A DNA stretch of 64,000 nt from Tunturiibacter gelidiferens (GTDB lineage: Bacteria; Acidobacteriota; Terriglobia; Terriglobales; Acidobacteriaceae), in contig NZ_JACCCV010000001.1 in the NCBI RefSeq assembly GCF_013410115.1, positions 2,356,001-2,420,000 on the forward strand, read 5' to 3'. Shown here piece after piece: positions 1 to 64,000 of this stretch; positions within the stretch are counted from its first letter, which is position 1; every line of letters begins with the position of its first letter. The notes below the pieces were generated by a model. The model saw only the letters and a list, made by a program, of their open reading frames with translations, was not told the origin of the DNA and did no database searches. A program made the position numbers and the translations under genes.

Positions 1-1
1 G

Positions 2-1027
2 CTGGAAGGCGCGGGGATGCCGGCGCAGTCTGCGCAGTTTGTCTTCGAAGGCAAAGCGAAGGCAGCGGCTGAAGACGAGTTGAAGCGTGTAGGCGAAGCC
101 GGCGGCAGTATATTGACGCCTGAAGACGAGGCCTACCCTGAACGGCTGCGTGAGATCTACGATCCACCGTCGACGCTTTGGATTCGCGGGGACCTCTCTC
201 TGCTGGCCCGGCCCGGAATCGCGGTTGTCGGAACGCGCCAGCCTTCGCCGTACGGAGCGGGCATGGCGGAGCTGCTCTCGCGCGATCTTGCGAATCGGCG
301 GATGGTGATCCTGAGCGGCATGGCTCGCGGGGTCGACACCGCAGCGCACAAGGGAGCGATCGAGGCAGGCGGCAAAACCGTCGCTGTCTGGGGCACGGGC
401 ATCGACGTCATCTATCCCAAGGAGAACAAGAAGCTGGCTGAGCAGATCGTCGCAACCGGTGGAACGATCGTGAGCGAGTATCCGCTCGGAACCTTTCCTG
501 CGCCGCAGAACTTTCCTATTCGCAACCGGATTCTGAGTGGAATGAGCGTCGGCGTGCTGGTCATCGAAGCCGCCGAGTACAGCGGAACCAGAATTACGGC
601 GCGGTGCGCGATGGAGCAGAATCGCGATGTTTACGCTGTCCCGGGGAACGTGACGAACAAGAACGCGTGGGGGCCTAACACCCTGATAAAACAAGGAGCT
701 AAGCTGACTGCGACCTGGGAGGATATCTGGGAGGATCTGCCCTCGCAGATCAGGCTGGCATTGGAGGACGAGCAGGCAGCGGCTGGCGGAGGGTCTGAAT
801 CGAAACCGGGAGGGGCTGCATCTCTATTTAACGATACGCCGCTTCCTGAGCACGAAAGGATCGTCTTCGAAAAGCTGCGGCACGATGAGTCGACGCAACT
901 GGACGAGCTGATCGAACAGTTGGAGGCGGAGTTGGGATCCGCAGAGATCTTTACCGCGCTTTTTGAACTGGAGCTTGCGGGGCGTGTTCGGCAACTGCCC
1001 GGAAAAAATTATGTGCGGGCGTTCTGA
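2..1027 (+). CDS. dprA: DNA processing protein DprA (5' end outside window)
   Basis: DprA/Smf loads RecA on incoming single-stranded DNA during transformation. The reading frame is open to the left edge (codons L-E-G-A-G precede the first ATG at 17), so the true start lies outside the window. The Rossmann-like DprA core is clear: GTRQPSPYG, then the SGMARGVDTAAH signature, the YP(L)G...NFPIRNRILSG stretch and the VPGNV...N loop. The last ~65 residues after a low-complexity Gly/Ala/Glu linker look like the winged-helix (DML1-like) C-terminal domain, ending in GKNYVRAF. topA follows 270 bp downstream on the same strand, the usual dprA-topA order in many bacteria. Confidence 0.95.
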   Translation: MEGAGMPAQSAQFVFEGKAKAAAEDELKRVGEAGGSILTPEDEAYPERLREIYDPPSTLWIRGDLSLLARPGIAVVGTRQPSPYGAGMAELLSRDLANRRMVILSGMARGVDTAAHKGAIEAGGKTVAVWGTGIDVIYPKENKKLAEQIVATGGTIVSEYPLGTFPAPQNFPIRNRILSGMSVGVLVIEAAEYSGTRITARCAMEQNRDVYAVPGNVTNKNAWGPNTLIKQGAKLTATWEDIWEDLPSQIRLALEDEQAAAGGGSESKPGGAASLFNDTPLPEHERIVFEKLRHDESTQLDELIEQLEAELGSAEIFTALFELELAGRVRQLPGKNYVRAF

Positions 1028-1111
1028 GTCTCAGTAGCAAGGTTGATTCCTGCGCCGAAGCGGATGCCGCAAAGATAAACGTAAGCTCAGGGTTTCGTTC
1101 GACTTGGCGAG

Positions 1112-1120
1112 TTATCCACA
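1112..1120 (+). promoter_or_regulatory. single perfect DnaA-box-like 9-mer
   Basis: TTATCCACA matches the DnaA box consensus TTATNCACA exactly and lies in the 270-bp dprA-topA spacer. One box alone does not make an origin; it may be a regulatory box or chance. Confidence 0.3.
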
Positions 1121-1297
1121 GAGTGGGTTGGCTCATCGATTTGAGTTGCTGTGCTATGACCTTCTCAGTCCGGTTTCGTCAGTTGAGGAATCATGGAGAG
1201 ATGACGCGTTTGCAGAACTCGTGTTAGGTTCGCAATGGAATAAGGAAGTGTGGAACGTTTCGCCTCGGCGATGCGTTCTGGTGGATGAAGGGAACAA

Positions 1298-4204
1298 ATG
1301 GGTAAATCATTAGTTATCGTCGAATCGCCGGCGAAGGCGAAGACGATTGGGAAATATCTCGGCAGCGACTACGTGGTGGAGGCCTCGATTGGCCACATCA
1401 TGGACCTGCCGAAGAACGACATCGGCGTAGAGCTGAAGAGGCGGACGTTCGAGCCGACGCTGATTGTGTCTCCAGGAAAAGAGAAAGTGGTGGATCGGCT
1501 GAAGAAGCTGGCGGCGAAGGCGGACATGGTCTACCTTGCGCCGGACCCGGACCGCGAAGGCGAGGCGATTGCCGCGCACCTCTCGATCCAGCTGCTGCCG
1601 ATGATGAAGGACAAGTCGAAGGTTCGGCGTGTCACCTTTAATGAGATCACCAAAAAGGCCGTGCAGGCTGCGTTTTTGAACGCTCGCGATATAGATGAGG
1701 ATCTGGTGGATGCGCAGCAGACGCGGCGCGTGCTGGATCGGTTGGTGGGCTATCAGGTATCTCCGCTGCTCTGGGACAAGGTGCGGCGCGGGCTTTCGGC
1801 GGGACGTGTGCAAACGGTCGCGCTGCGGCTGATCGTCGAGCGGGAGCAGGAGATCAATGACTTCAATCCAGTGGAGTACTGGACCATCGATGCACAGCTT
1901 GAGCCCACTGCGAACAAGCAGAGCTTCACGGCACGATTTGTCGGTGTCAATGGCGTTTCCGCCCGTGTTGCAAACGGAAAAGATGAAGAGGGCAAAGAGC
2001 TCTTTCTGTCGAACGCGCTGCCTGATCACGAGGCGGTAGACGAGGTTGTCAGCGAGCTGAAGGTTGCAAAGTGGAGTGTTCGCTCGGTTGAGAAGAAGGA
2101 GCGCAGGAGCAATCCGAAGGCTCCCTTTACGACGAGTAAGCTGCAGCAGGATGCTGCCGGTCGTCTCGGCTTCAATGTGCGGCGGACGATGGGTGTCGCG
2201 CAGCGTTTATATGAGGGCGTAGAGATTGGCGCAGAGGGCACGGTCGGTCTGATCACCTATATGCGTACCGACTCGACCCGCGTCAGCGCAGATGCGATTG
2301 CAGAGGCTCGCGAATTTATTGGCAAGCTGGGCGCGAAGTATCTGCCCGCAACCCCTAACGAGTATCTCGGCAAAAAACAGGTCGAGGCACAGGACGCACA
2401 CGAAGCCATCCGGCCGACGAGCGTAAAGTACACGCCGGACTCGATCAGAAAGTATCTGAGTGACGAGCAGTACAGGCTTTACAAGCTGATCTGGCAGCGC
2501 TTTGTCTCCAGCCAGATGACGCCTGCGGTCTTCGACCAGACGACTGTGGATATTGTTGCGCAGGCGAAGCTCGCCTATGACTTCCGCGTGACCGGCAGTG
2601 TGTTGAAGTTCGAAGGACACCTGAGGTTCGAAGAGGAAGACAAGCGCGCACGCCAGGCAGCCAAAGATAAGGCCGCGAAGGAAGAGGCGTCCGCAAAGCC
2701 AGTTGTCGATGCCGGGGCAGCCGCGCAGGGAGGGAGTGAAGAAGAGGATGAGGCAGAAGCAAGGTTGCCGGAGTTGAGCAACGGAGAAGCACTGCGTCTG
2801 CAAAAACTCGATCCGCTGCAGAAGTTTACCCAGCCGCCGCCGCGCTTCAACGAAGCTAGTCTCGTGAAGACGCTTGAAGAGAAGGGAATTGGCCGACCTT
2901 CCACCTACGCGTCCATCATTAATACGATTCAGGATCGCGACTACGTGAAGAAGATCCAGTCGAAGTTTGTGCCGACCGAGATTGGTACGGTGGTTACAAA
3001 GCTGCTGGTGAAGAACTTCCCCTACATCTTCGATACCGCATACACCGCGACGCTCGAAGGAGAACTCGATGCCGTTGAAGATGGGACGGAGCGATGGACG
3101 GATCTGCTGAACGGGTTCTACGACCACTTCGAGAAGGAGCTGAACGTCGCCAGCGACAACATGGAAGACGTGAAGCGGATGGAGCAGAAGACCGACGAGG
3201 TCTGCGACAACTGCGGTAGTCCTCTCATTCTGAAGTGGGGCAAGTTCGGCAGCTTCTACTCCTGCAGCAACTTCACCAAGGTCAAGCCGATGACGATTGC
3301 GGCTGGTCCCTGGAAGAAGGATTCCAAAGGTGTAACGAAAAAGGTTACAAGTGCATTTGCGTTCCCGCTGATTGTAAAAGCGACGACCGAAGACGTGGTC
3401 GAGTACTCCAAAGAGGTTGGCGACGCGAAGGAGATGACGTCAGCAATCGCCGAAGCCGCCGAACAGGGCAAGAAGGTCACCGTCGAGCCGGTAAGTTGCG
3501 ACTTCACCAAGGAGAACTTCGCGGCAAAGCCCGACCTGAGCGCCCCCGGAGCCGACGAGACGCCCGAAGAGGAGGCCTGCGATAACTGCGGACGCACGAT
3601 GGTTTTGCGCAACGGCCCCTGGGGACCGTTTATGGCCTGCCCCGGCTACAACGAGGATCCGCCCTGCAAGACGATTCGCAAGCTGAACCAGAAGGTACAG
3701 CAGAAGCCGCCGGTCCAGCTGGAAGAGTCCTGCCCGAAGTGCGGCAAACCTCTGCTTCTCCGCAACGGTCAGTACGGCGAGTTCATCAGCTGCAGCGGAT
3801 ATCCGAAGTGCAAGTACATCAAGCAGGAGCTGCTCGACGTAAAGTGCCCGAAGGATGGCGGCGATATTGCCGTCCGCAAGACCAAGCGCGGCGATCTCTT
3901 CTACGGCTGCGTGAACTATCCCAAGTGCGACTTCGCCTCGAACCTGAAGCTGGTGAACCAGACCTGTCCGAAGTGCGACAGCGCCTATGTTCTTGAGGTC
4001 GTCAACGACAAGGGCACCTACCTCGTATGTCCGAACAATCGTGAGGCGCTTCCGAAACGCCGCAAGAAGAAGGGCGCTCCGGAAGAAGAGCCGACGACTC
4101 CGCCGTGCACTTACGAGAAAAAGATTGCCGGGCCGGCTCCGATACCCGTCATCGAACGGCCCGATCCTGAGAAGACCCGGGCAGTTGTCGAGAGCGTAGC
4201 TTAA
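1298..4204 (+). CDS. topA: DNA topoisomerase I (type IA)
   Basis: Relaxes negative supercoils by cutting one strand through a 5'-phosphotyrosine. Residues 1-140 form the Toprim domain (start MGKSLVIVESPAKAKTIGKY; acidic motif DPDREGEA). The active-site tyrosine sits in GLITYMRTDSTR. Domain II-IV motifs such as GIGRPSTYASIINTIQDRDY are intact. The C-terminal third carries about five topoisomerase zinc-ribbon repeats; repeats 2 and 3 have four Cys, whereas the first lacks an obvious fourth Cys and the fourth reads CPKDGG, losing one of the paired Cys. A Glu/Ala-rich insert (about residues 450-490) interrupts the core. Length 968 aa is at the long end for the family. ATG is preceded by AAGGGA. 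Confidence 0.98.
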   Translation: MGKSLVIVESPAKAKTIGKYLGSDYVVEASIGHIMDLPKNDIGVELKRRTFEPTLIVSPGKEKVVDRLKKLAAKADMVYLAPDPDREGEAIAAHLSIQLLPMMKDKSKVRRVTFNEITKKAVQAAFLNARDIDEDLVDAQQTRRVLDRLVGYQVSPLLWDKVRRGLSAGRVQTVALRLIVEREQEINDFNPVEYWTIDAQLEPTANKQSFTARFVGVNGVSARVANGKDEEGKELFLSNALPDHEAVDEVVSELKVAKWSVRSVEKKERRSNPKAPFTTSKLQQDAAGRLGFNVRRTMGVAQRLYEGVEIGAEGTVGLITYMRTDSTRVSADAIAEAREFIGKLGAKYLPATPNEYLGKKQVEAQDAHEAIRPTSVKYTPDSIRKYLSDEQYRLYKLIWQRFVSSQMTPAVFDQTTVDIVAQAKLAYDFRVTGSVLKFEGHLRFEEEDKRARQAAKDKAAKEEASAKPVVDAGAAAQGGSEEEDEAEARLPELSNGEALRLQKLDPLQKFTQPPPRFNEASLVKTLEEKGIGRPSTYASIINTIQDRDYVKKIQSKFVPTEIGTVVTKLLVKNFPYIFDTAYTATLEGELDAVEDGTERWTDLLNGFYDHFEKELNVASDNMEDVKRMEQKTDEVCDNCGSPLILKWGKFGSFYSCSNFTKVKPMTIAAGPWKKDSKGVTKKVTSAFAFPLIVKATTEDVVEYSKEVGDAKEMTSAIAEAAEQGKKVTVEPVSCDFTKENFAAKPDLSAPGADETPEEEACDNCGRTMVLRNGPWGPFMACPGYNEDPPCKTIRKLNQKVQQKPPVQLEESCPKCGKPLLLRNGQYGEFISCSGYPKCKYIKQELLDVKCPKDGGDIAVRKTKRGDLFYGCVNYPKCDFASNLKLVNQTCPKCDSAYVLEVVNDKGTYLVCPNNREALPKRRKKKGAPEEEPTTPPCTYEKKIAGPAPIPVIERPDPEKTRAVVESVA

Positions 4205-4298
4205 CAGAAGGCAAGGGAACGACGAGATGCGCTGTAGAGGACTCCTGGACCGGTCAGCGCGCCTTCGCGTGATCCAAGCCTGAAAACTCGGTAGTGGG

Positions 4299-4568
4299 TC
4301 AGTTTGGACTCGAGCGAACGTGGTAATACTGCCGCGTGGTTTCCACGATGACACCGGCCAATGCATAGGTTGCGGCATTTGCAATCAGGACGAAGTAGAA
4401 GCCCTGCGGGTGTTGGCGTGCCATCGCGATCGGGCAGGTTAGATAGACGAGAGCCCGTCCAAGGCCGCCTGTACCAAGCGGATTCGAAAGAGTCGCCGAG
4501 ATATAGACTCTCCAGACGAAGACAACGATCGCGCCCACGGTGGCCCAAATGGCGATTCGGCTTTTCAT
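4299..4568 (-). CDS. small membrane protein, unknown
   Basis: 89 residues with a strong hydrophobic N-terminal segment (IAIWATVGAIVVFVWRVYIS) and a second one around residues 55-75 (FYFVLIANAATYALAGVIVE), so probably two transmembrane helices. The ATG at 4568 has AGGGAG at good spacing. It stands alone, convergent with topA. I do not recognise the family. Confidence 0.6.
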   Translation of the reverse strand: MKSRIAIWATVGAIVVFVWRVYISATLSNPLGTGGLGRALVYLTCPIAMARQHPQGFYFVLIANAATYALAGVIVETTRQYYHVRSSPN

Positions 4569-4737
4569 GCAGCAGCTCCCTCTACCTTAGCTCCAATTAT
4601 CCTCCTGACACCGCAATCTTGCAGACTGGTCGACCCGCGGGCAATCTGAAACTGCGCCAAGCCTGAAAATCCGCGACTTTCCTTTTTTGCATCGTTTCTG
4701 TTACAAATGCATCACGGCCTCACGGTTTCTTAATGTC

Positions 4738-4756
4738 CCCGGCAATGATCGCCGGG
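4738..4756. repeat. short GC hairpin upstream of the DUF427 gene
   Basis: CCCGGC-7 nt-GCCGGG, a 6-bp stem about 50 bp before the DUF427 start codon. It could lie in the 5' leader; no T-run follows, so a terminator is unlikely. Confidence 0.25.
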
Positions 4757-4804
4757 CGTTGGCTAACGAACGTAACTCGTTGAAAAGAATGCAGGTAGTG
4801 GACT

Positions 4805-5089
4805 ATGGCGAAGGCAGTTTGGAATGGCCAGACACTGGCCGAAAGCGAAACCTATGAAACGGTCGAGGGAAATATCTACTTCCCCGAAGAATCAGTAAAG
4901 CGAGAGTTTTTGAAGCCCAGTTCGACCACCTCCAGTTGCCCCTGGAAGGGCCAGGCCCGCTACTACACCATCGTGGTGGACGGCCAGGACAACCCGGATG
5001 CGGCGTGGTACTACCCCGACCCGAAGCCGGCGGCGCGCAATGTAAAGCACCACATAGCCTTCTGGCGCGGTGTCGAAGTCACGAAATAG
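4805..5089 (+). CDS. DUF427 domain protein
   Basis: 94 aa, a single complete DUF427 domain: AVWNGQTLAES near the start, IYFPEESV, the SSTTSSCPWKGQARYY stretch and NVKHHIAFWRGVEV at the end are characteristic of this small compact family. The biochemical function is not established. Cytoplasmic, no signal peptide. Monocistronic, convergent with the histidine kinase on the other strand. Confidence 0.88.
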   Translation: MAKAVWNGQTLAESETYETVEGNIYFPEESVKREFLKPSSTTSSCPWKGQARYYTIVVDGQDNPDAAWYYPDPKPAARNVKHHIAFWRGVEVTK

Positions 5090-5107
5090 CTAAGGTAAAA
5101 GAATAAA

Positions 5108-5132
5108 GGGGATGGGCTAAATACCTCTCCCC
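5108..5132. terminator. weak hairpin between convergent genes
   Basis: GGGGA / TCCCC arms with further GG/CC pairing inside, preceded on the plus strand by an A-rich stretch and followed by CATTTGCTTT. It lies between the DUF427 stop and the histidine kinase stop, where a shared terminator would be expected. The stem is imperfect. Confidence 0.35.
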
Positions 5133-5139
5133 ATTTGCT

Positions 5140-6639
5140 TTAGTAAGCCTGGAGACGATCGAGTGGCAACCGGACCTGGAAACAGGTAGCTCCCGGCTTC
5201 GATTCAACCGTAACGAACCCAGAGTGCTTATTGACGATGCGTTGAACGGTGTCGAGTCCAAGTCCAAGCCCGCGGCCCGGCGCCTTGGTGGTGAAGAATG
5301 GCTCAAAGATCCGCGACTTGATCTCCGGCTCGATTCCAGGCCCCGAATCCCAGACTTCTACCAGGGCCATCTGGCCACCTTTGTGGGTCGTCAGCCGCAG
5401 CGTTCCCATATCATTCATGGCGTCGAGCGCATTTTCGATCAAGGCGGTCCAGACCTGGTTGAGTTCGCTACCGTAGGCGCTCACCGGCTCCAGATCCTGA
5501 TCGAACTCAAGCTCCACCTTGACGTTTCTGAGCCGCGAGTTGAACATTACCAGCGTATTTTCAAGCGATTGCGCAAGGTCGACGTCCTGGATCGGCGCCT
5601 GGTCCATGTACGAGTAGTCCTTGATCGCGCTGATCAGGTCAAAGATGCGCACCGTGGAATCGACTACCGTCTCAGCCATACGCTCCACCCGCAGGGAGCT
5701 GGCCACCGTCGCAACGGCGACCGGAAGCACCTCAGGGCCGACGATCGCCGCGAGCTCATCGAGCAGGTCAAACGCCAGCGTCGTCTCCGACAGCGCGGGT
5801 GCGATCGTCCACGGATTGGGAACGTTATGAGCGTTGAGCCACTGAATCAGCATCTCCTCGCGGTCCGCGTTCGCCAGCGGATTCTGCGAGCCCTTGGGCA
5901 GGTTGGAGTAGGCGGACATGCGCGCCCGCGCATTCTTGATCCAGTCGCGATACCTCTCCGTCGTCTCCTCCGGCAGGCAAAGCTTGCCCATACGATACTT
6001 CTGGTCGCCATACTCGCGCAGTTCGCCGAACAGGCTGGCGGCAGAGCGTTGCGCTGCGGAGGCGGGATTGTTCAGTTCGTGGGCTAGATTCGCAGCGAGC
6101 TTTCCAAGTGCATTGAGCTTCTCGGACTGCTGCTCAATGCGGGTCACCTCGCGCACGCGGTCCAGCAACTGTGAGACGCTGCGCTGCGCCATCGATGGGA
6201 TCGCGACCATCATCTCCGGAAACAGAGACTCATGAACATCGATCGCCCATACCGGACCAACCGAGTAACCTTCGCCGCCGTAGGTCTTCATGCGAGAGAA
6301 GGGCAGCTTGCCCGTCATCGAGCCGGCCCGGCCGATAAACAGCGCAGCATTCGAGTGGCGACGGCGTACCTGCACCTCTCCCTGGAGGATGAAGTTCATA
6401 TTGCAGGCAGGTTCACCCTCGCGGAAGACGATGGAACGATCCTGGCCAACGCGCTCGGTCCCTTTTGTCGCAATCCAGGTGTACTCCTCGTCCGTCAGAC
6501 CGTCGAGCGGAGCAATGGTGCGCAGCCCGGCGACGATATCAGCAACGGGGGACGGTTGAGCGGGAGGACCTGCCACCTGATCTGCCGAGGGAGCGGGAAG
6601 TGTCGATAGGAGGCTTTCAACGTTGTTCAAAGTGGCCAT
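5140..6639 (-). CDS. sensor histidine kinase with N-terminal cyclic-nucleotide-binding-like domain
   Basis: 499 aa, no signal peptide or membrane segment, so a soluble kinase. Residues ~35-150 resemble a cNMP-binding (CAP/effector) domain: [30 protein letters not shown], then a beta-roll. A helical HisKA region carries the phospho-acceptor His at about 187 ([15 protein letters not shown]), and a HATPase_c domain has the N-box ([14 protein letters not shown]), G1 (DSGPGI) and G2 (GRGLGLGL). This CNB-HisKA arrangement occurs in soluble bacterial kinases whose response-regulator partner is often unlinked; no regulator is adjacent here. The ligand is unknown. The gene sits alone between the DUF427 gene and ilvC. 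Confidence 0.9.
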
Positions 6640-6886
6640 TCCTGGAGCTCCTTCTGTCGCGCTGGCGTCTGAATCGGTTCAGTTAGATCTACATCTCCAT
6701 TGTTACAGAGGTTCCGCTTGATGGTTGTTCCTGGCTCATAAATTTCAAGCAGGCTGGTCCAGCCGACGCGATATTCGCGGGTTCGAGAATCATTCTGAGA
6801 TGGAAACAGAGGAAGCGACACCCTCTTAGATGCCGCTCCTCGTCTCTTCGATTGGTAAAAACTTGCAGCTGTTTAGACGTGCAACT

Positions 6887-7904
<1,018 letters not shown>

Positions 7905-7912
<8 letters not shown>

Positions 7913-8261
7913 TGTGTCGTTTTTCCTTTTTCCTATTCTGATCATTGGTTAGGGTTTTGTGAAGTCTTGAACGTCGTGAGCTATGCTGCGGCTCGTGGAG
8001 TTGAGGTCGCGTCGTAATCCGGCGGTAGATCCAATCACCGGCAGGCAGAAACGCGAAGAGAATAAAGAGAGCGCCTGTGCCAATCGCGCCTCCTGCATAA
8101 ACTGTTTGGAGATATCCGTTTCTGTAGACGAGAACGTTTCTATGGATCTGATTCACGCCGATGAGGATGCACGCGCAGCCGCCAGCCACCAAAAACAATC
8201 TAGGTATCAGAGAGGTTTTTGTCTTGATCTGCTTCTTCGGTTTGTTATCGAAACGGATCAC
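7905..8261 (-). CDS. small membrane protein embedded between ilvN and ilvC
   Basis: 118 aa. GTG start overlaps the ilvN stop as GTGA and has GAGGA upstream; its stop overlaps the ilvC start. Two hydrophobic segments (about residues 19-37 and 54-76, the latter [19 protein letters not shown]) flanked by basic residues point to a two-helix inner-membrane protein with a basic C-terminal tail rich in Arg, Lys and His. No family recognised. The tight overlaps on both sides argue that it is translated with the ilv genes, though nothing shows a role in the pathway. Confidence 0.65.
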
Positions 8262-8863
8262 GACTCGTCCTCTGCAAACTCGGTCGGCAGAATCTCGTCC
8301 GCCCCTGGCTTTTCAGGAAACGACGTCTCATCGTGGTGGTCAGGGTCAGGGGTACCGAGCGCCTTCAGCACGCGGCTGGTGTGGTGGCCGCGACGCATCG
8401 CCATACGCCCCGTGCGCGAGACCTCGAGGATCGTGTAGCCGCTCTCGGTGAGCACCTGGATCAGCCCTTCGATCTTGCTGGCCGCCCCGGTCATCTCGAG
8501 CATCACGGACTCGGGCGCAAGATCGACCACACGCGCACGGAAGACGTTGGCAAGCTCGAAGATCTGCGACCGGGTCTTCGGGCCGGCGGCAACCTTGATC
8601 AGGCAAAGCTCGCGGATGACGGCGTCGGCGCGCCCCACCTCATCCACGTCCACTGTGATCTCCAGCTTGTACAGCGAAGCGCGAATACGATGCGCAGCGT
8701 GGTCCGGCGCCTCGCAGACGATCGTCATGCGCGACACTTCGGCCCGCTCGCTCTCCCCCACCGTCAGCGAGACGATGTTGATGTTGAGTCGGCGAAACAG
8801 GGAGGCGACACGCGTCAGCACGCCGGGTTTGTCTTGTACCAGAGCTACAAAGGTGTGGAGCAT
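8258..8863 (-). CDS. ilvN: acetolactate synthase small (regulatory) subunit
   Basis: Regulatory subunit of acetohydroxyacid synthase; in this family the N-terminal ACT domain binds valine. The ACT domain is seen as FVALVQDKPGVLTRVASLF...NINIVSLTVG, followed by the second ACT-like half (RELCLIKV, FRARVVDLAPESVMLEMTG, ILEVSRTGRMAMRRG). At 201 aa it is longer than the common 160-175 aa because of an acidic tail. ATG has AAGGA 8 nt upstream. It is separated from ilvB by two unrelated ORFs, which is unusual since the two subunit genes are generally adjacent. Confidence 0.94.
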   Translation of the reverse strand: MLHTFVALVQDKPGVLTRVASLFRRLNINIVSLTVGESERAEVSRMTIVCEAPDHAAHRIRASLYKLEITVDVDEVGRADAVIRELCLIKVAAGPKTRSQIFELANVFRARVVDLAPESVMLEMTGAASKIEGLIQVLTESGYTILEVSRTGRMAMRRGHHTSRVLKALGTPDPDHHDETSFPEKPGADEILPTEFAEDES

Positions 8864-8877
8864 TTCCGAATCCTTAT

Positions 8878-9183
8878 CTATGCATCGTGATTTTTGAACT
8901 TATGCCAAGTACCGCACACGACAGACTCTTTATCTCTGCGGGCTTGAGGAATTAGCTCCGCAACCGCTTCTGACAAGTCGTCTTCATTGAGGACTTTTTG
9001 TACCTGCTCACTGTCATTTATGTTCAATCCAAGTTTCTGCATGGCGTTTTCGACTTTCGCGATTAGTTCTGCTGAATCTTCTGCTTGTGAAGCTATCCAT
9101 ATAAATGCACCCGCATTTCCTTCCAGCATCCAGTTGTCCTTGGGACCAGAAACCTGAAATAAACCGATCCAAATCGAATTCAC
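8878..9183 (-). CDS. small acidic protein of unknown function
   Basis: 101 aa, GTG start, 14 bp upstream of ilvN in the same direction. No signal peptide or membrane segment. Features: three Trp in the first half, a predicted helix (SAELIAKVENAMQKLGLNI) and an acidic middle. Together with the DUF4288 gene 3 kb upstream it has the look (short, acidic, Trp-rich, alpha/beta) of small cytoplasmic accessory proteins, but I do not recognise the family. An overlapping frame (9014-9196) starts with an ATG, but its product is Arg/Cys-rich and less protein-like. Confidence 0.55.
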   Translation of the reverse strand: MNSIWIGLFQVSGPKDNWMLEGNAGAFIWIASQAEDSAELIAKVENAMQKLGLNINDSEQVQKVLNEDDLSEAVAELIPQARRDKESVVCGTWHKFKNHDA

Positions 9184-9278
9184 TGACGTCTTTCATAAGC
9201 CGGATTTGATACGTGATTTACGACAACTAACACTACAAAAGTTTGGAACATAAGTGCCTTTCAACGGAGTGCTGCGTT

Positions 9279-9842
9279 TTAGTTTGGACTATGGGGCAGG
9301 GAATCGACAGGCGGTGCAGGGTACTGGCGAAGATAGGTCTTGGGCACCTCATAGAGGATCAGTTCGCCGGGCTTTGCCTTCGAGCTCGCGTTGCTGCAAA
9401 GATTGCCCGTTGTGATTCCAGTGCTGAGAATCGCAGCGACGGAGTAGTTGGTATAGAGCTCGCTCCGCGGCCTGCAGTCCGCATACATATTCGCGAGGAT
9501 GCGCAGAATCGTCGCCTTCTTCGCATCCACCAGGATGATCCCGTTCTTGTCTGTGGCCATGGCGACCGACCCGATCTGATCCTCGCGAAGAGCCACATTC
9601 AACCTCTCGTCGTGGACAGGCGCGTTGGTGAGCGCATTGATCACCTTAATGTGAATCTCGCCAGCCTTAGGCGGCGCAACAGCCTGAGCAGACTGCGTCG
9701 ATGAAACGGGGACAGTGGATTGAACGGGTTGAGCAGCTTGAGCCGAAGCAGCCACAGACGCCGAGACGGCGAGAAACGACCAGACCACGCATGCGACGAC
9801 TCCGAGTTTTCTACTCACTCCAGCTCCGAATCGACTCGGCAT
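9279..9842 (-). CDS. secreted protein of unknown function
   Basis: 187 aa from the ATG at 9842, which has AGAGGGG at good spacing (a TTG at 9860 is less likely). The N-terminus is a Sec signal peptide (hydrophobic LGVVACVVWSFLAVSASVAA, cleavage near ASAQAA), followed by a Gln/Ser/Val-rich linker and a domain opening with EIHIKVINALTNAPVHDERLNV, which resembles the first strands of a beta-sandwich of the carboxypeptidase-regulatory or transthyretin-like sort. Two Cys near residues 118 and 144 could form a disulfide. It is co-directional with ilvB/ilvN but separated from ilvB by a 250-bp gap with a repeated motif. Function unknown. Confidence 0.65.
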   Translation of the reverse strand: MPSRFGAGVSRKLGVVACVVWSFLAVSASVAASAQAAQPVQSTVPVSSTQSAQAVAPPKAGEIHIKVINALTNAPVHDERLNVALREDQIGSVAMATDKNGIILVDAKKATILRILANMYADCRPRSELYTNYSVAAILSTGITTGNLCSNASSKAKPGELILYEVPKTYLRQYPAPPVDSLPHSPN

Positions 9843-9901
9843 CTGCAGCCCCTCTCTCAAAAAAGATCAAAACCGTGCAGCGGTCAAAAATAAACTTCAA
9901 A

Positions 9902-9995
9902 AACGTGGCGTATTTTTCGATGGTCAAAAGACACTGCTAACGCACCACGTTTACCACGCATTCCACCACGTTCTCACCATCAAAAAACCACGTTC
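9902..9995 (-). repeat. CCACGTT motif array with Trp-rich micro-ORF
   Basis: Four near-identical CCACGTT(T/C) or CCACGCAT units start at 9945, 9954, 9966 and 9988, with an inverted copy (AACGTGG) at 9902. Outer GATGGT / ACCATC pieces (about 9918 and 9976) form an imperfect inverted pair around the array. Read on the minus strand, 9980-9951 encodes ATG...TAA for the peptide MVRTWWNAW, three Trp in nine residues. It lies between the ilvB stop and orf187. Confidence 0.45.
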
Positions 9996-10094
9996 AAAAC
10001 GCCGTTTTTTCCAAAACACCCCTCAAAAACAAGGGAAAAACAGCGATCTTCGCTCCTGCACCACAGCCAGAATTTTTTCTGCGAAAATGAAAGA

Positions 10095-11975
10095 TTATTC
10101 ATCCTCCGCCGTCTCCAGAAGCGGATCATTCGCCGGCCGCCGCACCATCTCATGGAGCGCCGCCCCGGGAGCGATCATCGGATAAACCCCATCCTCTTTC
10201 TCAACCTGGAAGTTGATCAGAAACGCCTTACCGCTCGTGCGCGCTTTCGTAACGGTGGGAGTCACATTCTTTCGCTCGCTAACATGCGCTCCATCAATGC
10301 CATGCGCGCCAGCCAGCTTCACAAAATCCGGCGACAGGATCGGCGAAGCAGCGTAGTTCTTCTCATAAAACGCCTCCTGCCACTGCCGAACCATACCCAG
10401 AAAACCGTTATTGATCACTGCAATATTGATCGCCAAACCCTCTTGAACAATGGTCGAAAGCTCAGCCGCAGTCATCTGAAAACCGCCGTCACCAGCGATC
10501 ACCCAAACATCTTTTTCAGGACAAGCCACCTTCGCTCCAATCGCCGCAGGAAGCGCAAACCCCATAGTGCCAAGGCCTCCGCTGGTGATCAGCGAACGAG
10601 GCGCGTCATGTTTGTAGTACTGCGCCTCCCACATCTGATGCTGCCCAACATCAGTCACGATGATGGTCTGATCGGCCCTGCCCGCAGCGTGTGCTTCACG
10701 CCAGATGTCGTTGATGACATGGGCGGCATAAAGATGGCCATTGTCGGGCAGATTGATGATGTCGCGGACGGCGGCGTCGCCCTTCATGGCGTTGATCTCG
10801 CAGAGCCAGTCGGTGGTTGCACATGGCACGTTTCCTGCTGCTCCGCCGCCTTGACGGGAGCCGCCCGGATTGCCGGACGGGGGACGCTTGCCGGTGACTC
10901 CATCGCCGAATCGGATGGTGCCTTTGTCGCGATCGAGTGTGTAGCCGGTGGAGTCGAGAAGTGGGAGCAGCAGTTCGAGGACCTCTTTGAGGTCGCCGAT
11001 GAGGGCTACGTCGGCGCGGACGTTTTTGTTAATCTCCGACGGATCGATCTCGATGTGAATCTTCTTCGCGTTGGGTGCATAGCGGGCGAGGTTGCCGGTG
11101 ACGCGGTCATCGAAGCGCATACCGAGGGCAAGTAGCAGATCGGCTTGCTGGATGGCGTTGTTGACCCACGATTCGCCGTGCATCCCCATCATGCCGAGCG
11201 AGAGCGGATGATAGGTCGGGAAGGCTCCAAGGCCAAGCAGCGTGCTGGCGACAGGAATCTGCTGGCGCTCTGCAAAGGCGAGAACTTGTGCTTCGGCGCC
11301 GGAGTGCGTGATGCCGTGACCGGCGAGAATGACGGGTTTCTTTGCTGCTTTGATGAACTCGATGGCTTGCTGGATGGAGGAGGACTCCGCGCGCAGCATG
11401 GGGTGAGGGCGGTAGGACGCGGGCGCAGCAGCTTCAAAGTTGAAGGCGGCGGTGTTCTGCTGTGCATCCTTGGTGATGTCGACCAGCACGGGGCCAGGGC
11501 GGCCGTTGGTCGCAACCTGAAAGGCCTCGCGCAGTGTTGGTGCAATATCTTCGGCGCGCGTGACGAGGTAGTTGTGCTTCGTGATCGGCAGAGTGATGCC
11601 TGTGATGTCGACTTCCTGAAAGGCGTCGGAGCCAAGGACCTTGCTGCCTACCTGTCCGGTGATGCAGACGATCGGGATGGAGTCGAGCATGGCGGTTGCT
11701 ATGCCGGTGACGAGATTCGTCGCACCGGGGCCGCTGGTGGCAATACACACACCGACCTTCCCCGAAGCACGGGCGTAGCCGTCAGCCATATGCGATGCGC
11801 CCTGCTCGTGGCGGACGAGGATGTGGTGGATAGGGAACTTGCGCAGTGCGTCGTAGGCGGGAAGGATGGCTCCGCCAGGGTAGCCGAAGACCTTGTCCAC
11901 GCTCTCGCCGACGAGTGTGGCCCAGATGATCTCGGCTCCAGTGAGTTGGGGGTGGTGATTTTTATTAATTGACAT
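10095..11975 (-). CDS. ilvB: acetolactate synthase large (catalytic) subunit
   Basis: ThDP-dependent acetohydroxyacid synthase, first common step of valine, leucine and isoleucine synthesis. Start at 11975 (MSINKNHHPQLTGAEI) is set by GGGAGGT just upstream; an upstream in-frame ATG at 12026 has no such site. The N-terminal ThDP domain has the catalytic Glu region (VFGYPGGAILPAYD, HEQGASHMADGYARASGKVG), then the FAD-binding middle domain and the C-terminal ThDP domain (GDGGFQMTAAELSTIV...NNGFLGMVRQWQ). At 626 aa it carries an extra Gly/Ser/Pro-rich linker of some 30 residues (around 370-405) between the central and C-terminal domains. The 5' end overlaps the DUF4288 gene by 11 nt. Confidence 0.96.
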   Translation of the reverse strand: MSINKNHHPQLTGAEIIWATLVGESVDKVFGYPGGAILPAYDALRKFPIHHILVRHEQGASHMADGYARASGKVGVCIATSGPGATNLVTGIATAMLDSIPIVCITGQVGSKVLGSDAFQEVDITGITLPITKHNYLVTRAEDIAPTLREAFQVATNGRPGPVLVDITKDAQQNTAAFNFEAAAPASYRPHPMLRAESSSIQQAIEFIKAAKKPVILAGHGITHSGAEAQVLAFAERQQIPVASTLLGLGAFPTYHPLSLGMMGMHGESWVNNAIQQADLLLALGMRFDDRVTGNLARYAPNAKKIHIEIDPSEINKNVRADVALIGDLKEVLELLLPLLDSTGYTLDRDKGTIRFGDGVTGKRPPSGNPGGSRQGGGAAGNVPCATTDWLCEINAMKGDAAVRDIINLPDNGHLYAAHVINDIWREAHAAGRADQTIIVTDVGQHQMWEAQYYKHDAPRSLITSGGLGTMGFALPAAIGAKVACPEKDVWVIAGDGGFQMTAAELSTIVQEGLAINIAVINNGFLGMVRQWQEAFYEKNYAASPILSPDFVKLAGAHGIDGAHVSERKNVTPTVTKARTSGKAFLINFQVEKEDGVYPMIAPGAALHEMVRRPANDPLLETAEDE

Positions 11976-12381
11976 GATTGCTACCTCCCGTTGACGCTTT
12001 TCCTCGCTTTGCTCCATGTGCCTCAATCGCTCCTAGTTGCGCTCTTGGCTTAATCATTTCTTGAATGCTTTGTTCGCTGACGTCTTCTTGCTCTTCCCAC
12101 ATAATCTCCGCGCCGTCTTCAAGCTTTTCGTAAACCAGAAGCAGGTCACGAAGTCCTCTAAATTGTGAGACGACCTGCTCCCCACTGGTGTTGGTCCAAG
12201 AATCCTCGTAGAGTTTTCCGCGATTCAACGCCTTCTCGTAGGCTTCATCCGGCGAACTTGCTCTGATGAGATGTGTATTGATCCAAACGGTGGAGTCTTC
12301 CGCACCTGCGACCTTCAGTTCTTGAATCATGTCGGCGAGGAACCACTCCATGTCCTTCGGAATCCATTTCGTTTTTGACAT
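11965..12381 (-). CDS. DUF4288 domain protein
   Basis: 138 aa, soluble. WFLADMIQELKVAG, a long middle strand-helix ending in RASSPDEAYEKALNRGK, a SWTNTSGEQVVSQFRGLRDLL stretch and a final LVYEKLEDGAEIMWEE are what is expected of DUF4288, a small family of unknown function seen often next to toxin or immunity-like genes. The coding sequence ends 11 nt inside ilvB, so it is translated immediately before ilvB. It sits between ilvD and ilvB, where no amino-acid enzyme is missing. Function unproven. Confidence 0.72.
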   Translation of the reverse strand: MSKTKWIPKDMEWFLADMIQELKVAGAEDSTVWINTHLIRASSPDEAYEKALNRGKLYEDSWTNTSGEQVVSQFRGLRDLLLVYEKLEDGAEIMWEEQEDVSEQSIQEMIKPRAQLGAIEAHGAKRGKASTGGSNHVN

Positions 12382-12397
12382 AGAGCGGTTACCTCAT

Positions 12398-12470
12398 GGG
12401 CTAAAGCCAGGTTTTGTGTGCAACCTCAAGATCGAGAAGCAGATTCCTCCGCTTCGCTGCGGAATGACAA
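12398..12470. repeat. interspersed repeats in the ilvD-DUF4288 gap
   Basis: Two repeat types lie together: GGGCTAAAGCC (12398-12408), a shortened copy of the element at 14980-15032, and ATTCCTCCGCTTCGCTGCGGAATGACA (12443-12469), an imperfect hairpin with a TTCG loop that resembles the copy at 14251-14277. Such repeats are scattered through acidobacterial intergenic regions; they look like REP-type elements. Confidence 0.6.
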
Positions 12471-12480
12471 CAAGGAAAAA

Positions 12481-14181
12481 CTAGATTGTTACCGCTCCTT
12501 CGCTGGCGCTGCTTACTGAGTTGGTGTACTTGGCGAAGACGCCGCGTTTGAAGCGGGGTTCGGGGGCCTTCCATGCGGCGAGGCGAGTGGCGATCTCGGC
12601 TTCGGGGACGTTGAGGGTTAGCTTGCGGTTGGGGATGTCGAAGGTGATGGTGTCGCCTTCGTGCACGGCTGCGATGGGGCCGCCGAGTTGGGCTTCGGGG
12701 GCGACGTGACCGACCATGAGGCCGCGGGTGGCTCCGGAGAAGCGGCCGTCGGTGAGGAGCGCTACCGTTTCGCTGAGCTCTGGGATGCCTTTGATGGCGG
12801 CAGTGACGGCGAGCATCTCGCGCATGCCGGGGCCGCCGCGTGGGCCTTCGTAGCGAATGACGCAGACGTCGTTGGGGTTGATCTTGCCGGCTTCGACGGC
12901 GGCGTGACACTCGTCCTCGGACTCGAAGACGCGAGCTACTCCTTCGTGGAAGAGACGCTCGTGGCCGGCGACTTTGACGACGCAGCCCTCGGGCGCGAGG
13001 TTGCCCTTGAGTATGACGAGGCCGCCGGTGGCCTTGAGTGGGTGCTCGGTGGTGTAGATGACGGCCTGGTTAGGCGTCTCGACGGCGGCGGAGGCCTCTT
13101 CAGCGAGGGTCTTGCCGGTGACAGTTATCTGGCTGCCGTCGATAAGACCGGCGTCGAGGAGGCGCTTGGCGAGGAGGCGGCTGCCGCCTGCATCCTGATA
13201 GTCCTTGGCGGCGTATTTGCCACCGGGGGAGAGGTCGCAGATGTGCGGTGTGCGGTCGCTGATGGCGTTGAAGTCGTCGATGGTGAAGGGGATGTTGAAC
13301 TCGCGCGCGATGGCGAGCAGGTGAAGTACGGCGTTGGTGCTGCCGCCTGAGGCGCAGGCGGAGACGTAGGCGTTCTCGATGGCCTTGCGGGTAACAATCT
13401 TTGAGGGGCGGAGGTCATTCTTTGCGAGATCCATGACGATGCGACCGGCTTCGCGGCTGGCTGCGGCTTTATCGGGAGACATGGCGGGGACGCCGGTGAT
13501 CTGGATGGGAGAGATGCCGAGGAACTCGCCGGCCATGGCCATGGTGTTGGCGGTGAACTGTCCGCCGCAGGCTCCGGGGCCGGGACAGGCGGCTGCTTCG
13601 AGGGCTTCGAGCTCATCATCGGTGATCTTGCCGGCGGCGTGCGAGCCCATGCCTTCGAAGACCTGCAGGATGGTGATCTCCTTGATGGTGCCGTCGGGCT
13701 GGGGGAGCTTGCCGGGGGCGATGGAGCCGCCGTAGAGCATGAGCCCCGGGATGTCGAGGCGTGCGAGGGCCATGATGGCGGCGGGCATGTTCTTGTCGCA
13801 GCCGGCGATGCAGACGAGGCCGTCGAAGGAGTTGGCGCGTGTGACGAGTTCGATGGAGTCGGCGATGACCTCGCGGGAGACGAGCGAGGCCTTCATGCCC
13901 TGGGTGCCCATGGTGATGCCGTCGTGGACGGTGATGGTATTGAACTCCATGGGAGTGCCGCCGGCGTCACGGACGCCCTGTTTGACCGCCTCGGCGACTT
14001 GGCGGAGATGGAAGTTGCAGGGACCGACCTCGGTCCAGGTGTTGGCGATACCGATGATGGGCTTGTGAAGGTCTTCTTTCGTGAAGCCTACGCTGCGCAG
14101 GTAAGAGCGAGCTGCGGCGCGGGATGGTCCTTCGGTGAGGACTTTGGAGTACTTCTTTGCGGGATTGAGTTCGTTGCTCAA
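12481..14181 (-). CDS. ilvD: dihydroxy-acid dehydratase
   Basis: Dehydrates 2,3-dihydroxy-isovalerate or -methylvalerate to the 2-keto acid using an Fe-S cluster. The three Cys ligands are visible in GPCNFHLRQVAEAV, IAGCDKNMPAAI and CPGPGACGGQFTANTM. The mid-protein VASGGSTNAVLHLLAIA stretch (here ACASGGSTNAVLHLLAIA) and C-terminal YEGPRGGPGMREML and TDGRFSGATRGLMVGHVAPEA are intact. 566 aa, normal length. The start is a TTG (MSNELNPAKKYSK) with GGAGAT a few nt upstream; the nearby ATG is in another frame and runs straight into TGA. Fourth enzyme gene in the operon order after leuD. Confidence 0.97.
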   Translation of the reverse strand: MSNELNPAKKYSKVLTEGPSRAAARSYLRSVGFTKEDLHKPIIGIANTWTEVGPCNFHLRQVAEAVKQGVRDAGGTPMEFNTITVHDGITMGTQGMKASLVSREVIADSIELVTRANSFDGLVCIAGCDKNMPAAIMALARLDIPGLMLYGGSIAPGKLPQPDGTIKEITILQVFEGMGSHAAGKITDDELEALEAAACPGPGACGGQFTANTMAMAGEFLGISPIQITGVPAMSPDKAAASREAGRIVMDLAKNDLRPSKIVTRKAIENAYVSACASGGSTNAVLHLLAIAREFNIPFTIDDFNAISDRTPHICDLSPGGKYAAKDYQDAGGSRLLAKRLLDAGLIDGSQITVTGKTLAEEASAAVETPNQAVIYTTEHPLKATGGLVILKGNLAPEGCVVKVAGHERLFHEGVARVFESEDECHAAVEAGKINPNDVCVIRYEGPRGGPGMREMLAVTAAIKGIPELSETVALLTDGRFSGATRGLMVGHVAPEAQLGGPIAAVHEGDTITFDIPNRKLTLNVPEAEIATRLAAWKAPEPRFKRGVFAKYTNSVSSASEGAVTI

Positions 14182-14250
14182 TTCATCTCCGTGTTTGAGT
14201 GTTTCGGGTTGAAAAGGTTCGAGCGGTCGTGAGATCCGAGAGATCTTCGG

Positions 14251-14277
14251 GATCCTTCGCTCCGCTCAGGATGACAG
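14251..14277. repeat. REP-like repeat copy
   Basis: GATCCTTCGCTCCGCTCAGGATGACAG, same family as the copy at 12443-12469 (shared pattern GAT-CCT-CGCT-CGCT--GGATGACA). It lies in the ilvD-leuD spacer, just upstream of ilvD. Confidence 0.55.
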
Positions 14278-14315
14278 CAACAACAAACTGCGGTGTAGAT
14301 ATGCAGCGGGTTTAT

Positions 14316-14954
14316 CTATGCGGCTGCGCTGCTGCGTGGTTTCAGCCAGAACTCGGCGTCATGTTTGTTTTCGAAGGCGTCAAGTTCGGATTCATGGCGC
14401 AGCGTCAGACCTATGTCATCGAGGCCGTTCAGGAGGCAGTATTTGCGGAAGGGGTCGATTTCGAAGTGTGCGCTGAAACCTTCGTCGTCGGTGATGGTTT
14501 GGGCTTCGAGGTTGATGGTGATCTTGTGCGCTGGATTTTTTTCGGAGCGATGCATCAGGGTTTCGACGTCGGACTCGGGGAGGCGAACGAGAACCATGCC
14601 GTTTTTGCCGGCGTTGGAGAAGAAGATGTCGGCGAAGCTGGGGGCGATGACGGCGAGGAAGCCGAAGTCGGTGAGGGCCCAGGCGGCGTGCTCGCGCGAG
14701 CTGCCGCAGCCGAAGTTTTTTCCGGCGATGAGGATCTTCGCGCCCTTGTGATGGTGTTTGTTGAGGACGAAGTCGGGGTGGGGTTCGCCCGCGTGTGGGC
14801 CATCCTGGATACGGCGCCAGTCGTAGAAGAGGAAGTCGCCGTAGCCGGTGCGCTCGATGCGCTTGAGGAACTGCTTGGGGATGATCTGGTCGGTGTCGAC
14901 GTTTGGGCGATCGAGCGGGACGGCGTGGCTGGTGAGAACGTTGATGGGATGCAT
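14316..14954 (-). CDS. leuD: 3-isopropylmalate dehydratase small subunit
   Basis: Swivel domain subunit of the LeuCD aconitase-type isomerase that turns 2-isopropylmalate into 3-isopropylmalate. The family signature is clear: SHAVPLDRPNVDTDQIIPKQFLK, then GCGSSREHAAWALTDFGF and ADIFFSNAGKNGMVLVRLPE. 212 aa is normal. ATG at 14954 has GAGGAA 4-5 nt upstream. It lies 89 bp downstream of leuC, the spacer being occupied by two GGGGCTAAAGCCCC repeats. Confidence 0.96.
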   Translation of the reverse strand: MHPINVLTSHAVPLDRPNVDTDQIIPKQFLKRIERTGYGDFLFYDWRRIQDGPHAGEPHPDFVLNKHHHKGAKILIAGKNFGCGSSREHAAWALTDFGFLAVIAPSFADIFFSNAGKNGMVLVRLPESDVETLMHRSEKNPAHKITINLEAQTITDDEGFSAHFEIDPFRKYCLLNGLDDIGLTLRHESELDAFENKHDAEFWLKPRSSAAA

Positions 14955-14979
14955 GAGTTCCTCGTTTGGCAGAAGGCTC

Positions 14980-15032
14980 GGGGCTAAAGCCCCTCAATTA
15001 TTGGTTGATGTTTCGTGGGGCTAAAGCCCCAC
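14980..15032. repeat. paired GGGGCTAAAGCCCC palindromes
   Basis: GGGGCTAAAGCCCC at 14980-14993 and GTGGGGCTAAAGCCCCAC at 15015-15032, 21 bp apart, fill the leuC-leuD spacer. Each is a near-perfect hairpin with a CTAAAG centre. A partial third copy is at 12398. With no T-run after either hairpin, they look like a repeat element rather than a terminator. Confidence 0.7.
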
Positions 15033-15043
15033 GCTCCCTTCGA

Positions 15044-16480
15044 CTATTTACCCTTGAACTGCCAGGTGCGGATGTCGGTGAAGTGGCCGGTGATGGCGGC
15101 TGCGGCGGCCATTTGCGGGCTGACCAGATGAGTGCGGCCACCACGGCCCTGACGGCCTTCGAAGTTGCGGTTGCTGGTGGAGGCGCAGCGTTCGCCGGGT
15201 GCGAGGATGTCGGGGTTCATGCCAAGGCACATGCTGCAGCCGGGCTCGCGCCAATCGAAGCCAGCCTCAGTGAATACTCTGTCGAGACCTTCTTTTTCTG
15301 CCTGCGCTTTGACGGACTGCGAGCCCGGTACGACCATGGCGCGGACCGTGGTAGCGACGTGATAACCGCGAACGACCGAGGCTGCTGCCCGAAGATCTTC
15401 GATGCGTGCGTTGGTGCAGGAGCCAATGAAGGCGCGATCAATTTTGATCTCTTCGATCGGCTCGCCAGCGTGGAGACCCATGTATTCGAGGGCGCGCTCG
15501 AAGGCCTTCTGATCGGCTTCGCTGGCGGTGGGATCGGCCAGGGGAACTGTGCTTTTGACGCCGGTAACCATGCCGGGAGAGGTGCCCCAACTGACGGTGG
15601 GAGTGATGTCGGAGGCGTTGAGGGTGAGTTCGCGATCGAAGATTGCTCCTTCGTCGGTTACAAGTTCAAACCAGTGCGATGCGGCTTCGTCCCATGCGGC
15701 GCCGGACGGGGAGAAGCGACGGCCTTTGAGGTAGGCGAAGGTTATGGCGTCGGGCGCGATCATGCCGGCGCGTGCTCCGGCCTCGATGCTCATGTTGCAG
15801 ATGGTCATACGGCCTTCCATCGATAGAGCACGAATGGCGGAGCCGGCGTACTCGACGACGTAGCCGGTGGCTCCGGCGGTGCCGATCTCGCCGATGATGT
15901 GGAGGACGATGTCCTTGGCGGTGACGCCGAGGGGAAGTGTGCCTTCGACGTTGATGCGGAAGGTTTTTGGCTTGTCTTGTGGAAGAGTTTGCGTGGCCAT
16001 GACGTGTTCGACTTCGCTGGTGCCGATGCCGAAGGCAAGGGCGCCGAAGGCGCCGTGGGTGCTGGTGTGGGAGTCGCCGCAGACGATGGTCATGCCGGGT
16101 TTGGTGAAGCCAAGCTCGGGGCCGATGATGTGGACGATGCCCTGGTTGGGCGACTGGACATCGTACAGTTCGACGCCGAAGTCGGCGCAGTTCTTGCGCA
16201 GGGCTTCGATTTGTTTCGAGGCGATCTGGTCGACGATGTGGAGTCGGTCTTCGATGCTGCTGGTGGGGACGTTGTGATCGACGGTTGCTACGGTGCGATC
16301 TGGGCGGCGGAGTTTGCGGCCTGCCATGCGAAGACCGTCGAAGGCCTGCGGACTGGTGACCTCGTGGACGAGGTGCAGGTCGATGTAGAGGATGCTGGGT
16401 TCGCCTGTGGGCTCAGCGACGAGATGTTGGTGCCAGACTTTTTCGAAGAGTGTCTTGGGTGATGTTTGGGGTGTGCTCAT
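15044..16480 (-). CDS. leuC: 3-isopropylmalate dehydratase large subunit
   Basis: Aconitase-family catalytic subunit. Starting at [20 protein letters not shown] (16480) gives 478 aa, close to the usual ~470; an upstream extension in the same frame is Arg/Pro/His-rich and overlaps orf237, so I reject it. Fe-S cluster Cys: [11 protein letters not shown] and the [10 protein letters not shown] pair. Substrate motifs [15 protein letters not shown] and [28 protein letters not shown] are present. The start codon overlaps the stop of orf237 (ATGA), so the two are translationally coupled. Confidence 0.97.
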
Positions 16481-17190
16481 GGTTGTGCCTTTTGCTCTGT
16501 TGATGGAGGGAGGGTGAAGGTGTTGGCGCCGATGGCGGCCGGTTTGATCTGATGCGGCGTACCGTCGGGGTCGACGAGAATGGCGTTGGCGATCTGCTGG
16601 ATCTGTGTGTTGCCCTGCGGCGGATGCGCGGTCCAGCGGGCGACGCTGTTGGTGAGCGCTGCCGGAATGTGGTCGGGGTCGATGGGGTGATTCGGGAAAA
16701 CCCAAAGAGTGTACTCGGCCCCGGACTGATCGGGGGTCCTGCTGTCTTTGATCCAGTCAATTGCGGCGAAGACGATGAGCGGATGAGGGCCGTTAAGATC
16801 GACCCAGATCAGACCGCGCTCAGGACAGAAGCGGAAGACGCAGCCGGTGATGGAGAGGTACCGGTTGTTGTCGGCGAGCACCTTGTCGGGGACTGAGATG
16901 AAGTCGAGTGCGGTCTCGGCGAGAGTCTTGTAGCCCGTCTTGGGATTGCCCCAGAAGGTTTGTGGAGCGGTGAAGTACTGCTCGAGGAAGGGACGGAAGC
17001 GCTGGTCGAGGACCAACTGTGTCTCGCGGCCGTCGGCGGGTGGAGGGGCGTATTGCCAGAGCCACTCAATGTTTTCCTTTGGCTGCTTCTTGTCTTTTTT
17101 GATTTGCGGCGAAGAGATTTGCGCGCGCGCGGCCGGAGCTGCGAAGAGCAGGAGAGTGGCGGCGAGTTGGATAGCGTGGCGCATCTTCAT
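16477..17190 (-). CDS. secreted protein of unknown function between leuB and leuC
   Basis: 237 aa from [24 protein letters not shown] at 17190, a textbook Sec signal peptide with cleavage after ARA; sequence upstream in frame is not protein-like. The mature part begins with a Lys-rich stretch, then a globular region with Trp/Pro-rich segments ([27 protein letters not shown]) and two Cys in [15 protein letters not shown] that could pair. It ends 3 nt inside leuC. No family recognised; the product is probably periplasmic, which makes its place in a leucine operon surprising. Confidence 0.75.
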
Positions 17191-17195
17191 TTTGT

Positions 17196-17378
17196 TTAGC
17201 GACTGCGTCTGGGTTGATTGAACTGCCGTTGGCTGAGCCAAAGCAGACCGTTGACCAGAGGAAACATGATGATCGCCGTGATGAGGAGCACCATCGGCGG
17301 TGCTCCCCGCAGCCAGCGATAGACCAGCGCTGCGGTGATTGCGAGGTTTGCCAGGGCCGTCTTGAATCTCGGACTCAT
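17196..17378 (-). CDS. small membrane protein (60 aa)
   Basis: Two hydrophobic helices (LANLAITAALVYRWL and MVLLITAIIMFPLVNGLLWL) with an Arg-rich C-terminus. It begins 5 bp after the leuB stop and ends 5 bp before the orf237 start, fitting an operon gene exactly. No family recognised and no strong ribosome site, so translation may be coupled to leuB. Confidence 0.6.
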   Translation of the reverse strand: MSPRFKTALANLAITAALVYRWLRGAPPMVLLITAIIMFPLVNGLLWLSQRQFNQPRRSR

Positions 17379-17383
17379 GTTGT

Positions 17384-18493
17384 TTAGACGGCGTGCATGG
17401 CCTGGCGGCGGTCGATGGACTCAGCCAGAGCCTGGTGAACGAGCTTACCCATCTCCTGCGTGCTGACTGGAGTTTGCCCGGGCTGCTGTCCGCGCGCGAT
17501 GTCGGCGGTGCGATAGCCGGCGTCGAGAACTTTGTTGACTGCGAGTTCGACCGCGCGCGCGTCCTGCTCAAGATTGGCGGAGTGGCGGAGGATCATTGCC
17601 GCAGTAAGGATTGCGCCAAGAGGATTGGCTTTGCCGGTGCCGGCGATGTCCGGCGCGCTGCCATGAACCGGCTCGTAGAGATTGACCGCGCCGCCGATGG
17701 TGGCCGACGGCAACATCCCGAGGGAACCGGTGATGACTCCGGCTTCGTCGGACAAGATGTCGCCGAAGAGATTTTCGGTGAGTACGACGTCGAAGTTTCG
17801 GGGGATGTTCATGATGTGCATCGCCATAGAGTCGACGAGCTGATGCTCAAGCGTGACGGAGGGATAGTCTTTTGCAACCTCGGTGACGGTGGCTCGCCAT
17901 AGTTGCGACACCTCGAGGACGTTGGCCTTGTCGACGGAGGTTACCTTCTGGCGACGATTGCTGGCGAGCTCGAAGGCCACGCGGGAGACGCGTACGATTT
18001 CGTCGCGGGTGTATCGCATGGTGTTGATAGCCTCGTTACTCTCGTGGTCCCACCAGCGTGGGGCTCCGAAGTAGAGTCCGCCGAGGAGTTCGCGCACGAA
18101 GAGGATATCGACATCTTTGGTGACTTCGGGGCGCAGCGGGGAACTTTCGCTGAGCGCGGTGTAGGCGATGGATGGGCGCAGGTTTGCGAAGCCACCGAGA
18201 GCCTGGCGGATTTGTAGGAGGCCGGCTTCAGGGCGCTTGTCCGGCGGGAGAGCGTTGAACTTGTTATCGCCAACGGCGCCGAGGAGGACGGCATCGCATT
18301 CCAGCGCGGCGTCGAGGGTGGCGGTAGGTAGCGGCGAACCGGTCTCTGTGATCGCTATGCCTCCTATGAGGCCTTCGACGAAGGTGAATTCGTGACCGCC
18401 CAGCTCGGCTACAGCGCGAAGAATGTTTGTGGCCTGATGGGTGACCTCGGGGCCGATGCCGTCGCCGGCGAGAACTGCAATTTTGAGGCGCAT
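17384..18493 (-). CDS. leuB: 3-isopropylmalate dehydrogenase
   Basis: NAD-dependent oxidative decarboxylation of 3-isopropylmalate to 2-oxoisocaproate. KIAVLAGDGIGPEVTHQA opens the protein; VRELLGGLYFGAPR, the TSVDKANVLEVSQLWR Lys/Asn site, ENLFGDILSDEAGVITGSLGMLPSA and LYEPVHGSAPDIAGTGKANPLGA are all present. 369 aa, slightly long at the C-terminus. ATG at 18493 with AAAGGAAAG upstream, 23 bp after the leuA stop. Confidence 0.97.
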   Translation of the reverse strand: MRLKIAVLAGDGIGPEVTHQATNILRAVAELGGHEFTFVEGLIGGIAITETGSPLPTATLDAALECDAVLLGAVGDNKFNALPPDKRPEAGLLQIRQALGGFANLRPSIAYTALSESSPLRPEVTKDVDILFVRELLGGLYFGAPRWWDHESNEAINTMRYTRDEIVRVSRVAFELASNRRQKVTSVDKANVLEVSQLWRATVTEVAKDYPSVTLEHQLVDSMAMHIMNIPRNFDVVLTENLFGDILSDEAGVITGSLGMLPSATIGGAVNLYEPVHGSAPDIAGTGKANPLGAILTAAMILRHSANLEQDARAVELAVNKVLDAGYRTADIARGQQPGQTPVSTQEMGKLVHQALAESIDRRQAMHAV

Positions 18494-18516
18494 GGTGCTC
18501 TTTCCTTTGCCTAGGT

Positions 18517-19692
18517 CTAATGCGTGATGACGGTTGACTTGTCTGGCTGCAGCAGGCCGAGCAGATCCTGGTCGTAGATGGATTTTTTGCGATCGGCGAG
18601 CTCTGTGAAGCGGTGGTAGACGTCGTCAAGCTGAGTGCGTGTGAGTGAGTGACCGAGTTCGGTGAGGCGTTGCTCGAGGAGGCGACGGCCGCTGTGTTTG
18701 CCGAGCACCATATTGGTGGAGGGGACCCCGACCGATTCTGGCGTCATGATCTCGTAGGTGAGTGGGTTGGCCATCATGCCGTGCTGGTGGATCCCGGATT
18801 CGTGTGCGAAGGCGTTGGCACCTACGACGGCTTTGTTGGGCGAGCAGCCGAAGCTGATGAATTCGGCGAGCATCTGGCTGGTGGGATAGAGCTGATTGAG
18901 TTTGATGTTGTTTGTGTAGGGCAGCTTGTCGCGGCGGACCATGAGAGCTGCGGCGATCTCTTCGAGTGCGGCGTTGCCGGCGCGCTCTCCGATGCCGTTG
19001 ATGGTGCACTCGGCCTGACGTGCTCCGGCGTGTATGCCCGCCAAGGTGTTGGCGACGGCCATGCCCAGGTCATTGTGACAATGGGTGGAGAGAATGACGT
19101 CGTCGATGCCTGGGACCTTTGCGATAAGCATGCGGAAGGTGGCGGCGTACTCGTCGGGCGTGGTGTAGCCAACGGTGTCGGGAATATTGATGGTCGTGGC
19201 TCCGGCCTGGACCGCTACTGTAACGATTTCGACGAGAAAATCGGGGTCGGTGCGCGTGGCATCTTCGGCGGAGAACTCGACGTCGTCGGCGAAGGTGCGG
19301 GCGAGACGGACGGACTCGGCGGCTTGATGGAGTGCCTCGGCGCGAGTGATCTTCAGCTTGGCTTCGAGGTGAAGGTCGGAGGAGGCCAGGAAGGTGTGGA
19401 TGCGAGCCTTCTCGGCAGGCTCGATGGACCGGGCGGCGGCTTCGATGTCCTCGCGTTTGCAACGAGCGAGTGAGGCGATGCGCGGGCCGCGAACCTCGCG
19501 GGCGATCATGCGGATCGAGTCGGAGTCGCCCTGGCTGGCGATAGCAAAACCGGCCTCGAGGACGTCGACGCCAAGGTTTGCCAGCTGATGGGCCATGCGC
19601 AACTTTTCGTCGTGGTGCATGGTGCAACCGGGAGACTGTTCGCCGTCGCGAAGGGTGGTGTCGAAGAAGACGATTTGGTTATGCGAGGACAT
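18517..19692 (-). CDS. leuA: 2-isopropylmalate synthase, short form without the allosteric domain
   Basis: Condenses 2-ketoisovalerate and acetyl-CoA, committing carbon to leucine. The TIM barrel is complete: FFDTTLRDGEQSPGCTM (metal-binding Asp), EAGFAIASQGD, HCHNDLGMAVANTLAGI and GANAFAHESGIHQHGM. The protein (391 aa from MSSHNQIVFFD at 19692) ends with DRKKSIYDQDLLGLLQ, exactly where the ~120-aa C-terminal leucine-binding LeuA dimer domain begins in the usual 510-560 aa enzymes; only 23 bp separate the TAG from leuB. No frameshifted remainder is present. An alternative name in the same fold would be homocitrate/citramalate synthase, but operon context favours LeuA. First gene of the cluster. 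Confidence 0.9.
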   Translation of the reverse strand: MSSHNQIVFFDTTLRDGEQSPGCTMHHDEKLRMAHQLANLGVDVLEAGFAIASQGDSDSIRMIAREVRGPRIASLARCKREDIEAAARSIEPAEKARIHTFLASSDLHLEAKLKITRAEALHQAAESVRLARTFADDVEFSAEDATRTDPDFLVEIVTVAVQAGATTINIPDTVGYTTPDEYAATFRMLIAKVPGIDDVILSTHCHNDLGMAVANTLAGIHAGARQAECTINGIGERAGNAALEEIAAALMVRRDKLPYTNNIKLNQLYPTSQMLAEFISFGCSPNKAVVGANAFAHESGIHQHGMMANPLTYEIMTPESVGVPSTNMVLGKHSGRRLLEQRLTELGHSLTRTQLDDVYHRFTELADRKKSIYDQDLLGLLQPDKSTVITH

Positions 19693-19720
19693 AGGATTTG
19701 GCACTTTCGATCTGGACGTT

Positions 19721-19741
19721 ATCATAATGCATGCTTATGAT
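19721..19741. promoter_or_regulatory. LysR-type operator (T-N11-A dyad) before leuA
   Basis: ATCATAA-TGCATGC-TTATGAT: perfect 7-bp inverted arms around a 7-bp spacer, with T at 19725 and A at 19737 giving T-N11-A. It lies in the 120-bp spacer between divergently transcribed leuA and the LysR-type gene, 29 bp from the leuA start codon. Confidence 0.65.
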
Positions 19742-19812
19742 GACTTGAAGGTATATCAGAAAATCTAATTGCGGCATTCGATCTGGAAATCTCTGCCGCA
19801 CGGAGGTAAGGC

Positions 19813-20736
19813 TTGGACTTAGTCCAGATGGAGACATTTCTGGCGGTGGCAGAAGAGCGTAGCTTTTCGCGAGCAGCAGCACGGCTCCATCGTACTCAGC
19901 CAGCGGTGAGTCAGGCAATTGCCAAGCTGGAGGGGGAACTGGGAGAGGTTCTGTTTGAGCGCTCTTCGAGAGATGGGACACTGACCGATGCAGGGGAGGT
20001 TTTGCGGGAATATGCCGCTAAGTTACTGAATCTGCGGAATGAAGCGGCGGGGGCGTTGACCGAGCTTCGGGAGCTTCACCGTGGCAGGCTGAACCTTGCG
20101 GCGAACGAGTACACATGCCTCTATCTGCTGCCATTGCTTGACGAGTTTCGACGGCAGAATCCTCGGATCAAGCTGGCGGTGCAGCGCACCCTGGCGAGCC
20201 GGATTTCGGACGAGGTGCTGATGCACTCGGTGGAACTGGGGGTGCTGTCGTTTCGTCCTGACGATACTCAGGTGAAATCAATGGTCGTGTACCGGGATGA
20301 GCTGGCCTTTGTAGTGAATCCGCGACATCCCTTGGCTGGGGCCGGGAAGGTATCGATCCGGCAGCTGGGAGGGCAAAACTTCATCGCGCATAACATTCCG
20401 TCACCGCAGCGGCAGAAGGTCATTCAGGCATTCAAGCGCCACAAGACTCCGCTGCAGATGGGGGTGGAGTTGCCATCGTTGGAGGCGATCAAACGGTTTG
20501 TCGAGATGGGGAACGGTGTGGCTCTGGTGCCGGGACTGACGGTGCGTACCGAGCTTGAGAGCGGAGCGCTAGTGCGGGTTCAAGTGCCGGAGTTGCAGAT
20601 AGAGCGCAAGCTGAGGCTGGTTTATCGGAGGCAAGCTAGTCTGTCGCATGCGGCGCTGGCCTTTCTCAAGGTGGTGGAAGCCTATGCGGCGGCGAATGGC
20701 GACCCGTACTGCTTTCAGGCCGAACGGGGAATGTAA
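19813..20736 (+). CDS. LysR-family transcriptional regulator, probable leu-ilv regulator
   Basis: 307 aa. N-terminal winged HTH: TFLAVAEERSFSRAAARLHRTQPAVSQAIAKLE, then the linker helix and a two-lobe effector-binding domain (LNLAANEYTCLYLLPLLDEFRRQ; a hinge; LAFVVNPRHPLAGAG; FVEMGNGVALVPGLTV). The start is TTG at 19813 behind a strong GGAGGT. Divergent to leuA with a T-N11-A dyad in between, the classic arrangement for a LysR regulator and its target; I infer it responds to a leucine-pathway metabolite such as 2-isopropylmalate, by analogy only. Confidence 0.9.
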   Translation: MDLVQMETFLAVAEERSFSRAAARLHRTQPAVSQAIAKLEGELGEVLFERSSRDGTLTDAGEVLREYAAKLLNLRNEAAGALTELRELHRGRLNLAANEYTCLYLLPLLDEFRRQNPRIKLAVQRTLASRISDEVLMHSVELGVLSFRPDDTQVKSMVVYRDELAFVVNPRHPLAGAGKVSIRQLGGQNFIAHNIPSPQRQKVIQAFKRHKTPLQMGVELPSLEAIKRFVEMGNGVALVPGLTVRTELESGALVRVQVPELQIERKLRLVYRRQASLSHAALAFLKVVEAYAAANGDPYCFQAERGM

Positions 20737-20852
20737 ATGAGGCTGTGAAATTTGCGAGACACCGGAACCTTTGCGAAAAAGGAGCGTCTGTACCGGTAGA
20801 TTGACCACCGGAGAAACTCTTCCGGAAAATGCAGTATGAGAGTGAGAATCCG

Positions 20853-21320
20853 ATGACGACGTTATTTCGCAAACCAGTATTGCAAGCAGCTCTTCTGGCG
20901 CTATGTACCACGGCGCTCAGTGCACTTCCCGCGATGGCACAAGACCCTTCTCCGCCGCCAACGCAGGATCAGGCAGGCCCGCCTAACGGCGGCCACCGGA
21001 ATCCTGGTCAAAGGGAGGAGCATCAGATTGAATTCCTGACTAAGAAGCTTAATCTGACGCCAGACCAAGTGACCCAGGTGAAGGCGATTGATGACGCTTC
21101 ACGAACTCAGATGATGGCTTTGCATCAGGACACGACTACTCCTCAGGCTGACAAGCGGGCGAAGATGATGGACATCCACAAAGCATCGCAGGACAAGATA
21201 CGGGCCGTCTTGACCGACGATCAGAAGACGAAGTACGACGCTTTGCAGGCCCAGATGAGAGAGCGCAGAGAGAGCCGTGAGAGTGGGCAGGGAGCACCGC
21301 CTCCTCCTCCACCGCAATAA
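20853..21320 (+). CDS. periplasmic LTXXQ/Spy-like protein
   Basis: 155 aa from MTTLFRKPVLQ (an ATG at 20829 would add eight residues). Sec signal peptide with cleavage near AMAQ. The mature part has a Pro/Gly-rich start, then a long helix with NLTPDQVTQVKAIDDASRTQM and VLTDDQKTKYDALQAQMRERRE, two LTxxQ-type repeats as in the Spy/CpxP superfamily of periplasmic chaperone-like proteins. The tail ends in a run of prolines. Likely an envelope-stress or metal-related protein; the role here is inferred from family only. Confidence 0.78.
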   Translation: MTTLFRKPVLQAALLALCTTALSALPAMAQDPSPPPTQDQAGPPNGGHRNPGQREEHQIEFLTKKLNLTPDQVTQVKAIDDASRTQMMALHQDTTTPQADKRAKMMDIHKASQDKIRAVLTDDQKTKYDALQAQMRERRESRESGQGAPPPPPPQ

Positions 21321-21517
21321 TGTGTTGTCCGCCGACGATGGAGATGGGGCCGGAGAGATTCACATCCTCCGGCCTTCTTGCGTCGGTAAGTACTCCTTCG
21401 GGCAGCGGTGCGGTTACAATGAAAAACAGTGATTACGGCGTCCTATAACTTTTGAAACGCGTTGCCTGCGGGACAGCGTAGGAAGTTATGGGCGAATTCG
21501 AAGGGATCCAGCGAAGA

Positions 21518-22123
21518 ATGAAGAAAACGATGTTGTTGTTTGGCGCGCTGATGTTATCTGCGGCAGCCGGTTATGCGCAGGAGAGCCGGCAGGACGTGAG
21601 CGTAAGCGCCAGCGCTGCGTTTGCCCCACAGATTACCGGAAACAGCGTGCAGAAAAACACAAGCACGACTATGGGACTGGTTGCCAGCTACCGCTATTTG
21701 TTGACGCCTCGGAGCGGACTCGAAGTTAACTACGGATATCAACAAAACACGCAGTATTATCAGGTCTTCGGGAAGGCTAACGGCGGAATACATACGCTCC
21801 AGCAGGAGGTCAGCGCTGCCTATGTGTTCAACCTGAACTTCAAAAACTTTAATCCGTTCCTTGAAGCCGGTCCGGGTGTAATGTTCTTCTCGCCCTTCAA
21901 GGATGCGGGATCGACGAACCTTGACGCAAAGCGGAATACGAACATCGGAGCGCTCTTTGGCGGCGGTGTGGCCTATGAGCTGAGCCCGAGCTTCGACATC
22001 CGCGCGGAGTACAGGGCATTCCTGGTAAAGACTCCGACTTTTAGCCTTCCAGGCAATATCTTCAATACCAATCGTTATGAGATCATCTCGACTCCTTCGA
22101 TCGGCATTGCATATCACTTCTAA
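21518..22123 (+). CDS. outer-membrane beta-barrel protein
   Basis: 201 aa from MKKTMLLFGALMLSAAAGYAQ, a clear signal peptide (an in-frame ATG at 21488 is upstream of it). Alternating hydrophobic strands, NTSTTMGLVASYRYLLTPRSGLEVNYGYQ and AAYVFNLNFKNFNPFLEAGPGVMFF, and the terminal aromatic residue (IGIAYHF) mark an eight-stranded OmpA-like/outer-membrane barrel of the size common in Acidobacteriota. Substrate unknown. Followed by a strong bidirectional hairpin terminator. Confidence 0.85.
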   Translation: MKKTMLLFGALMLSAAAGYAQESRQDVSVSASAAFAPQITGNSVQKNTSTTMGLVASYRYLLTPRSGLEVNYGYQQNTQYYQVFGKANGGIHTLQQEVSAAYVFNLNFKNFNPFLEAGPGVMFFSPFKDAGSTNLDAKRNTNIGALFGGGVAYELSPSFDIRAEYRAFLVKTPTFSLPGNIFNTNRYEIISTPSIGIAYHF

Positions 22124-22140
22124 CGATTGGCAGCTTTAAC

Positions 22141-22174
22141 TTGAAACGCCCCGGCGTTGGCCGGGGCGTTTCAA
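22141..22174. terminator. bidirectional hairpin terminator
   Basis: TTGAAACGCCCCGGC-GTTG-GCCGGGGCGTTTCAA, 15 perfect base pairs with a 4-nt loop; the A/T outer part gives the T-rich tail in both directions (GTTTTGG follows on plus). It separates two convergent beta-barrel genes. Confidence 0.9.
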
Positions 22175-22207
22175 GTTTTGGATGACCAGCGTTGAATTAA
22201 CGAGCTT

Positions 22208-22735
22208 CTACCGGAAGTGATAGGCTGCGCCCACCGTAAGGATGTTGGGGGTAAGACTGGATCCCTGGAAGCCAAACCATTCCTGGTATTCCCAGTCGGC
22301 GCGAACGTAGAGGTAAGGTTTCACTTTGTAATCGGTACCAATACCAGCCGCTATAAGGTTATAGGCGAGGTTCGCCCGAAATCCATCGGGGTTGACAGGG
22401 AAGTTGAAAACGCCGCGTCCATAGAGGATCTTGCCGTAGGGAACGAACCGGTGATATTCGCGAAAATAGCGTCCGCCTACCTCGTATGTCTTCTCATAGA
22501 GATCGTTCTGATCCTTGACGAAATGAAACTCCCCCGTTATTCCGATGTGGGGGAGAAAGTCGAAGTCGAAGTATGCTGCGCCACCATTAAATCTATTTCC
22601 GTAGTCGGAGTCAGCTGTGGAGAAGCCGCCGCCGATCTTGAGATCCCCTGCGCGAGTCGCCGTAGGAGTGGCCTGCGCGCTTAGTGTGGATGCGGCCCCC
22701 AGCAGGCCCAGAAAAACAACAACCTTTGTCAGCAC
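22208..22735 (-). CDS. outer-membrane beta-barrel protein, paralogue 1
   Basis: 175 aa. GTG start at 22735 with AGGAG five nt upstream; signal peptide LTKVVVFLGLLGAASTLSAQ. The mature barrel opens PTATRAGDLKIGGGFS, has HIGITGEFHFVKDQ, VGGRYF..RFVPYGKILYGRGVFNF and closes with VGAAYHFR, ending in an Arg after the aromatic. It is homologous to the next gene upstream (same motif order: P-T-A-S/T-R, G-G-G, H-L/I-G-V/I-.-G-.-F-H, F-.-P-Y-.-K-.-L-.-G), so the pair arose by tandem duplication. Confidence 0.82.
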   Translation of the reverse strand: MLTKVVVFLGLLGAASTLSAQATPTATRAGDLKIGGGFSTADSDYGNRFNGGAAYFDFDFLPHIGITGEFHFVKDQNDLYEKTYEVGGRYFREYHRFVPYGKILYGRGVFNFPVNPDGFRANLAYNLIAAGIGTDYKVKPYLYVRADWEYQEWFGFQGSSLTPNILTVGAAYHFR

Positions 22736-22837
22736 GTGCACTCCTGTCGAACAGAATATTCCTCATCGCAGGCTTGACAGCGCAACGACAGGACATTGCG
22801 GTGAAGCAACATCTTCATCATGAGACATATTCGTTGA

Positions 22838-23380
22838 CTAACGCAAGGTATAAGCAACACCTATTGTGTAGGCGATAGGGGAAAGGCCATTCGGAGCGAA
22901 GCCTGGCCACTTCTGAAACTCAACGTCGAAGGCCCGGACGTTGATGTGTCGCGTTGCGCGTATATCCAGTCCGCCGCCAGGTGCAAATTGGAAATATGTG
23001 TAGGATGTCGGCACTGGGAAGCTACCGGACTGGAATCCGAAGCGACCAATACCGAACAGCACTTTGGCGTAGGGCTCAAAGCGCTTATGGTGCCATTTGT
23101 AACGTGGTCCTAGAAGGTAAGAGTTTTCGCTGAGGTCGGCCGGCGTGATGACGGAGTAGTGGAAGTCCCCCTCGACTCCGAGGTGCTGGCCAATATCGTA
23201 ATTGCCGTAGATGGAGATACCCTTCATATAGTGCTGCGTATAGTCGGGGCTGATGAAGGTTGCTCCGCCACCGATCTGGATTGCGCCGGTGCGAGAGGCG
23301 GTCGGGACAGCTTGCGCATGCGACCGGTAAGTCAGACTAAGGACGCAGACGAAACAGCCGATAAGAATATGCCGCTTCAA
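22838..23380 (-). CDS. outer-membrane beta-barrel protein, paralogue 2
   Basis: 180 aa, TTG start at 23380 with GGAGG at 8-nt spacing. Signal peptide ILIGCFVCVLSLTYRSHAQA. Mature part starts VPTASRTGAIQIGGGATF, then HLGVEGDFHYSVITP, RYKWHHKRFEPYAKVLFGIG and a final IGVAYTLR, parallel to paralogue 1. No ligand evident. Confidence 0.82.
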   Translation of the reverse strand: MKRHILIGCFVCVLSLTYRSHAQAVPTASRTGAIQIGGGATFISPDYTQHYMKGISIYGNYDIGQHLGVEGDFHYSVITPADLSENSYLLGPRYKWHHKRFEPYAKVLFGIGRFGFQSGSFPVPTSYTYFQFAPGGGLDIRATRHINVRAFDVEFQKWPGFAPNGLSPIAYTIGVAYTLR

Positions 23381-23494
23381 CAGTGTGCCTCCTTGTCAAA
23401 AGATATTTGATGCATAGGTTGTGTCAAAGGGAGTGCCCGAGACAGTAAAAGCGTGGATGGTCTCAACGACCCAGATCCATCCACGCTCTCAGGT

Positions 23495-25369
23495 TTAGTT
23501 TTGTTGTGCGTTGGTCGGTGGGGGAGTGGCAGCCGGTGCTGCTGCGGCTGGTGCTGCTGTGTTGTCGGCAGGCGCAGCGGTCGCCGGTTGCGTGGCGGCT
23601 GGAGCGGCTGCAGGTTCTGCGGGGGCCTTGTAGTAGCTAAGTTTCAAATAAACCGGTTCAACTTCAAAGGGCATCTTGTCGGCTGCTGTGAGTAAAGGCT
23701 CGAAGGCCGAGTGCAGGACAAATACCTGGTCGGTCCACGGGTCGAAGCGGAGGAAGCTGGCCAATGGCATGGCTGCCTGTTGCTTCAGGTCCTTCATGTC
23801 CAGCTTGGGGCCCTTTGTGGTGATGGCCTGCATCCAGAATGTCGGATCTGTGTCGCTCTTGACGAGACCGTCACCAATCATCGGCTCATTGAGTGCCTTC
23901 AAATTCTTAACTCGCTGCTGCAGTTGCTGGAGGTAAAGGCTGAAGTACTGCTGTCCGCCTTCCAACTCTTTCGCGTTGAGCAATTCCATAGCTTTTTTAG
24001 CTGCTGCCGCGTTGTCGGCGTCGGTGTGGTGCATGGGGATGCGGTTGAAGACCGTTGTAGAGGGAAAGAGCAGACGGTCGTTGAAGGCGTACTTGGTGTC
24101 GAGACGGTGAGCAAGAATGATGTGTGCAATCTGGAAAGCCAGGATCGCGTTGAGGTTGCCCATCTGCTGTGCGCCGTCCTGAGTGACAACACCCGTCGTA
24201 TCCAGCAAGCTCTTCGAGATAACGATGGTATTGCCGATTGCGAGGGACTCCAGCGGTTCGGTCAGCAGTGTGCGGCAGCGTATCGGTCTTGAGAGTGTGA
24301 TGTTGTTGTACGCCAGAATGTTGCCAGCGAGCGCTTCAAGAGTTTTGTCGAACTCGCTTGGTGCATCGAGCAAGCCTGCCTGGAAGAGGCGCTCAACGAT
24401 GTTGTCCTCTGCCTGCTGGACCCATGCACGCTGAGCTCCGAGAGGGCTGACGTCCTGTGCATCGTTGCTGACGTCGGTTGCTCCGACGACGTCCATCGAG
24501 GTGTTTTCGCTCTCGGGTGGAGGAACCTTCAGCACATAGCCCCAGATGTGGTTAATGGCTTTGAACTTGAGAGTGCGGGAGACGCTCTTCGGATCGCTCT
24601 CTTCAACGTAAAAGGAGGTGGGGAGCCAGAGATCGGGCTGGACGTTGGTCCGCCAGCTGTCAAAGTGATAGAACTCCTTCTGATCCTCCTGGGTTCCTGC
24701 GAAGTCGCCGTTGAAGCGAACAACGTTTCCGCTTCGCGCCTCGATCCAGATGCGTCCGAAGAAGCGACCAAACGATTTCTTGCCTTCAATCGGCGTCACG
24801 TCAAAGACCGCCGTGGGAGTGTTGCCGAGGAAGTCGTTGCGTACGTAGCCGAAGGTATAGTGCTGACGATCGAAGCTGTTGGAGTCCATCAGCAGCATCT
24901 GTACAAAGCCGGACTCGTGGAAGTTCAGGTGCAGGCTGTTGCCGAGGCCACCGACGAAAGAGACGGAGTGCTTGAAGAAGCCAAGCTTCCCATCGTTGCT
25001 GGTGCCCTTTGAGGTCTCTTTGTTCACCGCATAAGAGTTGTCGCCGATGACGCTTTTGAAGTCGACGCGGCTGAGGAAGTGTTCATCAGATTCGGGAACC
25101 TGACCCAGAAGGGGATCGGGCTTCATCGTCTGGATGTAAGTCTCCACGAGAGGAGCCCGCTCTTTGACCGTTTTGACGATCACCTTTTCACGGGCAATCG
25201 CCTTATCGATCAGCGCGTTCTGCGCAGCGGTAGGCTTTCGCGTTGTGGAGAGGTCCTCATCCATCTTCTTCTTTTTGCCAGGATGTAGGATGCCTGCTCC
25301 AGCGGGGAGAGTGGTTGCGACTAGAAGTGCCAGCAGCAGACCGGCGGTAGACTGTTTCCCGAGAATCAT
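23495..25369 (-). CDS. secreted M48-peptidase-like protein with a destroyed zinc motif
   Basis: 624 aa with a signal peptide (LLLALLVATTLPAGAG). Residues ~130-280 form a beta-rich domain (LHLNFHESGFVQMLLM, FDVTPIEGKKSFGRFFGRIWIE, NVVRFNG, YHFDSWRTNVQPDLWLPT) reminiscent of LolA/MucB-like lipoprotein-binding folds. Residues ~320-470 follow the M48 peptidase plan: ESLAIGNTIVISKSLLDT corresponds to the N-A-F-.-.-P-.-G-.-I strand and ILAFQIAHIILAH to the -HE-.-.-H- helix, but here His and Glu are Phe412 and Gln413, and the third ligand region reads HHTDADN. The C-terminus is a Pro/Ala/Thr tail. I therefore call it a non-catalytic M48 homologue. It lies 91 bp downstream of tonB. Confidence 0.75.
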   Translation of the reverse strand: MILGKQSTAGLLLALLVATTLPAGAGILHPGKKKKMDEDLSTTRKPTAAQNALIDKAIAREKVIVKTVKERAPLVETYIQTMKPDPLLGQVPESDEHFLSRVDFKSVIGDNSYAVNKETSKGTSNDGKLGFFKHSVSFVGGLGNSLHLNFHESGFVQMLLMDSNSFDRQHYTFGYVRNDFLGNTPTAVFDVTPIEGKKSFGRFFGRIWIEARSGNVVRFNGDFAGTQEDQKEFYHFDSWRTNVQPDLWLPTSFYVEESDPKSVSRTLKFKAINHIWGYVLKVPPPESENTSMDVVGATDVSNDAQDVSPLGAQRAWVQQAEDNIVERLFQAGLLDAPSEFDKTLEALAGNILAYNNITLSRPIRCRTLLTEPLESLAIGNTIVISKSLLDTTGVVTQDGAQQMGNLNAILAFQIAHIILAHRLDTKYAFNDRLLFPSTTVFNRIPMHHTDADNAAAAKKAMELLNAKELEGGQQYFSLYLQQLQQRVKNLKALNEPMIGDGLVKSDTDPTFWMQAITTKGPKLDMKDLKQQAAMPLASFLRFDPWTDQVFVLHSAFEPLLTAADKMPFEVEPVYLKLSYYKAPAEPAAAPAATQPATAAPADNTAAPAAAAPAATPPPTNAQQN

Positions 25370-25460
25370 GATTTACGGCTCCTACGGTGACCCCTGGGGT
25401 CATCCTGAGTATGGACTAGATGCTATTTCAGTGCTGCGACAACGGAACAAAAATTGTTTC

Positions 25461-26558
25461 TTATCCAGCGAGCTGGAAAGCTACATTGACAACACCTTCC
25501 CAATCGATCGGGTGACCCGATGCGTCGGTGGCAGGTTGAAAGCGAGTGGCCTGTACGGCGTGGATGGCAGAGTCGCCAAGGCCGTGGCCGAGATCGCTGG
25601 TGACGCCCAGAACCTGGACAGCACCAGAAGAAGAGACGCGGAGCCTAACGGAGACGACGCCTTCGATATGAAGGCTGCGCGCCTCAGCGGTGTACTCTGG
25701 CTTGGGTTTGAAGAGAACCTTGGGTGCAGTCTTAGCTGTTGGGGCAGTTGGGCCGCCGGGCTTGGGCATCGGTGGAGGAGTGTTTTGGCCGAGGTTGACG
25801 ACACCGGCTGAGCGGCCTGGAGCATTCATCGGTCCGGTGCCACCAGTGACTCCAAGCTTGACGCCAACAACGCCAGCCGAGGCGTTATCTCTGCCGTGCA
25901 TGTTCTGACTGCCGGCTGAACCGGAACCAAGATTGACAACGGTTGATTGTGCTCCCATGCCGTTATTTGAAGCCGGCATGCCGGACATTCCCTTGTTGCC
26001 AAGGTTGATAGCAGTGGTCGAAGGACGATTCGAGGGTGCTATGGGGTTGGTCTGCGAACCAAGTGCAACAGCAGTTGGATGAGGAGAGTTGTTGATCAAC
26101 GCAGCGGGCTGGGCCTGGGCGAGGCTGACGACCTTAGGAGCCGGCGGAGGCTGAACCAGCTTAGGAGGCGCGGGAAGAACGACCGGCATTGGCTGCGCCA
26201 TCTTAATCTCAGGTGGCTTCGGAACGTCGGGCAACTTCACATCGGGCAGCTTGATTTTTGGTGGCTCGACCTTGACTACCGGCGTAGGCGGGAGTTTTGG
26301 CGGCTTGATCTTGATCGGCGGCGGCTCATCGGGCTTCTTCATCGGAATCGGCTCGGTCAACTCGGTGAGCTTGTGACGCGTGTCGATCGTCTTCTTCGCG
26401 GCGGCGCCGATGATGATAGCGCACAGCGCGAGGATGACGTTGAGAGCAATGGAAGTGAAGAGCGAGGACTTGCTCTGGTTGCCGTCGTTCAGGACGCCGA
26501 AGTGTGCGAACTGCATATTCTGCGGTGTGGGATCATCACTGCGAAGCGGCTTTGCCAT
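25461..26558 (-). CDS. TonB family energy-transducing protein
   Basis: 365 aa. One N-terminal membrane helix (SLFTSIALNVILALCAIIIGAAAK, residues ~32-55), then a long Pro/Lys-rich periplasmic spacer (KPPKLPPTPVVKVEPPKIKLP) and a Gly/Asn/Ser-rich region, ending in a TonB C-terminal domain: KPKPEYTAEARSLHIEGVVSVRLRVSSSGAV...HAVQATRFQPATDASGHPI. It would couple the proton motive force to TonB-dependent receptors such as the two at 45-59 kb. ExbB/ExbD genes are not in this window. ATG at 26558 with AAGGA upstream. Confidence 0.9.
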   Translation of the reverse strand: MAKPLRSDDPTPQNMQFAHFGVLNDGNQSKSSLFTSIALNVILALCAIIIGAAAKKTIDTRHKLTELTEPIPMKKPDEPPPIKIKPPKLPPTPVVKVEPPKIKLPDVKLPDVPKPPEIKMAQPMPVVLPAPPKLVQPPPAPKVVSLAQAQPAALINNSPHPTAVALGSQTNPIAPSNRPSTTAINLGNKGMSGMPASNNGMGAQSTVVNLGSGSAGSQNMHGRDNASAGVVGVKLGVTGGTGPMNAPGRSAGVVNLGQNTPPPMPKPGGPTAPTAKTAPKVLFKPKPEYTAEARSLHIEGVVSVRLRVSSSGAVQVLGVTSDLGHGLGDSAIHAVQATRFQPATDASGHPIDWEGVVNVAFQLAG

Positions 26559-26934
26559 AAAAAAAGTCCTTGAAGTGCCTCGTGTCGAGGACGGGAGAGT
26601 TACACCAGTACTGTCATGGAAACAGAACCGGTGCGAAGGAGGAATAACTCCGAGGTGCTATGCCGGAGCGCCATAGGGTGATTCGAACCTGTGGTCTTTG
26701 ACTCAATGCAAAATTTCAATATCACCAAGGGGAGGTTGGAACGCTGCGTCGGCCCGACTTAAGAGACGCAAACGACAAAGAAAAAGGTTGTAGCAGGCGC
26801 CGTGCTTTGGAGAGGTGTCTTTTTTTTCAGGGCCGGGGCTCTGCTCTTCTCTTACTGCAAGTATAGTGCCGTAAGCGTAAGTGATTGACACTGGCACTTT
26901 TGTGGTATCCAAGAAGGGTACGGGGAGACAATTC
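26559..26934. other. tonB-galE divergent intergenic region
   Basis: 376 bp between divergent genes with no convincing ORF. A TTGACA hexamer at 26885-26890 could be a -35 for galE, but no good -10 lies at 16-18 bp. A GGTTCGAATC string on the minus strand (26680-26689) looks like a tRNA T-loop but has no stems. Confidence 0.5.
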
Positions 26935-27906
26935 ATGAGGATTCTGATAACGGGCGGAGCGGGCTATATCGGCGGCACGGTGGCGCGGATTCTGCTGGCT
27001 CAAGGCCATGCCATCACGGTGTTCGATAACCTTTGCCACAGCAAGCGTTCGGCAGTCGCTGAAAACACCACGTTTATCGAGGGTGATATAGCGGATCGGC
27101 CTTTGATCGAAAAAACCCTTCGCGAAGGCCGTTTCGATGGTGTGATGAACTTCGCTGCGCTGATCGAAGCGGGCGAAAGCATGAAACGCCCGGAGATTTA
27201 TTTCAGAAACAACACGGCAGCAACCTTGACCCTCCTGGAGGCGATGCTGGCTACTGGGCATGATCGGTTGGTCTTCAGTTCAACTGCCGCGTGCTACGGG
27301 GAGCCGGAGAAGACACCGATTCTCGAGGACGCAAGATTGCAGCCAACCAACCCGTATGGGGAGAGTAAGTTGCTTGTAGAACATATGCTTCGGTGGATGA
27401 ACCTCATCCATGGGTTCAAGTATGCGAGTCTGCGCTACTTCAACGTCGCTGGAGCCATTGAAGGGTACGGGGAGGCGCATGAACCGGAGTCGCACCTCAT
27501 TCCGCTGATTCTCGATGTGGCGCTAGGGAGGCGGGCGAATATTAAAATCTTTGGCCGTGATTACCCCACCCAGGATGGAACCTGCATTCGGGATTACATC
27601 CATGTACGTGATCTCGCCGAGGCCCACCTTCTGGCTCTTCAAGCGCTCAGCGACGCGAAGAGCCGGCTGATCTACAACATTGGCAATGGACAGGGATTCA
27701 GCGTTCTTGAAGTCATCGAGTCGGCCCGTCGCGTTACGGGAAGGCCCATTGCTGTCGAGGAGTGTGATCGTCGGCCTGGCGATCCTGCGGTCCTTGTGGC
27801 AGGTTCCGCGAAGATCAAAGCCGAGTTGGGGTGGGTACCGAGGTTCGCGGAGCTTGATCAAATTATGGCCAGCGCCTGGGAGTGGCATCAGAAACGATAT
27901 GCGTAA
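26935..27906 (+). CDS. galE: UDP-glucose 4-epimerase
   Basis: Interconverts UDP-glucose and UDP-galactose with bound NAD. Start set at MRILITGGAGYIGG (26935), preceded by GGGGAG; the in-frame extension to 26881 adds 18 residues not found in the family. Rossmann motif GGAGYIGG, catalytic triad region FSSTAACYGEP and YGESK, and the GRDYPTQDGTCIRDYIHVRDLA block that is diagnostic for GalE rather than other extended SDRs. 323 aa, normal length. Confidence 0.94.
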   Translation: MRILITGGAGYIGGTVARILLAQGHAITVFDNLCHSKRSAVAENTTFIEGDIADRPLIEKTLREGRFDGVMNFAALIEAGESMKRPEIYFRNNTAATLTLLEAMLATGHDRLVFSSTAACYGEPEKTPILEDARLQPTNPYGESKLLVEHMLRWMNLIHGFKYASLRYFNVAGAIEGYGEAHEPESHLIPLILDVALGRRANIKIFGRDYPTQDGTCIRDYIHVRDLAEAHLLALQALSDAKSRLIYNIGNGQGFSVLEVIESARRVTGRPIAVEECDRRPGDPAVLVAGSAKIKAELGWVPRFAELDQIMASAWEWHQKRYA

Positions 27907-27987
27907 CAATGTTTGGAATTGGAGGGCGTGGGCGTGGCACGCCTCCGTTCTGTCTCTGATGTTGCAGGGGGTTAGAAGGAGAGCATC

Positions 27988-28575
27988 TTGATCGAGAGCA
28001 TGTTTCATATGCATCTGCCGCTGCTGGAGAAGATTCTCCGACCAGTCATCGTCTACCTTTTTCTTATTGGGTTTCTGCGATTATTCGGCAAGCGGGAGCT
28101 GGCGCAGCTGAACCCGTTCGATCTAGTGGTGCTGCTTAGTCTCTCAAACACCGTGCAAAACGCGATGATCGGTGACGACAACTCGGTTTCCGGCGGCGTG
28201 ATCGGCGCATTTTCGTTGCTGACTATCAATTGGCTGCTCTCGAGACTTCTATTCAACATGCCAAGGCTGAACAAAGCCTTCGAGGGTTCCGCGTCGGTCT
28301 TGATTCGTCACGGGGTAGTCGATTGGGACGAGGCGAAACGTGAAGCGCTGACTGAGCTTGAACTGCGATCCGTGCTTCACAAGCAGGGATTCAACGACTT
28401 CAGCGAGGTAGAGAAGTGCGTTCTTGAGCCGAACGGAAACTTCTACCTCGAAGGGATTAAATCGATGAGTGACGACGCGCAGCGGGCGGAGTTGAGAAAG
28501 GCGATCGAGGAGCTGCATGTCGAGGTTAAGCAGATGCGTACCGAACTTGCGGCGCGGGGGGCGTTGCCGATTTGA
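27988..28575 (+). CDS. DUF421 membrane protein (YetF/YcaP type)
   Basis: 195 aa. Three transmembrane helices in the first ~90 residues (IVYLFLIGFLRLFGKRELAQ with the conserved GKR-E-.-.-Q-.-.-.-F-D pattern; NTVQNAMIGDDNSVSGGVIGAF; LTINWLLSRLLF), then the cytoplasmic DUF421 domain (HGVVDWDEAKREALTELELRSVLHKQGFNDFSEVEKCVLEPNGNF). Listed start is TTG with AGAAGGAGAG upstream; ATG at 28000 is possible. Function of the family is not settled. Confidence 0.87.
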   Translation: MIESMFHMHLPLLEKILRPVIVYLFLIGFLRLFGKRELAQLNPFDLVVLLSLSNTVQNAMIGDDNSVSGGVIGAFSLLTINWLLSRLLFNMPRLNKAFEGSASVLIRHGVVDWDEAKREALTELELRSVLHKQGFNDFSEVEKCVLEPNGNFYLEGIKSMSDDAQRAELRKAIEELHVEVKQMRTELAARGALPI

Positions 28576-28576
28576 G

Positions 28577-28762
28577 TTAGGAGTTTGCTGAGTTCTTTTC
28601 AAGCGCTTTCGTGTAGCGTTCCGGTGGGACTGGAAGTTGGGAGTCGCGTACGGCGGCCCGGTATCCTCCCAAGTAAATCGAGTACATCACCGCCAGCGCA
28701 CAACCCACCCCGAAAGCGAAGCCAAGAAAGAAGCCGATCAACGATGGCCAGTAAAAATTCAC
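28577..28762 (-). CDS. small membrane protein (61 aa)
   Basis: One strong hydrophobic helix (LIGFFLGFAFGVGCALAVMYSIYLGG) with a polar C-terminus rich in Pro, Glu and Lys. GTG start without a strong ribosome site. Convergent with the DUF421 gene, the two stops being adjacent. No family recognised. Confidence 0.5.
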   Translation of the reverse strand: MNFYWPSLIGFFLGFAFGVGCALAVMYSIYLGGYRAAVRDSQLPVPPERYTKALEKNSANS

Positions 28763-28835
28763 GATAACTGGAGTCTACAGCGGCCAGCATTTACAGTTCA
28801 GTACAAACAAACGATCGACAACCTGGGAGAGTGTG

Positions 28836-30176
28836 ATGCAGAGATGGCGGCGAATAGCGGCATACGGGATCACTGCGGCGGCAGTTGGTACGGCAGCGAC
28901 CTCAAACGCGCAGGAAGTCCCGGCGATGGTCGAGAAGCAACTCCCGGATCTTTTGATGACCTACAAAAGTATTCACGCTGCACCTGAACTGTCTCATCAT
29001 GAGGCGGCGACCTCAGCCTTGCTGGCAAGCGAGCTGCGCAAGGTGGGCTACACCGTCACAGAGCGCGTAGGAAAGTATCCTGACGGCTCGCAGGCGTATG
29101 GTGTGGTCGCGATTCTCAAGAATGGCGCGGGTCCTACACTACTGGTCAGGACGGATCTTGATGCTCTCCCTGTGACGGAGAAGACATCGCTGCCTTACGC
29201 AAGCTCGGTTCGATCGAAGAATCCTGCAGGACAGGATGTCGGTGTCATGCATGCCTGCGGCCACGACATTCATATCACCACGATGATCGGCGTAGCGCGG
29301 AATATGGCGGCTTTGAAGAGTCAATGGCACGGGAGGCTGATGCTGATCGGACAGCCGAGTGAAGAGACCATCGATGGGGCAAAGGCGATGTTGGCCGATC
29401 ATCTGTATGAGCGCTTCGGTCAGCCGGATCTGGCGATTGCACTCCATGATGCGAACTTTGCGGCAGGCAAGGTCTCAGTTGTGTCGGGACCGGCCCTGGC
29501 CAGTTCTACCTCGATCGATGTGGTGATGCGCGGTGTCGGAAGCCACGGTGCGGCTCCTGAAGCAGGCAAAGATCCGATCGTAATGGCGAGCGAGTTTGTT
29601 GTGGCGGCACAGACGATCGTAAGTCGGTCGATCCCTCCCGATCAGCCGGCAGTGGTGACCGTAGGGGACATTCACGGTGGCACAAAGCGCAACATCATTC
29701 CAGACGAAGTGAAGTTGGAGCTGACGACCCGCTGCTACAGCGAGGCTGTACGGCAGACGATCATCGAGGGTGTCCGACGCACAGCCAAGGGGATCGCCAT
29801 CGCAGGCGGGGTACCTGACGACAGGACGCCAATCGTAACGGTGCTTGAGGGCGAGTCGACTCCGGCTACGGTGAACGATCCGGCGCTTGCGGCACGACTC
29901 CAGAAGATATTTGTTGCGAAGCTTGGTGCCGAAAACGTGATCGAGAGAAAGCCAATTATGGGCAGCGAGGACTTCGGGATATTCAGCCTCGATCACAAGA
30001 TTCCAGCGGTCATCTTCTGGCTCGGCGCCTATGATTCGGCGAAGGTGGCCGAGAGCGAACGCACTGGTGTGGCACTGCCTTCACCTCACTCTCCCTTCTT
30101 TGCTCCGCTGCCTGAGCCGACCCTCCGTACTGGTGTGGCAGCGATGACTGACGCTGCGGTCGCGCTGCTGCAATAA
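28836..30176 (+). CDS. secreted M20-family amidohydrolase (aminoacylase/hippurate hydrolase type)
   Basis: 446 aa. Signal peptide (IAAYGITAAAVGTAATSNAQ), so periplasmic. M20D features: IHAAPELSHHE, the metal-binding VMHACGHDIHITTMIG, QPSEETIDGAKAMLADHLY (catalytic Glu pair), a dimerisation domain (VMRGVGSHGAAPEAGKDPI, GGTKRNIIPDEV) and the final metal site GSEDFG. It is expected to hydrolyse an N-acyl amino acid or similar amide; the substrate is not visible. Start is ATG at 28836 (GTG at 28833 adjacent) with GGGAGAG upstream. A hairpin overlaps its stop codon. Confidence 0.92.
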   Translation: MQRWRRIAAYGITAAAVGTAATSNAQEVPAMVEKQLPDLLMTYKSIHAAPELSHHEAATSALLASELRKVGYTVTERVGKYPDGSQAYGVVAILKNGAGPTLLVRTDLDALPVTEKTSLPYASSVRSKNPAGQDVGVMHACGHDIHITTMIGVARNMAALKSQWHGRLMLIGQPSEETIDGAKAMLADHLYERFGQPDLAIALHDANFAAGKVSVVSGPALASSTSIDVVMRGVGSHGAAPEAGKDPIVMASEFVVAAQTIVSRSIPPDQPAVVTVGDIHGGTKRNIIPDEVKLELTTRCYSEAVRQTIIEGVRRTAKGIAIAGGVPDDRTPIVTVLEGESTPATVNDPALAARLQKIFVAKLGAENVIERKPIMGSEDFGIFSLDHKIPAVIFWLGAYDSAKVAESERTGVALPSPHSPFFAPLPEPTLRTGVAAMTDAAVALLQ

Positions 30177-30178
30177 AA

Positions 30179-30213
30179 GACTGACGCCGGTTGAATGGGT
30201 CTCGGCGTCAGTC
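30179..30213 (-). terminator. hairpin between M20 gene and MFS operon
   Basis: GACTGACGCCG-13 nt-CGGCGTCAGTC, 11-bp perfect stem. On the minus strand it is followed by TTTTATTGCAG, giving a terminator for the MFS pair; it abuts the M20 stop codon. Confidence 0.75.
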
Positions 30214-30255
30214 ATGTGACTTAATCTGCTGAGAGATGGTTTGGTAATGCTCGAG

Positions 30256-30417
30256 TTACTTTGCTGGAACGGTAGGCGCAGGCGTGGCCGTCGCGAAGAT
30301 CTTCAGGGCGTTTTTGACGGTGTAATCCAGGCCCCATGCCGTCGGAATGATCACGATAATCCACGCCGCCGCGATCAGCAGGGGGGAGGACTTTTTGATA
30401 TTGGTGGAATCTGCCAT
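30256..30417 (-). CDS. MFS transporter small subunit
   Basis: 53 aa from MADSTNIKKSSPLLIAAAW, ATG at 30417 with AGGAG 8 nt upstream. A single transmembrane helix (PLLIAAAWIIVIIPTAWGLDYTV) and a short tail. Small proteins of this form are annotated as the small subunit of OFA-type MFS transporters and lie directly downstream of them, as here (53 bp after the transporter). Confidence 0.8.
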   Translation of the reverse strand: MADSTNIKKSSPLLIAAAWIIVIIPTAWGLDYTVKNALKIFATATPAPTVPAK

Positions 30418-30470
30418 GAGAGAACTCCTGGGTGTTGGAATGGGGCGGAGACGAGGTCCCCGCCGGGCGG

Positions 30471-31847
30471 TTAGTGAGCAGCACCTTCTGGGACGACGAC
30501 GTTCTTGTCTTTGAGCCAATACTTTTCAGCAACCGGGCGTACCATCAGGTTTGCCAGAAAGCCAACAACCAGCAGGCCGCACATGATGTGCAGGATGAGC
30601 GGGTAGGCTTCCTGTTTGTTCATGTGGTTTTCGACGTAGTGGTCGAGGATGCCGTTGACGATGAGCGGGCCGATAATTCCGGCAGCCGACCATGCGGTAA
30701 GCAGACGGCCGTGGATAGCTGAGACGTTGAAGCCGCCGAAGAGATCCTTCAGGTAAGCGGGAATGGTGGCGAATCCTCCCCCGTACATCGAGATGACCAT
30801 CGCGGCGATAGCGACAAAGAGCGGGATGGAGTCGATCTTGTCTTGCCGTGAAAAGGGAAGAAAGAAGTAGAGGATGGCGCCGAGTACGAAGAAGGTGAAG
30901 TAGGTTCCTTTGCGCCCGATGAAGTCCGAGACCGAAGCCCAGAGAAATCGGCCGGCCATGTTGAAGATGCTAAGAATTCCTACGAAACCGACGGCGGCTG
31001 CGGGGCTGATCTGACCTTTGAAGAGATCCTGAATCATGGGCGCTGCCTGTTCCAGGATGCCGATGCCTGCGGTTACGTTGACGAAGAGCATGACCCAGAG
31101 AAGCCAGAACTGTGGCGTCTTCCATGCCTCGGTGACGGCGACGTTGTGACTCGAGATCAGCGCGGAGTGCTTGACCGCGGGCACCCAGCCGTCAGGCTTC
31201 CAGTCTGTTGGCGGGACGCGTATCGTGAAGACGCCGAACATCATGAAGACAAAGTAGAGGACGCCCATTGTGGACATGGTGTAGGGGATTGAAGGCTGTC
31301 CCGCGGCTTTGAAGTGCGCCATCAAGTTGTTGGCGAGGGGTCCCCCGATCATCGCGCCGCCGCCAAAGCCCATGATGGCGAGGCCAGTGGCCAGGCCCGG
31401 ACGGTCGGGAAACCATTTGATGAGGGTGGATACGGGAGAGATATACCCCAGTCCAAGGCCTATGCCACCGACGACTCCGTATCCCAGATAGATCAGAGCG
31501 AGTTGGTGCGTGCTGGCTCCAACAGAGGCAATGACGAAGCCTGCGCCGAAGCAGATTGCAGCGTAGAACATCGCGCGACGGGGACCTGCCTTCTCAAGCC
31601 ACGCTCCGAAGAGAGCGGCCGAGATGCCCAGGAACGCGATCGCGATCGAGAAGATATAGCCGACTTCCTTGAGGTTCCAGGCGGAGCCATCAGCCGCGTG
31701 CAGGGCCAAGAGGGGATTTTTGAAGACGGAGAAGGAGTAAACCTGTCCGATGGAGAGATGAATTGCAAGGGCTGCGGGCGGTACCAGCCAGCGGCTATAT
31801 CCTGCGGGGGCTATAGAGCGGTCACGGTCGAGAAAAGCCAGGGCCAT
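30471..31847 (-). CDS. OFA-family MFS transporter (oxalate/formate antiporter type)
   Basis: 458 aa with twelve hydrophobic segments. Family traits: LAIHLSIGQVYSFSVFKNPL near the N-terminus, GYGVVGGIGLGLGYISPVSTLIKWFPDRPGLATGLAIMGFGGGAM in the second half of the first bundle, and FNMAGRFLWASVSDFIGRKGTYF in the loop between helices 8 and 9. OFA members exchange oxalate/formate or import monocarboxylates. Divergent from acsA, so an acetate or other monocarboxylate is a fair guess for the substrate. A small partner protein lies just downstream. Confidence 0.9.
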   Translation of the reverse strand: MALAFLDRDRSIAPAGYSRWLVPPAALAIHLSIGQVYSFSVFKNPLLALHAADGSAWNLKEVGYIFSIAIAFLGISAALFGAWLEKAGPRRAMFYAAICFGAGFVIASVGASTHQLALIYLGYGVVGGIGLGLGYISPVSTLIKWFPDRPGLATGLAIMGFGGGAMIGGPLANNLMAHFKAAGQPSIPYTMSTMGVLYFVFMMFGVFTIRVPPTDWKPDGWVPAVKHSALISSHNVAVTEAWKTPQFWLLWVMLFVNVTAGIGILEQAAPMIQDLFKGQISPAAAVGFVGILSIFNMAGRFLWASVSDFIGRKGTYFTFFVLGAILYFFLPFSRQDKIDSIPLFVAIAAMVISMYGGGFATIPAYLKDLFGGFNVSAIHGRLLTAWSAAGIIGPLIVNGILDHYVENHMNKQEAYPLILHIMCGLLVVGFLANLMVRPVAEKYWLKDKNVVVPEGAAH

Positions 31848-32053
31848 TGAGAACCTCAGGAGTTGATAGGTCGTACATCGTCGAACAGAGGACAGCGGTA
31901 AGCTGATCGTTCATTGAATATCTAGATGCGCCAACTACCATACATGATTCCGACGGCGCAGGTGTCACCTAAATGTAACGGCGGGTTGCTCGGGTTGAGT
32001 TGTATAGGGTACCTTCACCTTGCGAGATGAAATCACGGAGGGTTGTGCTGGAG

Positions 32054-34009
32054 ATGTCCGAAGAGAGTACGAATCTGGATTCAAGTCTGCGAGAGAATCG
32101 TGTATTTCCTCCCCCGTCGGAGTTTGCAGCGAAGGCTCAGGTGAAGAGTCTTGAGCAGTACGAGACGATGTACAAGCACAGCGTGGACCATCCGGAGGAG
32201 TTTTGGGCCGAAGCCGCTCATGAGCTCGAATGGTTCTCCCCCTGGACAAAGGTGATGGACGGCGAAGCGGCGCACGCAAAGTGGTTTGTCGGGGGCAAGC
32301 TGAACCTCTCGCACAACTGTGTCGATCGTCACGCGCTGGGAGCCCGCAAGGATAAAGTGGCTCTGCTTTGGGAGGGTGAGCCAGGCGAGGTTCGCAAGGT
32401 GACCTTCGGGGAACTGCATGAGCAGGTGCAGCGTTTCGCAAATGTGCTGAAGTCGCTGGGTATCAGGCGGGGCGACCGGGTTGCGATCTACATGGGGATG
32501 GCCCCCGAACTGGCGATTGCGCTGCTCGCCTGCGCACGAATCGGTGCGGTACATTCGGTGATATTCGGCGGCTTTGCGGCCCACGCTATTTCGGATCGTG
32601 TTAACGACTCCAGCTGTGTCGCCATCATCACGCAGGACACGAGCTATCGTCGCGGTGCCGAGGTGCAGTTGAAAGCGATTGTTGACGAGGCGCTGGAGAA
32701 GTGTTCCACGATCAAGCATGTTGTCGTCTTCCGACGCTCGGGCTCCCCGGTAAAGATGCGGTCCGGTCGCGATCTGTGGTGGCACGAGGAGATGGGGAAA
32801 GCTTCGGCGGAATGCCCTGCGGAATGGATGGATGCCGAGGATCCGCTGTATCTTCTCTATACCTCTGGAACCACTGGCAAGCCGAAAGGGCTGCTACACA
32901 CTACCGGCGGCTACGCTGTGCAGACTTATCTGACCAGCAAATACATCTTCGATCTCCGCGATGAGGATGTGTACTGGTGCACCGCCGACATTGGCTGGGT
33001 CACGGGCCACAGCTATGTGGTCTATGGTCCACTGCAGAACGGTGCAACCGTAATGATGTATGAGGGCGCACCCAACTGGCCGGAGTGCGACCGCTTCTGG
33101 AAGATTATTGATAGCCACAAGGTCACCGTCTTCTACACCGCTCCAACAGCGATCCGGGCCTTCACAAAATGGGGGAACGAATGGGTGCAGAAGCACTCTC
33201 TTGCCTCGCTGCGGCTGCTGGGCACGGTCGGCGAGCCTATCAACCCCGAGACATGGATGTGGTATCACCGCGTGATCGGCAAGGAGCGCTGCCCCATCGT
33301 TGACACCTACTGGCAGACCGAAACTGGTGCCATCATGATCGCGCCAGTCCCCGGCGCTGTAGCGACCAAACCGGGATCCGCCACAAGACCTTTTTTTGGA
33401 ATTGTTCCCGAAGTGGTTACAAAAGAAGGCAAACCTATTCCCGACGGCCACGGGGGACTTCTGGTTATACGCAAGCCCTGGCCTTCCATGGCTCGAACAA
33501 TCTACGGCGATCAGGCCCGCTACGAGGCGGCTTACTGGAGCGAGGTTCCCGGTAGCTATTTCACCGGCGACGGCGCGCGCCGCGATGCGGACGGTTACTT
33601 CTGGCTGATGGGACGCGTCGACGATGTGATTAACGTTAGTGGTCACCGGCTTGGGACGATGGAGGTAGAGTCGGCGCTCGTAGCTCACCCCAAGGTTGCG
33701 GAGGCGGCTGCGGTCGGCAGGCCCCACGAGATGAAGGGTCAGGCGATTGCCGTGTTTGTCACGCTTGAAGGTGGTCACGAGCCGAGTGAAGAGCTGCGGC
33801 AGGAGTTGCGGCAATGGGTCGCGAAAGAGATCGGCGCGCTCGCCCGGCCTGACGATCTGACCTTCACTCAAGCGCTTCCGAAGACACGCAGCGGAAAGAT
33901 TATGCGGCGGCTGTTGCGCGAACTCGCGACTACAGGTGAAGTGAAGGGCGATACCACTACGCTTGAAGACTTCACCGTGATCGCTAAGCTGCGCGAGGGC
34001 GATGAGTGA
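32054..34009 (+). CDS. acsA: acetyl-CoA synthetase
   Basis: Activates acetate to acetyl-CoA through acetyl-AMP. Motifs: [20 protein letters not shown] (P-loop), [73 protein letters not shown] and the regulatory acetylation site [11 protein letters not shown] with its Lys. I set the start at [16 protein letters not shown] (32054), giving 651 aa, which matches the family; an in-frame ATG at 32000 adds 18 residues. Divergent from the OFA transporter. Confidence 0.96.
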
Positions 34010-34016
34010 GGGGACT

Positions 34017-36413
34017 CTAGCGTAGGTTGGTGCTGGGTTTGGTGGGTAGTGTGAAGTGGAAGATGGTGCCTTGGTCGGGCGCGCTGGTGGCCCAGATGCG
34101 CCCGCCATGCTGGGTTATGATGCTGCGACAGATTGCGAGGCCGAGCCCTGTGCCACCCATCGCGCGTGAGTCCGAGGCATCGCCCTGCTGAAAGCGGTCG
34201 AAGATGTGTTCGAGCTTATCGGCAGGAATGCCCCGGCCCTGATCGCGAACCTCGATCAGCGCTTCATTCTCGTCGAGATTGCGCGCTGTTAGGTGAATTT
34301 CGCTGCCTTCCGGGGAGAACTTGATGGCGTTCGAGATCAGATTGTTCAGCGTCTGCAGAATACGGTCGGGATCGGCCCAGACGTTGACACCATGAGCGGC
34401 GAAGAAGATGCGGATGTTGGGGCGGGGAGAGCGCGTTTGTTGAACGCTAGCGGCTCGCCGTAGCAGATCTTCGGCACTGCACATCGTCGAATGCAGCTCT
34501 GTTTTGCCGCTGCTGATGCGCTCCAGATCGAGAATATCGTTTACCAGCCGCACCAGCCGATCGGAGTTGCTGATGGCGATCTCGAGCATCTGCTGGGTCT
34601 TCTCCGGGCGGTTGGTGAGCGCGCCTCCGGCGAGCAGCCCAAGCGCCCCACGCAGCGAGGTAAGCGGCGTGCGAAGCTCGTGGGAGACTGTGGAGATGAA
34701 CTCATCTTTCATGCGGTCGAGGGCGCGGCGCTCCGTCGTGTCGGTGAACGCAACGACTACTCCGAGTGCCTTGAGGCCGTTCGAATCGGAGGACTGCGAG
34801 TCGACCTGCGGTCTTGCGACATACTCCACTGGGAAGCAGCTGCCATCTTTGCGCCAGAAGATCTCGTTCGAGATGCGGACGGTGGCGAAGTTGGTAAGGC
34901 TCTTGCGGATCGGTGAGTCGGCAGAGGCGTAGGGTGTGCCGTCGACGCGTGTGTGGTGGATCAGTTGATGCATGTTTCGGCCCAGCATCTCCTCCTGCTT
35001 ATAGCCGAGCATCTGAGCCGCGGCGGAGTTTACGACCGTTACCTTGCCTTCGAGATCGATGCCGTAGATGCCGTCGCCGACCGACTCAAGGATGGAATCT
35101 GATTGCCGCGTAAGAGTGCGAAGCCTGCCTTCTGCGCGAACCTGCTCGCTGATGTCGACACCGAAGCCGAGAACGTACGGTGCACGCCCGGGCACGACGA
35201 TGAGCTTGTTCCGGTAAGCGACCACACGCATGTCTCCGTCGCTGTGGGAGAGGTGAAGAAGGCCCTGTGCTTCGCCCGTCTCGCCTATTTTTTTCAGGTA
35301 GGCAGGCATCGCAGCTTTTTTCTCCGGCACGATGAACTCGTCGAGATTGTGACCGGTCATCTCCTCGACGGTACGCCCCAAGGTCTCCGCGCCGTGGGTG
35401 TTGATCGACAGCAGAGTGCCGCGGAGGTCGTGGGTGCAGACCATACCCAGCGAACCTTCGATGAGTTGGCGGTAGCGGGCTTCACTCTCGCGCAATGTGG
35501 CTTCAGCAGCGCGCTGGGTGGTTACATCGATGCCGGTTGCGATGATGAACGCGACCTGTCCCTGCGTATCGGTTAGTGCAGTCGCCGACCACGCGATGCG
35601 TCGTATGCTGCCGTCACGGTTGAGCCATTGATTCTCGTAAGCAGCAGGGAAGTGACCGGAGCGTAGACGCTCGAAGGTCTCGATAGCTTCGGGAATCTCC
35701 TGCCGCGGAATAAGTTTGTCCCACGCATAGCGGCCGACCAGGGTAGGGAAGTCGTAACCTGACGCGTTTTCGCAGGCGCGGTTGAAACGGACGATGCGGC
35801 CGGCCGGATCGAACACGGCGACCAGCGCACCGACGGTGTCCAGGACCGCCGAGACAAAGTTCCGTTCCACGGTGAGAGCGGACTCGACGCGTTGGCGTGA
35901 GCGCGCTGCGCGGTCCATCTGTCGGATGCGACCGTTGAGTTCCAGCCGGGTGATGACCTGGCGGCTCAGGACGCTGAGCGCGGAGGATTGAGCTGGGGTT
36001 AGTGTGCGGGGATGGCGATCCAGGACGAGCAATGCGCCGATGGTCACACCGCCGGGAGTCGTCAGGGGAGCGCCGGCATAAAATCGGTAGAGACGGCCTT
36101 CGAGCAGAATGCCATCTGGAGCGTATTCGGGGTCGCTGCGTGCGTCGGAGATCTCGTAGACGGTGTCGCCGAGGATAGTCGTTTCGCAGGGCAGGCTACC
36201 AAGCGCGACGTCAGGCGAGTCGATGCCAAAGCGCGAGCGCAGCCAGATGCGATCCGAACCGATCAACGAGATAGCTGCGACAGGCGTGTCACATATTTGG
36301 GCAGCCAGGTTTGTCAGGTCATCCAGGATGGGATCGGGCGCAGAGTTGAGTACCTCGTATTGGTTGAGGGCCTCGATTCGCAGCGCTTCGTCTTTGACCA
36401 GGAGAGCGTTCAT
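34017..36413 (-). CDS. GAF-PAS-PAS-PAS sensor histidine kinase
   Basis: 798 aa, no membrane helix, so soluble. Order: GAF domain (residues ~20-170, with DTPVAAISLIGSDRIWLRSRFG), short coiled coil, three PAS domains (starting near VERNFVSAVLDTVGALVAVFDPAGRIVRFN, then SEARYRQLIEGSLGMVCTHDL, then LTRQSDSILESVGDGIYGIDLEG, each with a PAC segment), HisKA with the His near 580 (STVSHELRTPLTSLRG) and HATPase_c (NNLISNAIKFSPEGSEI; DQGRGIPADKLEHIFDRF; GGTGLGLAI). No receiver domain and no adjacent response regulator. Convergent with acsA, with only 7 bp between stops. Confidence 0.93.
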   Translation of the reverse strand: MNALLVKDEALRIEALNQYEVLNSAPDPILDDLTNLAAQICDTPVAAISLIGSDRIWLRSRFGIDSPDVALGSLPCETTILGDTVYEISDARSDPEYAPDGILLEGRLYRFYAGAPLTTPGGVTIGALLVLDRHPRTLTPAQSSALSVLSRQVITRLELNGRIRQMDRAARSRQRVESALTVERNFVSAVLDTVGALVAVFDPAGRIVRFNRACENASGYDFPTLVGRYAWDKLIPRQEIPEAIETFERLRSGHFPAAYENQWLNRDGSIRRIAWSATALTDTQGQVAFIIATGIDVTTQRAAEATLRESEARYRQLIEGSLGMVCTHDLRGTLLSINTHGAETLGRTVEEMTGHNLDEFIVPEKKAAMPAYLKKIGETGEAQGLLHLSHSDGDMRVVAYRNKLIVVPGRAPYVLGFGVDISEQVRAEGRLRTLTRQSDSILESVGDGIYGIDLEGKVTVVNSAAAQMLGYKQEEMLGRNMHQLIHHTRVDGTPYASADSPIRKSLTNFATVRISNEIFWRKDGSCFPVEYVARPQVDSQSSDSNGLKALGVVVAFTDTTERRALDRMKDEFISTVSHELRTPLTSLRGALGLLAGGALTNRPEKTQQMLEIAISNSDRLVRLVNDILDLERISSGKTELHSTMCSAEDLLRRAASVQQTRSPRPNIRIFFAAHGVNVWADPDRILQTLNNLISNAIKFSPEGSEIHLTARNLDENEALIEVRDQGRGIPADKLEHIFDRFQQGDASDSRAMGGTGLGLAICRSIITQHGGRIWATSAPDQGTIFHFTLPTKPSTNLR

Positions 36414-36479
36414 TTCAACAGTTCAATCGTAGGTTATGTGCAAATGGTTGCGCACTCCTACTTTTGTTGCAGCAATGGT

Positions 36480-37052
36480 TTACGGCTTTGGAAGAGTGCA
36501 ACACTCCCCTGTTGCGGGCGGCTCATCCGCACTCGCGTCCAAGGCTACCTTCCACGTGCCGTTGGGTAACTTCTTCCATACGGTGAAGTAGCGGCCCGAG
36601 ATCACCACGGGCTCGCCATTTTTATCTTTACTACGACCCTCATAGTGACCCCAGGTAAATCCCATGTCGTTCGAAGGGCCCATCTGGGCACCCTGCGGAG
36701 TCCAGCTAAGCTGATAAGTCTTTGGGTCCCACTGAGCCTGTGCCGCGATAGCGGTGCGACCAAGAATCGCGGGCTTACCGTTGTTGAGAGTAACTCCGTC
36801 CTCTGCGAACCAGTTGCCGAAAGCCTTGCCTCCGCCTTCGGCAACCGCCTGCGAAAAGCGGCCCTCCAACTCCAGCAGAACCAGGGCTCCTGGCGTTAGT
36901 GTCGGCTGAGAGAGCGGATTGGAGATGATTCCGGGGGTCTGTGCAAAAGCGTCGTAGCCAGATGCGGCAACGATCCCGGGTCCGGTCTGTGCGATCAGTG
37001 GAGAGGAAGCGATAGCGCAAAACAAGATGCTGTTGAGGGTTACGCGATGCAT
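36480..37052 (-). CDS. secreted SnoaL/DUF4440-like protein
   Basis: 190 aa from the ATG at 37052 (MHRVTLNSILFCAIASSPLIAQ, signal peptide); the longer in-frame version is unlikely. The mature part has an NTF2-like pattern: LELEGRFSQAVAEGGGKAFGNWFAEDGVTLNNGKPAILGRTAIAAQ, then MGFTWGHYEGRSKDKNGEPVVISGRYFTVWKKLPNGTWKVALD, which is the SnoaL/DUF4440 arrangement. No catalytic residues can be assigned. Adjacent to a symporter on the other strand. Confidence 0.72.
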   Translation of the reverse strand: MHRVTLNSILFCAIASSPLIAQTGPGIVAASGYDAFAQTPGIISNPLSQPTLTPGALVLLELEGRFSQAVAEGGGKAFGNWFAEDGVTLNNGKPAILGRTAIAAQAQWDPKTYQLSWTPQGAQMGPSNDMGFTWGHYEGRSKDKNGEPVVISGRYFTVWKKLPNGTWKVALDASADEPPATGECCTLPKP

Positions 37053-37130
37053 AGAGAGTATGCTATCAGCGCTCGAAGATGATCTATAGAGCATTGGCTT
37101 TCTGTTGAAGACTGATATTCTTCGCACCTG

Positions 37131-38522
37131 ATGTTAAAGACGAACTTTCAGCACATTCTGTTGCTTACGGCGGCGATTTTACTCTCTGTCGGAGTCTCGC
37201 TGGGCTTGATCCATGGACCCGAAGTGCACCATGCCGGAGTTGCTTTGCGGTGTGTCGCGATTGTTCTCCTGGGCCTCTTTGCGCTGCGGCGCCGCTCCCT
37301 GACGCCGTGGATCTTTGTTGCGATGGTTGCGGGGGCGGAGCTGGGATTCGATGCGCCAATGCTGGCGACGAGCCTTCGCGTCTTCAGTGATATCTTTTTG
37401 CGCCTCATCAAGACCATCGTCGCGCCGCTGATTCTCGCGACGCTGGTGACCGGCATCGCTGGCCATGGCGACCTCAAGAGCGTCGGACGGATGGGGATCA
37501 AGAGCCTGATCTACTTCGAAGTCGTCACCACTCTGGCGCTTGTCATTGGCCTCGCGGCAATCAACCTCAGTCGTGCCGGAGTTGGCCTCTCTCTGCCCCC
37601 GGCTACCTCCAGCGAGACGATAGCCTCGCCCCCCCCCACTCACTGGCAGGATTTTCTGCTTCACATCTTCCCGGAGAATATCGCTAAGTCCGTAGCTGAA
37701 GGCCAGATCCTTCAGGTCGCCGTGTTCGCGGTCTTTTTCGGGATCGCGCTGGCCAGCCTGGAGGAGAAAAAACGTACTCCGGTTTTACGGCTGTTCGAGA
37801 GTTTCAGCGAAGTCATGTTCAAGTTCACCAACGTTGTCATGTACTTCGCCCCCATTGGCGTAGGCGCTGCGATGGCCTTCACGGTAGGTCAGATGGGCCT
37901 TGGAGTGTTGGTGAATTTAGGCAAGCTTCTCCTGACGCTGTATGGCGCCTTAGTAGGCTTCGGCTGTCTTGTTATGCTGCCGGCGGCGCTGTTCTTCGGT
38001 GTCCCGGTGCGTCGATTCCTCGCGGCTGTTGCAGAGCCTGCAACGATTGCCTTTGCTACCTCCACGAGTGAGGCGGCTCTTCCACGCGCTATGGAGGCGA
38101 TGGAAGCTCTGGGCGTCCCGCGGCGGATTGTAGCGTTCGTCATCCCAGCGGGCTACAGTTTCAACCTGGACGGTTCCACCCTGTATCTTGCGGTAGCCAG
38201 CATCTTTGTAGCGCAGGCAGCAGGAGTTCATCTGTCGCTTGGCCAGCAACTTCTGATGATGGTGACTCTTATGCTGACCAGCAAAGGAGTAGCTGGCGTC
38301 CCGCGAGCAATGTTGGTCGTTCTGCTCGCGACTGCGGCAACCTTCCGCCTTCCCACCGAGCCAATCTTCGTTATTCTCGGCATCGACGCGTTGGCTGACA
38401 TGGCGCGCACGACCGTCAATGTTGTTGGTAACTGCCTTGCCAGTGTCGTGGTCGCCAAGTGGGAGGGGGAGTTTGGCGCTGAGCCGATTTCGCCAGTAGT
38501 TTTGGAGGGTATGGCTGAGTGA
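37131..38522 (+). CDS. dicarboxylate/amino acid:cation symporter (DAACS family)
   Basis: 463 aa, eight predicted helices and two re-entrant hairpins. Family motifs: SDIFLRLIKTIVAPLILATLVTGIAG, ATSTSEAALPRAMEAMEALGVPRRIVAFVIPAGYSFNLDGSTLY (HP1/helix 7 with the NLDG sodium site) and LTSKGVAGVPRAMLVVL (HP2). The family includes GltP (glutamate/aspartate) and DctA (C4 dicarboxylates); I cannot choose between them. No linked sensor. Confidence 0.92.
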   Translation: MLKTNFQHILLLTAAILLSVGVSLGLIHGPEVHHAGVALRCVAIVLLGLFALRRRSLTPWIFVAMVAGAELGFDAPMLATSLRVFSDIFLRLIKTIVAPLILATLVTGIAGHGDLKSVGRMGIKSLIYFEVVTTLALVIGLAAINLSRAGVGLSLPPATSSETIASPPPTHWQDFLLHIFPENIAKSVAEGQILQVAVFAVFFGIALASLEEKKRTPVLRLFESFSEVMFKFTNVVMYFAPIGVGAAMAFTVGQMGLGVLVNLGKLLLTLYGALVGFGCLVMLPAALFFGVPVRRFLAAVAEPATIAFATSTSEAALPRAMEAMEALGVPRRIVAFVIPAGYSFNLDGSTLYLAVASIFVAQAAGVHLSLGQQLLMMVTLMLTSKGVAGVPRAMLVVLLATAATFRLPTEPIFVILGIDALADMARTTVNVVGNCLASVVVAKWEGEFGAEPISPVVLEGMAE

Positions 38523-38596
38523 CACATCCTGATTTCAAAGCAACATAGCAGATGCCGGAGCACCTGCTACTCGTACAGATTGCAGTTCTGCCACGA

Positions 38597-38956
38597 TTAC
38601 ATCGCTGGCGGATGATGTGGATCGATGTGTTCCTTGTCGACTGCCTTTTTGGAGGCTGTGGGTCTGGACTTCGCCGCCCCATTTGGGTTCACCGAGTCAC
38701 GCAGCTCCTTCGATGGCTTGAAGAAGGGAACTCGCTTAGCCGGAACATCGACCTTGGCCCCAGTCTTCGGGTTTCGGCCGGTTCGGGCATTACGTTGTCG
38801 GGTCCGGAAACTTCCGAATCCGCGAATCTCGATCTTGTCACCGGTTTTCAAAGCTCCGATGACAGCGTCGAAGAGGGTATCGACGATAACTTCCCCGTCA
38901 CGGCGGGTCAGGTCTCCAAGAGCGGTCACTTTATCAACAAGGTCGGCTTTAGTCAT
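38597..38956 (-). CDS. HU/IHF-family DNA-binding protein
   Basis: 119 aa from MTKADLVDKVTALGDLTRR at 38956 (AGGAA 7 nt upstream); the in-frame start at 39055 is not supported. FGSFRTRQRNARTGRNPKTGAKVDVPAKRVPFFKPSKELR covers the DNA-binding arm and the last helix with the GRNP tip. A ~28-residue basic, Ser/Lys-rich and His-rich tail follows, which typical 90-aa HU proteins lack. Nucleoid-associated. Confidence 0.94.
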   Translation of the reverse strand: MTKADLVDKVTALGDLTRRDGEVIVDTLFDAVIGALKTGDKIEIRGFGSFRTRQRNARTGRNPKTGAKVDVPAKRVPFFKPSKELRDSVNPNGAAKSRPTASKKAVDKEHIDPHHPPAM

Positions 38957-39125
38957 AGTGGGTTCCTTTCGTACTGGGGGGAGGGCGATAGGGCCGGGTG
39001 AAAGCAATCCGTTGTTGTTGATTGTAGACGGGATGGAGGCTAAAAGGTTGTGCAAGAAGTCAAAAGAATGAACACATTGGGCATTGCCCCATAAGATGCA
39101 AAATCTGTCCGAAAGGTCAAAGGAT

Positions 39126-39154
39126 CAACAAAAAGAGCCCCATTTTTTCGGGGC
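39126..39154 (-). terminator. rho-independent terminator of sppA
   Basis: On the minus strand: GCCCC-GAAAAAAT-GGGGC then TCTTTTTGTTG. It lies ~55 bp after the sppA stop. Confidence 0.8.
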
Positions 39155-39207
39155 CCTGGTCGTGTTTTGGCAGTGGTTTGGCAAGGTAAATACTGAAGGA
39201 CCGTACC

Positions 39208-40221
39208 TTACTTCCACATGAAGTAGAAACCCGGAGCATGGTTCAGCATCTGGCTCGGGTTCGGGAACAGGTCTTCGCCGTCGTCGGTAAGCAGTGCAAA
39301 CAGCCCTCGTTTATTTTTTGCGGGTCGCACCACATTTGGTTCCCCGGAGATTCCGGCCTCCTTGGCCGTCTCCATCAGGGCTACACGGTAGCCGCCGACC
39401 TTATCGATGAGGCCCAGGGGAAGGGACTGCTGTCCTGTCCAAACCTGGCCGGTCGCGAGCGGTTTGATCTTGTCATCAGAGGTATGGCGACCCGTCGCGA
39501 CATCGTGCACAAACTGCGTATACATGTTATCCACCAGCGACTGAAAGTAAGCCTCTTCCTTAGGCGTCAGATCGCGGCTCGGATCGCCGGCGTCCTTCAA
39601 CTCTCCGGCATGGATGACCACATTCTTCAACTTGGCCCATCGCAGCAGGTCACCGTAGTTTGTCCACTCCATGATTACCCCAATTGATCCGACAACGGAG
39701 GCATCGTTCGCGTAGATCCTGTCGCAGGCGGTGGCGATGTAATAGGCCCCTGAAGCGCCCACCGACTCAATTGAGGCGACGACCTTCTTATGACTCTCCT
39801 GCCGCACCCGCAGGACCTCATGGTAAATCTCCTGCGAGGCAGCCGCGCCACCGCCCGGCGAGTTGATATGAAGAAGAATCGCCTTTACCGACGAGTCATC
39901 CCCAAACTTGCGCAGCTGACTGTCGATGATTTCAGGAGACAGGATCGCACCGGAGATGTCGATCACGGCAATGCTGTCCGAAGCTAATCCCAAGCCTGCC
40001 GAATTTCCGGTGACCGAACGCGCCGTGAACCAGACCATGAGCGTTACAAGGAGAAACACCGCGGCCAAGGAGCCGGCGATGATCCCGATGTAGAACCATG
40101 CCGAGCGTTGGCGCGGGGGCGGGAAGCCTTGACGTTGCGGATAAGGGTAAGGCGGAGTTTGAGTGTAGGGAAACGATGGCGGTGGTGGAGGCGGTGGAGG
40201 TGTTGAAAAGTCTTCCGGCAT
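39208..40221 (-). CDS. sppA: signal peptide peptidase SppA-type serine protease (S49)
   Basis: 337 aa from MPEDFSTPPPP at 40221. A cytoplasmic Pro-rich start (Pro runs near residues 7-25), one transmembrane helix (FYIGIIAGSLAAVFLLVTLMVW, ~55-80), then the S49 domain: VIDISGAI, AILLHINSPGGGAAASQEI, VASIESVGASGAYYIATACDRIYAN with the catalytic Ser (SGAYYIA) and VGSIGVIMEW. The catalytic Lys is expected in the later GELKDAGDPSRDLTPKEEAYF region. Single-domain short SppA form, half the length of E. coli SppA. A weak ribosome site upstream. Confidence 0.92.
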   Translation of the reverse strand: MPEDFSTPPPPPPPPSFPYTQTPPYPYPQRQGFPPPRQRSAWFYIGIIAGSLAAVFLLVTLMVWFTARSVTGNSAGLGLASDSIAVIDISGAILSPEIIDSQLRKFGDDSSVKAILLHINSPGGGAAASQEIYHEVLRVRQESHKKVVASIESVGASGAYYIATACDRIYANDASVVGSIGVIMEWTNYGDLLRWAKLKNVVIHAGELKDAGDPSRDLTPKEEAYFQSLVDNMYTQFVHDVATGRHTSDDKIKPLATGQVWTGQQSLPLGLIDKVGGYRVALMETAKEAGISGEPNVVRPAKNKRGLFALLTDDGEDLFPNPSQMLNHAPGFYFMWK

Positions 40222-40418
40222 GCTGTGGAGTTTAGCAGGACCGCTGATCGCGGTGCATAGTCGAGGCTCGAGCATGGGCCGCGAAAAGAAATGTAGACAA
40301 AGTGAAAAATAGAGCCAATCAGGGCGGTTCATGCGTCAAACATTGCAGTATGATAAATCGCGACACCGTCCGTGTATCTCTCAGTAATCAGTAGAAGAAA
40401 GAAAGTCTGTCGATCGCT

Positions 40419-41234
40419 ATGGCACATCCACAGTTGAGCATCGTAATCCCGGCATACAACGAGAGCGCTCGTATCGAGCATGCTCTGGATAAGGTGCTGT
40501 CGTGTGTCGCGGAACAGGGCTGGGATGCGGAGGTTCTGGTCGTCGACGACGGTTCGATCGACGACACCGCTGCGATCGTACAGCGTTGGATGATGCAACA
40601 TCCGCGACTTCACCTCGTCAAGAACCCGGGTAATCGCGGCAAAGGCTACTCCGTGCGCAACGGCCTTTTGCAAGCCGCAGGCGACATCGTCATGTTTACG
40701 GATGCTGACCTCTCGGCTCCCATGGAAGAGGCGGAACGCCTTATCGCCGCACTGAACGATGGGGCGGATGTGGCAATCGGCTCCCGATGGATGGACCGCA
40801 CCCGTCAGACAATCCACCAGCCGCTCTACCGGCAGTTCTTCGGTCGCTGTTTCAACTGGGTCACCCGAACCGTTATGGGCTTGCCTTTCAAAGACACTCA
40901 GTGCGGTTTCAAGGCGTTCAAACGCTCCGCTGCCCAGGTCATCTTTCGCCTGCAAACCATCGAACGTTGGGGCTTCGACCCCGAGATCCTGTTCATCGCT
41001 CGCAAGCTGAAGTATGTCGTCCGCGAGGTCCCGGTCACCTGGGGCCATGACGAACGCAGCCGTATGAGCTACCTGAGAGACGGCATTAAAATGCTCGAAG
41101 ACATGGCACGCATTCGCGGTAATTTCATGGCCGGCCGGTATGACAAGGCCATCGCGGCTATAAAGGATACGAGTGCAATGGTGACCCCACAGGTAGAGCA
41201 GGTCGTCAAGGCGGCCAGCGCTGAAGTCCGCTAA
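40419..41234 (+). CDS. glycosyltransferase family 2 (dolichyl-phosphate-type glucosyltransferase-like)
   Basis: 271 aa, GT-A fold. LSIVIPAYNESARIEHAL (N-terminal strand), VLVVDDGSIDDTA, NPGNRGKGYSVRNGLLQAAGDIVMFTDADLS (DxD metal site), GSRW and DTQCGFKAFKR followed by GFDPEILFIARK and PVTWGHDERSRM. The pattern is that of polyprenyl- or dolichyl-phosphate beta-glucosyl/mannosyltransferases, which transfer sugar to a lipid carrier for cell-envelope glycans. No membrane helix is obvious. Confidence 0.88.
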   Translation: MAHPQLSIVIPAYNESARIEHALDKVLSCVAEQGWDAEVLVVDDGSIDDTAAIVQRWMMQHPRLHLVKNPGNRGKGYSVRNGLLQAAGDIVMFTDADLSAPMEEAERLIAALNDGADVAIGSRWMDRTRQTIHQPLYRQFFGRCFNWVTRTVMGLPFKDTQCGFKAFKRSAAQVIFRLQTIERWGFDPEILFIARKLKYVVREVPVTWGHDERSRMSYLRDGIKMLEDMARIRGNFMAGRYDKAIAAIKDTSAMVTPQVEQVVKAASAEVR

Positions 41235-41445
41235 CCGCTTGTGAGTCCTTCTTTCATACGTTAGATTGCCATGCGATTCTGAACCGACCGAGGGCCAACC
41301 TCGGCCTAGACTATCCATTTGGCTGGTCTTTTATTCTGAGCGCTCATCAATACTGTTCATTCGGTACTTGTTTCACACCCCGACCCGTTTCCTTTGTCCA
41401 TTTCTCCCTCGATTTTCCTATTCCGTGAGTAGGCCGGCGCAGATA

Positions 41446-41910
41446 TCAAACATCCTGGCGCCGCTGATCCGTCTGTTTCTTTCGCTTATGAAAGATCCGA
41501 TGTCGGCTAATACTCCACAAAAGACTTGAGATGGTAATCCAGACAACACTGGCAGCTACGAGGGTGTGAAGCGCAACATGGCCGGGGAGGGCCATCCGCA
41601 GAGTCAGAGCGAACATTGCGAGGCCGATGCATCCGAGCGATGCGCCGGAGGCGTCGATACTTGCGGCAAGCCTACCTCGAATCGTTCCATTGAAACCATG
41701 TTCGGCCTTGCGTTTCTTTTCGTGGTTCTCGATCAGGCTAGCGCTGGCAGGAAAGATGGCTGGAAAGGCGAGAAAAAGCCCACCTATTCCCGGCCCATAA
41801 CGCTTCGCAATGAGTCCAGCCGAGACCGTACACACGCCGCCGAACAGAAATCTTATGATGTATTCGTGGGGCTGAGTCTCTCGCAAAGAGGAAAAATCCA
41901 TTCTGATCAT
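41446..41910 (-). CDS. DUF3147-like small membrane protein, second of a pair
   Basis: 154 aa from MIRMDFSSLRETQPHEYII at 41910. Hydrophobic segments include FLFGGVCTVSAGLIAKRYGPGIGGLFLAFPAIFPASASLI, a long helix after residue ~100 and one near the C-terminus (VVWITISSLLWSI). It follows the first DUF3147-like gene with a one-base gap. The second half diverges from the shorter neighbour. Confidence 0.68.
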   Translation of the reverse strand: MIRMDFSSLRETQPHEYIIRFLFGGVCTVSAGLIAKRYGPGIGGLFLAFPAIFPASASLIENHEKKRKAEHGFNGTIRGRLAASIDASGASLGCIGLAMFALTLRMALPGHVALHTLVAASVVWITISSLLWSISRHRIFHKRKKQTDQRRQDV

Positions 41911-41911
41911 C

Positions 41912-42259
41912 TTAGGAAAACCTTCCCCACCATCGCCATAGTCCAATCGATACTGCAAACCACACTGACATCAGAATGATTGTGGTCGGGAGTGCGGCTG
42001 TCTTGTATCGCGCCAATACTCTCGAAACAGAGATCGCATAGATGAAGAATGCGATCGCTCCAAAGATCATTGAGTGAGCTTCAGCTGCTGCGTATTGCGA
42101 ACCCTGTTTGGAGATAGTGAGACCAACTGTGGCGAGAGCGATTGACGGGGCAGCCCCAAACAGTCCGGCGAAGCTTTTTGGGCGCAGCACGTCGCCAATG
42201 GCCGCGAACAAGCTGACAACAGCACCGCCGATGAGAAATCTCATAACAAATTCACTCAT
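41912..42259 (-). CDS. DUF3147 membrane protein, first of a pair
   Basis: 115 aa with four hydrophobic segments (VMRFLIGGAVVSLFAAIGDVLRP, FAGLFGAAPSIALATVGLTI, SMIFGAIAFFIYAISVSRV, TTIILMSVWFAVSIGLW). The order F-L-.-G-G... FAGLFGAAP matches DUF3147. The N-terminal half resembles its downstream neighbour (FLFGG, GLFLAFP), so this is a tandem duplication. Downstream of ppa in the same direction. Function unknown. Confidence 0.72.
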   Translation of the reverse strand: MSEFVMRFLIGGAVVSLFAAIGDVLRPKSFAGLFGAAPSIALATVGLTISKQGSQYAAAEAHSMIFGAIAFFIYAISVSRVLARYKTAALPTTIILMSVWFAVSIGLWRWWGRFS

Positions 42260-42276
42260 TCATCGCCCCTACAATT

Positions 42277-42810
42277 TCAAACTGCTTTGCGAGCTTTTTC
42301 GATCAGACTGCGGGCTTTTTTGGCATCCTTACAACCCAGGAGCTTGTATTTCTTGCCCTCAAGTTTGTGATAGTTGACAAAGAAATCTTCTAACTCATCC
42401 AGAAACTGCTTGGGCAGGTCCGACAGCTTTCGAATGTTCGCGTAGCTATGGTTGGCCTCAGCCACCGCAAGCAATCTGTCATTCCGCACCTTCTTCTTGC
42501 CATCTAACTGCTCGCCTTCGATCACGCCAATCAAAATCGCGTGCACAGCACAGCCGGTAAAAGCGGGTTCGTCCATCAACAGGAGGACGTCGATCGGATC
42601 TCCGTCGTCCGCAATCGTTCGAGGCAAAAAGCCGAAATCATAGGGAAATACCATTCCCGCAGGCAACACCTTTTTCAGGGCAAAGATCCCCTGCTCGGGA
42701 TCAAATGCAAACTTATTCCGGCTACCTTTAGGCGTTTCCACGATCACCTGAAGCATCCCGTCCTGTTTGCTTACGGGTTTCAACTTTGTTGGATCGACAA
42801 GCGATTTCAT
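42277..42810 (-). CDS. ppa: inorganic pyrophosphatase (family I)
   Basis: 177 aa from MKSLVDPTKLKPVSKQDG at 42810 (GGGAG upstream; a GTG at 42822 adds four residues). Signature MVFPYDFGFLPRTIADDGDPIDVLLLMDE contains the Asp metal ligands D-.-D-P-.-D. VIVETPKGSRNKFAFDP near the N-terminus is also typical. Hydrolyses PPi to phosphate and pulls biosynthetic reactions forward. First gene of a three-gene block with the two DUF3147 genes. Confidence 0.94.
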   Translation of the reverse strand: MKSLVDPTKLKPVSKQDGMLQVIVETPKGSRNKFAFDPEQGIFALKKVLPAGMVFPYDFGFLPRTIADDGDPIDVLLLMDEPAFTGCAVHAILIGVIEGEQLDGKKKVRNDRLLAVAEANHSYANIRKLSDLPKQFLDELEDFFVNYHKLEGKKYKLLGCKDAKKARSLIEKARKAV

Positions 42811-42985
42811 TTTCTCCCTCACTCTTCTCTAAACCGAACGACCACATCGCAACCAAAGAGAGATTATGGAGCCCGTCCTCTTCGTCTAATGGTGCGACAT
42901 TGATGTGAGAGGAAACGACTGGTTAAAGTTGCATATTCCGAAGTTTTGAGTACGAAGGGCATTCAGATTTGATTGAAATCTGCCC
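42811..42985. other. intergenic region upstream of ppa
   Basis: 175 bp with no ORF. It holds CAGATTT-GATTG-AAATCTG (42964-42982), a 7-bp inverted repeat, and TTCAGATT repeated at 42962 and 42987, next to the left end of the inverted-repeat element described below. Confidence 0.4.
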
Positions 42986-43292
42986 GTTCAGATTCTCAAG
43001 AGGGTAAAGTGCGTTCTTTCGCCCGCCCGGCAAGCTGCCGGACCGCATGCCCCGTGCCAAAAACCGGGTCGAGCGACATACTGAAGCTCCAACAGCATCG
43101 ACTTCAGCGACAACGGCGTCCTGGAAGATCGCTTCACTCGTGTGGTCTCGCTAGATGCCTTCGTCTTCTATCCTGTTTCGGATCCGCTATTTTGAATTCA
43201 GAATGCCTCAATAGGTGCCGAGGATTTATCCCCGGTGTGCGGAATAGGAATATGGGTTTGCTTTAGGACGTTGGGGACTTGAGAATCTGAAC
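42986..43292. mobile_element. candidate MITE-like element bounded by 15-bp inverted repeats
   Basis: GTTCAGATTCTCAAG at 42986-43000 and its exact reverse complement CTTGAGAATCTGAAC at 43278-43292, enclosing ~277 bp with no convincing gene. No clear target-site duplication was seen. It sits at the edge of a decayed region next to an integrase fragment. Confidence 0.4.
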
Positions 43293-43310
43293 CGAGCCGA
43301 TAAATCATGC

Positions 43311-43553
43311 ATGAAGAAGCCCCTACAGCCCCAGTTACTTGCCTTGAACGGAACCTCGATCCAACTGATCGCCAATCTACTAGGCTATTCTGGAACTCGC
43401 ATAGCTGAGAAACATTATGCACACTTCTCACCGTCCTACGTTGCTACGACCATCCGGGCGAACAAGCCCAGCTTTGGGTTTGAGACAACGAGTGAAGCGC
43501 CGCGTCGTATAAGAAGACAAAAAGCATCTGACAAACACGAAGGTTCCCGGTGA
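43311..43553 (+). pseudogene. 3' fragment of a tyrosine recombinase (integrase)
   Basis: Eighty residues correspond to the C-terminal end of a tyrosine recombinase: LALNGTSIQLIANLLGYSG (the usual LLGHS reads LLGYS) then TRIAEKHYAHFSPSYVATTIR with the catalytic Tyr in KHYAHFSP. The catalytic Arg and His boxes and the rest of the protein are missing; nothing recognisable precedes it. A remnant of a mobile element. Confidence 0.75.
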
Positions 43554-43748
43554 ATGCTCGCCGCCACCAACGTGAGGTATTCGGCTGTGTGGCAGAATTT
43601 CGTGGCGTCCTAAGAGTGTTTCCGATCAGAATGGACTAACGGCCTTCGTACCACATACCGGCGGGCGCGGCGCTGAGAAGCATGGTATGGACTGAAGGAT
43701 CTTGAGAGGAATAGGCAGAAAAGCTCGACATGTCGTTCTCCGATTTCA

Positions 43749-44598
43749 TTGGTGATGGTGCGAATGATTGCGCAGCTTGTCGGCATCCGCTCGCTCCCCG
43801 TCGGCGGCGATGTCCCCGCCGCCATCGAACGCATCAAGACCGTCAAGGTCCATCCACTCAAGCCCACTCCCGGCTGGCCTGAGCTCCAATGGCTCGACCT
43901 CACCCCCACCCTACCACGCCCCTCGCCTGGGACAACAACATCCAGTTCTGGCAACAGCTCTACAACGTCATTAGCTCCGAACCATCCAACCCGCGCGTTC
44001 ATTACTTCTACGGCGAGCTAGCCGCCCTTGGCATCGAGCAAGGCAAGCCCTTCACCCCCGACGCCTGCATGACCGCCATCCTCGAAAAGGCCGCCAAAAT
44101 CGGCAACGCCCAGATGCGCGTCGAGTCCTTCGGCGACAACCGCCCCAACCGCATCGTCTGGCCCGATCGCAAGTGGGAGTGGGCCGCCCTCCGCTTCGAA
44201 AACGGCGACTTCAACACTCCCAACTACGGCAACCTCTACGCCCGCGATAAATGGTTCTATCAGGCCATCGGAGCATCGCCTGCCATGTTCAAGCGCGACC
44301 CATTGCAAGAGCTATAAGCTCACCGTTCCGCAGCCGGTAACGGGTAAGCTCTTCTGGTCCGTCACGGTCTATGACACCGACACTCGCAGCCAGGTCCAGA
44401 CCGATCAGGCAAGGACGTCTCCAAAACCCAGCCGACCGAACTCTACTTCGGTCCCAACGCTCCCACAGGGACATTAGAACCAGTGGATCAAAACAATCCC
44501 CGGCAAAGGGCTGGTTTGTCTACTTCCGCGTCTACGGTCCTGAAAAAGCCGCCTTTGACGGAAGCTGGAAACCAGGCGACGTCGAAGAGGTGAAGTAA
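43749..44598 (+). pseudogene. DUF1254/DUF1214 family gene broken by several frameshifts
   Basis: Frames must be switched at least four times to follow the family: an N-terminal piece (DVPAAIERIKTVKVHPL..GWPELQWL, from 43749), the main piece 43900-44317 (NNIQFWQQLYNVI, ELAALGIEQGKPFTPDACM, EKAAKIGNAQMRVESF, YARDKWFYQAIGASPAM), then SYKLTVPQPVTGKLFWSVTVYDTDTRS at ~44310-44400, ELYFGPNAPTG at ~44440, NQWIKTIPGKG at ~44480, and WFVYFRVYGPEKAAFDGSWKPGDVE to the stop at 44598. All of these are in DUF1254/DUF1214 order. The intact protein is usually secreted, but no signal peptide is left. Confidence 0.8.
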
Positions 44599-44833
44599 CC
44601 AATGCCCACAGTACTGACCCAGGACAGGATTGGCAACGAAAAACGCGCTTGTGTTGCTAATCCGTCTAGAATTCCTCGAAAGTCCGGTTTTCGGCAACTT
44701 CACATCTGTAATTGCTGCAAACCCCGTTTTGCAGGCACGACGCTTTTGTAGTCCATCGCTGATCACTTCTCATAAGCCGCCTTCTCGGTACCGATTGTTT
44801 GAACCAGAAGCCCGGCTCCATCGAAGCGTCATT
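44599..44833. other. intergenic, no feature seen
   Basis: Follows the broken DUF1254 gene; together with the next stretches it makes a 475-bp region before the first TonB-dependent receptor. No ORF or RNA recognised in this part. Confidence 0.5.
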
Positions 44834-44875
44834 CGCTAAGGTGGCGTCGCCGTCTCGAAGCCGACGCCACTAGCG
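44834..44875. repeat. long hairpin
   Basis: CGCTA-AG-GTGGCGTCG ... CGACGCCAC-TAGCG: 9 bp perfect plus 5 bp outside a 2-nt bulge, 12-nt loop. No T-run on either side. Confidence 0.55.
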
Positions 44876-44876
44876 C

Positions 44877-44984
44877 TTACTTGCTCTGGATGAGGAGGCC
44901 AAGCGGCTTAAGCGTACCGACCGCAATGAACTCAAATTTGAGGAAGCCGTAGCCAGCAGCTCCAGCCCCTTGGATAATTTGAGT
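44877..44984 (-). pseudogene. possible coding tail remnant
   Basis: Between two stops the minus strand reads TQIIQGAGAAGYGFLKFEFI...LKPLGLLIQSK, 35 residues of protein-like composition without a start codon. It may be the C-terminal end of a deleted gene; the family is not recognised. Confidence 0.25.
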
Positions 44985-45026
44985 TTACGAAACGGGCACT
45001 TCAGCGTGTAGATGATATGAATGAAA

Positions 45027-45056
45027 GGGAGGCGATAAGAAATCTCTTCACCTCCC
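45027..45056 (-). terminator. hairpin after the first TonB-dependent receptor
   Basis: GGGAGG-18 nt-CCTCCC. On the minus strand it follows the receptor stop by 17 bp and is followed by TTTCATT. The T-run is short. Confidence 0.5.
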
Positions 45057-45073
45057 TAAAACGGGCAATCGAA

Positions 45074-48000
45074 TTAGAAATCGATTCTGAGCGCCGCCTG
45101 TCCCGTCCGATTTCCAGCATTCTCCGCCGTTTGCGGTCCAGTCAGCTGCCCGAATAGCGAGTTGTCGATCGCCGTCACGGGTGGCGCAAAGTTGGTGTGG
45201 TTCAGAACGTTCGTGAAGGTCGTCTCGAACCGTGCATGCACCTTCTCGGTGATAGCGAACCGCTTTGCCACACCAAGGCTCACCGTCGCCGTGCCAGGAC
45301 CCTGAATGATCCCAACTCCTGCACTCCCGAAGCGACCTGCTCCTGCCGGGGTCGCCAGGAAGGACACGTTGTTGTAGGTCACGGCTCCGGCCGTACCCTT
45401 CGGTACCCTATCCGGACGCAGCACAGCGCTGCGATTGACGACGTTCGTGTTCGACTGATCGGCAGAACCGCTAATGCTGGGCGTAAGCCAGGGGCCGGTT
45501 TCAAGCAGTGTGACCGTTGTCAGATCCCAGCCACCAAGAAAGAGGTCCTTGGCTGTACTGGTACTCATGTACTGTCGGCCTTTGCCAAAAGGCATCTGAT
45601 ACATCCCCGTGAGCAGCATGCGGTTGCGACGAGTACCGGAAACATTACCGAGATTCTGTTTGATATGAAACCGATCGGCAATGGGAAGTCCATAATTGAC
45701 CTCACCGGCGAACGCGCTTGGCGCATCACCCTGATTGTCAGCCTGACTTTTTGCATAGGTGTAGTTTGCATCCACGTAGAGCCCACGCTCCAAACGGTGC
45801 GTCGCCTGCAGCTCGAACGCGTGATAGTTTGCCTCACCTGCATTGAACGTGCTGAGCAGCGTCGTCCAATTCTGATACGGCGCGCGGGAATCCACGAAAG
45901 CCCCAGCCGTTGCTCCGGTGTTGTACGGAGTCGTGCTGGCGGGAATCTGGTTAAGATCCTCAGTGATACTCAACCGGTAAGTGTGCATGCCGACGTAGCT
46001 CGCGCGAAGCGATGTTGCGTCGGTTAGCTGGCGCTCCACGGTCACATTCCATTGGTTTGATTGGGGGTCGCGGAAGTTGGGATCAACGCCCTGGTCCAAT
46101 CCGCCACCGCCAAAGGTTGGCCCCCCGGAGCTCGCAGGAGCGGTATTTGGAAAGACGATCTGTGGCGTATTTGGCCCGGCGCTGTTGGAGTTGGAATACG
46201 TGTGCAGATTTGAGGCTGGGTTGCCGCTGTTATTGAAGGAAAGCGGTCCCAGGTTGGTCATCGTATAGACGCCAAATCCGGCACGTACCACCGTCCTGGT
46301 GTCGTTGAATGGACGATAGGCAATCGCGATGCGCGGCTGGAAGTCTCCTTTATAGGTTTGGCGCAGACTTTGCGGCAATCCATCCTGGCTGGCCGTGATA
46401 TATCCGGTGCACGATAACCCGTGAACGGTCGATCCGGCAGCCGTGCCGGACGGGCACGCATTGAAGGACTGCTGGAAAGCAACATTGGAAGAGGTAATAT
46501 TCTGGCTGGTAAGGTATCCCGCCAAAGCATCAGGAACGACAATCGAGTTATTCCGTTGATCGAAGTTTGCCAGATTGCCGCCGTCCTCCTGGAAGCCGGG
46601 GAGAATCTGCCAGCGAAGACCGTAGCTGAGCGTCAACCGACTGTTGACCTGGAATTCGTCCTGAGCGAAGAAACTATATTGCGTGGCGGTTCCTCCGACA
46701 TCCGGACTCGAGACAGCGAAGTAAAGTGTGGTTGGCGCGCCTTCGAGGAAGTCGCCAAAGGCATTGCCCGTAAACTGATCGCCTGGGGCGTTTCCATACG
46801 ATGGTTGAAATAGGAAGGCCCCGAAATCATCTGAGGCGAATTGTGGGGCAAAACTCTCCAGATCGAAGTACCGAACGCGACGGATATCGATCCCACCCTT
46901 CACGGTGTGCTTACCGAAGCTGTAAGTCAGGTTATCGCTGAACTGCGTCGTCTTCGACTGCGTGACCCCTGCCTTGTCTCTTCCAATGACTGGAAACGGA
47001 GTGCCCGCGCTGAAATTGAAGGTGGGGAATGCGTGGGTTAGTGGATGCTGACTGATATCGACACCCGTGAGATCCAACTGACTCAGCGCAGTGGAACCTT
47101 GAATCGGGAAGTTGACGTTGGTCGTAACGTTCGTGAAGCCGTAGCGGAACTCATTCAGCAGCTTTGGAGTAATCGTGTAGGTGTGCGAAATCAACAAGCT
47201 CCGATTGTGAATGGAATCCGAATCATCCGGCAGAAAAAGATTCGCGAAGTCCGTCGTGATGTTCTTGCGGCTAAAGCGCGCATAAACCGATTGCTTGGAC
47301 GAGATCGTCTGATCGACCCGGATGTCCGCGCCGTCGGTGCTTGCCGGCGTCGCCTGAAAGTTCTGATAGTTGATGGCCCGCGTCTGGTTAGTAGCGCCTG
47401 CCGCATTCGGCAATGGATAATAGGCGAGGAGTGCCTTTGCTGTCTGGCTAATCTGGGTAGATGGAATTGTAGGGCCACCTATATCGGAGAGGTTGCCGCC
47501 CCGGTCTGCGACCGTCGGAACTACATATTGCTGGAACACCGCAGTGCTGCGCCGGTTGCCCTCATAGTCCGCAAAGAAAAACGTCTTGCTGTGCCCGTCA
47601 TACAGATGTGGAATCACAATGGGCCCGCTCAACGAGAAGCCAAACGTATTGAACTTCTTGGGGGCTTTGCCGCTAGCGCCATACGGATCGGCATCCAGCG
47701 CCTGATTTTGCAAATATTCGAAGACACTCCCGTGATACTGGCTTGTCCCATTCTTGGTGGTGAATGTCACATCGCCAACCTGGGAAAACTCCGCACTGTT
47801 GTTGAATGCGGTCACTTTAACTGCAGCAATTCCTTCCTGTGAAGGATAGGCGTCCTGCAGCGCTCCATTCTGCCGCACGTTGGCAGTTGAAATACCATCG
47901 ACAGAGAAATTCACCATTGAGGAGCTCGCTCCGCCGAGAGCGATATTGCCAGCACTATCTGTCTGAATGTTGGGAGACAGGCCAAGCGCCCCGAGCGGAC

Positions 48001-48604
48001 TTGTAGTATTCGCGCGGTTATTCAGGGGCAGCTGCGTCATTTCGATATTCGTCTTCGAATCGCTGATCGTTCCATTTTCCGTATTGATCTGGTCCGCCGC
48101 ACCGGATACCTCCACAGTTGTCGACTGTGCCGCCACGTTGAGTGTGGCGCCAAGTCTCAAGTCCTGTCGCGCTTCTACTGAAATTCCCGACACAACAGTA
48201 TCGGCAAAGCCATCGCGATGAGCACGTAGCGTGTACTTGCCGGCCTTTACGTTCTCAAAGACGAAGCCGCCTGAAGTATCCGTATTGACCGCGCGTTCTG
48301 TATTTTCATCTGAGTTGTGCAGCACAATCTGCGCATCTGGAATGGCCGCTCCGCTCGCGTCCACTACATTGCCTCTGACGCTTCCAAACGTCGACTGCGC
48401 ATGGGCTAACGGCCCCGCAACCAACAACAGGCCGCACATAATCAGGGAGATGACGCTGCATGAAACGCGTCTCAGAGCGCTCCGCCCCTCCCGCCTGTGA
48501 GTGTGCTGAACCTCGTTCTGCTGTTGAAGCGATACCGCCATATCCTCTACAAGGGACGCGCGTGCTGCTGTGTCTAGTGAAAGAAGGCCTCTAAGTAAGT
48601 TCAT
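45074..48604 (-). CDS. Oar-like TonB-dependent receptor 1
   Basis: 1176 aa outer-membrane receptor. ATG at 48604 with GAGGTG upstream. Unusually, ~45 hydrophilic residues precede the hydrophobic signal stretch (VSCSVISLIMCGLLLVAGPLAHAQ). The mature protein starts with a carboxypeptidase-regulatory domain (SVRGNVVDASGAAIPDAQIVLHN...GGFVFENVKAGKYTLRAHRDGF), then a plug (NTTSPLGALGLSPNIQ; NFSVDGISTAN; FNNSAEFSQVGDVTFTTKNGT) and a long barrel ending in AALRIDF. Acidobacteria encode many such proteins for uptake of large substrates, often glycans or peptides. Divergent from the KdpDE-like two-component system. Confidence 0.93.
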   Translation of the reverse strand: MNLLRGLLSLDTAARASLVEDMAVSLQQQNEVQHTHRREGRSALRRVSCSVISLIMCGLLLVAGPLAHAQSTFGSVRGNVVDASGAAIPDAQIVLHNSDENTERAVNTDTSGGFVFENVKAGKYTLRAHRDGFADTVVSGISVEARQDLRLGATLNVAAQSTTVEVSGAADQINTENGTISDSKTNIEMTQLPLNNRANTTSPLGALGLSPNIQTDSAGNIALGGASSSMVNFSVDGISTANVRQNGALQDAYPSQEGIAAVKVTAFNNSAEFSQVGDVTFTTKNGTSQYHGSVFEYLQNQALDADPYGASGKAPKKFNTFGFSLSGPIVIPHLYDGHSKTFFFADYEGNRRSTAVFQQYVVPTVADRGGNLSDIGGPTIPSTQISQTAKALLAYYPLPNAAGATNQTRAINYQNFQATPASTDGADIRVDQTISSKQSVYARFSRKNITTDFANLFLPDDSDSIHNRSLLISHTYTITPKLLNEFRYGFTNVTTNVNFPIQGSTALSQLDLTGVDISQHPLTHAFPTFNFSAGTPFPVIGRDKAGVTQSKTTQFSDNLTYSFGKHTVKGGIDIRRVRYFDLESFAPQFASDDFGAFLFQPSYGNAPGDQFTGNAFGDFLEGAPTTLYFAVSSPDVGGTATQYSFFAQDEFQVNSRLTLSYGLRWQILPGFQEDGGNLANFDQRNNSIVVPDALAGYLTSQNITSSNVAFQQSFNACPSGTAAGSTVHGLSCTGYITASQDGLPQSLRQTYKGDFQPRIAIAYRPFNDTRTVVRAGFGVYTMTNLGPLSFNNSGNPASNLHTYSNSNSAGPNTPQIVFPNTAPASSGGPTFGGGGLDQGVDPNFRDPQSNQWNVTVERQLTDATSLRASYVGMHTYRLSITEDLNQIPASTTPYNTGATAGAFVDSRAPYQNWTTLLSTFNAGEANYHAFELQATHRLERGLYVDANYTYAKSQADNQGDAPSAFAGEVNYGLPIADRFHIKQNLGNVSGTRRNRMLLTGMYQMPFGKGRQYMSTSTAKDLFLGGWDLTTVTLLETGPWLTPSISGSADQSNTNVVNRSAVLRPDRVPKGTAGAVTYNNVSFLATPAGAGRFGSAGVGIIQGPGTATVSLGVAKRFAITEKVHARFETTFTNVLNHTNFAPPVTAIDNSLFGQLTGPQTAENAGNRTGQAALRIDF

Positions 48605-48734
48605 GTCGAATCACCTCGTATGCCGGAAAAGACAGACACTTTCAGTGAACCGTGAATACCATTAGCAATGCATAAGCTCCTTCTTAACGGTTTGTTTATG
48701 CCTCAATCGCTATAGTTCCGGCAGGGGCGACCGA

Positions 48735-50180
48735 ATGATTGCCAAACCAATCCAGGTGGTCCTACGCAGGATTGCCGGTGGCTGTGCCGCTGGAATGCTG
48801 TTGACGCTTCTCTCCTACCGCCTTCACTTTAATCTCTCCGCCGCAACCTCCATCCACCTCTTTCTAGTGGTGGTCATCGCGCTTCGTTGGGGTTTATTCG
48901 AAGCGAGCGTCGTTTCAATCCTGTCCGTTGCCTGCCTCGACTACTTCTTCACCCAACCTTTGTTCCAGTTCTACATCACAGATTCGCACGACTGGATCGC
49001 GCTGCTGGTCTTTGAAGCAACGGCTTTGGTCGTCAGTAGCCTCTCAGACCGAGTGAGCCACCACGCTCGTGAGTTAGAGCGGCGCCAGGCTCAACAGCAG
49101 AAGCTTTACGAACTCAGCCAGAATATTCTGCTCCTCAATCGGGACGACGCAGTCGATCAGCAACTCGTCGATCTCATACGCTCCAGCCTGCGAGTGAAAG
49201 GGGTAGCCCTTTGGAACGCGTATGAGGTGCATCAGTGGAAGAGTGGAGATTGTGATTTCTCCGATGACGAAGTGCGCTCCGCTTACTTTCTCGAAACAAA
49301 TGACGATGACTTGAGCACAGGTGTTTCCCGGCGTGTCCTTCGACTAGGAACCCGGCCTATTGGATCCCTCTTCCTCTGCGGGCATTCGCTCGACTCTGCC
49401 TCGATCAATGCAGCCTCCTCGCTTGCCGCAGTTGCAATCGAAAGGGCACGCTCCTTCTCGACTGAAGCAAATGCAGAAGCGGCAAAACAAAGCGAGCAGC
49501 TACGCTCCGCCATATTGGATGGCCTGGCACATGCTTTCAAGAGCCCACTTACAACGATCAGAGCTTCGAGCTCCGGTCTGCTCGCGATGAACACCCTGTC
49601 GGGCACGGAAGAAAAGTTGGTTGGCCTGATTGATCGCCATGCGGGGCACCTTAGCGACCTCGCCACCCATCTGCTCCTTACCGCGAAGCTGGATAGCGGC
49701 GATCTAAAGATCAAGCGCGAGCAAGTCGACGTAGCTCGGTTGATACACAGCACCATTACGGAATCATCACAGGAACTGGATGGGCATTCCATCGACTTCC
49801 AGGTGAGCTCGGGGCACAACGCCGTATATGGGGATGGAAAGCTTCTTCAAATGGCCCTCTTCCAAGTCCTCGACAATGCTGCAAAGTACGGCCGTCCCAA
49901 CTCTCAGGTGGCCATCGTGGTTCACGAAGAAGAAGCGGAACTGGTTATCAGGATCAAAAACGAAGGCTCGTTTATTCCGGATGACGAAAAAGAGAAGGTG
50001 TTTCAACGTTTTTATCGTTGCTCTGGGTCGGTGAAGACGATCTCCGGCACCGGGATCGGTCTCTCCGTAGTGAGGCGCATCGCTGAAGCGCATAGCGGGC
50101 GAACATGGGTTGAAAGCGATCAAGTGAATGGAACGACGTTCGCTATCGCACTACCCCGCATGGCAAAGGAGAAAGCGTGA
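48735..50180 (+). CDS. KdpD-like membrane sensor histidine kinase
   Basis: 481 aa. Residues 10-103 contain about four transmembrane helices of DUF4118 type (AAGMLLTLLSYRLHFNLSAATSIHLFLVVVIAL; SVVSILSVACLDYFFTQPLFQFYI), a coiled linker and a GAF-like region, HisKA with His at about 266 (DGLAHAFKSPLTTIRAS) and HATPase_c (QVLDNAAKYGRPNSQV; GTGIGLSVV). It matches the C-terminal half of KdpD but lacks the N-terminal KdpD/UspA domain. No kdpFABC is present in the window. Its stop overlaps the start of the regulator gene. Confidence 0.88.
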   Translation: MIAKPIQVVLRRIAGGCAAGMLLTLLSYRLHFNLSAATSIHLFLVVVIALRWGLFEASVVSILSVACLDYFFTQPLFQFYITDSHDWIALLVFEATALVVSSLSDRVSHHARELERRQAQQQKLYELSQNILLLNRDDAVDQQLVDLIRSSLRVKGVALWNAYEVHQWKSGDCDFSDDEVRSAYFLETNDDDLSTGVSRRVLRLGTRPIGSLFLCGHSLDSASINAASSLAAVAIERARSFSTEANAEAAKQSEQLRSAILDGLAHAFKSPLTTIRASSSGLLAMNTLSGTEEKLVGLIDRHAGHLSDLATHLLLTAKLDSGDLKIKREQVDVARLIHSTITESSQELDGHSIDFQVSSGHNAVYGDGKLLQMALFQVLDNAAKYGRPNSQVAIVVHEEEAELVIRIKNEGSFIPDDEKEKVFQRFYRCSGSVKTISGTGIGLSVVRRIAEAHSGRTWVESDQVNGTTFAIALPRMAKEKA

Positions 50181-50872
50181 ATCAGAAAAGCAAGGTGCTC
50201 GTTGTTGAAGATGATGCAGGAATACGCCAGAGCCTGTTCGAAACCTTGGGGGCGCTAGGATTTGCAGTTGGGGAGGCTCATAACGGGGAAGAGGCCCTCG
50301 TGCAATTGCGCATGGTCAGCTATGACGCGGTCCTCCTCGATATCAACATGCCGGGCATGGGAGGGAAGGATACGTGTCGAAGAATCTGCCAAACCTTTCC
50401 GGGACTCCCGATCATCATGCTCACTGTTCGTGACGATGAAGAGGATATCGTCGAGTCGTTAGACGCGGGGGCTTTCGACTATGTCACGAAGCCGTTTCAG
50501 ATTCGTGAGCTCACCGCAAGGTTACGATCAGTCATCCGGCGTCGCCATGCTCCGATGGGAGAACCAGATCTGATCAGCATAGTGGGCGACATCACGCTCG
50601 ACGCCAATCGCCGCCTTGTCGAGAAAAAGGGTGAACAGATCCACCTCGCTCCAAAAGAATACGAGACCCTCCGTTGTTTGATGGAGCATGCCGGTAGACC
50701 CGTCAAGCACGAAAATCTGCTGCGATCGATCTGGGGACCGCCCTACAGCAACGAACGTGAATATTTGCGAGTTGTCATCAATCAACTTCGAAAGAAAATT
50801 GAAGACGACCCTGCACACCCCATTTATATCTTGACCGAGAGCCATATCGGCTATCGCTTCCGTGAAGAATAA
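50177..50872 (+). CDS. OmpR-family response regulator (KdpE-like)
   Basis: 231 aa. Receiver domain with the Asp pair VVEDDAG, phospho-acceptor Asp at about 55 (AVLLDINMPGMGG) and Lys in YVTKPFQIRELTARL; then a winged-helix output domain (VEKKGEQIHLAPKEYETLRCLMEHAGRPV... EREYLRVVINQLRKKIEDDP...IGYRFREE). GTG start at 50177 overlaps the kinase stop as GTGA with AAAGGAG upstream, so kinase and regulator are coupled. Confidence 0.95.
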   Translation: MNQKSKVLVVEDDAGIRQSLFETLGALGFAVGEAHNGEEALVQLRMVSYDAVLLDINMPGMGGKDTCRRICQTFPGLPIIMLTVRDDEEDIVESLDAGAFDYVTKPFQIRELTARLRSVIRRRHAPMGEPDLISIVGDITLDANRRLVEKKGEQIHLAPKEYETLRCLMEHAGRPVKHENLLRSIWGPPYSNEREYLRVVINQLRKKIEDDPAHPIYILTESHIGYRFREE

Positions 50873-51238
50873 CGGACCGCGATGTCAACGCGGGTGCTCA
50901 GACACGTGATGACAGAGTGGCGAATCGTTTGGTTCCGTTATTGCAAACGGGCAATAGAGAAAACTCGAAGATGCAGTTTCTAAGGACCAGAATGAATCAA
51001 CTTGCTCAGATTGTCTCCACCCGCCGGCACATTCGCCGTTCTTGCCCTCGCAGCGTATCTCGAGGTCCAGGGTGATGCTTGTTTTCAATCTGGCCTTTAC
51101 CATGCCTCAGGAATGAGACGCGCCGGGTGGTTTCTTGCAGGCGCGGCAGTGCCAAAGTTGTGGATGCGTTGTTTTCTCGGGAACGGTTGGAGATTGTGGC
51201 ATGAAAAACGGGCAACCACAAGATGTTGTTGGTGTTTT
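50873..51238. other. intergenic, no gene recognised
   Basis: Left part of a 631-bp gap between the response regulator and orf106. Short frames exist, none protein-like with a ribosome site. Confidence 0.5.
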
Positions 51239-51259
51239 GTGCCCATTTTGCGCCCTTTT
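51239..51259. repeat. tandem direct repeat left of the tRNA-Val fragment
   Basis: GTGCCCATTTT followed directly by GCGCCCTTTT, an imperfect 10/11-bp tandem repeat 34 bp from the tRNA fragment. Candidate recombinase arm site. Confidence 0.45.
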
Positions 51260-51293
51260 CGAAGGGCCATAGCTTGTAACTAACTGATTCATA

Positions 51294-51345
51294 TGGTGGG
51301 CACAGCAGGAATCGAACCTACGACTCCCCCTTGTGAAGGAGTGCT
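51294..51345 (-). pseudogene. 3' half of a tRNA-Val gene (attachment-site scar)
   Basis: On the minus strand AGCACTCCTTCACAAGGGGG... ends with GTCGTAGG-TTCGATT-CCTGC TGTGCCCACCA: anticodon loop TTCACAA (anticodon CAC, valine), a normal T-arm with one G-T pair, the 3' acceptor strand and an encoded CCA. The 5' acceptor strand GGGCACA and a proper D-arm are absent upstream, so it cannot fold as a tRNA. This is the expected product of integration into a tRNA 3' end. Confidence 0.8.
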
Positions 51346-51419
51346 AAAGTTGGACGGCTAAACATTCTAAAGGGGTTAATAGCCGGTAGGGCCGGTAAAA
51401 CCGGTATTCCGGGCTCTGT

Positions 51420-51440
51420 TTGGCATCAAATTGGCATCAA
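51420..51440. repeat. tandem direct repeat right of the tRNA-Val fragment
   Basis: TTGGCATCAAA followed by TTGGCATCAA, a perfect 10-bp tandem repeat. It lies 75 bp from the tRNA fragment on the other side from the GTGCCC repeat and is a second candidate recombinase arm site. Confidence 0.5.
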
Positions 51441-51503
51441 CTTTGGGCGTGGGCTGACCGTGGGGGTTCAACCCATTTCTTGGCCTTATTAACTTGGAGA
51501 CAT

Positions 51504-51824
51504 CTAGCGCTTTCGACGTGACTTTGCACCGCTTATCAAATCGACCACGCTTGCCAACGCGCCCGTTGGCTCGTGATATGTGACGTCACTCGACGTTTCA
51601 ACACTTCCGTCCTTTTTCACAACCCTAGGCTTAACAATCCGAACTGGTTTATTACCAGGCGGAGTAAGCAGATACAAGTCGTACATGACAACGAGTGCCA
51701 CGATTGCAGTCTCGAGTACAGGGACGTTTGCCGTCGCTTCATCAAATGCCCGTTCGATTGCAGGTGCATCATCTTGTCGCTCCTGCAACGCGGAGTCCAA
51801 AAATGAGAAGTGATTCGTCTTCAA
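51504..51824 (-). CDS. small protein of unknown function next to the tRNA scar
   Basis: 106 aa if the TTG at 51824 is used, which has no clear ribosome site; a later start is possible. Central hydrophobic helix (VLETAIVALVVMYDLYLLTPPG) followed by a basic, Lys/Val-rich region and an Arg/Lys end (AKSRRKR). No family recognised. GC content is lower than in surrounding genes, in keeping with acquired DNA. Confidence 0.42.
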   Translation of the reverse strand: MKTNHFSFLDSALQERQDDAPAIERAFDEATANVPVLETAIVALVVMYDLYLLTPPGNKPVRIVKPRVVKKDGSVETSSDVTYHEPTGALASVVDLISGAKSRRKR

Positions 51825-51867
51825 GGGAGGCTAAATCCGATTCGAGCTTCATAATCGAAGAATCTAG

Positions 51868-52023
51868 TTACGCAGCAGTGATCCCACTTTCCAGCAAAGT
51901 CTCTCGCATGCCAGAGGGAGGGACATCTCCGAATTTTTCTGCGACAAAATATCGTGCTGCGTGAAGGACCGAATCAGTATTTGGATTTTTTTCGTTCAGA
52001 ATTTGTGTCAGTGTCAATTTCAT
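51868..52023 (-). CDS. micro-ORF, 51 aa, unknown
   Basis: ATG at 52023, preceded by GGGAG at 7 nt; TAA at 51868. It opens with MKLTLTQILNEKNPNTDSV and closes with MRETLLESGITAA, a plausible soluble helical peptide with balanced charge. It precedes orf106 by 43 bp on the same strand, so they may form a small operon. Not recognised. Confidence 0.45.
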   Translation of the reverse strand: MKLTLTQILNEKNPNTDSVLHAARYFVAEKFGDVPPSGMRETLLESGITAA

Positions 52024-52128
52024 CTCCAATCTCCCTTTGCCTCAGAGTGAAGGAAATTCTGACTAGTCGATTGCGGCTCGTATGAAGCGAGGTGTTCTCT
52101 TCACTCAGGGCTTGGTAAGCTTACTCGA

Positions 52129-53760
52129 ATGAATAAGCAGCGCCGCAGCATGCTCAAATTCGCTCCGTTTGCTCTCGCCGGGCTCACCAACAAGCCCGTT
52201 TCTGGCCAGACCGACTCAGCCAATCCTGTGATGACTCCTTTGTTCTTCGACGTTCGGGTTTATGGAGCGACCGGATCGGGCAGAACTCTGGATTCCCCGG
52301 GCGTTAACGCAGCGATTAACGCCGCAGCGGCTGCTGGGGGCGGGACGGTCGTATTTCCAGCCGGGACCTATCTCTGTTTTTCCATACGCCTCCGCAGCCA
52401 GGTGCATCTATATATCTCGCAAGGCGCAACCATCCTCGCTGCCGCCTCCCCGTTACCAGGTCAGACGACAGGTGAGATGGGAGGGAAGTACGACGCCGCG
52501 GAGCCGAAGACCGCATACGACGCCTACCAGGATTACGGTCACAACCACTGGCACAATTCACTGATCTGGGGAGAGGATCTCCATAACGTCGGAATCAGTG
52601 GTCCTGGCCTCATCTATGGCAAAGGGCTTTCGTTCGGTGGATGGATCAAGGGGGAGCGCCGCGGCGACTACCCGATCTACGAAGCAGAACAACCCGGCGT
52701 TGGCAACAAAACCATTGCATTAAAGAACTGTCGTAATGTCATTTTTCGCGACCTCAATATCCTGAAGGGCGGCCACTTCGGCCTATTGCTTACCGGCGTA
52801 GACAATCTAACCATCGACAACCTTACAATCGACACCGATCGCGACGGGATCGATCTAGATTGTTGTAAGAACGTACACGTCTCGAACTGCATCGTGAATT
52901 CGCCCTGGGATGACGGGATCTGTCCTAAGTCGAGCTATGCGCTTGGTTATGCGCGATCGACGGAAAACGTCACCATCACGGGCTGCACTGTTACTGGCTA
53001 CTACCAGCTAGGCAGTGTACTCGACGGAAGCTACAAGATCTTCCCGCCGGGCGAGAATATCTACCGTACCGGCCGTATCAAATGCGGGACCGAATCGAAT
53101 GGCGGCTTCAGGAACATCACGATCACAAACTGCGTCTTCGAGGGTTGCAACAGCCTTTCGCTCGAGAGTGAAGATGGAGCTTTGTGCGAAGACATTACCA
53201 TCTCTAACATCAGCATGCGCAATCTGATCTACGGGCCTTTGTTCTTCCGTCTCGGTGCGCGACTTCGTGGACCAAAAGATTCAACGAGAGTGGGCGTACT
53301 GCGTCGCATCCTGGTGTCCAACATCGTGTCCTATAACTCAGAAGCAAGCATCGGCAACATCCTCTCAGGAATTCCGGACTATCCGATAGAAGACATCAAG
53401 ATCGCAAACTTTTACATGCAGCACAAGGGAGGGATTAGCCCCGAACAGGCAAAGATCGTGCCACCTGAGGATGTGGACAAGTATCCGGATCCGGGTGTAT
53501 TCGGTCCCATGCCAGCGCATGGATTCTTCCTGCGACACCTGCGCCATCTTGAGATGAGCCATGTTGAGATCGCTCCTATGGCAATGGATGGGCGGCCCGC
53601 GGTCGTTCTCGAAGATGTGGAGCGTGCTGACTTTTTCGCGATTACCGCCCCAACTTCACCGCCCGCGTTCGCGTTACGCCACGCTGGAGATATACGCATC
53701 AGCCTGAGCCGCGCCGCCAAGGATGCGATTCTGGGCAGGGTAGTCAATGAAACACTCTAG
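52129..53760 (+). CDS. GH28 polygalacturonase-like glycoside hydrolase
   Basis: 543 aa with an N-terminal twin-Arg-like/Sec signal (QRRSMLKFAPFALAGL...). Parallel beta-helix: DVRVYGATGSGRTLDSPGVNAAINAAAAAGGGTVVFPAGTYL at the start, then KNCRNVIFRDLNILKGGHFGLLLTGVDNLTIDNLTIDTDRDGIDLD and NSPWDDGICPKSS, the places of the catalytic Asp residues, and GRIKCGTESNGGFRNITITNC for the substrate-binding Arg-Ile-Lys. The family acts on pectin-type galacturonans; exact linkage is not read here. It stands between the two-component system and the second receptor. Confidence 0.88.
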   Translation: MNKQRRSMLKFAPFALAGLTNKPVSGQTDSANPVMTPLFFDVRVYGATGSGRTLDSPGVNAAINAAAAAGGGTVVFPAGTYLCFSIRLRSQVHLYISQGATILAAASPLPGQTTGEMGGKYDAAEPKTAYDAYQDYGHNHWHNSLIWGEDLHNVGISGPGLIYGKGLSFGGWIKGERRGDYPIYEAEQPGVGNKTIALKNCRNVIFRDLNILKGGHFGLLLTGVDNLTIDNLTIDTDRDGIDLDCCKNVHVSNCIVNSPWDDGICPKSSYALGYARSTENVTITGCTVTGYYQLGSVLDGSYKIFPPGENIYRTGRIKCGTESNGGFRNITITNCVFEGCNSLSLESEDGALCEDITISNISMRNLIYGPLFFRLGARLRGPKDSTRVGVLRRILVSNIVSYNSEASIGNILSGIPDYPIEDIKIANFYMQHKGGISPEQAKIVPPEDVDKYPDPGVFGPMPAHGFFLRHLRHLEMSHVEIAPMAMDGRPAVVLEDVERADFFAITAPTSPPAFALRHAGDIRISLSRAAKDAILGRVVNETL

Positions 53761-54053
53761 GTGCTGCAAATCTGTTACCTCTGTTCGGTTGCTATAGGGC
53801 AACTGCGCCTTCACAACACCATCTTTCTCGTTTTTGAGACTGCGCGTCGCGAATCGTCGTGATTTCATTTATGTTCAACAAGCGCGATTTGCAGGAAGCT
53901 GAGCTCTAAGAAATTTCTCTCTCCTGCCGCACTCAAAGCTGCTTTAAGTTTGAAAGAGATATGCCATGGACTTCGTATTTATTTTGCAGGTTTCCGTCTT
54001 TGCGATGCAAACACTCGCATTAACGGAATGTGTGGCAGAGGGTTGCTCAGCTG
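53761..54053. other. intergenic between convergent GH28 and MBL-fold genes
   Basis: 293 bp, no ORF with a ribosome site, no clear terminator. Confidence 0.5.
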
Positions 54054-55070
54054 CTACTGAGGGGCGTGGTTCCACATCTTGTCTTTCTCTTCTTTTTCGT
54101 GAATTTTGAATTGGGCTTTCTCTGCAGGGCTCATGAAGTCTGGACCGACCGGCCAAACGGAGAGATCCCGCAGCGCAAGTCGTTTTGGAGTTCCGTGCAT
54201 GGAGAGCAGGGCATCTTCAAGCTCGAGCAGCGCGCCGCGTGAGAGTGCAAGTTCATGTTCGTTGGGTTGGTACATGGTGCCGACCGGATAGTCGAGATAG
54301 GGAGTGCTGGTCTGCTCGATGTGATTGCCGAGGATCTGTGCCACTGGTTTGCCCTCGGTGAATTTGATCAATCTCTCCACACTGGCTTGAAAGGCGGGGA
54401 AGTCTGCTACGTAGAGTCGTCCTGGATAGACGGTGTCTCCGGCGAGGAGGATTGCTGTCTTCCGGTCGTAGAGGGCGACGCTCACCGCGCTGTGGCCGGG
54501 GATCGGGATGATGTCAATGATGCGGTCGCCGAGGTCTATGTGTCCGATGTCCGTGGGCCAGTGTTCGATACCGTAGAAGCGCTTCGTTGCTTCTACCTCC
54601 GAGGGGATGAACGTCACCGGCATCGCGGGATTGTTCATCGCCTGCAGTTCTTTGTCGCCCCAGGTGTGGTCTTCATGTTCGTGAGAGTGCACCACGATCA
54701 GCGGGATACTGGTGCGCCCGTTGCGTGCGAGCCAGTTCTTCACCGTTCGTTGAAGCGCTGGCGCCAGGTTGCCGTCCCTGGACCCGGTATCCATCAGAAG
54801 GGCCTTATCCTTGCCGAAGAGGAGGTAGATGAACGGCTTCTCGTAGTCGGTACAAGGGGACTGTCGGAGGATGTAGAGGTTGGGGTTGTACTCATGGACC
54901 TGCCACTCGGGGATTTCCATGCACTTCGGCTCCTGAGATAACCAGTGGGCAGGAAGGACGCCTCGCTCAATGGTGCCGCCATTCGGCTGCGGAAGCTGCG
55001 CCAGGACGGACCCAGAAGAGAGAGACAGCGCAACGGTCAGGGCCGTTGCAGCCAGAGCGACTCGAAACAT
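54054..55070 (-). CDS. secreted metallo-beta-lactamase-fold hydrolase
   Basis: 338 aa. Signal peptide (ALAATALTVALSLSSGSVLAQ). MBL motifs: LLFGKDKALLMDTGSRDG, IPLIVVHSHEHEDHTWGDKEL (HxHxDH), IIPIPGHSAVSVALYDRKTAILLAGDTVYPG (third His and bridging Asp) and ILGNHIEQT (final His). The substrate is not obvious; it belongs with the broad class of periplasmic MBL-fold enzymes. ATG has GAGGTC upstream. Downstream of the second TonB-dependent receptor in the same direction reading, but convergent with GH28. Confidence 0.88.
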   Translation of the reverse strand: MFRVALAATALTVALSLSSGSVLAQLPQPNGGTIERGVLPAHWLSQEPKCMEIPEWQVHEYNPNLYILRQSPCTDYEKPFIYLLFGKDKALLMDTGSRDGNLAPALQRTVKNWLARNGRTSIPLIVVHSHEHEDHTWGDKELQAMNNPAMPVTFIPSEVEATKRFYGIEHWPTDIGHIDLGDRIIDIIPIPGHSAVSVALYDRKTAILLAGDTVYPGRLYVADFPAFQASVERLIKFTEGKPVAQILGNHIEQTSTPYLDYPVGTMYQPNEHELALSRGALLELEDALLSMHGTPKRLALRDLSVWPVGPDFMSPAEKAQFKIHEKEEKDKMWNHAPQ

Positions 55071-55145
55071 TATGACCTCGATTGTGGAGCTTGATAGTGG
55101 AAGAGGCAGTTAGATCGTCTCACGAAAAAGGTGTCATCACCGAGT

Positions 55146-55177
55146 ATGGCGCGCATCCCTTTCGGTTTGCGCGCCAT
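55146..55177. repeat. hairpin after the second TonB-dependent receptor
   Basis: ATGGCGCGCA-12 nt-TGCGCGCCAT, a 10-bp stem just after the receptor stop. No immediate T-run on the minus strand, so its use as a terminator is uncertain. Confidence 0.5.
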
Positions 55178-55194
55178 TGCTGCTTTCATCGCGT

Positions 55195-58100
55195 CTAGAA
55201 GGTGTACTTCCCGGAGAACTGCATCTGACGTGGCTGCAGCAGGAGAGAGCTGGGCGGGGTGGCGTTGCCGGTCGAGATGCTGTTCTGGTAGACCCCGAAG
55301 TTGCTGCTGGTTCCGTCGATCTGCACAGTTGCGAAGCGGTTTGTGTTGATGATGTTGAAGACCTCAACAGAGAGCTTCAGCTGTTGCTCGCGCCATGTGT
55401 GGAAGGATTTCGACAGACCATCATCGATGGAGAGGTAGCCGTCGGAGCGGAAGTTGTTACGCTGTCCGCTCTCTCCGACGTAGGCGAATCGCAGATTGGC
55501 GTGGGCGGCGGCGGAGGTGATTCCCTTAAGCGCAGTCTCCTCCAGGTTAGCGGCGTCGTAGTGATGGCCGCCGGTTGGGATTGGACCAGTCTGAACCATG
55601 TTGCTGTTGAAGGCGAAGTTGGTCCCCCAGTTGCCGCTTGCCACAGCGCTAAAGGGAAAGCCGGTGCTGTAGTGGACAACTCCATTCAACTGAAATCCTC
55701 CGACGATCCGATCGAGGATGCCGCCGCCGTTGAGGAACGGGGTGCCTCTACCGAAGGGGAACGGTGCGGTGTAGTTCGCGGTAATGTTGTGGCGCACATC
55801 GAAGTCGGATGGGCCGTACCACTGGTGTGGGGAGAAGGAGTTGATGATCGGGCTGCCGGTTGTTCCATTCCGTTCCGGATCGGAGCCCTCGTCCATGGAC
55901 TTGGAGTAGCTGTAGTTGACGTCATACTCCAGGCCGTAGCGGAGAGCCTGACGAACCGAGAGCTGGAGAGCGTTGTAGTTGCTGACTCCTGTGCTGGACT
56001 GCGCGTAGATCGAGGAGGTTTGGGGGTAGAAGAAGCGGAAGCTTTGACCTGACGGCGACGCGGTCGGATCAGTGTCGGCAGCGAAGAGAGCGTTAGTTTC
56101 GTTGCCACGGTTTGCAGCAAAGTAGGCGTAGTAGGCCTGTGCGCCGGCGTACCCGTTGAAGCTGAAGTTTGGAAAGACGTTGTGGAAGTAGCCGCTATCC
56201 GGGACCGTTCCTGGGTCTATACCGGCGTCAACCATCTTGTCGTATGTGGTTGCGGCCTGGAAGTAGTTTTGGCCGCTGCCGGCATCGTAGAGATTGGTGG
56301 GCATGGCGACATCGATATTCTGGATGAGGTGGCGTCCAAGCCGTCCGACGTAGGATGCGGTGAGCGCCAGATTGTGCGGGAACTCGTGCTGGATCGTAAG
56401 GTTGAAGGCTTCTGCGTAAGGAGTCTTCTGCTTGTCGTTGATGCTGTAGTCGAAGGTAAACGCACTGTCGGCGGGTGTAAACGGCAGCTGAAGAGGAGTG
56501 GTAGCGCCCGCGACGGCTGGAACGTCATGGTAGCCGGTGAAACGCGGGTTGGAGTTGATGTTGGTATAGGTAGCGAGATTGACCTGCGAGAGAGAGAGGA
56601 GCGATTGCGGGTTGGACTGGTAGGAGTCGATCAACCCCGAGCCGAAGTGGTCGTAGGCAAGGGAGAATCCGCCACGAACAGAGGTCTTGTTGTCTGGTGT
56701 GGTGTAAGCGAAGGCGATGCGCGGAGCGAAGTTCTTCTTCTGTGCCGTCCAAAAGTCGGGCTCGCCGTTCTTCGAACCGGCGGCGCGGAAGGCAACGCGA
56801 TCGGTGTACGCGTTGCCTGCAGCGGCAGCGGAGGCGCGATCGGCGAGGAAGGTATTGAGCGGGATGGTGGGTGCGATCTGCTGCCCATTTTTCTCGGACG
56901 GTACACCGAGATAGACATAGCGCAGGCCGAAGGTGAGAGTGAGCCGCGGCGTCGCCTTCCACTGATCCTGAACGTAGTATTCCTGTTCGACGTTACGGAA
57001 GGTGTGGGTAGGGACGACGCCTGCGCCCTGAGGCACAAGCTGGTTGTTCTGTACGAGGAACTCGGTACCGGTCTGTGCTGTTTCGATAGCGCCAACGTTC
57101 GAGATGACGGCGTTGTTGTAGAAGTTCGAGAAGGATGCTGAGACTGTTCCGCAGTCGGGACAGTTGAAGGCGGCCGGGTCGAGGCTTCCACCCTGATTGG
57201 CGATGGCGGCCGTTGCCAGAAGGTTCGGGCTTACGTTCGCGTAGGAGAGGAGAGGTGCATCGAAGTACTGGCCGTTTGAAACGTAATAGATGTTGGCACC
57301 GGCCTGGATTGTGTGGTGGCCTTTGGTGTAGGAAATGTCGTCTACAAAGTTGTTGGTAGTGAGGGCGTAGATGGTACTGGTTGTGGTTGCCGTGATGGTG
57401 CTGAAGGCGCCGAACGCGACGTAGGGTTCGCTGCCTGTGCCGCGAGAGGCGCTGCCCAGGCGGGTAAGACCATAACGGAAGTTGTTGGTCATGCGATCGT
57501 TGATGGTCCAGATATGACCGGCGGCAATGCCTTTGTTATTGGAGAAGACGCTCGAGGCAGGGGGCAGACCGGGGAACTGGAGAGCTGTTACCTGGTTATC
57601 GCTCTGCAGATTACCGCGCACGAATAGGGATTGCCTTGAGGTCAGGTTGTAGTCGAGGCGGGCGATGTTGGTGATCTGGTGGATTGGTGCTGGTGAGACG
57701 AAGTTGTAGCCTCCGGTGTTGTAGCCGTCGCCTGCGCCGTTCGAGTTTGAGAGCGGGAAGGTTTTGAAGTAAGCGATCGCTGCGGCGTTGGTGGAGGGAG
57801 CAAAGCAGGTGGTCGTGGCGCAGGTCGGGTCGGAAGACCGTCCATCTAGCTGCGCGATTTCGGCAGAGGTGAGCGTTTTATAGGTCGTGCCGTTCTGGCA
57901 GGTCGCGGATGTTGGACAAGCCTGATAAGTGACATTGCCGGTGACGAGACCACCACCGTTCAAAGTAGAGGGCACGGTTTGACCGACAGTAACGTCGCTG
58001 GCTTGTTTGAAGCCCTCATAGGCCCCGAAGAAGAAGAGTTTGTCTTTCTTGATGGGGAGGCCAAGGGAAGCGCCGTAGGTGTGCTCCAGCACCTTGGCTG

Positions 58101-58950
58101 CGACGTTGGGTTCTCCGGAGTTCAACTGAGCTTGTTTGTTGAACCAGTTGTTGGAGGTGGTGCCAGGATCGCGATAGTACTCGTAGGCGCTGCCGTGGAT
58201 CGAGTTGGTGCCGCTTCGGGTGATGAGCGAGACCTGCGCGCCGGAAGATCTGCCGGAGTCGGCGTTGGCATTGGTGGTGGTGACGCGGAACTCTTCGACT
58301 GAGTCGCGTGTGGAGCGGAGCGCGCCGTTAAAGGCAAAGCCAAAGATCTGATCGTTGTTATCGACGCCGTCGAGCGTGAGGTTGGATTGATCCTGACGGG
58401 CGCCGTTGACGATGCCGGTGCGGGGATCGGTGTTGAGGCCGCCGGTCTGAGCGCCGCTGTCGAGTGCAAGGACGCCGGGTTGCAGGGAGAGCAGATAGGT
58501 GATGTTGTTGGCGAGATAGGGGAGATTCTGGACTTGAGCGCGGTCGAAGGCCTTGCCGAGTGTTCCGTCGGTGGTATTCAGGTCTGCGAGATTTGTCTCC
58601 ACGCTTACGACTTCGCTGGTTCCGACGCTGAGCTTGATGGGCAGATTCGCAGGGGTGGAGACGAGGAGTTCCACCTTTGTGACCTGTTCGGAGAAGCCGG
58701 GGAAGACCGCCTTCACTTGATAAGTCCCGGGCGGGATCTGCTGGAAGCTGTACTCGCCTCTTTCATTGGTCTTATGGGTCTGAGTAAAGCCATTCGAGCT
58801 CTCCGCGAGAGTGATGTCGGCTCCGGCGATTACGCCTCCTTGCACATCGACTACTACGCCGTGGAGCGAGGTTGTTGCGGTCTGCGAATAACCGCAGGTT
58901 ACAAAGGCCAGGAGAAGAAACAGAATCGACGAATAGCGAATACAACGCAT
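55195..58950 (-). CDS. Oar-like TonB-dependent receptor 2
   Basis: 1251 aa. Signal peptide (IRYSSILFLLLAFVTCGYSQ), then the carboxypeptidase-regulatory domain (SLHGVVVDVQGGVIAGADITLAESS...GEYSFQQIPPGTYQVKAVFPGFSEQV), plug (NNITYLLSLQPGVLALDSG; LDGVDNNDQIFGFAFNGALR; DSGRSSGAQVSLITRSGTNS) and a ~950-residue barrel ending SGKYTF. ATG at 58950 with GGAG upstream. Only weakly similar to receptor 1, so not a recent duplicate. Expected partner: the TonB at 25.5-26.6 kb or another. Confidence 0.93.
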   Translation of the reverse strand: MRCIRYSSILFLLLAFVTCGYSQTATTSLHGVVVDVQGGVIAGADITLAESSNGFTQTHKTNERGEYSFQQIPPGTYQVKAVFPGFSEQVTKVELLVSTPANLPIKLSVGTSEVVSVETNLADLNTTDGTLGKAFDRAQVQNLPYLANNITYLLSLQPGVLALDSGAQTGGLNTDPRTGIVNGARQDQSNLTLDGVDNNDQIFGFAFNGALRSTRDSVEEFRVTTTNANADSGRSSGAQVSLITRSGTNSIHGSAYEYYRDPGTTSNNWFNKQAQLNSGEPNVAAKVLEHTYGASLGLPIKKDKLFFFGAYEGFKQASDVTVGQTVPSTLNGGGLVTGNVTYQACPTSATCQNGTTYKTLTSAEIAQLDGRSSDPTCATTTCFAPSTNAAAIAYFKTFPLSNSNGAGDGYNTGGYNFVSPAPIHQITNIARLDYNLTSRQSLFVRGNLQSDNQVTALQFPGLPPASSVFSNNKGIAAGHIWTINDRMTNNFRYGLTRLGSASRGTGSEPYVAFGAFSTITATTTSTIYALTTNNFVDDISYTKGHHTIQAGANIYYVSNGQYFDAPLLSYANVSPNLLATAAIANQGGSLDPAAFNCPDCGTVSASFSNFYNNAVISNVGAIETAQTGTEFLVQNNQLVPQGAGVVPTHTFRNVEQEYYVQDQWKATPRLTLTFGLRYVYLGVPSEKNGQQIAPTIPLNTFLADRASAAAAGNAYTDRVAFRAAGSKNGEPDFWTAQKKNFAPRIAFAYTTPDNKTSVRGGFSLAYDHFGSGLIDSYQSNPQSLLSLSQVNLATYTNINSNPRFTGYHDVPAVAGATTPLQLPFTPADSAFTFDYSINDKQKTPYAEAFNLTIQHEFPHNLALTASYVGRLGRHLIQNIDVAMPTNLYDAGSGQNYFQAATTYDKMVDAGIDPGTVPDSGYFHNVFPNFSFNGYAGAQAYYAYFAANRGNETNALFAADTDPTASPSGQSFRFFYPQTSSIYAQSSTGVSNYNALQLSVRQALRYGLEYDVNYSYSKSMDEGSDPERNGTTGSPIINSFSPHQWYGPSDFDVRHNITANYTAPFPFGRGTPFLNGGGILDRIVGGFQLNGVVHYSTGFPFSAVASGNWGTNFAFNSNMVQTGPIPTGGHHYDAANLEETALKGITSAAAHANLRFAYVGESGQRNNFRSDGYLSIDDGLSKSFHTWREQQLKLSVEVFNIINTNRFATVQIDGTSSNFGVYQNSISTGNATPPSSLLLQPRQMQFSGKYTF

Positions 58951-59350
58951 AGAGGGAGACTCCAGAATTAGATTCGACTGACGGATGATGGCGCGTTCAT
59001 CTCGGCGAAGAACGGCTCAGGGGCGATGACTGTTGCGTGGACATTTAGAAAGCGGCGGCAGATACACGTTTGCCGCTGAAGCTAGTCAGGGTTTGCAGGA
59101 CTCAGAATGGTGCAGCTTGTGAGGCGGTGTAGAGCGATTATGCACAGGGGTTTTGTCGAAATCAATCGAATGAACGTTCGGCTATGCTCCCAATAAAAGA
59201 TGCCGATACTGAAGAGTTTGGAATCAAGGCTCATTCAAAATGAGAGCAGTGGTACGCGAGTCTCAAGCCTCCCGGATCCAAGTCGCTGAAGAGGTTCGAT
59301 TCCGAGACAGCACAAGCCATCTGCTCCTCGTCAGAGGAACGATTGCATTT
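58951..59350. other. upstream region of receptor 2
   Basis: 400 bp with no gene recognised; probably includes the receptor promoter. A tRNA T-loop-like GAGGTTCGATTCC near 59290 has no matching stems. Confidence 0.5.
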
Positions 59351-59503
59351 CTAACTTTGTGTCATGTCGTAGTCCAGGCCTTTCTCTAGACGTTTGAGGC
59401 TGGCACTCAGCGACCAGCCGTCTACCTCCCAGGCGATTGAGGAGCTACCAATAGGGTGGAACTGATCCCCTTGGAGAGGCGTCGGCGGTTCGTGGCGAGC
59501 CAA
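59351..59503 (-). CDS. possible 50-aa ORF after the LysR gene
   Basis: Frame starts with TTG three nt after the LysR stop and runs to TAG: LARHEPPTPLQGDQFHP...WEVDGWSLSASLKRLEKGL. Composition is protein-like with GC-rich third positions, but there is no ribosome site of its own, so it would depend on coupling to the regulator. Low confidence. Confidence 0.3.
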   Translation of the reverse strand: MARHEPPTPLQGDQFHPIGSSSIAWEVDGWSLSASLKRLEKGLDYDMTQS

Positions 59504-59506
59504 AAC

Positions 59507-60424
59507 TTACTGTCCGTCGTCGTGGGCTTCGGGATCGGGCGAAGGGCGGACGCTCCCTATAGCAAAGGTAAAGAAGGTGTTGCCGGCACGCGTCAGCGGC
59601 ATGTCACGACGGGATATGAGCCCTAGGTTCCGCGGGATGTTGACATCTTTTATGGCGACCGTTTGCAGCCGACCTTGATTTAGTTCGTCAATGACGTTGA
59701 TGCGTGGTAGAAAGCTGATACCCAAACCCGCTAGAATCAAGCGTTTCAGTAACTCACTCGAATCGACTTCCATGGCGATGCGTCTAGCTGTCTTGTTCTG
59801 AACGAACAAGTGGTCGATTAGCTCACGGCGTCGGCCCTCTTTGGGTACGAGAAATCCAAACTTCGCTGCGTCCGACAGTGTCGCGCATTTGACCAACGTA
59901 AGCGGATGTCCGGCAGGTACTACAAGTACCAGGTTATCCTCGTGAATAATCTCCACATGAAGCCGTGGATCTTTCACGGGCAATGAGACGATCCCAAACT
60001 CCACTTCGCGGTCCAATACCAGTTCAAGCGTCTTGGAGCGTTCGGCACGAACAATGTTGAGCGCAACACGCGGGTATTGCTTCTTGAACTTGGAGATGAG
60101 GAGCGGCAAAACGTAAAGCGCCGTGGAGTCATTCGCGCTAACCGTCAGCGTACCTCGCGGCAGCCGTTCGGTGTCTGCGAGCATGAGGCTCACATGTTTC
60201 AGCCGCGACAGACAATCCTCCGCAAACGGCTCGAAGACTCGGCCGGCAGCTGTGAGCGTCACCTTACCGCCGCCTCGCTCCATAAGACGATAGCCCAGAT
60301 AGGTTTCGAGGGATCTGATTTGGGCAGAGACGGAGGGCTGCGTGACATGTAGTTTCTCCGCGGCCCGTGAAAAACTCTTCTGACGTGACACTTCAAGAAA
60401 CGTCTTCAGTTGATCTATATCCAT
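59507..60424 (-). CDS. LysR-family transcriptional regulator 2
   Basis: 305 aa. Winged HTH: TFLEVSRQKSFSRAAEKLHVTQPSVSAQIRSLE; linker helix; effector domain with LPLLISKFKKQYPRVALNIVRAER, LVLVVPAGHPLTLVKC, and ILAGLGISFLPRINVI. ATG at 60424 with GAGG upstream. The adjacent T-N11-A dyad and the divergent GPx-like gene suggest that one or both are controlled by it; the urea amidolyase genes nearby are another possible target. Confidence 0.9.
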   Translation of the reverse strand: MDIDQLKTFLEVSRQKSFSRAAEKLHVTQPSVSAQIRSLETYLGYRLMERGGGKVTLTAAGRVFEPFAEDCLSRLKHVSLMLADTERLPRGTLTVSANDSTALYVLPLLISKFKKQYPRVALNIVRAERSKTLELVLDREVEFGIVSLPVKDPRLHVEIIHEDNLVLVVPAGHPLTLVKCATLSDAAKFGFLVPKEGRRRELIDHLFVQNKTARRIAMEVDSSELLKRLILAGLGISFLPRINVIDELNQGRLQTVAIKDVNIPRNLGLISRRDMPLTRAGNTFFTFAIGSVRPSPDPEAHDDGQ

Positions 60425-60815
60425 TTCGGCCTCGGACCTTCTTCTTCAACAATCTGTTCGGTTTCTAGAGGCGACTTGCGGGCGCGGAGATCTTTGTGGC
60501 CCATCTGTCGGACTGATTTGTGATCGTGCTGCTTCCTTTAAGGTATAGAGAAAAACCATACCTACAACACAGGATTGGCAATAGACGATTTTTTTATGAG
60601 AGGCATAAGGAAAATATATAGTGAGTTGGCTGTATCCCTCTTGGGAGCTACACTCCCGTTATCGTCCATGCGAAATGTAGATCTTTTGGTTTCAGTGGTG
60701 CCTTTGGCTGCGTGAAGGATTCAATATCAACGCAAAGGTGTAGGAGGCTGCCCTCCGCTCCGACTCTTTACGACTTGACTAGACCTTCACGTATGTACAA
60801 CTAAGGAGCGATCAG
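60425..60815. other. LysR-2 / GPx-like divergent spacer
   Basis: 391 bp of regulatory space. Holds the operator listed at 60541 and an A/T-rich stretch at 60585-60620; no ORF seen. Confidence 0.5.
60541..60563. promoter_or_regulatory. LysR-type operator (T-N11-A dyad)
   Basis: AGGTAT-N11-ATACCT: 6-bp perfect arms, T at 60546 and A at 60558. It lies 117 bp before the LysR-2 start and ~250 bp before the divergent gene. Confidence 0.55.
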
Positions 60816-61553
60816 GTGCTAAATCCGTTAGTGAAGAAGATTTGCGCAGCTTATGCCTGCTCTTTTGTCTTCTTCCTTTTGATCGATGAGATACCAGCGT
60901 TCGGATATCAACCACAAGATGCGGGGCGGGCTACCGGGAATGATGGCAAACAGAAACACCCGTTCAAGGTCGGCGATACCGGGGGCAAGCCAGCAAAGCC
61001 TGAGAAGACTGCGTACGACTACAACCTTCCGGGTCCAGATGGGAAGGATGTGCCACTCTCGAGCTTCAAGGGTAAATACATTTTGGTTGTGAATCTAGGT
61101 CGCAAATCGGAGTACCACGCTCAACTTCCAGCCTTGATCAAGGACGCGGAGACTTACAAAGATAAGGGCCTCGTGATTCTTGGAGTTCCGTCAAACGACT
61201 TTGGTGCGGCTGAGCCAGGTACCGACGCGGAGATTCAGAAAGCCTATGCCGATGCCAAGGTTTCCTTTCCTGTGATGGCGGTTTCGAAGTTGAGCGGTGA
61301 CGCAGAGATTCCTATCTACCTCTACTTGACGAAGAGCAAAGGCGCGCCCGCCGGAGGGCCTGTCCATTGGAATTACACCAAGTTTTTTATCGATAAGAAC
61401 GGCAAGGTCATTGCGCGGCTCGACCCTGATGTTACGCCGGATTCCCCCCAGATGATCTCAACGATTGGGCAGATCCTCGAAGGAAGGTACAAGCCGAAGA
61501 AGGAAGGCGAAAAGGACGCTGCGGCGCCTGGGGACGATGATGACAATGATTAA
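60816..61553 (+). CDS. secreted glutathione-peroxidase-like protein lacking the catalytic Cys
   Basis: 245 aa, GTG start with AGGAG 8 nt upstream. N-terminal signal (AAYACSFVFFLLIDEIPAFG). Residues ~65-225 follow the GPx/thioredoxin fold in order: FKGKYILVVNLGRKSEY (normally N-V-A-S-.-C-G), DKGLVILGVPSNDFGAAEPGT (normally G-F-P-C-N-Q-F), then FPVM, VHWNYTKFFIDKNGKVI. The catalytic Cys/Sec is Ser98 and the tetrad Gln is Asp128, whereas Trp185 and Asn186 remain. An Asp-rich acidic tail ends the protein. It cannot use the usual peroxidase chemistry; perhaps a binding or structural role. Confidence 0.78.
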   Translation: MLNPLVKKICAAYACSFVFFLLIDEIPAFGYQPQDAGRATGNDGKQKHPFKVGDTGGKPAKPEKTAYDYNLPGPDGKDVPLSSFKGKYILVVNLGRKSEYHAQLPALIKDAETYKDKGLVILGVPSNDFGAAEPGTDAEIQKAYADAKVSFPVMAVSKLSGDAEIPIYLYLTKSKGAPAGGPVHWNYTKFFIDKNGKVIARLDPDVTPDSPQMISTIGQILEGRYKPKKEGEKDAAAPGDDDDND

Positions 61554-61588
61554 TTCGTAGCGGATCTTCGCGTCCGTTAGAGCTATGG

Positions 61589-63388
61589 CTATTTCAAACT
61601 CTGCAGGTAGCGACGCCATCCGCCAAGCTCCGTGATGTCAAGGGCTCCTTCGGTGCCCGTGGGCTCGACGAGGAAGCCCTTTACCAGGGTGCCGTCTTCT
61701 AATTGAAGCGTACCGATTGATAGCGGCTGCGGAACTCCTTCGACGAAGGTGCCGACCGTGTTTGCAGGGAGCGCCCAGACCTCAACCTCTATGCCCGGCC
61801 CCTGGAAGCCGGGGATACGGACGAGACCAGGCTTGGGAGGGGTTGTATTCTTCAAGGCGTAAAACATGTACTGTGGGCTTGTTCTGCATGTTCTGACCAG
61901 TCTGCCGCCCCGTTGCGTCAACTGCCAGTTCAGTGGCTGTCCGGAGAGATGCGCCCCCACGACTGCCATGAGCAGACAACCATGCGGCGGCTGCGATGCG
62001 GCAAGTGCGGGAGCGTCCGTAAGACTGCGATTGGATCCTCCCAGCGTCTTCGCCAGGTTGCGGTGCAGTTTGTCCGCAATCGGAAGCAAGGCGGTTTCAC
62101 TGAACGCCTGTCCGATCAGGCTCACTCCGAAGGGCAGCCCGTCCGGACGCATACCCGCGGGGAGTGCGACTGCTGCCAGGTCCAACAGATTTACAAAGTT
62201 TGTGTAATGACCAAGAATGCTGTTTCGCTCGATGGGCTTTTCTGCGATCTCCTCGATCGTGAAGGTCTTTGGCGCGGTCGGGAGGAGCATCATGTTAATG
62301 GTGTTCCAGACCGGCTTGGTTGCGCGCTTGAGCGTCTCCAATGAGTATGAGGCTTCGAAAGTATCGACCGCGGAGTAGTTCGCTGCACCCGAGACGATCT
62401 TTGCGACGGTTGGGTCCATCTCGTCTTTGTGTGCGCCTATAAATGTTGAGATGGCTGCATAGCGTTCTGCGACCCAAGGGCCTCTGTAGAGCAGTTGCGC
62501 TACCTGCAGAAAGGGAGTGAGGTCAAACTCGACCGGGGTGCCACCGAGGGCTATGAGCGCTTCAACTGCGGTTTTATAGAGCTGCGGGTTGAAGTGGTCA
62601 CCATAGAACTCGAGTGTCGCGGCGGCAGGGACGCCGAAGCGGAAGCTAGTCGCCGCTGCCCAAGGGGAAGCTCCATCCCCCGTCTCAGGGGCTCGGGAGT
62701 ACGGATCTTTTTCGTCGTAGGCACCTGCCACTGATAGCACCAATGCTGCATCGAGTGCGGTTTCGGCAAAGACCGAGACGCAATCGAGGGTGCGACACGC
62801 AGGCACCACACCATTCGTACTTACCACGCCCCGCGTCGGCTTTAGCCCGATGATGTTGTTGAACATGGCAGGCACGCGACCTGACCCGGCGGTATCGGTT
62901 CCTAGCGAGAAAGAGACCAGTCCACTTGCCACTGCGACTGCCGAGCCAGCACTGGAGCCACCCGAGATGTAGCGTTTGTCGAAGACACTTGAGCAGATGC
63001 CGTAGGGAGTTCTCGTGCCGACCAGACCGGTGGCGAACTGATCCATGTTCGTCTTGCCGATGAGGATCGCGCCTGCTTGTTGGAGTAGTGTGACGACGGT
63101 CGCAGATTCTGCGGCGAGGTAGGAATACGCTGGACAGGCGGCCGTCGTTGCCATGCCCGCTACGTCGATGTTGTCTTTGACGGCAAAGGGAATTCCGTAG
63201 AGCGGCAGCTTGCTCTTGTCTTCCGCAGGCAATGCCTTTGCGCGTGCCAATGCTTTCTCTCGGGGAACGATCGAGATCCAAACAGGCTGCACACCCTCGG
63301 CCTCGATTCGGCTGTAGATCGCCAAGACTACTTGTTCGGGACTTTCGTGTCCCATCGCGTACGCTGCATGAAGCGCTGCAATGTTCAT
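61589..63388 (-). CDS. atzF: allophanate hydrolase
   Basis: 599 aa. Hydrolyses allophanate to ammonia and CO2, second step of the urea amidolyase route. N-terminal amidase-signature domain with the Ser-cisSer-Lys residues in VKDNIDVAG, YISGGSSAGSAVAVA and GTDTAGSGRVPAMFNNIIGLKPTRG; a C-terminal allophanate-hydrolase domain (residues ~470-599: LLMAVVGAHLSGQPLNWQL; GPGIEVEVWALP; VEGVPQPLSIGTLQLEDG). ATG with AGGAG upstream. 25 bp after the urea carboxylase stop, so co-transcribed. Confidence 0.93.
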   Translation of the reverse strand: MNIAALHAAYAMGHESPEQVVLAIYSRIEAEGVQPVWISIVPREKALARAKALPAEDKSKLPLYGIPFAVKDNIDVAGMATTAACPAYSYLAAESATVVTLLQQAGAILIGKTNMDQFATGLVGTRTPYGICSSVFDKRYISGGSSAGSAVAVASGLVSFSLGTDTAGSGRVPAMFNNIIGLKPTRGVVSTNGVVPACRTLDCVSVFAETALDAALVLSVAGAYDEKDPYSRAPETGDGASPWAAATSFRFGVPAAATLEFYGDHFNPQLYKTAVEALIALGGTPVEFDLTPFLQVAQLLYRGPWVAERYAAISTFIGAHKDEMDPTVAKIVSGAANYSAVDTFEASYSLETLKRATKPVWNTINMMLLPTAPKTFTIEEIAEKPIERNSILGHYTNFVNLLDLAAVALPAGMRPDGLPFGVSLIGQAFSETALLPIADKLHRNLAKTLGGSNRSLTDAPALAASQPPHGCLLMAVVGAHLSGQPLNWQLTQRGGRLVRTCRTSPQYMFYALKNTTPPKPGLVRIPGFQGPGIEVEVWALPANTVGTFVEGVPQPLSIGTLQLEDGTLVKGFLVEPTGTEGALDITELGGWRRYLQSLK

Positions 63389-63413
63389 CGTTCTCCTGCG
63401 GTGTCTTGTGAAT

Positions 63414-64000
63414 CTATGGCTGTGTCGGACGCACCGAGAGCAGAAGCTGGCCCGCCTGGACCAATGCTCCCTGTGCGCAATATATCTCTTCGATTGTTCC
63501 GTTTATATGGGAGGGCACGGTGATCTCTGTCTTCATGGCATCGAGCACGATAAGCTTTTGTCCATCCGTCACGGTCTGGCCTTTTTCGAGCACGATTTGA
63601 AAGACACTGGCGGTCACTGGTGATGCGATTCCCTCGCAGCCGTCGGCTACCACTACGGTCGTTTCGACTTCGGGTTCAGTCTCCGGTTCGGCCTCGGTCA
63701 TCAGTCCGGCCTGCTGCCAGCGTTCGCGCTCAGCGTTGAAGGACTCTTTTTGATGCTTCTTGAAGGCTGCTGCCTCTTCGCTGATGGAGTCCAAAAACTT
63801 TTGATACTCCTTGAGGTTGAAGGTGGTCTCCTCGACGCGCAGTTCGTATTGTCCGTGGGGAAACTTCTCTCGTGCTTCGAGAAGCTCCTCGGCGCTGACC
63901 GGATAGAAGCGTATCTGGTCGAAGAAGCGAAGAGACCATGGGGTTCCGGGCGCAAACGCGGGCGTCGACTTCCATGTGTTCCACACCTGAATCGTTCTTC
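63414..64000 (-). CDS. urea carboxylase, C-terminal part (cut by window edge)
   Basis: Frame is open to the right edge (residues before the GTG at 63986 read RTIQ, as in this family). The visible ~195 residues include NTWKSTPAFAPGTPWSLRFFDQIRFYPVSAEELLEAREKFPHG, a coiled Glu/Lys-rich stretch (DSISEEAAAFKKHQKESFNAERERW), an acidic linker and the biotinyl domain with the carboxylated Lys in VLDAMKTEITVPS. The biotin carboxylase and the urea carboxyltransferase domains would lie beyond the window. Together with atzF it degrades urea without urease. Confidence 0.9.
   Translation of the reverse strand, partial: RTIQVWNTWKSTPAFAPGTPWSLRFFDQIRFYPVSAEELLEAREKFPHGQYELRVEETTFNLKEYQKFLDSISEEAAAFKKHQKESFNAERERWQQAGLMTEAEPETEPEVETTVVVADGCEGIASPVTASVFQIVLEKGQTVTDGQKLIVLDAMKTEITVPSHINGTIEEIYCAQGALVQAGQLLLSVRPTQP

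Follow-up and report, generated by a model that had tools for sequence, protein, structure and literature searches.

We describe a secreted protein of Acidobacteriota in which a LolA-like domain precedes an M48-like peptidase domain that has lost its zinc ligands. The zinc-less ("dead") form has a single origin and is under purifying selection, its gene stands in a fixed partnership with a tonB gene, and a barrel gene is kept downstream in the dead lineage. The new element is this TonB gene partnership, common to cutting-competent and dead forms, together with the barrel kept with the dead form. We propose, with a probability that we put at about 0.55, that the protein is a non-proteolytic, TonB-linked, two-domain envelope factor that would bind rather than cut outer-membrane clients. 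The gene lies in a 64,000-nucleotide stretch of the Tunturiibacter gelidiferens genome (the window), which an earlier sequence-only reading had annotated; its features are listed in Table 1.

Table 1. Features of the locus, in positions of the window.
Feature	Position	Strand	Basis or remark
Secreted LolA-like + M48-like pseudo-peptidase, 624 aa (main object)	23495..25369	-	ORF reading
Sec-type signal peptide, N-terminal, about residues 1-25	25295..25369	-	read by eye
LolA-like domain, residues 45-290	24500..25237	-	AF2, VIA-align, hhalign
M48-like peptidase domain, about residues 312-540, zinc site lost	23750..24436	-	VIA-align
Stretch TEPLESLAIGNTIVISKSLLD, residues 370-390: likely edge strand and following strand	24200..24262	-	predicted strands
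FQIAH replacing HExxH, residues 412-416	24122..24136	-	codons read
Stretch past the motif helix, residues 422-436	24062..24106	-	entropy comparison
N453 replacing the third zinc ligand Glu	24011..24013	-	alignment
M497 replacing the plug His (BepA H246 equivalent)	23879..23881	-	alignment
Partner tonB, 365 aa, distinct TonB subfamily	25461..26558	-	directly upstream
OMP3, outer-membrane beta-barrel gene, downstream	22838..23380	-	OMP_b-brl 44 bits
OMP2, second barrel-like gene downstream	22208..22741	-	no own Pfam match
Third of the earlier reading's "barrels"	21488-22123	other strand	

Layout of the protein

The reading frame is unbroken over its whole length. The lipobox pattern is absent from the window protein and from all 51 relatives in the dead-clade alignment (A1). 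About 85 residues follow the M48 half, the final 44 of low complexity; a Pfam search with the window protein gave no TPR match at E ≤ 1, and the M48 half itself is C-terminal. Promoter and terminator signals at the locus were no more frequent than in shuffled sequences.

The protein has matches at E ≤ 0.001 in 136 of 150 genomes of its family, and in 122 genomes the match reaches about 1e-52 or better. In a separate contig search with the window protein, which reaches close relatives only, the named relatives were Edaphobacter, Granulicella, Terriglobus and Bryocella, among others. The idea that the window's own genome carries a second, active member of the family was considered and rejected, since a single place matches there at E ≤ 0.001.

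The C-terminal half has a predicted M48 fold

The sequence-only reading had claimed that the M48 layout is kept, and structure prediction, profile comparison and the weak Pfam M48 matches of clade members all bear this out. An AlphaFold2 model built from 52 rows is of moderate confidence (pLDDT 66.8, pTM 0.46), with the motif-helix blocks at 89 and 95. A structural match to M48, one of the checks that had been proposed, was found: in VIA-align the model's best match is BepA (6ait_B, Z 14.0, 192 aligned, rmsd 3.6), followed by 3c37 (Z 12.3), and Foldseek alone places BepA at E 1.4e-3.

Searched by itself, the window protein hits no Pfam family at E ≤ 1, and neither do residues 30-585; a PDB sequence search with it returned no meaningful match; its two NCBIfam matches (E 0.08 and 0.18) are both ABC transporter ATPases. 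The case for M48 draws on its intact sisters and on further proteins of the dead clade. With scores of 30.0-39.4 bits, each of the 11 HExxH sisters scanned passes the 20.3-bit cut-off of PF01435. Six of the 10 dead-type members scanned match this family at E ≤ 0.1 (16.7-23.2 bits) and four, including the window protein, do not; L019 (FELAH) is the sole one of the 10 above the cut-off.

The suggested HMM-HMM comparison with M48 succeeded in part. A mixed alignment (A2) of 26 rows, 10 of them dead-type, in which 22 of 26 members match PF01435 at E ≤ 0.1, aligned in hhalign with four M48 proteins of the same genome at 94.7% (E 6.2e-8). The dead-clade profile A1 alone reached a probability of 0.1% against the same four proteins (E 0.41), and the one alignment returned for A1 against M48 sets FQIAH on HETAH. 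The best PDB sequence match of A2 is 3c37, a weak one (E 0.16). This Geobacter M48 family peptidase (Q74D82) shares the compact M48 domain; it is named a putative Zn-dependent peptidase, whereas the window protein lacks the ligands and has a second domain.

The window's genome has other M48-type genes with HExxH, at five places above the M48 cut-off, one of them M56-like. In that genome, one 459-aa frame (L114, G000:C2:1929923-1930696) matches both the M48 model (24.7 bits) and TonB_C; it is a peptidase-TonB fusion, which we take to be reminiscent of BlaR1-type M56 proteins.

Loss of the zinc ligands, residue by residue

Reading of the codons confirmed the claim that the motif helix holds FQIAH in place of HExxH, and the third-ligand region indeed lacks Glu, residue 453 being Asn. 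The possibility, named beforehand, that a corrected alignment might restore the motif did not materialize: it is intact in none of the alignments made, and no row of the clade has HExxH. Close relatives have F412 in 87 of 87 rows and H416 in 86 of 87 (rows not de-duplicated).

Residue counts were made over 121 non-redundant rows, comprising 55 with HExxH, 53 of the dead type (defined by [F/M/L][Q/E] at the motif start) and 13 others. Position 412 is His in all 55 intact rows versus Phe (45), Met (5) or Leu (3) in the dead ones. The catalytic Glu at 413, present in 55/55 intact rows, is Gln in 42 dead rows and Glu in 11, while His416 (55/55 intact) is retained in 49 dead rows and replaced by Gln in four. 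At 453, the third ligand, Glu stands in 53 of 55 intact rows versus Asn (43) or Asp (10) in the 53 dead rows. Position 497, identified as the plug by alignment and by hand-counted spacing on L096, is His in 44/55 intact rows; the seven commonest residues of the dead rows (Arg 18, Met 12, Gln 10, Lys 6, Leu 3, Val 2, Glu 1) account for 52 of 53 rows, and His is not among them. The intact sisters that keep this plug His do not keep the HP of HPx4R. According to PMC7950410, the zinc ligands of BepA are H136, H140, E201 and H246; three of these four positions (H136, E201 and H246) are replaced here by F412, N453 and M497. The spacing from third ligand to plug is 44 in L096 versus 45 in BepA, as numbered in that paper.

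The surroundings of the lost site are conserved. E374, G379, T381 and D390 do not vary in any of the 55 intact or 53 dead rows, and conservation extends over the whole stretch 370-390 in either group (mean entropy 0.60 for the intact rows, 0.71 for the dead). The structure model predicts strands at 374-378 and 381-385 within it, the former being the likely edge strand, a role set by alignment to M48 and not from a solved structure. Position 376 in this strand is Phe in 51/55 intact rows versus 1/53 dead rows, 52/53 of which have Leu, Thr, Val, Ile or Met. Conservation of the motif helix (406-421) is somewhat lower in the dead group than in the intact one (0.92 versus 0.65 bits). Together with the change at 376, this indicates that the groove is kept as a strand and not residue by residue. 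Beyond the helix the order is reversed, with a mean entropy at 422-436 of 0.52 bits in the dead group versus 1.44 in the intact. From the ligand losses and the conserved surroundings we conclude that the zinc site was dismantled as a unit within a framework that is still constrained.

The gain of constraint after the motif helix also fits a different reading, that H421, H448, D424 and, in most rows, H416 form a new metal or catalytic site and the protein is still an enzyme. Conservation in the dead clade is consistent with this (H421, H448, T425 and D500 in 53/53 rows, D424 in 52/53). Yet H416 is Gln in 4/53 rows, and H421, D424 and H448 are common in the intact relatives too (47, 32 and 28 of 55) and may be structural, so we regard a rebuilt site as very unlikely.

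The two groups also differ at residue 186 (window 24812-24814; Thr in 51/53 dead versus Cys in 43/55 intact rows), residue 512 (Trp 53/53 versus Arg 50/55) and residue 386 (Lys 52/53 versus Arg 54/55).

A single origin of the dead form, kept under selection

Sampling of 266 loci gave 245 family frames, 218 of them distinct: 120 of the [F/M/L/Y][Q/E] type, 78 with HExxH, 19 with other losses (including RELAH, RGLAA, HGLAA, HELAT, HELAR, HALAR and DELSH) and one (L086) cut before the motif. After removal of rows under 380 residues and of rows sharing more than 78% identity with one already retained, 121 remained, and an unrooted quick IQ-TREE tree (LG+G4) was computed with the motif and third-ligand columns blanked. 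In this tree, in which one row (L244) is long and several have an unusual composition, all 53 dead-type rows form one side of a single branch (SH-aLRT 100). Over the whole tree the intact and lost states need nine changes, seven of them forced by starred branches. The proposed survey of relatives for an intact HExxH thus yielded both intact sisters and a dead type confined to one clade.

Five further families of the phylum (f2, f25, f27, f29 and f57) also contain HExxH rows, and HExxH defines M48 in general, according to PMC7950410; for these reasons the loss is taken as the derived state. Among the loci read, the dead type is found in 79 genomes of 24 genera, all of family f1, and the HExxH form in 68 genomes of 45 genera and six families. 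Among these loci the two forms never share a genome or a genus, some second copies lying outside the set. HExxH copies can, by contrast, be present alongside other losses in one genome (G051, G151, G156).

Several loci deserve separate mention. Genomes of family f2 (L129-L139, L151-L156, L258-L261) carry the further losses RGLAA, HGLAA, HELAT, HELAR and HALAR, and among the copies read G154 has three and G156 five. At G072:C1:1142997-1144636 a family gene is split over three frames, either a broken copy or an assembly error. L060 and L087, close relatives in MAG records titled Rhodanobacteraceae and Verrucomicrobia, have the usual family gene order, and their contigs are probably mis-binned.

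In 14 pairwise comparisons, dN/dS was 0.012-0.059 for the M48 half (residues 305-510) and 0.072-0.180 for the LolA half; many dS values exceed 1 and approach saturation, which makes the ratios rough, yet every one of them is well under 1. Of the two halves, the dead M48 half is under the tighter constraint. Monophyly of the motif-loss state and purifying selection together exclude chance. Judged from these sequences, the putative pseudo-peptidase is real, old and selected.

A decaying gene, or an artefact of sequencing or alignment, was also considered; the long frames, the one clade spanning 24 genera and the dN/dS values refute it.

A fixed TonB gene partner

The TonB encoded directly upstream has a TonB C-terminal domain (PF03544, 46.7 bits, cut-off 24.6). 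Counted over de-duplicated loci with at least 700 bases upstream, a tonB gene stands directly upstream of 109/112 dead forms, 23/26 intact forms and 9/12 other motif losses. These figures are hand-corrected from script values of 108, 21 and 9, the script having missed the tonB genes of L046, L329 and L330 through overlapping frames. The dead loci without tonB upstream (L076, L318 and L321) are all second copies in their genomes. The intact loci without it (L130, L133 and L138) belong to f2 and offer 747-1227 bases upstream, so that the gene may fall just outside. Second copies with no tonB upstream were observed at L317 (G017), L318 (G193) and L321 (G062); of these, L317 shows complete loss of the motif (NELAQ).

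A profile of 30 partner TonBs (A4), which have an FGLLPE-like start and a Gly-rich middle, was applied at E ≤ 1e-30 and found the partner in 122/150 family genomes, a set identical to the genomes with the protein at 1e-52 or better. Both genes are present in 122/150 and both absent in 28/150, presence being counted per genome with fragmented genomes included; the joint loss of two adjoining genes can be one deletion. Fourteen of the 28 genomes without the pair have weak protein matches (9.8e-8 or worse) and 14 have none. The window's genome holds 15 TonB_C places, 13 of them above the cut-off, and one passes the partner profile. We conclude that the neighbouring tonB is a fixed gene partner and not an incidental one, for dead and intact forms alike.

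A downstream barrel kept in the dead lineage

The sequence-only reading placed the gene next to tonB and three outer-membrane barrels. The tonB gene and two co-directional downstream genes stand, but the third lies on the other strand. OMP2 matches many of the same places as OMP3. An OMP2/OMP3-type gene lies downstream on the same strand at 106/111 dead loci versus 1/27 intact and 0/12 other loci, as counted with profiles built from the dead lineage, which may miss barrels near intact genes. The only intact locus with a profile barrel is L310, where it is 827 bp away; the dead loci without one are L051, L076, L318, L320 and L321. At L058, L067 and L084 outer neighbours such as leuA, lysR and DUF421 are rearranged and the order tonB-protein-barrel is unchanged. 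Since the dead clade is one branch, the gain of the barrel counts as one event, long kept.

Ten next frames at nine intact loci were scanned with Pfam, and no common downstream partner of the intact proteins was seen among them. The sole barrel was that of L310, at 22.4 bits below the cut-off of 28.7. The other families were a methyltransferase, VTT, a sulfatase, TetR, MacB/FtsX, a sub-threshold cupin and an outer-membrane efflux protein, and two of the 10 frames had no Pfam family. The next frame of L326 (intact) is barrel-like by eye with no Pfam match, and at L312 (intact) a barrel matches on the opposite strand.

Further along the window, at 20829-21320, lies a gene for a secreted LTXXQ protein (Spy/CpxP-type by its Pfam name); such a gene occurs at 35/59 related loci, many of which are truncated at contig ends.

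The LolA-like front half

The claim of a LolA/MucB-like domain in front is supported by the LolA-type fold of the model and by profile comparison. Folded alone, the front half reached a pLDDT of 68.3 and a pTM of 0.67. Its VIA-align matches are 3bk5 (Z 8.8), LolB 8cm1 (Z 8.8), 3buu (Z 8.5) and DUF1329 4z48 (Z 8.1), versus about 4.5-6.3 for RseB, MucB and classical LolA entries; these values are near what unrelated models reach, and LolA-superfamily entries nonetheless fill the top of the list. Foldseek gave 6.6e-4 for 4z48 and 9.9e-4 for 3buu. Against nine stand-alone LolA-like proteins of Acidobacteriota, hhalign returned 96.8% (E 2.5e-10, 89 columns). Five of these nine scan at 19.8-23.6 bits with PF17131 (LolA_like), below its cut-off of 30; sister L093 reaches 13.8 bits and the window protein has no match to this family. 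Matches to the front half only are present in many genomes of the phylum. On the model, the front half would adopt a LolA-type half-barrel fold, shared with the LolA/LolB superfamily (3buu, 3bk5, 8cm1) and, unlike there, fused to an M48 fold.

Two other functions come into view with this fold. One is an RseB/MucB-like sensor, in which the LolA-like half would sense misfolded barrels or lipid and the dead M48 half would pass a signal to a regulator by way of TonB. The fold matches include RseB and MucB (Z 5.6-6.3), level with classical LolA, and the protein is secreted and gene-linked to an inner-membrane protein. However, LolB and LolA-superfamily entries score above RseB/MucB (best Z 7.7-8.8), the 14 window neighbours traced include no anti-sigma factor, and the LysR gene, though a common neighbour, is not adjacent; we consider such a sensor unlikely.

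The other is a TonB-linked carrier of lipids, lipoproteins or other hydrophobic cargo to the outer membrane, with the M48 half a mere scaffold. The LolA/LolB/LprG-type fold, the hhalign match to secreted LolA-like proteins of Acidobacteriota and the TonB partner of both dead and intact forms are all in keeping with a carrier. It is nevertheless doubtful, because a mere scaffold would not be predicted to be more constrained than the LolA half, as the M48 half is.

Proposed function

The comparison that informs our preferred reading, a binding and non-cutting envelope factor, is with BepA (YfgC), an E. coli M48 metalloprotease with a TPR domain. The likeness lies in the predicted M48 fold, in the motif helix aligned with M48 by profile comparison, in the third-ligand and plug positions assigned by alignment and spacing, and in a periplasmic location (here by signal peptide) within an outer-membrane context. 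Unlike BepA, the window protein has neither HExxH, the third Glu nor the plug His, carries a LolA-like domain in front where BepA has a TPR behind, and is paired with a tonB gene. The HExxH sisters in Acidobacteriota have both domains and the TonB partner; they differ in their intact zinc motif and in the rarity of the downstream barrel, as seen with a profile from the dead lineage.

According to PMC8423444, the BepA edge strand contacts LptD and is needed for both chaperone-like function and cutting, the strand itself mattering more than single residues. By analogy with this precedent, retention of the strand suggests that outer-membrane clients are bound through extended stretches, and the TonB partner suggests coupling to the inner membrane. 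We envisage an M48 fold without the catalytic zinc site, presumably devoid of metal and activity, in which the strand beside the old active site would clamp an immature outer-membrane protein by one of its extended strands. Lipid, a lipoprotein or a hydrophobic peptide may be held by the LolA-like half. The dedicated upstream TonB, possibly by direct contact, would couple binding to the inner membrane, and the small downstream barrel would be the likely client or anchor in the dead lineage. Against a role in binding only, PMC8423444 and PMC7950410 describe the protease-dead E137Q form of BepA as only partly functional and dominant negative.

The interpretation given by the sequence-only reading therefore holds for the pseudo-peptidase, the M48 fold and the LolA-type domain in front; the envelope assembly or quality-control role that it raised could apply, on the basis of the fold, the kept edge-strand stretch and the gene neighbours. 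More tentatively, and with the odds against it, the whole family might be a TonB-driven machine of Acidobacteriota, its M48 fold a force-coupled clamp for outer-membrane proteins or lipoproteins. Cutting would then be optional, lost in one large barrel-keeping lineage and several times elsewhere, with the TonB partnership persisting.

Searches of the open-licence literature, judged by titles and the starts of abstracts, brought up no account of an M48-LolA protein, of a pseudo-peptidase in M48 or of an M48/TonB pairing in Acidobacteria, which is weak evidence of absence.

TonB is known mainly for its outer-membrane receptors, and our reading, if true, would add a periplasmic partner to it. In M48 proteins of the BepA kind, chaperone-like and proteolytic functions are intertwined and difficult to tease apart. 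In this family, evolution seems to have separated them: of two sister forms that share a gene partner, one is competent to cut, judged by sequence, and the other is not. If so, the family would provide a natural experiment on the role of the M48 groove when proteolysis is absent.
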